Assembly: GCA_028290305.1 (NCBI GenBank)
Contig: JAQGKC010000274.1
Coordinates: forward strand, 1-9,207
DNA length: 9,207 nt
From: Bradyrhizobium sp.
GTDB lineage: Bacteria; Pseudomonadota; Alphaproteobacteria; Rhizobiales; Xanthobacteraceae
Reading direction: 5' to 3'
Shown here one piece after another: positions 1 to 9,207 of this stretch (position 1 is its first letter; every line of letters starts with the position of its first letter). The position numbers and the translations under genes are program-made. The notes beneath the pieces are model-generated. The model worked only from the letters and a program-made list of their open reading frames with translations, did not search any database and was not told where the DNA came from.

Positions 1-1484
1 CCGATCTGGCATTTCCGGCCATCTTCGTGCTGACGGGTCTCTTCATTCTTGCCTGTGGCACGACGCATGCCATGAGCGTCTGGACCCTGTGGTTTCCGGA
101 CTATCGGGTCGATGGCGGCATCAAAGCGGTCACGGCCCTGCTTTCCATCGGCACCGCGATCGCAATCTGGAAGGTGATGCCGCTGGCGTTGGCGTTGCCC
201 AGCACGGGGCAGCTTGAGCGGGCAAACAAGCTCCTTGGTGAAGAAATCACTCAGAGGCAACGCGCCGAAGCCGCGCTGCGCGAGATGAATACGGAGCTTG
301 AGCGGCGCGTCGCCGCCCGCACTGCGGACCTCCAGGAGGAAGTCGTTCGGCGCCGTAATACCGAAGCAACGCTCCGCGCGAGCGAGGAGCGCTGGCGTAG
401 CATGTTCGAGGCATCGGCGGTCGGTATCACCATCATGGATCAGCAGAACCACTTCGCCACCGCCAACGAGGCATTTCAGAAGATGGTTGGCTACACCGAG
501 CAGGAACTGCAGTCGCTCGGCCCGGTTGATATCACGCATGAAGATGACCGCCAGGCCACGCAGCAGATGATCCAGGACGCGCAGAGCGGCAAGCGCCAAG
601 ACTACCAGGCTGAGAAGCGGTATCGCCGTAAGGATGGCAAGGTGATCTGGGTCCGCGTCAGCACCGCACGGGCCCTCGATCCGAACAGTCCTATCCCCGG
701 CATCCCCACCCTCGTCGAGGATGTCACGGAGCGCAAGCGCGCGGAAATGGCCTGGCAAGACGCGCGGGAGGCGCTGTCGCGTGCCACGCGATTGACGGTG
801 ATGGGTGAGCTCTCGGCATCGATCGCCCACGAGATCAATCAGCCGCTTTCGGCAATCATCACCAACGGACAGGCTTGCGAACGCTTCCTTGGCTTCTCGC
901 CGCCCGATCTGGACGAGGTCAAGGACGCGGTTGGCGAGATCGTCCGCGACGGCAGGCGCGCGAGCGAGGTGCTCAGTCGCATCCGTGCGATGTCGAAGAA
1001 CTCCGCGCCGGAACGCGGGAAGGTGGATGTCAACCGCGCGATCGCGGAAGTGCTTGCGCTTACCCGTGATGAGCTACATCGACACCGCGTCTCTGTCCTG
1101 ACGGAGCTGCATCCAAACCTTCCGGTGATCATGGCCGATCGCGTTCAGTTGCAGCAGGTCGTTCTCAACCTCGTCATGAATGGTATCGACGCGATGCGCG
1201 CCGTCATGGATCGCCCCCGCAAGTTGACGGTTCGGTCTCAGCTCAACGATCAGGGCAACGTCATCGTCAACGTGGCGGATTCCGGCGTTGGTCTTGACCC
1301 GGCAAATCGGGATCGTATCTTTGACAGCTTCTTCACGACGAAACCCGAGGGGATGGGAATGGGGCTCGCAATCAGTAATACGATCATTCAAGCCCATAAC
1401 GGTCAGTTGTGGGCGGAATCTGGATCTCCCTTTGGCGCCGTCTTCGGCTTCACCTTGCCGTTGGCCGCAGGAGCAAGCCTATGA
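1..1484 (+). CDS. Sensor histidine kinase with ETR1-like membrane domain, PAS domain and kinase core (5' partial)
   Basis: The open frame runs in from the window edge, so the true start and first membrane helix are missing. Residues here are counted from the GTG at 27, used only as a reference. Two helices (about 1-24 and 31-55) match the second and third helices of the plant ethylene-receptor domain: a Cys-Gly-x-x-His motif (C10, H14; codons 54-56 and 66-68), a following W-T, then a lysine and T-A-x2-S-x2-T-A in the next helix. A charged coiled coil (about 62-118) leads to a PAS domain (about 118-238). The kinase core has the H-box around H268 (AHEINQPLSAI), the N-box NxxxNG at 381-386, G1 DSGVG at 418-422 and the G2 GMGMGLAIS stretch at 442-450, so it looks catalytically complete. 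It should autophosphorylate at H268 and pass phosphate to one or both downstream regulators, with which it forms an operon. The signal is not shown by the sequence; the family parallel suggests a small ligand such as ethylene through Cu(I). Confidence 0.93.
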   Translation, partial: DLAFPAIFVLTGLFILACGTTHAMSVWTLWFPDYRVDGGIKAVTALLSIGTAIAIWKVMPLALALPSTGQLERANKLLGEEITQRQRAEAALREMNTELERRVAARTADLQEEVVRRRNTEATLRASEERWRSMFEASAVGITIMDQQNHFATANEAFQKMVGYTEQELQSLGPVDITHEDDRQATQQMIQDAQSGKRQDYQAEKRYRRKDGKVIWVRVSTARALDPNSPIPGIPTLVEDVTERKRAEMAWQDAREALSRATRLTVMGELSASIAHEINQPLSAIITNGQACERFLGFSPPDLDEVKDAVGEIVRDGRRASEVLSRIRAMSKNSAPERGKVDVNRAIAEVLALTRDELHRHRVSVLTELHPNLPVIMADRVQLQQVVLNLVMNGIDAMRAVMDRPRKLTVRSQLNDQGNVIVNVADSGVGLDPANRDRIFDSFFTTKPEGMGMGLAISNTIIQAHNGQLWAESGSPFGAVFGFTLPLAAGASL

Positions 1485-1885
1485 CCGGTAATCAGTCAAT
1501 CGTCATGATCGTCGACGACGACGATTCTATAAGGAAAGCCGTCCGCCGCCTGATGAAGTCGTATGGCTTCGCCGTTGAGACTTTTGCCTCGGCAGCGGAA
1601 TATCTCGGTTCCGACCGCTTGGCGAAGACATCGTGCCTTGTCCTAGACGTCCATATGCCTGACATGAACGGGCTCGAGTTGCAAAAACGCCTCGTCGGAT
1701 CGGGCTACGGAATCCCGATCATCTTCATCACGGCTTTCACGGACGATAACGCGCGCGCCCAGGCGCTGAAGGCCGGGGCGGTTGCTTACCTCGCCAAGCC
1801 GTTTAGCGACGAGGAACTCCTTAGCTATATTCACATGGCCTTGCGGAACGCCGGAGCTGATGTTTCGGAGGCCTTGCGGCGGTAA
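1481..1885 (+). CDS. Single-domain response regulator (receiver only)
   Basis: A 134-residue CheY-like receiver with no output domain. The acidic pocket (DDDD at 12-15), phospho-acceptor D56 (VLDVHMPDMNGLE), T84 (FITAF) and K106 with cis-proline (AKPF) are all present, so it should be phosphorylated normally. I chose the ATG at 1481 because it sits 7 nt after an AGGAG (1469-1473) and overlaps the kinase stop codon in an ATGA junction, a sign of translational coupling; the frame extends further upstream but only inside the kinase gene. It is most similar in style to the FixJ/NodW receiver group. Stand-alone receivers of this kind, placed between a kinase and a FixJ-type regulator, commonly act as phosphate sinks, relays or protein-binding switches; which applies here cannot be read from sequence. 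Confidence 0.93.
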   Translation: MTGNQSIVMIVDDDDSIRKAVRRLMKSYGFAVETFASAAEYLGSDRLAKTSCLVLDVHMPDMNGLELQKRLVGSGYGIPIIFITAFTDDNARAQALKAGAVAYLAKPFSDEELLSYIHMALRNAGADVSEALRR

Positions 1886-1992
1886 GGTCATGCGCGTCGG
1901 CGTAGCAAAGAACAAGGGAAGCGAGGCGGTTTGCGCCGATGGTGCGACCGTATGCTTTGCGCTCGCCACCCCTGTCAATAACGGGGAGAACA

Positions 1993-2649
1993 ATGCCCTC
2001 TGAAGGCCCACCGGAACGCACTGTCTACATCGTGGACGATGACGCGGCGTTCCTTGGCTCGGTCGCACGCATTTTTCGCGCGGCGGGATTGACCGCGGTC
2101 TCGTATCAGACGGCGCTCGCATTTCTCGATGTAGCGCCCGACCTTATCGAGGGATGCTTGCTCCTCGATGTGTTAATGCCGGAAATGGACGGGCTGGAAC
2201 TGCAAGAGCGGCTCAACTCCCTTGGGTTCAACTTGCCGGTGATCGTGATGACCGCGAAAGGCGACGTAGAGACCGCGGTGCGGGCGATGAAAGCGGGCGC
2301 CGCGGATTTCATAGAGAAGCCCTTCGATGACGATCTGCTCCTCGAGGCGATCAACGCGGCATTTACGCGAGCCCGGGAGCCTACCCGCGGCGAAGCGATG
2401 AAGGCCGCCAAGCGGCTTGCGAGGTTAAGCCCGCGCGAGCGCCAGGTGCTCGACGGGCTCGCTGCGGGCCGCTTGACCAAGCAGATTGCCTACGATCTCG
2501 GCATCAGCGCACGCACCGTGGAGGAGCACCGCGCGCGCATGCTGGCGCGGCTGGGAACCCGCTCTCCCGCTCAAGCTGTTCGGCTGGCGGTGATGGCCGA
2601 GTTGGCCCCTGATCACCAGGAGTCCCGAGCCGCTCGTACCCGGCCATAG
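1993..2649 (+). CDS. FixJ/NodW-type response regulator, receiver plus LuxR-type HTH
   Basis: A 218-residue DNA-binding regulator. The receiver spans about 9-125, with acidic residues D15-D17, phospho-acceptor D59 (LLLDVLMPEMDGLE), T87 (VMTAKGD) and K109 (EKPFDDD). A short linker leads to a LuxR/FixJ-type helix-turn-helix at about 144-205 (LSPRERQVLDGLAAG, then QIAYDLGISARTVEEHRARM), which is the usual FixJ output. The ATG at 1993 is preferred over an in-frame GTG at 1939 because it has a GGGGAG ribosome site 6 nt upstream and gives the normal family N-terminus. It lies 107 nt after the lone receiver on the same strand and is probably the transcriptional output of the kinase. The last 37 nt overlap, tail to tail, the 3' end of the minus-strand DUF6894 frame. 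Its targets are unknown; FixJ itself in other species activates fixK. Confidence 0.94.
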   Translation: MPSEGPPERTVYIVDDDAAFLGSVARIFRAAGLTAVSYQTALAFLDVAPDLIEGCLLLDVLMPEMDGLELQERLNSLGFNLPVIVMTAKGDVETAVRAMKAGAADFIEKPFDDDLLLEAINAAFTRAREPTRGEAMKAAKRLARLSPRERQVLDGLAAGRLTKQIAYDLGISARTVEEHRARMLARLGTRSPAQAVRLAVMAELAPDHQESRAARTRP

Positions 2650-2993
2650 GTCGGCGCGTGCTGTGGGTTGCCGAAATAGGCAATGGCGCGCATTGCTTTA
2701 CCGGACAAAGATATTCGCCTGCGCGCGAATAAAAGCTTACGGCCGATTCGCACTCGGGTAATTTCCTGTCCCCGGTCATCGGTAACGAGAACGGACAATC
2801 CGTGCCAGCTCCTATCTTCCGCGAGTTCCCGGGCAAGCACGAAAGCATGCGCCGTGGCGTCGTCGGGAGTGGAAAAAACCGATCCGGTGTCGTCCGGATA
2901 GCGGCGGCCATTGTCGACGTCGAAATAGAACCGGCTTCCTTCAACCAAAACCCCGGCTGGGGATTCGTGCGGCCGATCAATTCCTGCAGACAA
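2613..2993 (-). CDS. DUF6894-domain protein with unusual flanks
   Basis: The core, about residues 20-85 counted from the TTG at 2993, matches the short uncharacterised DUF6894 family: RFYFDVDNGRRYPDDTG, then an alanine-rich helix (ATAHAFVLARELAED) and a terminal strand (GLSVLVTDDRGQEITRVRI). Family members usually begin a few residues before the first aromatic motif (MPRYFF-like) and have about 70-100 residues. Here there is no ATG: a TTG at 2993 or a TTG at 2948 are the only nearby starts and neither has a good ribosome site. The 40 residues after the domain are basic, unlike the family, and run into the 3' end of the FixJ-type gene. Upstream the same frame continues as a decayed LuxR-type sensing domain, so this may be an untranslated or degenerate gene. 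The function of DUF6894 is unknown. Confidence 0.6.
   Translation of the reverse strand: MSAGIDRPHESPAGVLVEGSRFYFDVDNGRRYPDDTGSVFSTPDDATAHAFVLARELAEDRSWHGLSVLVTDDRGQEITRVRIGRKLLFARRRISLSGKAMRAIAYFGNPQHAPTYGRVRAARDSW
2712..2731. terminator. Hairpin with 7-bp stem, weak terminator candidate
   Basis: TATTCGC (2712-2718) pairs with GCGAATA (2725-2731) across a 6-nt loop. On the minus strand it is followed by the moderately T-rich TCTTTGTCC, which could end minus-strand transcripts just after the DUF6894 core; on the plus strand the tail is AAAGC, which does not fit. The stem is AT-containing and short, so this is a weak candidate. It lies inside the atypical C-terminal extension of the DUF6894 frame. 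Confidence 0.25.
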
Positions 2994-3381
2994 GCGCTCG
3001 ATATGGCGCCAGGCCGCATGCTTCAGCGAGACGCTGATGAGGTCTAGCGTCGAGTCTAATCTGTCAGAGAGTCACGACCGATCTGCTGGTGAAGACCGAA
3101 AATAGCGCAATGGTTCGGCGTTTCCACAACCCGCGCGCCAAGTATGTCGCGAACGCCGCACGTCAACACAAAATCGTTGTACCACCCGCTCTTTCGTAAC
3201 AGGGGTTCCGGAAGACACTCGGAGAGTTTTTTCCAGCTTCCGTCGAGCAATGGCGAGTAGGGGTCCAGAGCGGCGTAGTGCCTGATATAGTCGGATTTGA
3301 ATCCGGCGCTGAGGGGCATGCCTCAGGCGAGAACGCGGCATCGTAAAACGCTGAATCAAGCGAGGGCATGGCGAACCCCAT
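2950..3381 (-). pseudogene. Remnant of a LuxR-family regulator, sensing domain only, frameshifted
   Basis: Read on the minus strand, three pieces in different frames look like one N-terminal sensing domain of the LuxR-type regulators common in Bradyrhizobium. The first (from ATG 3381 or 3369) gives SLDSAFYDAAFSPEA, a typical beginning. The second (3319 to 3056) gives DYIRHYAALDPYSPLLDGSW, then GWYNDFVLTCGVRDILGARV and a stop. The third, reading from about 3076 towards 2950, gives LSDRLDSTLDLISVSLKHAAW followed by RHIERLSAG, the usual helix after this domain. Around 70 residues expected between pieces one and two are absent, pieces two and three need a frameshift near 3056-3078, and the C-terminal helix-turn-helix is absent: the frame runs instead into the DUF6894 core. 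The gene is therefore almost certainly non-functional as a regulator. The family assignment rests on motif memory and is moderately sure. Confidence 0.6.
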
Positions 3382-3426
3382 CCCGAAGTGGAATCAAGCG
3401 AGTCTAGAAACTTTCAAGACCAGTGT

Positions 3427-3444
3427 GTTTGACGGCCGTCAAAC
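3427..3444. promoter_or_regulatory. 18-bp perfect palindrome containing a FixK/FNR-type box
   Basis: GTTTGACGGCCGTCAAAC is its own reverse complement. Its inner 14 bases (3429-3442) are TTGAC-GGCC-GTCAA, an exact match to the TTGA-N6-TCAA pattern used by CRP/FNR-family oxygen regulators such as FixK and FNR. If it sits at the usual -41.5, the plus-strand -10 would fall near 3465, where the sequence is AT-rich (AATATTTGTAT). Being symmetric, it could equally serve the leftward remnant gene, whose ATG candidates (3381, 3369) lie 48-60 nt away. Binding is inferred, not shown. Confidence 0.65.
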
Positions 3445-3497
3445 TATTCTTCTGAAAAGGCAATATTTGTATCAGAAACGAAATCCGCGCCGCTCCA

Positions 3498-3511
3498 TTG
3501 ACAATCGTCAA
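3498..3511. promoter_or_regulatory. Second FixK/FNR-type box
   Basis: TTGAC-AATC-GTCAA is a second exact TTGA-N6-TCAA match, centred 69 bp downstream of the first and 119-132 nt before the TTG chosen for the stress-protein gene. A transcript started from this box would begin around 3545, which is after the upstream ATG at 3531 and so argues for a start further downstream. The -10 position (near 3534) is less AT-rich than for the first box, so it may instead modulate the promoter driven by the upstream box. Confidence 0.6.
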
Positions 3512-3629
3512 GGCGCAATCGGTGGTCGCGATGAGAAGGAGTAATCAGCATTATTGGATCGGCTGCGCCCGCTGCTGTCGATCCGCCGTTTCTTGCAAAG
3601 GGCGTTTCTTGCCAAGGGATCGCGTCACG

Positions 3630-4250
3630 TTGATCACGGTCTGCCGTCTCTATGATTCATACGCTGACGCCAATCGGATCATTCTGATGCTCGAAGCCAG
3701 GGGCCTGCTGCCGTCGGAAACCAGCGTGATATCAAACAATTGCGATACCTGGTACCACGCCCCGAAGACCTCCAATGTGGTTCCTTTGCGGAACGATCGC
3801 GCGAGTGGCCATGCCGGTGGCAAGGTCGAAGGAGCGGCGATCGGTGCTGCGATCGGCGCAACGGCGGCGACGGCGGCCAGTCTCGTGACCATGCTGGCGA
3901 TCCCCGGTGTCGGCACTGTCGTCGGCGCCGGATGGCTCGCCGCCATGTTGGGCAGCATGGCGATCGGCGGCGTGGCCGGCGGCCTGTTTGGTGCGCTGAC
4001 CAATGCCGGCATCAGCGAGGAAGACGCGCAGGTTTATGTCGAGGGCGTGCGCCGTGGCGGAACGCTGATCATCGCAAAAGTGCCGCAGTCCGAATTACCG
4101 AAGATTGAGGCGATGATGAGCCAGTCCGCGGTGAAACTTGAGGAGCGCAGGGACCTTTATCGCAAATCGGGGTGGCAGTCATTCGATCCGAACGCCGTGC
4201 CTTATACCGCCGATCAGGTTCGCAGCGAACGCGCACTGCATGCTCGCTAG
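3630..4250 (+). CDS. Glycine-zipper stress-type protein (general stress protein 17M-like fold)
   Basis: A 206-residue protein if begun at the TTG at 3630 (AAGGGA 10 nt upstream). The N-terminus (ITVCRLYDSYADANRIILML, then an SVISNN strand) and the segment at about 132-162 (AQVYVEGVRRGGTLIIAKVP, then a helix) look like the two halves of the small alpha-beta domain seen in general stress protein 17M/YflT-type proteins. Between them, at about 62-126, is a glycine/alanine-rich stretch with GAAIGA, GVGTVVGAG and GGVAGGLFGAL patterns, a glycine zipper likely to insert in or associate with membranes. The C-terminal 40 residues are charged. The frame is open up to 3498 and an ATG at 3531 would add 33 residues, but that N-terminus (with several Cys and Arg) looks non-family and overlaps the likely promoter. 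It heads a run of membrane-protein genes and lies behind two FixK/FNR-like boxes. Function unknown. Confidence 0.8.
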   Translation: MITVCRLYDSYADANRIILMLEARGLLPSETSVISNNCDTWYHAPKTSNVVPLRNDRASGHAGGKVEGAAIGAAIGATAATAASLVTMLAIPGVGTVVGAGWLAAMLGSMAIGGVAGGLFGALTNAGISEEDAQVYVEGVRRGGTLIIAKVPQSELPKIEAMMSQSAVKLEERRDLYRKSGWQSFDPNAVPYTADQVRSERALHAR

Positions 4251-4277
4251 CGGACTTGTCGGAATTCGGAGGTTCCA

Positions 4278-4517
4278 GTGATTCTCGAACAATTGATGTT
4301 GGGAATCGTGGTGCTCGCTGTGGTGTTGCTGCTGCTGCCGTTCCTGCTCGCGATGGCCGGCATCGGGGCGGCGATGCTGCTCGCCTCCGCCGCCGTGCTG
4401 GGCGCGCTGGTTTTTTGGCTGGCATTTCCCGGTGCTTACGGGCTCGCGGTCCTGCTGCTTGCGCTGGTCATCGGACTGCTCCTGGTCGATCGACGATCTC
4501 GGCACGGCGCTTCCTGA
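4278..4517 (+). CDS. Small, highly hydrophobic membrane protein
   Basis: A 79-residue protein begun at GTG 4278, with a good GGAGG (4268-4272) 5 nt upstream, 27 nt after the preceding stop codon and so probably co-transcribed. Nearly the whole chain is hydrophobic: about 5-27, 29-50 and 54-70 form two or three membrane helices, ending with a basic tail (DRRSRH) that should lie in the cytoplasm. I do not recognise a named family. The neighbours (glycine-zipper protein, BAX-inhibitor-1 remnant, DUF2905) are also membrane-associated, which suggests a role in the cell envelope, but nothing in the sequence shows an activity. Confidence 0.7.
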   Translation: MILEQLMLGIVVLAVVLLLLPFLLAMAGIGAAMLLASAAVLGALVFWLAFPGAYGLAVLLLALVIGLLLVDRRSRHGAS

Positions 4518-4563
4518 TGGAGATCGCCAACCTGTTATCCGCGAGCGTGTCGGGACGGCACCG

Positions 4564-5344
4564 ATGCAACCGATGATACCGCGCCCGAAAAAAGTCGAGC
4601 CAACCGCACAGCAGCAGCCCATGAGCTACTACGAATCCAACGCTCAAAGACCTTCCGAGGGAATGGCTTTTCCGCCCCCGGTCGGCGCCCGGATCGACGC
4701 GGGACTGCGGGCTTATATGCAGCGCGTCTGCGGCTATATGGCCGGTGGCCTCGCATTGACCGGCATACGCCGCCGCCGCTTCCGGTTTCTAGCAGGCCAT
4801 CGCCGCGACGCCGCTGATCTGGATCGTTATGCTGGCACCGCTCGGCTTTGTCCTGGTGCTGAGCTTCGGCATCCAAGCGGATGAGCGCGGCAACGGCGAC
4901 GGTGCTGTTCTGGATCTATGCCGCCGTGATGGGGCTGTCGCCGGGCGGCACCTTCCTGGTCTTCACGGGCGCCTCGATTGCGCGCGTGTTCTTCATCACT
5001 GCGGCAACCTACGCCGCGATGAGCCTCTACGGCTATTCCACGAGATCCGATCTTTCGGGGGTCGTTCCTCCTGATGGGACTTGTTGGCATCGTCATCGCG
5101 TCTATCGTCAACATCTTTGTCGGGTCAAGCGCCCTTCAAGTTCGCCGTCTCCGTGATCGGCGTCCTCGTATTCGTTAGTCTTACCGCTTACGACACGCAA
5201 CGAATCAAGGAGATGTATCTAGAGTCAGACACGGCCGAAATCGCGGATAAGAAAGCGGTGCTCGGTGCGCTCGCGCTCTATCTCGACTTCATAAATCTTT
5301 TCATGATGCTGCTGCAATTGTTCGGTCAGCGCCGGGAAAATTGA
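4564..5344 (+). pseudogene. BAX inhibitor-1 / YccA-YetJ family membrane protein, disrupted
   Basis: Pieced together, five consecutive frames rebuild a BI-1 family protein of about 255 residues. Piece 1 (4564 or 4621 to about 4764) gives GARIDAGLRAYMQRVCGYMAG. Piece 2 (to about 4876) gives AYAAAASGF, a TAG stop at 4790-4792 where the family has Tyr or a similar residue, then QAIAATPLIWIVMLAPLGF. Piece 3 (4881 to about 5060) gives MSAATATVLFWIYAAVMGLS and an LYGYSTRSDLSG motif. Piece 4 (5062 to about 5139) gives SFLLMGLVGIVIASIVNIFV. Piece 5 (5141-5344) gives FAVSVIGVLVF, TAYDTQRIKEMY and LYLDFINLFMMLLQLFG. The last two contain the conserved aspartates that form the pH latch in this Ca2+-leak channel family. 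Every junction changes frame by +1; at 4877 and 5140 one extra G explains it, and at 5061 a loss of five bases does. Four shifts plus a stop mean no functional product is expected, unless the sequence itself is faulty here. Confidence 0.85.
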
Positions 5345-5371
5345 CGCAGGAACCGACGGGGACCCGCAGCC

Positions 5372-5572
5372 ATGGCGCGCTTTCTGATCGTGCTCGGCCT
5401 TGTACTCCTGGTGGTCGGCCTGCTTTGGCCGTATCTCGGCCGGATCTGGTTGGGACGGCTCCCCGGCGACATCGTGATTGAGCGGGAAAATGTGACATTC
5501 TACTTCCCGCTCATGACGTGTTTGCTCCTGAGCGTGGTGTTCAGCCTGGTGTTTTGGGTCGTAAACCGCTGA
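5372..5572 (+). CDS. DUF2905 family small membrane protein
   Basis: A 66-residue protein with two membrane helices (about 3-22 and 46-64) joined by the family's signature loop GRLPGDIVIERENVTFYFPL, a close match to DUF2905. Length is normal for the family and the ends are intact. The ATG at 5372 follows a GGGG-containing site by about 10 nt, a weak but acceptable ribosome site, and lies 27 nt after the BAX-inhibitor-1 remnant, so it was probably in the same transcription unit. The function of DUF2905 proteins is not known. The gene ends 13 nt before the stop codon of a convergent gene. Confidence 0.9.
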   Translation: MARFLIVLGLVLLVVGLLWPYLGRIWLGRLPGDIVIERENVTFYFPLMTCLLLSVVFSLVFWVVNR

Positions 5573-5585
5573 GCAGGCAAACAGG

Positions 5586-6005
5586 TTATCGCACCGGATG
5601 CCGGGACCCGCGCGCTGTTCTTCCTGAAGAGCGGGAGTGCTTTGGGGGTGGCGCGCCTTTCCGGGCATCCAGCATCCCATGCAGATGAGCCGCTGCGTTC
5701 TCGATGTCAAAATGCTTGTATTGGCCCGCGCGGCTTTCTGCAGACAGTAAGCCACAGCGATGGACATCTTTGAAATCCCCATAGGGAAACTCGTAATGTC
5801 CCTTGGTATCCTCGGGTTTTTCGTTGTTGATCCCCAAATGCCACTTGCCGTATTCGGCAAAGCCATGGCGTTGGATGAACTCATTCTCCTGCTGCGCCGA
5901 TGGCTGGTGTTCGCTCCAGGCATCGCGCTCGTCGAACACGAATCTTCCCTCGTTGATGAGTTCTTTTGCATGCTCGAATGCGCTTCGGTTGAGTGTTACG
6001 GCCAT
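5586..6005 (-). CDS. Conserved uncharacterised protein with HLHGML motif
   Basis: A 139-residue soluble protein. The ATG at 6005 has an AGGAG a few bases upstream on the minus strand. The body resembles a conserved bacterial hypothetical protein that I remember from many soil bacteria: FVFDERDAWSEHQPSAQQEN, EYGKWHLGINNE, KGHYEFPYGDFKDVHRCGLL, SAESRAGQYKHFDIENAAAH and LHGMLDA. Many of its conserved residues are His, Asp, Glu, Tyr and Cys, as expected for a metal- or nucleotide-handling protein, but no known catalytic motif can be named. The last 25 residues are basic and low in complexity (PPPKHSRSSGRTARGSRH) and look like a strain-specific tail. It is divergent from the secreted-protein gene, with 244 nt between the two starts, and a near-match FixK/FNR-like box lies at 6084-6097. 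Confidence 0.82.
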   Translation of the reverse strand: MAVTLNRSAFEHAKELINEGRFVFDERDAWSEHQPSAQQENEFIQRHGFAEYGKWHLGINNEKPEDTKGHYEFPYGDFKDVHRCGLLSAESRAGQYKHFDIENAAAHLHGMLDARKGAPPPKHSRSSGRTARGSRHPVR

Positions 6006-6083
6006 CGATATTCTCCTGTTTCAAGTCGATGGATTGACCAAGGACGCCAGCTTCGTAGCAGACAAGGCATCAGGTTCGTCGCC

Positions 6084-6097
6084 ATGACGGCGATCAA
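6084..6097. promoter_or_regulatory. One-mismatch FixK/FNR-like box for the leftward gene
   Basis: ATGAC-GGCG-ATCAA (minus strand TTGAT-CGCC-GTCAT) matches TTGA-N6-TCAA at seven of eight fixed positions. It is centred about 85 nt upstream of the minus-strand ATG at 6005, a reasonable distance for an activator site. A single mismatch in short motifs is common by chance, so this is a weak call. Confidence 0.3.
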
Positions 6098-6168
6098 TTC
6101 CGCAATCGTCTTTGTTGAGTGTCGCCGCAAGCAGAGCAACTGATACGTTCGATAACGGCAGCCAATTC

Positions 6169-6182
6169 TTGACGGACGCCAA
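6169..6182. promoter_or_regulatory. One-mismatch FixK/FNR-like box for the secreted-protein gene
   Basis: TTGAC-GGAC-GCCAA keeps the TTG-N8-CAA core and misses one outer base. With its centre at -41.5, the -10 would fall on the TACATT at 6205-6210 and transcription would begin near 6217, about 33 nt before the ATG at 6250. That good geometry raises it above a chance match, but binding is inferred. Confidence 0.4.
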
Positions 6183-6211
6183 TGCCAGCAGCGTGCCAAA
6201 CCGTTACATTC

Positions 6212-6230
6212 GTCAACGTCGGACGTTAAC
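6212..6230. repeat. Near-palindrome over the predicted transcription start
   Basis: GTCAACGTCGGACGTTAAC is an inverted repeat about a central G: AACGTC pairs with GACGTT, then one mismatch, then two more matching bases. It sits between the putative -10 and the ribosome site of the secreted-protein gene, where a repressor operator or an RNA hairpin could act. Confidence 0.4.
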
Positions 6231-6249
6231 GAAGCAGTGGAGTCGTGTA

Positions 6250-6534
6250 ATGAAAAAAAACCTGGTCGCACTTGCGGTTGGTGCAACACTCGCAATCGGT
6301 GCAGTGGCGAGCCCGACGACGGCGGAGGCTCGATGGCACCGTGGCTTTCCCGTCGCTCCCGTCATCGGCGGCTTGGCGGCAGGCGCCCTCATCGGCGCTG
6401 CGCTCGCGGCACCCAGGCCCTATTACGCTTACGACTACGAGCCGGTCTATTTCGCCCCGCGATGCTACATCCGTCGCGAACGCTTTTGGGACGGATGGGG
6501 TTGGCACATTCGCCGCGTAGAGGACTGTTACTGA
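6250..6534 (+). CDS. Small secreted glycine-zipper protein with two cysteines
   Basis: A 94-residue exported protein. The N-terminus is a clear Sec signal peptide: MKKN, a hydrophobic core (LVALAVGATLAIGAVA), then a likely signal-peptidase site after AEA at 26-28. The mature part begins RWHRGF, has a glycine/alanine stretch (APVIGGLAAGALIGAALAA, about 36-54), then a Tyr/aromatic-rich section (PYYAYDYEPVYF) and ends with C72...C93 around RRERFWDGWGWHIRRVEDCY; the two cysteines could form a disulphide in the periplasm. I chose the ATG at 6250, with GGAG 7 nt upstream; the frame is open back to 6112 but that part has no signal peptide. This style of small periplasmic protein is frequent in Bradyrhizobium and relatives; its role is unknown. 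Confidence 0.85.
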   Translation: MKKNLVALAVGATLAIGAVASPTTAEARWHRGFPVAPVIGGLAAGALIGAALAAPRPYYAYDYEPVYFAPRCYIRRERFWDGWGWHIRRVEDCY

Positions 6535-6692
6535 GCGAGCGCGGGTTCACCCAACATTGCGGCAATGCCAGCGCTTGCCGAGACCGGCTGACTGACGTCA
6601 GGTGACATGGCCCACCTGTCTCGCCCCACGTGTCTCGCCCCATCAGTGAGGGACTGCGCCGACGCCCGCGCATATGGGGCGTCCGTCCTAGA
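6535..6692. other. Intergenic stretch between convergent genes, with short repeats
   Basis: No gene is seen. It holds a CTGACGTCAG palindrome (6592-6601), two copies of TGTCTCGCCCCA (6617-6628 and 6631-6642, 14-bp period) and the GC-rich hairpin described separately at 6661-6683. Confidence 0.5.
6661..6683. terminator. GC-rich hairpin, possible two-way terminator
   Basis: GACGCCC (6661-6667) pairs perfectly with GGGCGTC (6677-6683) across a 9-nt loop, 10 nt beyond the stop codon of the minus-strand DUF6894 gene. No T-run follows on either strand, so it is not a classical intrinsic terminator, but its placement between two converging genes fits a transcript-end or stabilising hairpin. Confidence 0.35.
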
Positions 6693-6905
6693 CTAGTTGC
6701 CGTGTTCCGACAGCGGAACCTCGAAAAGCTGCCGATCGCCCTCGGCTACGACGATTACTGAGTTCATGGGTTCACCGGCTCGTGCCAGCTCGAGGGCGAT
6801 CCGCTTAGCTTGCTGCAAGGCCGAGGCGGCATCCGCAAATTCCTCACCGAGGTCGTCCTCGAATATCGACGATCCGCTCCGGAAATGAAAATAGTAGCGA
6901 GGCAT
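6693..6905 (-). CDS. DUF6894 family protein
   Basis: A 70-residue protein that is close to a textbook DUF6894 member: it starts MPRYYFHFRSG, continues with FEDDLGEEFADAASALQQAK, a helix (RIALELARAG) and ends with a strand pair (NSVIVVAEGDRQLFEVPLSE). The ATG at 6905 has AGGGAG just upstream on the minus strand (revcomp of 6906-6915), much better than the upstream in-frame starts back to 7055, whose sequence is not family-like. Length and ends are normal. DUF6894 proteins are small, soluble and abundant in Bradyrhizobium and Methylobacterium relatives; their function is unknown. This copy can be compared with the abnormal copy at 2613-2993, to which it is only distantly similar. Confidence 0.85.
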   Translation of the reverse strand: MPRYYFHFRSGSSIFEDDLGEEFADAASALQQAKRIALELARAGEPMNSVIVVAEGDRQLFEVPLSEHGN

Positions 6906-7208
6906 GGGCTCCCTGGACCGAGTCGAAACATTCGACGAACCAAGGGCGATCGCGACGAAATACAACAACACAAGAGACCGCGGATCGCGCAAGGCAACGC
7001 CGACTGGAGAAAAGGAAGTGTCTACGCTTCCGGAACGGTGCTCAGGAAACTGCAATGAGCCGGTTTGGTTCCTGAGAGATGAGTGAGCGGGTGGGTGTTC
7101 ACATTGATGAACGAGTGGCAGGCACGTTGACCGCCATCAATGCTCACGATAGCGCGGACCTCGACAATGCTCCGGGGGAAGCCTCACGTTCTCTGCGGGA
7201 GTATTTTG
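6906..7208. other. Divergent intergenic region between DUF6894 and UspA genes
   Basis: About 300 nt without a recognisable gene. Open frames exist in it on both strands, but their products look like nothing known and lack good ribosome sites. The right part carries the FixK/FNR-like box at 7127-7140 and the promoter of the UspA gene; I see no clear promoter for the leftward gene. Confidence 0.6.
7127..7140. promoter_or_regulatory. FixK/FNR-type box upstream of the UspA gene
   Basis: TTGAC-CGCC-ATCAA is an exact TTGA-N6-TCAA match. If centred at -41.5, the -10 falls at about 7163-7168, where the sequence is GACAAT, and transcription would start near 7175, leaving a leader of roughly 34 nt before the ATG at 7209. 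This is the geometry of a class II activator site and makes anaerobic or microaerobic induction of the downstream operon likely, though unproven. Confidence 0.7.
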
Positions 7209-8042
7209 ATGATCAAGGACATTATCGTCAATCTCGAGCATCGAATCGCACGCGATCCGGCCCGCGATTTTGCCATCAGTATCGCGGAGACGTTCGACGC
7301 ACATGTCGCCGGAGTTGCCTTCTCATATGCGCTGGAGTTTCCCGGCTATGTCATGCTGGAAATCCCACCCGATATCTTGGCGCAGGCGATCGCCGAGAGC
7401 GAGAAAGCCGCTTTGGCCGCGATAGAACGCTTCGATGCCGCCGCCCGGCGCAGCCTGGTCTCCGCCGAACGTCGCCTCACTAAGACCATGGGGGCGGCCG
7501 CGCCCCAAATCGTGGCGACACTCGCCCGGCGTTTTGATCTTAGCGTGTTCATGCAGTCCGAGCCGAACGGCGTCGACAATGATGACATGATCGAAGCTTC
7601 CCTGTTCGAGTCCGGGCGCCCGCTGATCGTGGTGCCCTACATCCAGAAGGATGGATTAAAGCTCGACCACGTGGTGTGTTGCTGGGACGGCAGCCGCGCG
7701 GCGGCGCGCGCCATCAACGATGGGTTGCCGCTGCTGGTCAAGGCGAAGACGGTCGACCTATTGATCGTGCTGAATGAAAAGACGGACAATCCCCCGAACG
7801 TCATTCGCGGCGCCGAAATGGCGAAACATCTCGCGCGCCATGACGTCAAGGTTCAGATCGTGACAATCCCGGCGGCCGACATCGAGGTCTGCAACGCGAT
7901 CCTGTCTTACGTCGCCGACGTTTCCGGAACGTTGATCGTGATGGGCGGCTATGGCCACGCCAAGCTGCGCGAACTCATTCTGGGGGGCGTGACCCGCGAC
8001 ATGCTGAAGTCGATGACCGCCCCGGTGTTCATGTCGCATTGA
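7209..8042 (+). CDS. Tandem-domain universal stress protein (UspA family)
   Basis: A 277-residue protein of two UspA-like domains, about 1-145 and 152-277. The N-terminal half begins MIKDIIVNLE and looks degenerate, with no nucleotide-binding glycines. The C-terminal half has the strand-helix pattern LDHVVCCWDGSRAAARAIND and ends with MGGYGHAKLRELILGGVT (245-262), which fits the ATP-binding G-x2-G-x9-G motif (G246, G249, G259). The ATG at 7209 is chosen for its GGGAG (7197-7201) 7 nt upstream; an in-frame ATG-like start at 7140 falls inside the operator and before the likely transcription start. Usp proteins help cells survive starvation, oxygen limitation and respiratory stress. The gene lies behind a FixK/FNR-like box and 32 nt upstream of a DUF1772-like gene, with which it probably forms an operon. 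Confidence 0.93.
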   Translation: MIKDIIVNLEHRIARDPARDFAISIAETFDAHVAGVAFSYALEFPGYVMLEIPPDILAQAIAESEKAALAAIERFDAAARRSLVSAERRLTKTMGAAAPQIVATLARRFDLSVFMQSEPNGVDNDDMIEASLFESGRPLIVVPYIQKDGLKLDHVVCCWDGSRAAARAINDGLPLLVKAKTVDLLIVLNEKTDNPPNVIRGAEMAKHLARHDVKVQIVTIPAADIEVCNAILSYVADVSGTLIVMGGYGHAKLRELILGGVTRDMLKSMTAPVFMSH

Positions 8043-8074
8043 TTGGACAACTAGCCGGATCAGGAGCCAACACG

Positions 8075-8512
8075 ATGCGGCCAGGCTTGTACGCATACGC
8101 TGCCGCTGCCAGCTTCTTGGGTGCGGCGATTTATATCTGCCTTGTCGAGCAGCCTGCTCGGCTGAAGCTCTCCGGCCCCGAGATGATCAAGGAATGGAGG
8201 GTGAGCAACCGGCGCGGCACCCTGATATTGTCGGTCTTTGCCGTCATCTCGGCAATTCTCGCTTTCGTCCAATTCAAGACCAACGGCGACGTCCGCTGGA
8301 TCATTGGTGGCAGCACGATCTTGGCGAGTTGGCCATATGCCTATTTTGTGATGGTGCCGGTCAACGTCTGGCTCTGCGCGTTGCCGCCGGGGAGGGCGGT
8401 CTCGCCGGTGCGCCAACTGATGTGGGACTGGGGCTTACTGGAATGGGGTCACGCTTTGATCGGATTTGCCGCCACCTGCTTTTTCGCGTGGGCGCTGGGT
8501 TGGCCGCCGTGA
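8075..8512 (+). CDS. Four-helix membrane protein, DUF1772-like
   Basis: A 145-residue inner-membrane protein with four predicted helices (about 5-23, 47-66, 76-101 and 122-141). The EQPARLKL segment after helix 1, the RRG before helix 2 and the PVNVWL motif at the end of helix 3 match the DUF1772 (anthrone-oxygenase-like) family, in which a Pro-x-Asn motif of this type is typical. The ATG at 8075 has CAGGAG (8061-8066) 8 nt upstream; a TTG frame extension to 8039 is not needed. It follows the UspA gene closely and should share its promoter. Bacterial members have no established reaction, so I do not assign an enzyme activity; a role in the stressed membrane is an inference from context. Confidence 0.75.
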   Translation: MRPGLYAYAAAASFLGAAIYICLVEQPARLKLSGPEMIKEWRVSNRRGTLILSVFAVISAILAFVQFKTNGDVRWIIGGSTILASWPYAYFVMVPVNVWLCALPPGRAVSPVRQLMWDWGLLEWGHALIGFAATCFFAWALGWPP

Positions 8513-8513
8513 T

Positions 8514-8527
8514 TTGATGGCTATCAA
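8514..8527. promoter_or_regulatory. FixK/FNR-type box upstream of the hibernation-factor gene
   Basis: TTGAT-GGCT-ATCAA is an exact match to the classical FNR/FixK consensus TTGAT-N4-ATCAA. It begins one base after the preceding stop codon. With the centre at -41.5, the -10 falls on GAATATC (8550-8556) and the start near 8562, about 41 nt before the ATG at 8603. This is the best-scoring of the four boxes. Confidence 0.72.
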
Positions 8528-8561
8528 TGCCGGCGCACGGCGCGTCGGCGAATATCGCAAT

Positions 8562-8580
8562 CCGGAGCGAATGTCTCCGG
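8562..8580 (+). promoter_or_regulatory. Leader hairpin upstream of the hibernation-factor gene
   Basis: CCGGAG (8562-8567) pairs with CTCCGG (8575-8580) across a 7-nt loop, almost exactly at the predicted 5' end of the transcript and 13 nt before the GAGGGG ribosome site. It could stabilise the message or tune translation; no riboswitch family is recognisable. Confidence 0.35.
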
Positions 8581-8602
8581 GCCGGCGCTAAACGAGGGGC
8601 CG

Positions 8603-9207
8603 ATGCTTCACATCGATATTCCAACGCTCGCGGAGTTCAAGCACCTTGCGCAGATCAAGGGCGAGATTTGCGTTTCCCTGTATTTACCGACGTCCCCGCT
8701 GGGCAAGAATGCCAGGGTCAATCGCGTGGCGTTCAAGGATATTGCCAAGGAAGCACTGTCGCAGTTGAAGGAAGCCGGTGCTGACAAGAAGGACATCGTC
8801 GCCTTCGAGGCGCGTTTCGAGCAACTCGCAGGGCCTGAACATGACGTCCAGGACGAAGACAAGATCAGAAAGCTGCAGCGCGCAAAGCCGGATCCGATCG
8901 AGCAGTTCTGGCGCTACCAAGCGAGCGGGTTGGGAGTGCTGGCCACGTCGGGCATGATGCAGACGTTCCGCCTGCCTAACCGGCCGAAGCCGTTGGCCGA
9001 AGTGGCGGACCGATTTCACCTGACGCCACTGATACGGGCCATGACGTCGCCGCACGACGTCTTCGTGCTCGCGCTGGCGGAGGAGAGCGTTCGACTGATC
9101 CACGCGTTTGCCAATTTCCCGCCGCAGCGGCTGCAAGTTCCAGATCTTCCCGGCAGCGTCGAAGAGGCGACGCATCGCCCATCCTTTCACGTACGGGCTC
9201 CGCGCCG
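8603..9207 (+). CDS. baeRF-family ribosome hibernation / release-factor-like protein (3' partial)
   Basis: The first 201 residues are visible and the frame is open to the window edge. The start MLHIDIPTLAEFKHLAQIKG, followed by EICVSLYLPTSPLGKNARVN, is characteristic of the bacterial archaeo-eukaryotic release-factor (baeRF) proteins, known in NCBI naming as ribosome hibernation factors of the AOC03_06830 type. It continues with RVAFKDIAKEALSQLKEAGA, the FWRYQASGLGVLATSGMMQT strand pair, FRLPNRPKPLAEVADRFHLT, and PLIRAMTSPHDVFVLALAEE, all in family order. These proteins are related to eRF1/aRF1 and are linked to stalled or dormant ribosomes. The ATG at 8603 has GAGGGG (8593-8598) upstream. 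It follows its own FixK/FNR-like box, so it is probably a separate unit from the UspA genes but under the same regulator. The catalytic or ribosome-contacting C-terminal part lies outside the window. Confidence 0.88.
   Translation, partial: MLHIDIPTLAEFKHLAQIKGEICVSLYLPTSPLGKNARVNRVAFKDIAKEALSQLKEAGADKKDIVAFEARFEQLAGPEHDVQDEDKIRKLQRAKPDPIEQFWRYQASGLGVLATSGMMQTFRLPNRPKPLAEVADRFHLTPLIRAMTSPHDVFVLALAEESVRLIHAFANFPPQRLQVPDLPGSVEEATHRPSFHVRAPR

Follow-up and report, generated by a model that had tools for sequence, protein, structure and literature searches.

Bacterial receptors of the ETR1 type are already known as a kind. In plant ETR1 the copper site consists of Asp25, Cys65 and His69 (PMC12643061), of which the cysteine and the histidine are also described as ligands in PMC13012798, and seven residues are reported to be required for ethylene binding (PMC11819568, PMC6682694). 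Putative receptors of this type are attributed to many soil proteobacteria in PMC11819568, the available text of which names very few microbes for which ethylene binding has been shown. According to the same paper residues 1-130 of AzoEtr1, fused to GST, bind ethylene, and slr1213, the regulator that belongs to SynEtr1 of Synechocystis, activates the transcription of a small RNA. Plant receptors, in contrast, are said there to do most of their signalling without His-kinase activity. Among the open-licence papers listed, judged by title and the start of the abstract, none deals with an ethylene receptor of Bradyrhizobium.

The locus described here lies on a 9,207-nucleotide stretch of DNA from Bradyrhizobium sp. 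(contig JAQGKC010000274.1), referred to below as the window. Sequence shows an ETR1_N domain and its characteristic residues, kinase and receiver domains that are complete, and an operon-like overlap of genes. It is likely that the locus encodes a bacterial histidine kinase that is a copper-dependent ethylene receptor of the ETR1_N type and acts through two regulators.

The sensor domain and its first helix

The gene for the sensor histidine kinase is truncated at its 5′ end by the edge of the window (3..1484, on the forward strand, as are all features below unless stated otherwise), and the translation of this frame contains FILACGTTHAMSVWTLWFPDYRVDGGIKAVTALLSIGTAIAIW. Residues 1-65 of the product match the Pfam family ETR1_N (PF25487) with an E value of 7.9e-21 and 74.6 bits, the cut-off being 27, and no other sensor family was found at E <= 1e-3 when this stretch was scanned against Pfam. 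The visible part of the domain (3..197) comprises helices 2 and 3 together with the start of the post-helix-1 stretch. An initial annotation, made from the sequence of the window, had called the domain ethylene-receptor-like, and the profile search places it in this family; the signatures it listed (Cys-Gly-x-x-His, W-T, a lysine and T-A-x2-S-x2-T-A) are all present, as CGTTH, WT, Lys and TALLSIGTA. The match spans positions 33-97 of the 97 in the profile, and the absent ones are consistent with sequence lying beyond the edge of the window, where helix 1 had been said to be. A search of solved structures with the sensor fragment gave one match in the PDB at E <= 1, a phosphate-binding protein (E 0.067), which was taken as a chance hit.

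Searching proteins with the sensor part gave 392 at E <= 1e-5, the best 120 of which were examined. One of them, P0003 (550 aa), matches the visible part of the window protein at every residue (493 of 493) and has 57 more at its N-terminus, by which measure 57 codons are missing from the window gene; a second, P0002, agrees in 492 of 493. P0003 also carries PF25487, and its hydrophobic stretches fit three helices. The extra 57 residues include YMPHGMCFLWQPELIALHVASDSLIALAYYSIPVALIYFVMKRT, in which the helix-1 Asp is followed by Tyr, Ile and Pro at the spacing of ETR1. Helix 1 is read here from P0003, not from the DNA of the window. The initial annotation had staked its reading on an upstream helix with this Asp, and P0003 has such a helix with D35.

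The seven binding residues of ETR1 are found in P0003 as D35, Y42, I45, P46, I72, C75 and H79. For four of the seven we take the ETR1 numbers to be Y32, I35, P36 and I62. The window's own DNA encodes the last three, all in helix 2: the Ile codon at 45..47 aligns with ETR1 Ile62, and the Cys codon at 54..56 and the His codon at 66..68 align with Cys65 and His69, the Cu(I) ligands. The comparison with plant ETR1 and with SynEtr1 was made by way of Pfam, AzoEtr1 and published residue lists rather than by direct alignment. The Lys codon of helix 3 (123..125) may specify a salt-bridge partner for the essential Asp. A salt bridge between a conserved Asp and a conserved Lys has been proposed (PMC13012798), and since the available text of that paper gives no number for the Lys, we infer that it corresponds to the one in helix 3.

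An alignment of 70 domains was assembled from 69 distinct sequences, representing 87 locus hits, together with P0003, the alignment profile having been seeded with 17 rows of an earlier 62-row alignment. The Asp is kept in 66 of the 70, Tyr in 67, the residue corresponding to Ile35 in 68, Pro in 67, that corresponding to Ile62 in 66, Cys in 66, His in 69 and the helix-3 Lys in 68, figures that are biased upward because the 70 domains are mostly from the best-scoring loci. Four loci (L187, L188, L189 and L190) each lack two or more of these eight residues. L186 is cut at helix 1, and L171 and L175 have Val in place of one Ile.

A further motif, Pro-His-Gly-x-Cys, precedes helix 1 (residues 16-20 of P0003), with its His in 64/70 domains and its Cys in 65/70. 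Its conservation comes close to that of the copper ligands, and it tends to vanish together with them: in L187-L190 the Cys of this motif is absent from all four and the His from three, and L193, which of the eight residues lacks the helix-2 Cys only, is also without the His of the motif. For cyanobacterial receptors, which have a single Cys at the N-terminus, a role of that residue in dimerisation has been suggested (PMC6682694).

Taken together, the ETR1_N match, the helix-1 Asp and the 61% identity of the sensor to that of AzoEtr1, which binds ethylene, support the earlier suggestion that this bacterium may sense ethylene through copper, and the window protein is predicted to bind both. It is unlikely that the domain binds copper but responds physiologically to a different small alkene or gas, or to the availability of copper. 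A sequence does not reveal ligand specificity, the conserved His-Gly-x-Cys before helix 1 offers a further possible metal or disulphide site, and the kinase is located among genes with FixK-type boxes, but all seven ethylene-binding residues are kept and the 61%-identical sensor of AzoEtr1 is reported to bind ethylene (PMC11819568).

The kinase core and its two response regulators

A PAS domain (387..701; PF00989, residues 129-233) is the sole Pfam domain between the ETR1_N sensor and the kinase core, which is made up of a HisKA dimerisation and phosphoacceptor domain (801..1004; PF00512, residues 267-334) and a HATPase_c catalytic domain (1137..1466; PF02518, residues 379-488). The domains of the kinase and of the regulators are complete by profile. 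The first regulator (1481..1885; 134 aa) consists of a receiver only (PF00072), and its start codon overlaps the stop codon of the kinase in the sequence ATGA; the gene and the overlap recur in 4/4 orthologous loci. The second (1993..2649; 218 aa) is of the FixJ/LuxR type, with a receiver and a GerE helix-turn-helix (PF00072, PF00196). All four orthologous loci have both, in unchanged order. The two receivers to which the initial annotation had seen the kinase wired are two separate response-regulator genes downstream of it.

Within 4.5 kb downstream of 27 other ETR1_N loci examined, no open reading frame matching the helix-turn-helix of the second regulator was found at E <= 1e-6 (0/27), the contig ending before 4.5 kb in L150, L194, L198 and L202; two of these 27 loci, L149 and L153, have such a match upstream. 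L194 has a regulator that is 56% identical to the first one. Because the kinase comes with a DNA-binding partner alongside it, target genes could be found directly, unlike those of AzoEtr1, whose regulator is described as having no recognisable output motif (PMC11819568).

The FixJ-like regulators downstream, and a score of 182 bits for the kinase against the FixL model, would fit a FixL-type oxygen sensor joined to an unrelated membrane domain. That score, however, is far under the curated cut-off of 850, the AtoS model gives a higher one (215 bits, cut-off 646), and the membrane domain is ETR1_N, all of which makes a FixL-type sensor most improbable. Against the FixJ model the second regulator scores 212 bits, under the cut-off of 255.

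The visible part of the sensor is under purifying selection. Compared with four orthologues it has dN of 0.014-0.070 and dN/dS of 0.062-0.162, the corresponding values being 0.056-0.168 and 0.199-0.269 for the PAS domain, 0.058-0.062 and 0.104-0.116 for the kinase part, and 0.102-0.137 and 0.156-0.224 for the first regulator. The dN of the sensor is below that of the kinase in three of the four pairs and is the lowest of all parts in three of the four; in the pair with L148 it is 0.070 against 0.062 for the kinase, and the sensor dN/dS of 0.162 exceeds the kinase's. These values bear on the idea that the ETR1_N domain is a vestigial membrane anchor and that the signal enters through PAS only. 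A PAS domain is indeed present, but sensor dN is lower than PAS dN in each of the four pairs and the residues of the metal site are kept, so that a mere anchor is scarcely credible.

If the protein is an ethylene receptor, its three membrane helices would hold Cu(I) through two helix-2 residues, Cys and His, together with the helix-1 Asp, and ethylene would bind at the copper. The state of the copper site would pass through PAS to the HisKA/HATPase core, which would phosphorylate the receiver-only regulator, the FixJ-type regulator or both, and the FixJ-type regulator would then change the transcription of presumed target genes. Ethylene would probably lower the activity of the kinase; this is the weakest step, for which ETR1 and the proposals published on SynEtr1 and AzoEtr1 served as analogies. 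In PMC11819568 ethylene is predicted to inhibit the autophosphorylation of AzoEtr1 and indirect evidence is cited for SynEtr1, and inhibition is therefore taken as the likelier sign.

Distribution and the stress-gene island

ETR1_N was found in 181 of 265 Bradyrhizobium genomes and in 28 of 385 sampled across the class, and in each case in 0/14 control genomes. The genomes of the genus have up to five matches each, in open frames of widely differing length. A match to P0003 at E <= 1e-60 is present in 214/265 genus genomes, and a full-length orthologue (84-91%) in 4/265 when five candidates were scored per genome; the orthologue at 91% is that of genome G095. Among the matches listed, the source of the relatives P0078, P0105 and P0111 is named as Bradyrhizobium, and the gene order of the window is common to four Bradyrhizobium genomes. 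A plasmid origin was considered and set aside: 191 plasmid records match, but 80% coverage of the 3 kb query is reached by none, with identities of 80-90% in seven and 60-80% in 184, and the 20 of the 191 records listed cover 10-23%. The same holds for a phage origin, there being a single match to the kinase core, at 32% identity, in 50,697 phage records (E <= 1e-20).

Downstream of the kinase the window carries a conserved island. It includes a DUF6894 gene on the reverse strand (2613..2993; PF21834), which is syntenic in L145-L148, a gene at 3600..4250 with a weak DUF1269 match below the cut-off, whose relative in L148 gave no Pfam match, a universal stress protein, or USP (7212..8042; PF00582), and a baeRF-family gene cut by the end of the window (8603..9205; PF18855, PF18851). 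A Bax1-I homologue (4621..5344) is broken over several frames in the window and has an intact 244-aa relative in L148; the breaks reflect either true decay of the gene or an error in sequencing. Each of the 16 window queries, among them two pieces of a single gene, was found in L145-L148, with the order unchanged. Genes for a MerR-type protein, DnaJ, GrpE and HSP70 adjoin the island in L148 (2-2771) and occur with it in L145, L208, L211 and L213 as well. On the other side of the kinase L148 has TMEM175 and FMN oxidoreductase genes.

The island is marked by boxes of the FixK/FNR type. TTGA-N6-TCAA is a FixK box (PMC3050613), and the FixK2 consensus is given as TTG(A/C)-N6-(T/G)CAA (PMC5582078), which the boxes of the window fit. 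There are four TTGA-N6-TCAA boxes against 0.11 expected, and 0/200 shuffles reach four. The first is TTGACGGCCGTCAA (3429..3442); the second, TTGACAATCGTCAA (3498..3511), is centred 96 nt upstream of the anchor for the gene at 3600, the third, TTGACCGCCATCAA (7127..7140), 79 nt before that of the USP gene, and the fourth, TTGATGGCTATCAA (8514..8527), 83 nt before that of the baeRF gene. The corresponding distances in 4/4 relatives are 83-88 nt (3600 gene), 76-79 nt (USP) and 61-88 nt (baeRF), so that in all five islands the box centre lies 61-96 nt before the three anchors. A box before the gene at 4278 is present in all four relatives and absent from the window. The five islands hold 35 boxes, or 3.94 per 10 kb, compared with 0.135 per 10 kb in 15 regions round other ETR1_N loci (3 in 222 kb) and 0.26 per 10 kb in 16 loci named as Bradyrhizobium (4 in 152 kb); the islands are related and therefore not independent. 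The 420 nt preceding the second regulator contain no box in any of the five loci, and neither do the 420 nt preceding the kinase in the relatives (four loci, since the upstream region of the window kinase lies outside the window).

A 221-aa protein of the island has a match at E <= 1e-30 in 117/265 genus genomes, and ten of the matched places were examined in detail. Four of them (L208, L209, L210 and L213) retain a large share of the genes along with 5-7 boxes and are without the ETR kinase, the contig of L209 ending 1.7 kb upstream of the 3600-type gene. A fifth, L211, is a second copy of the island in genome G095, with three boxes, both regulators and only 58 C-terminal residues of the kinase. 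In the remaining five no more than one or two genes are shared and the boxes number 0-3; one of these five, L212, begins at a contig end. In L211 (about 12433-12606) the kinase fragment is, by eye, joined in frame to a transposase-like start, and a large kinase-like open reading frame lies upstream.

The boxes thus belong to the island, and the ETR sensor is an optional addition to it. That the boxes are the output of the ETR two-component system is not borne out, there being box-bearing islands without the kinase, and for the same reason the sensor can be called only a candidate regulator of the island. It is a tentative and rather doubtful proposal that certain Bradyrhizobium have joined an ethylene sensor to a different kinase and a FixJ-like factor at the head of a FixK-box stress island, where ethylene, which signals waterlogging of the soil, stress of the root or nodulation, would be read together with low oxygen to set the expression of stress genes.

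Origin of the kinase and comparison with known systems

The nearest kinase cores were compared in five loci (L001, L003, L004, L009 and L012; L002 was left out). Over about 233 residues the window core is 55% identical to that of L001, 53% to L009, 51% to L012 and 48-49% to L003 and L004, and no ETR1_N is detectable by profile in these five kinases, nor any ETR1_N match anywhere in the genomes of L001, L009 and L012. Compared with the kinases of eight ETR1_N proteins, that of the window is 89% identical to P0105, of the same family, and 25-37% to the other seven. Since the nearest examined cores (51-55%) are without ETR1_N, sensor and kinase have probably recombined, an ETR1_N domain having been joined to a different kinase; the evidence consists of identities rather than a tree.

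AzoEtr1 is the closest characterised relative found. It was taken to be L143 (Azospirillum brasilense Sp7, NZ_CP012915.1, 5962-7539) on the grounds of strain, size and layout: the kinase of L143 has 525 aa and its gene overlaps that of a 135-aa receiver downstream, and both the strain and these sizes agree with what PMC11819568 reports for AzoEtr1 and the regulator that goes with it. The sensors are 60.9% identical over 115 residues (56% over 128 columns of the 70-domain alignment), the order ETR-PAS-HK is the same, and in both a receiver-only regulator, of 134 and 135 aa respectively, overlaps the stop codon of the kinase. This similarity of the sensor is not special, as the median identity of AzoEtr1 to the 69 other domains is 53%, and the 56% of P0003 is only slightly higher. 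The two systems differ in their kinases (26-27% identical) and receivers (24%), and their PAS parts give no meaningful alignment; the window system also has a second, FixJ-type DNA-binding regulator and a different neighbourhood. The identities of kinase and regulator (27% and 24%), together with the nearer cores in kinases without ETR1_N, speak against orthology with AzoEtr1 in the sense of a shared lineage, judged by identity rather than by a tree, and because the system is unlike AzoEtr1 outside the sensor, its output is not predictable from that of AzoEtr1. The initial annotation had contrasted the layout of the locus with that of plants. The separate regulators bear this out, but a kinase with a receiver is a layout shared with AzoEtr1, leaving the second, DNA-binding regulator as the exception.

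SynEtr1, as described in PMC11819568, is likewise an ethylene receptor of a bacterium and passes phosphate to a regulator; it is described as a receptor for light and ethylene, whereas the window kinase has only PAS between sensor and kinase. With FixLJ the system shares FixJ-like regulators and a PAS-kinase, and it differs in its ETR1_N sensor and in scores under the cut-offs of the FixL and FixJ models. With plant ETR1 it shares the copper-site residues that correspond to Asp25, Cys65 and His69 and the same signature in helices 2 and 3. In ETR1, however, a GAF domain follows the sensor, whereas the window kinase is without GAF in the Pfam scan and has PAS instead, and its receivers are separate genes. 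To the known kind of bacterial receptor this locus would add a Bradyrhizobium-type system, with probable recombination of sensor and kinase, a FixJ-type partner and the setting of a FixK-box island.
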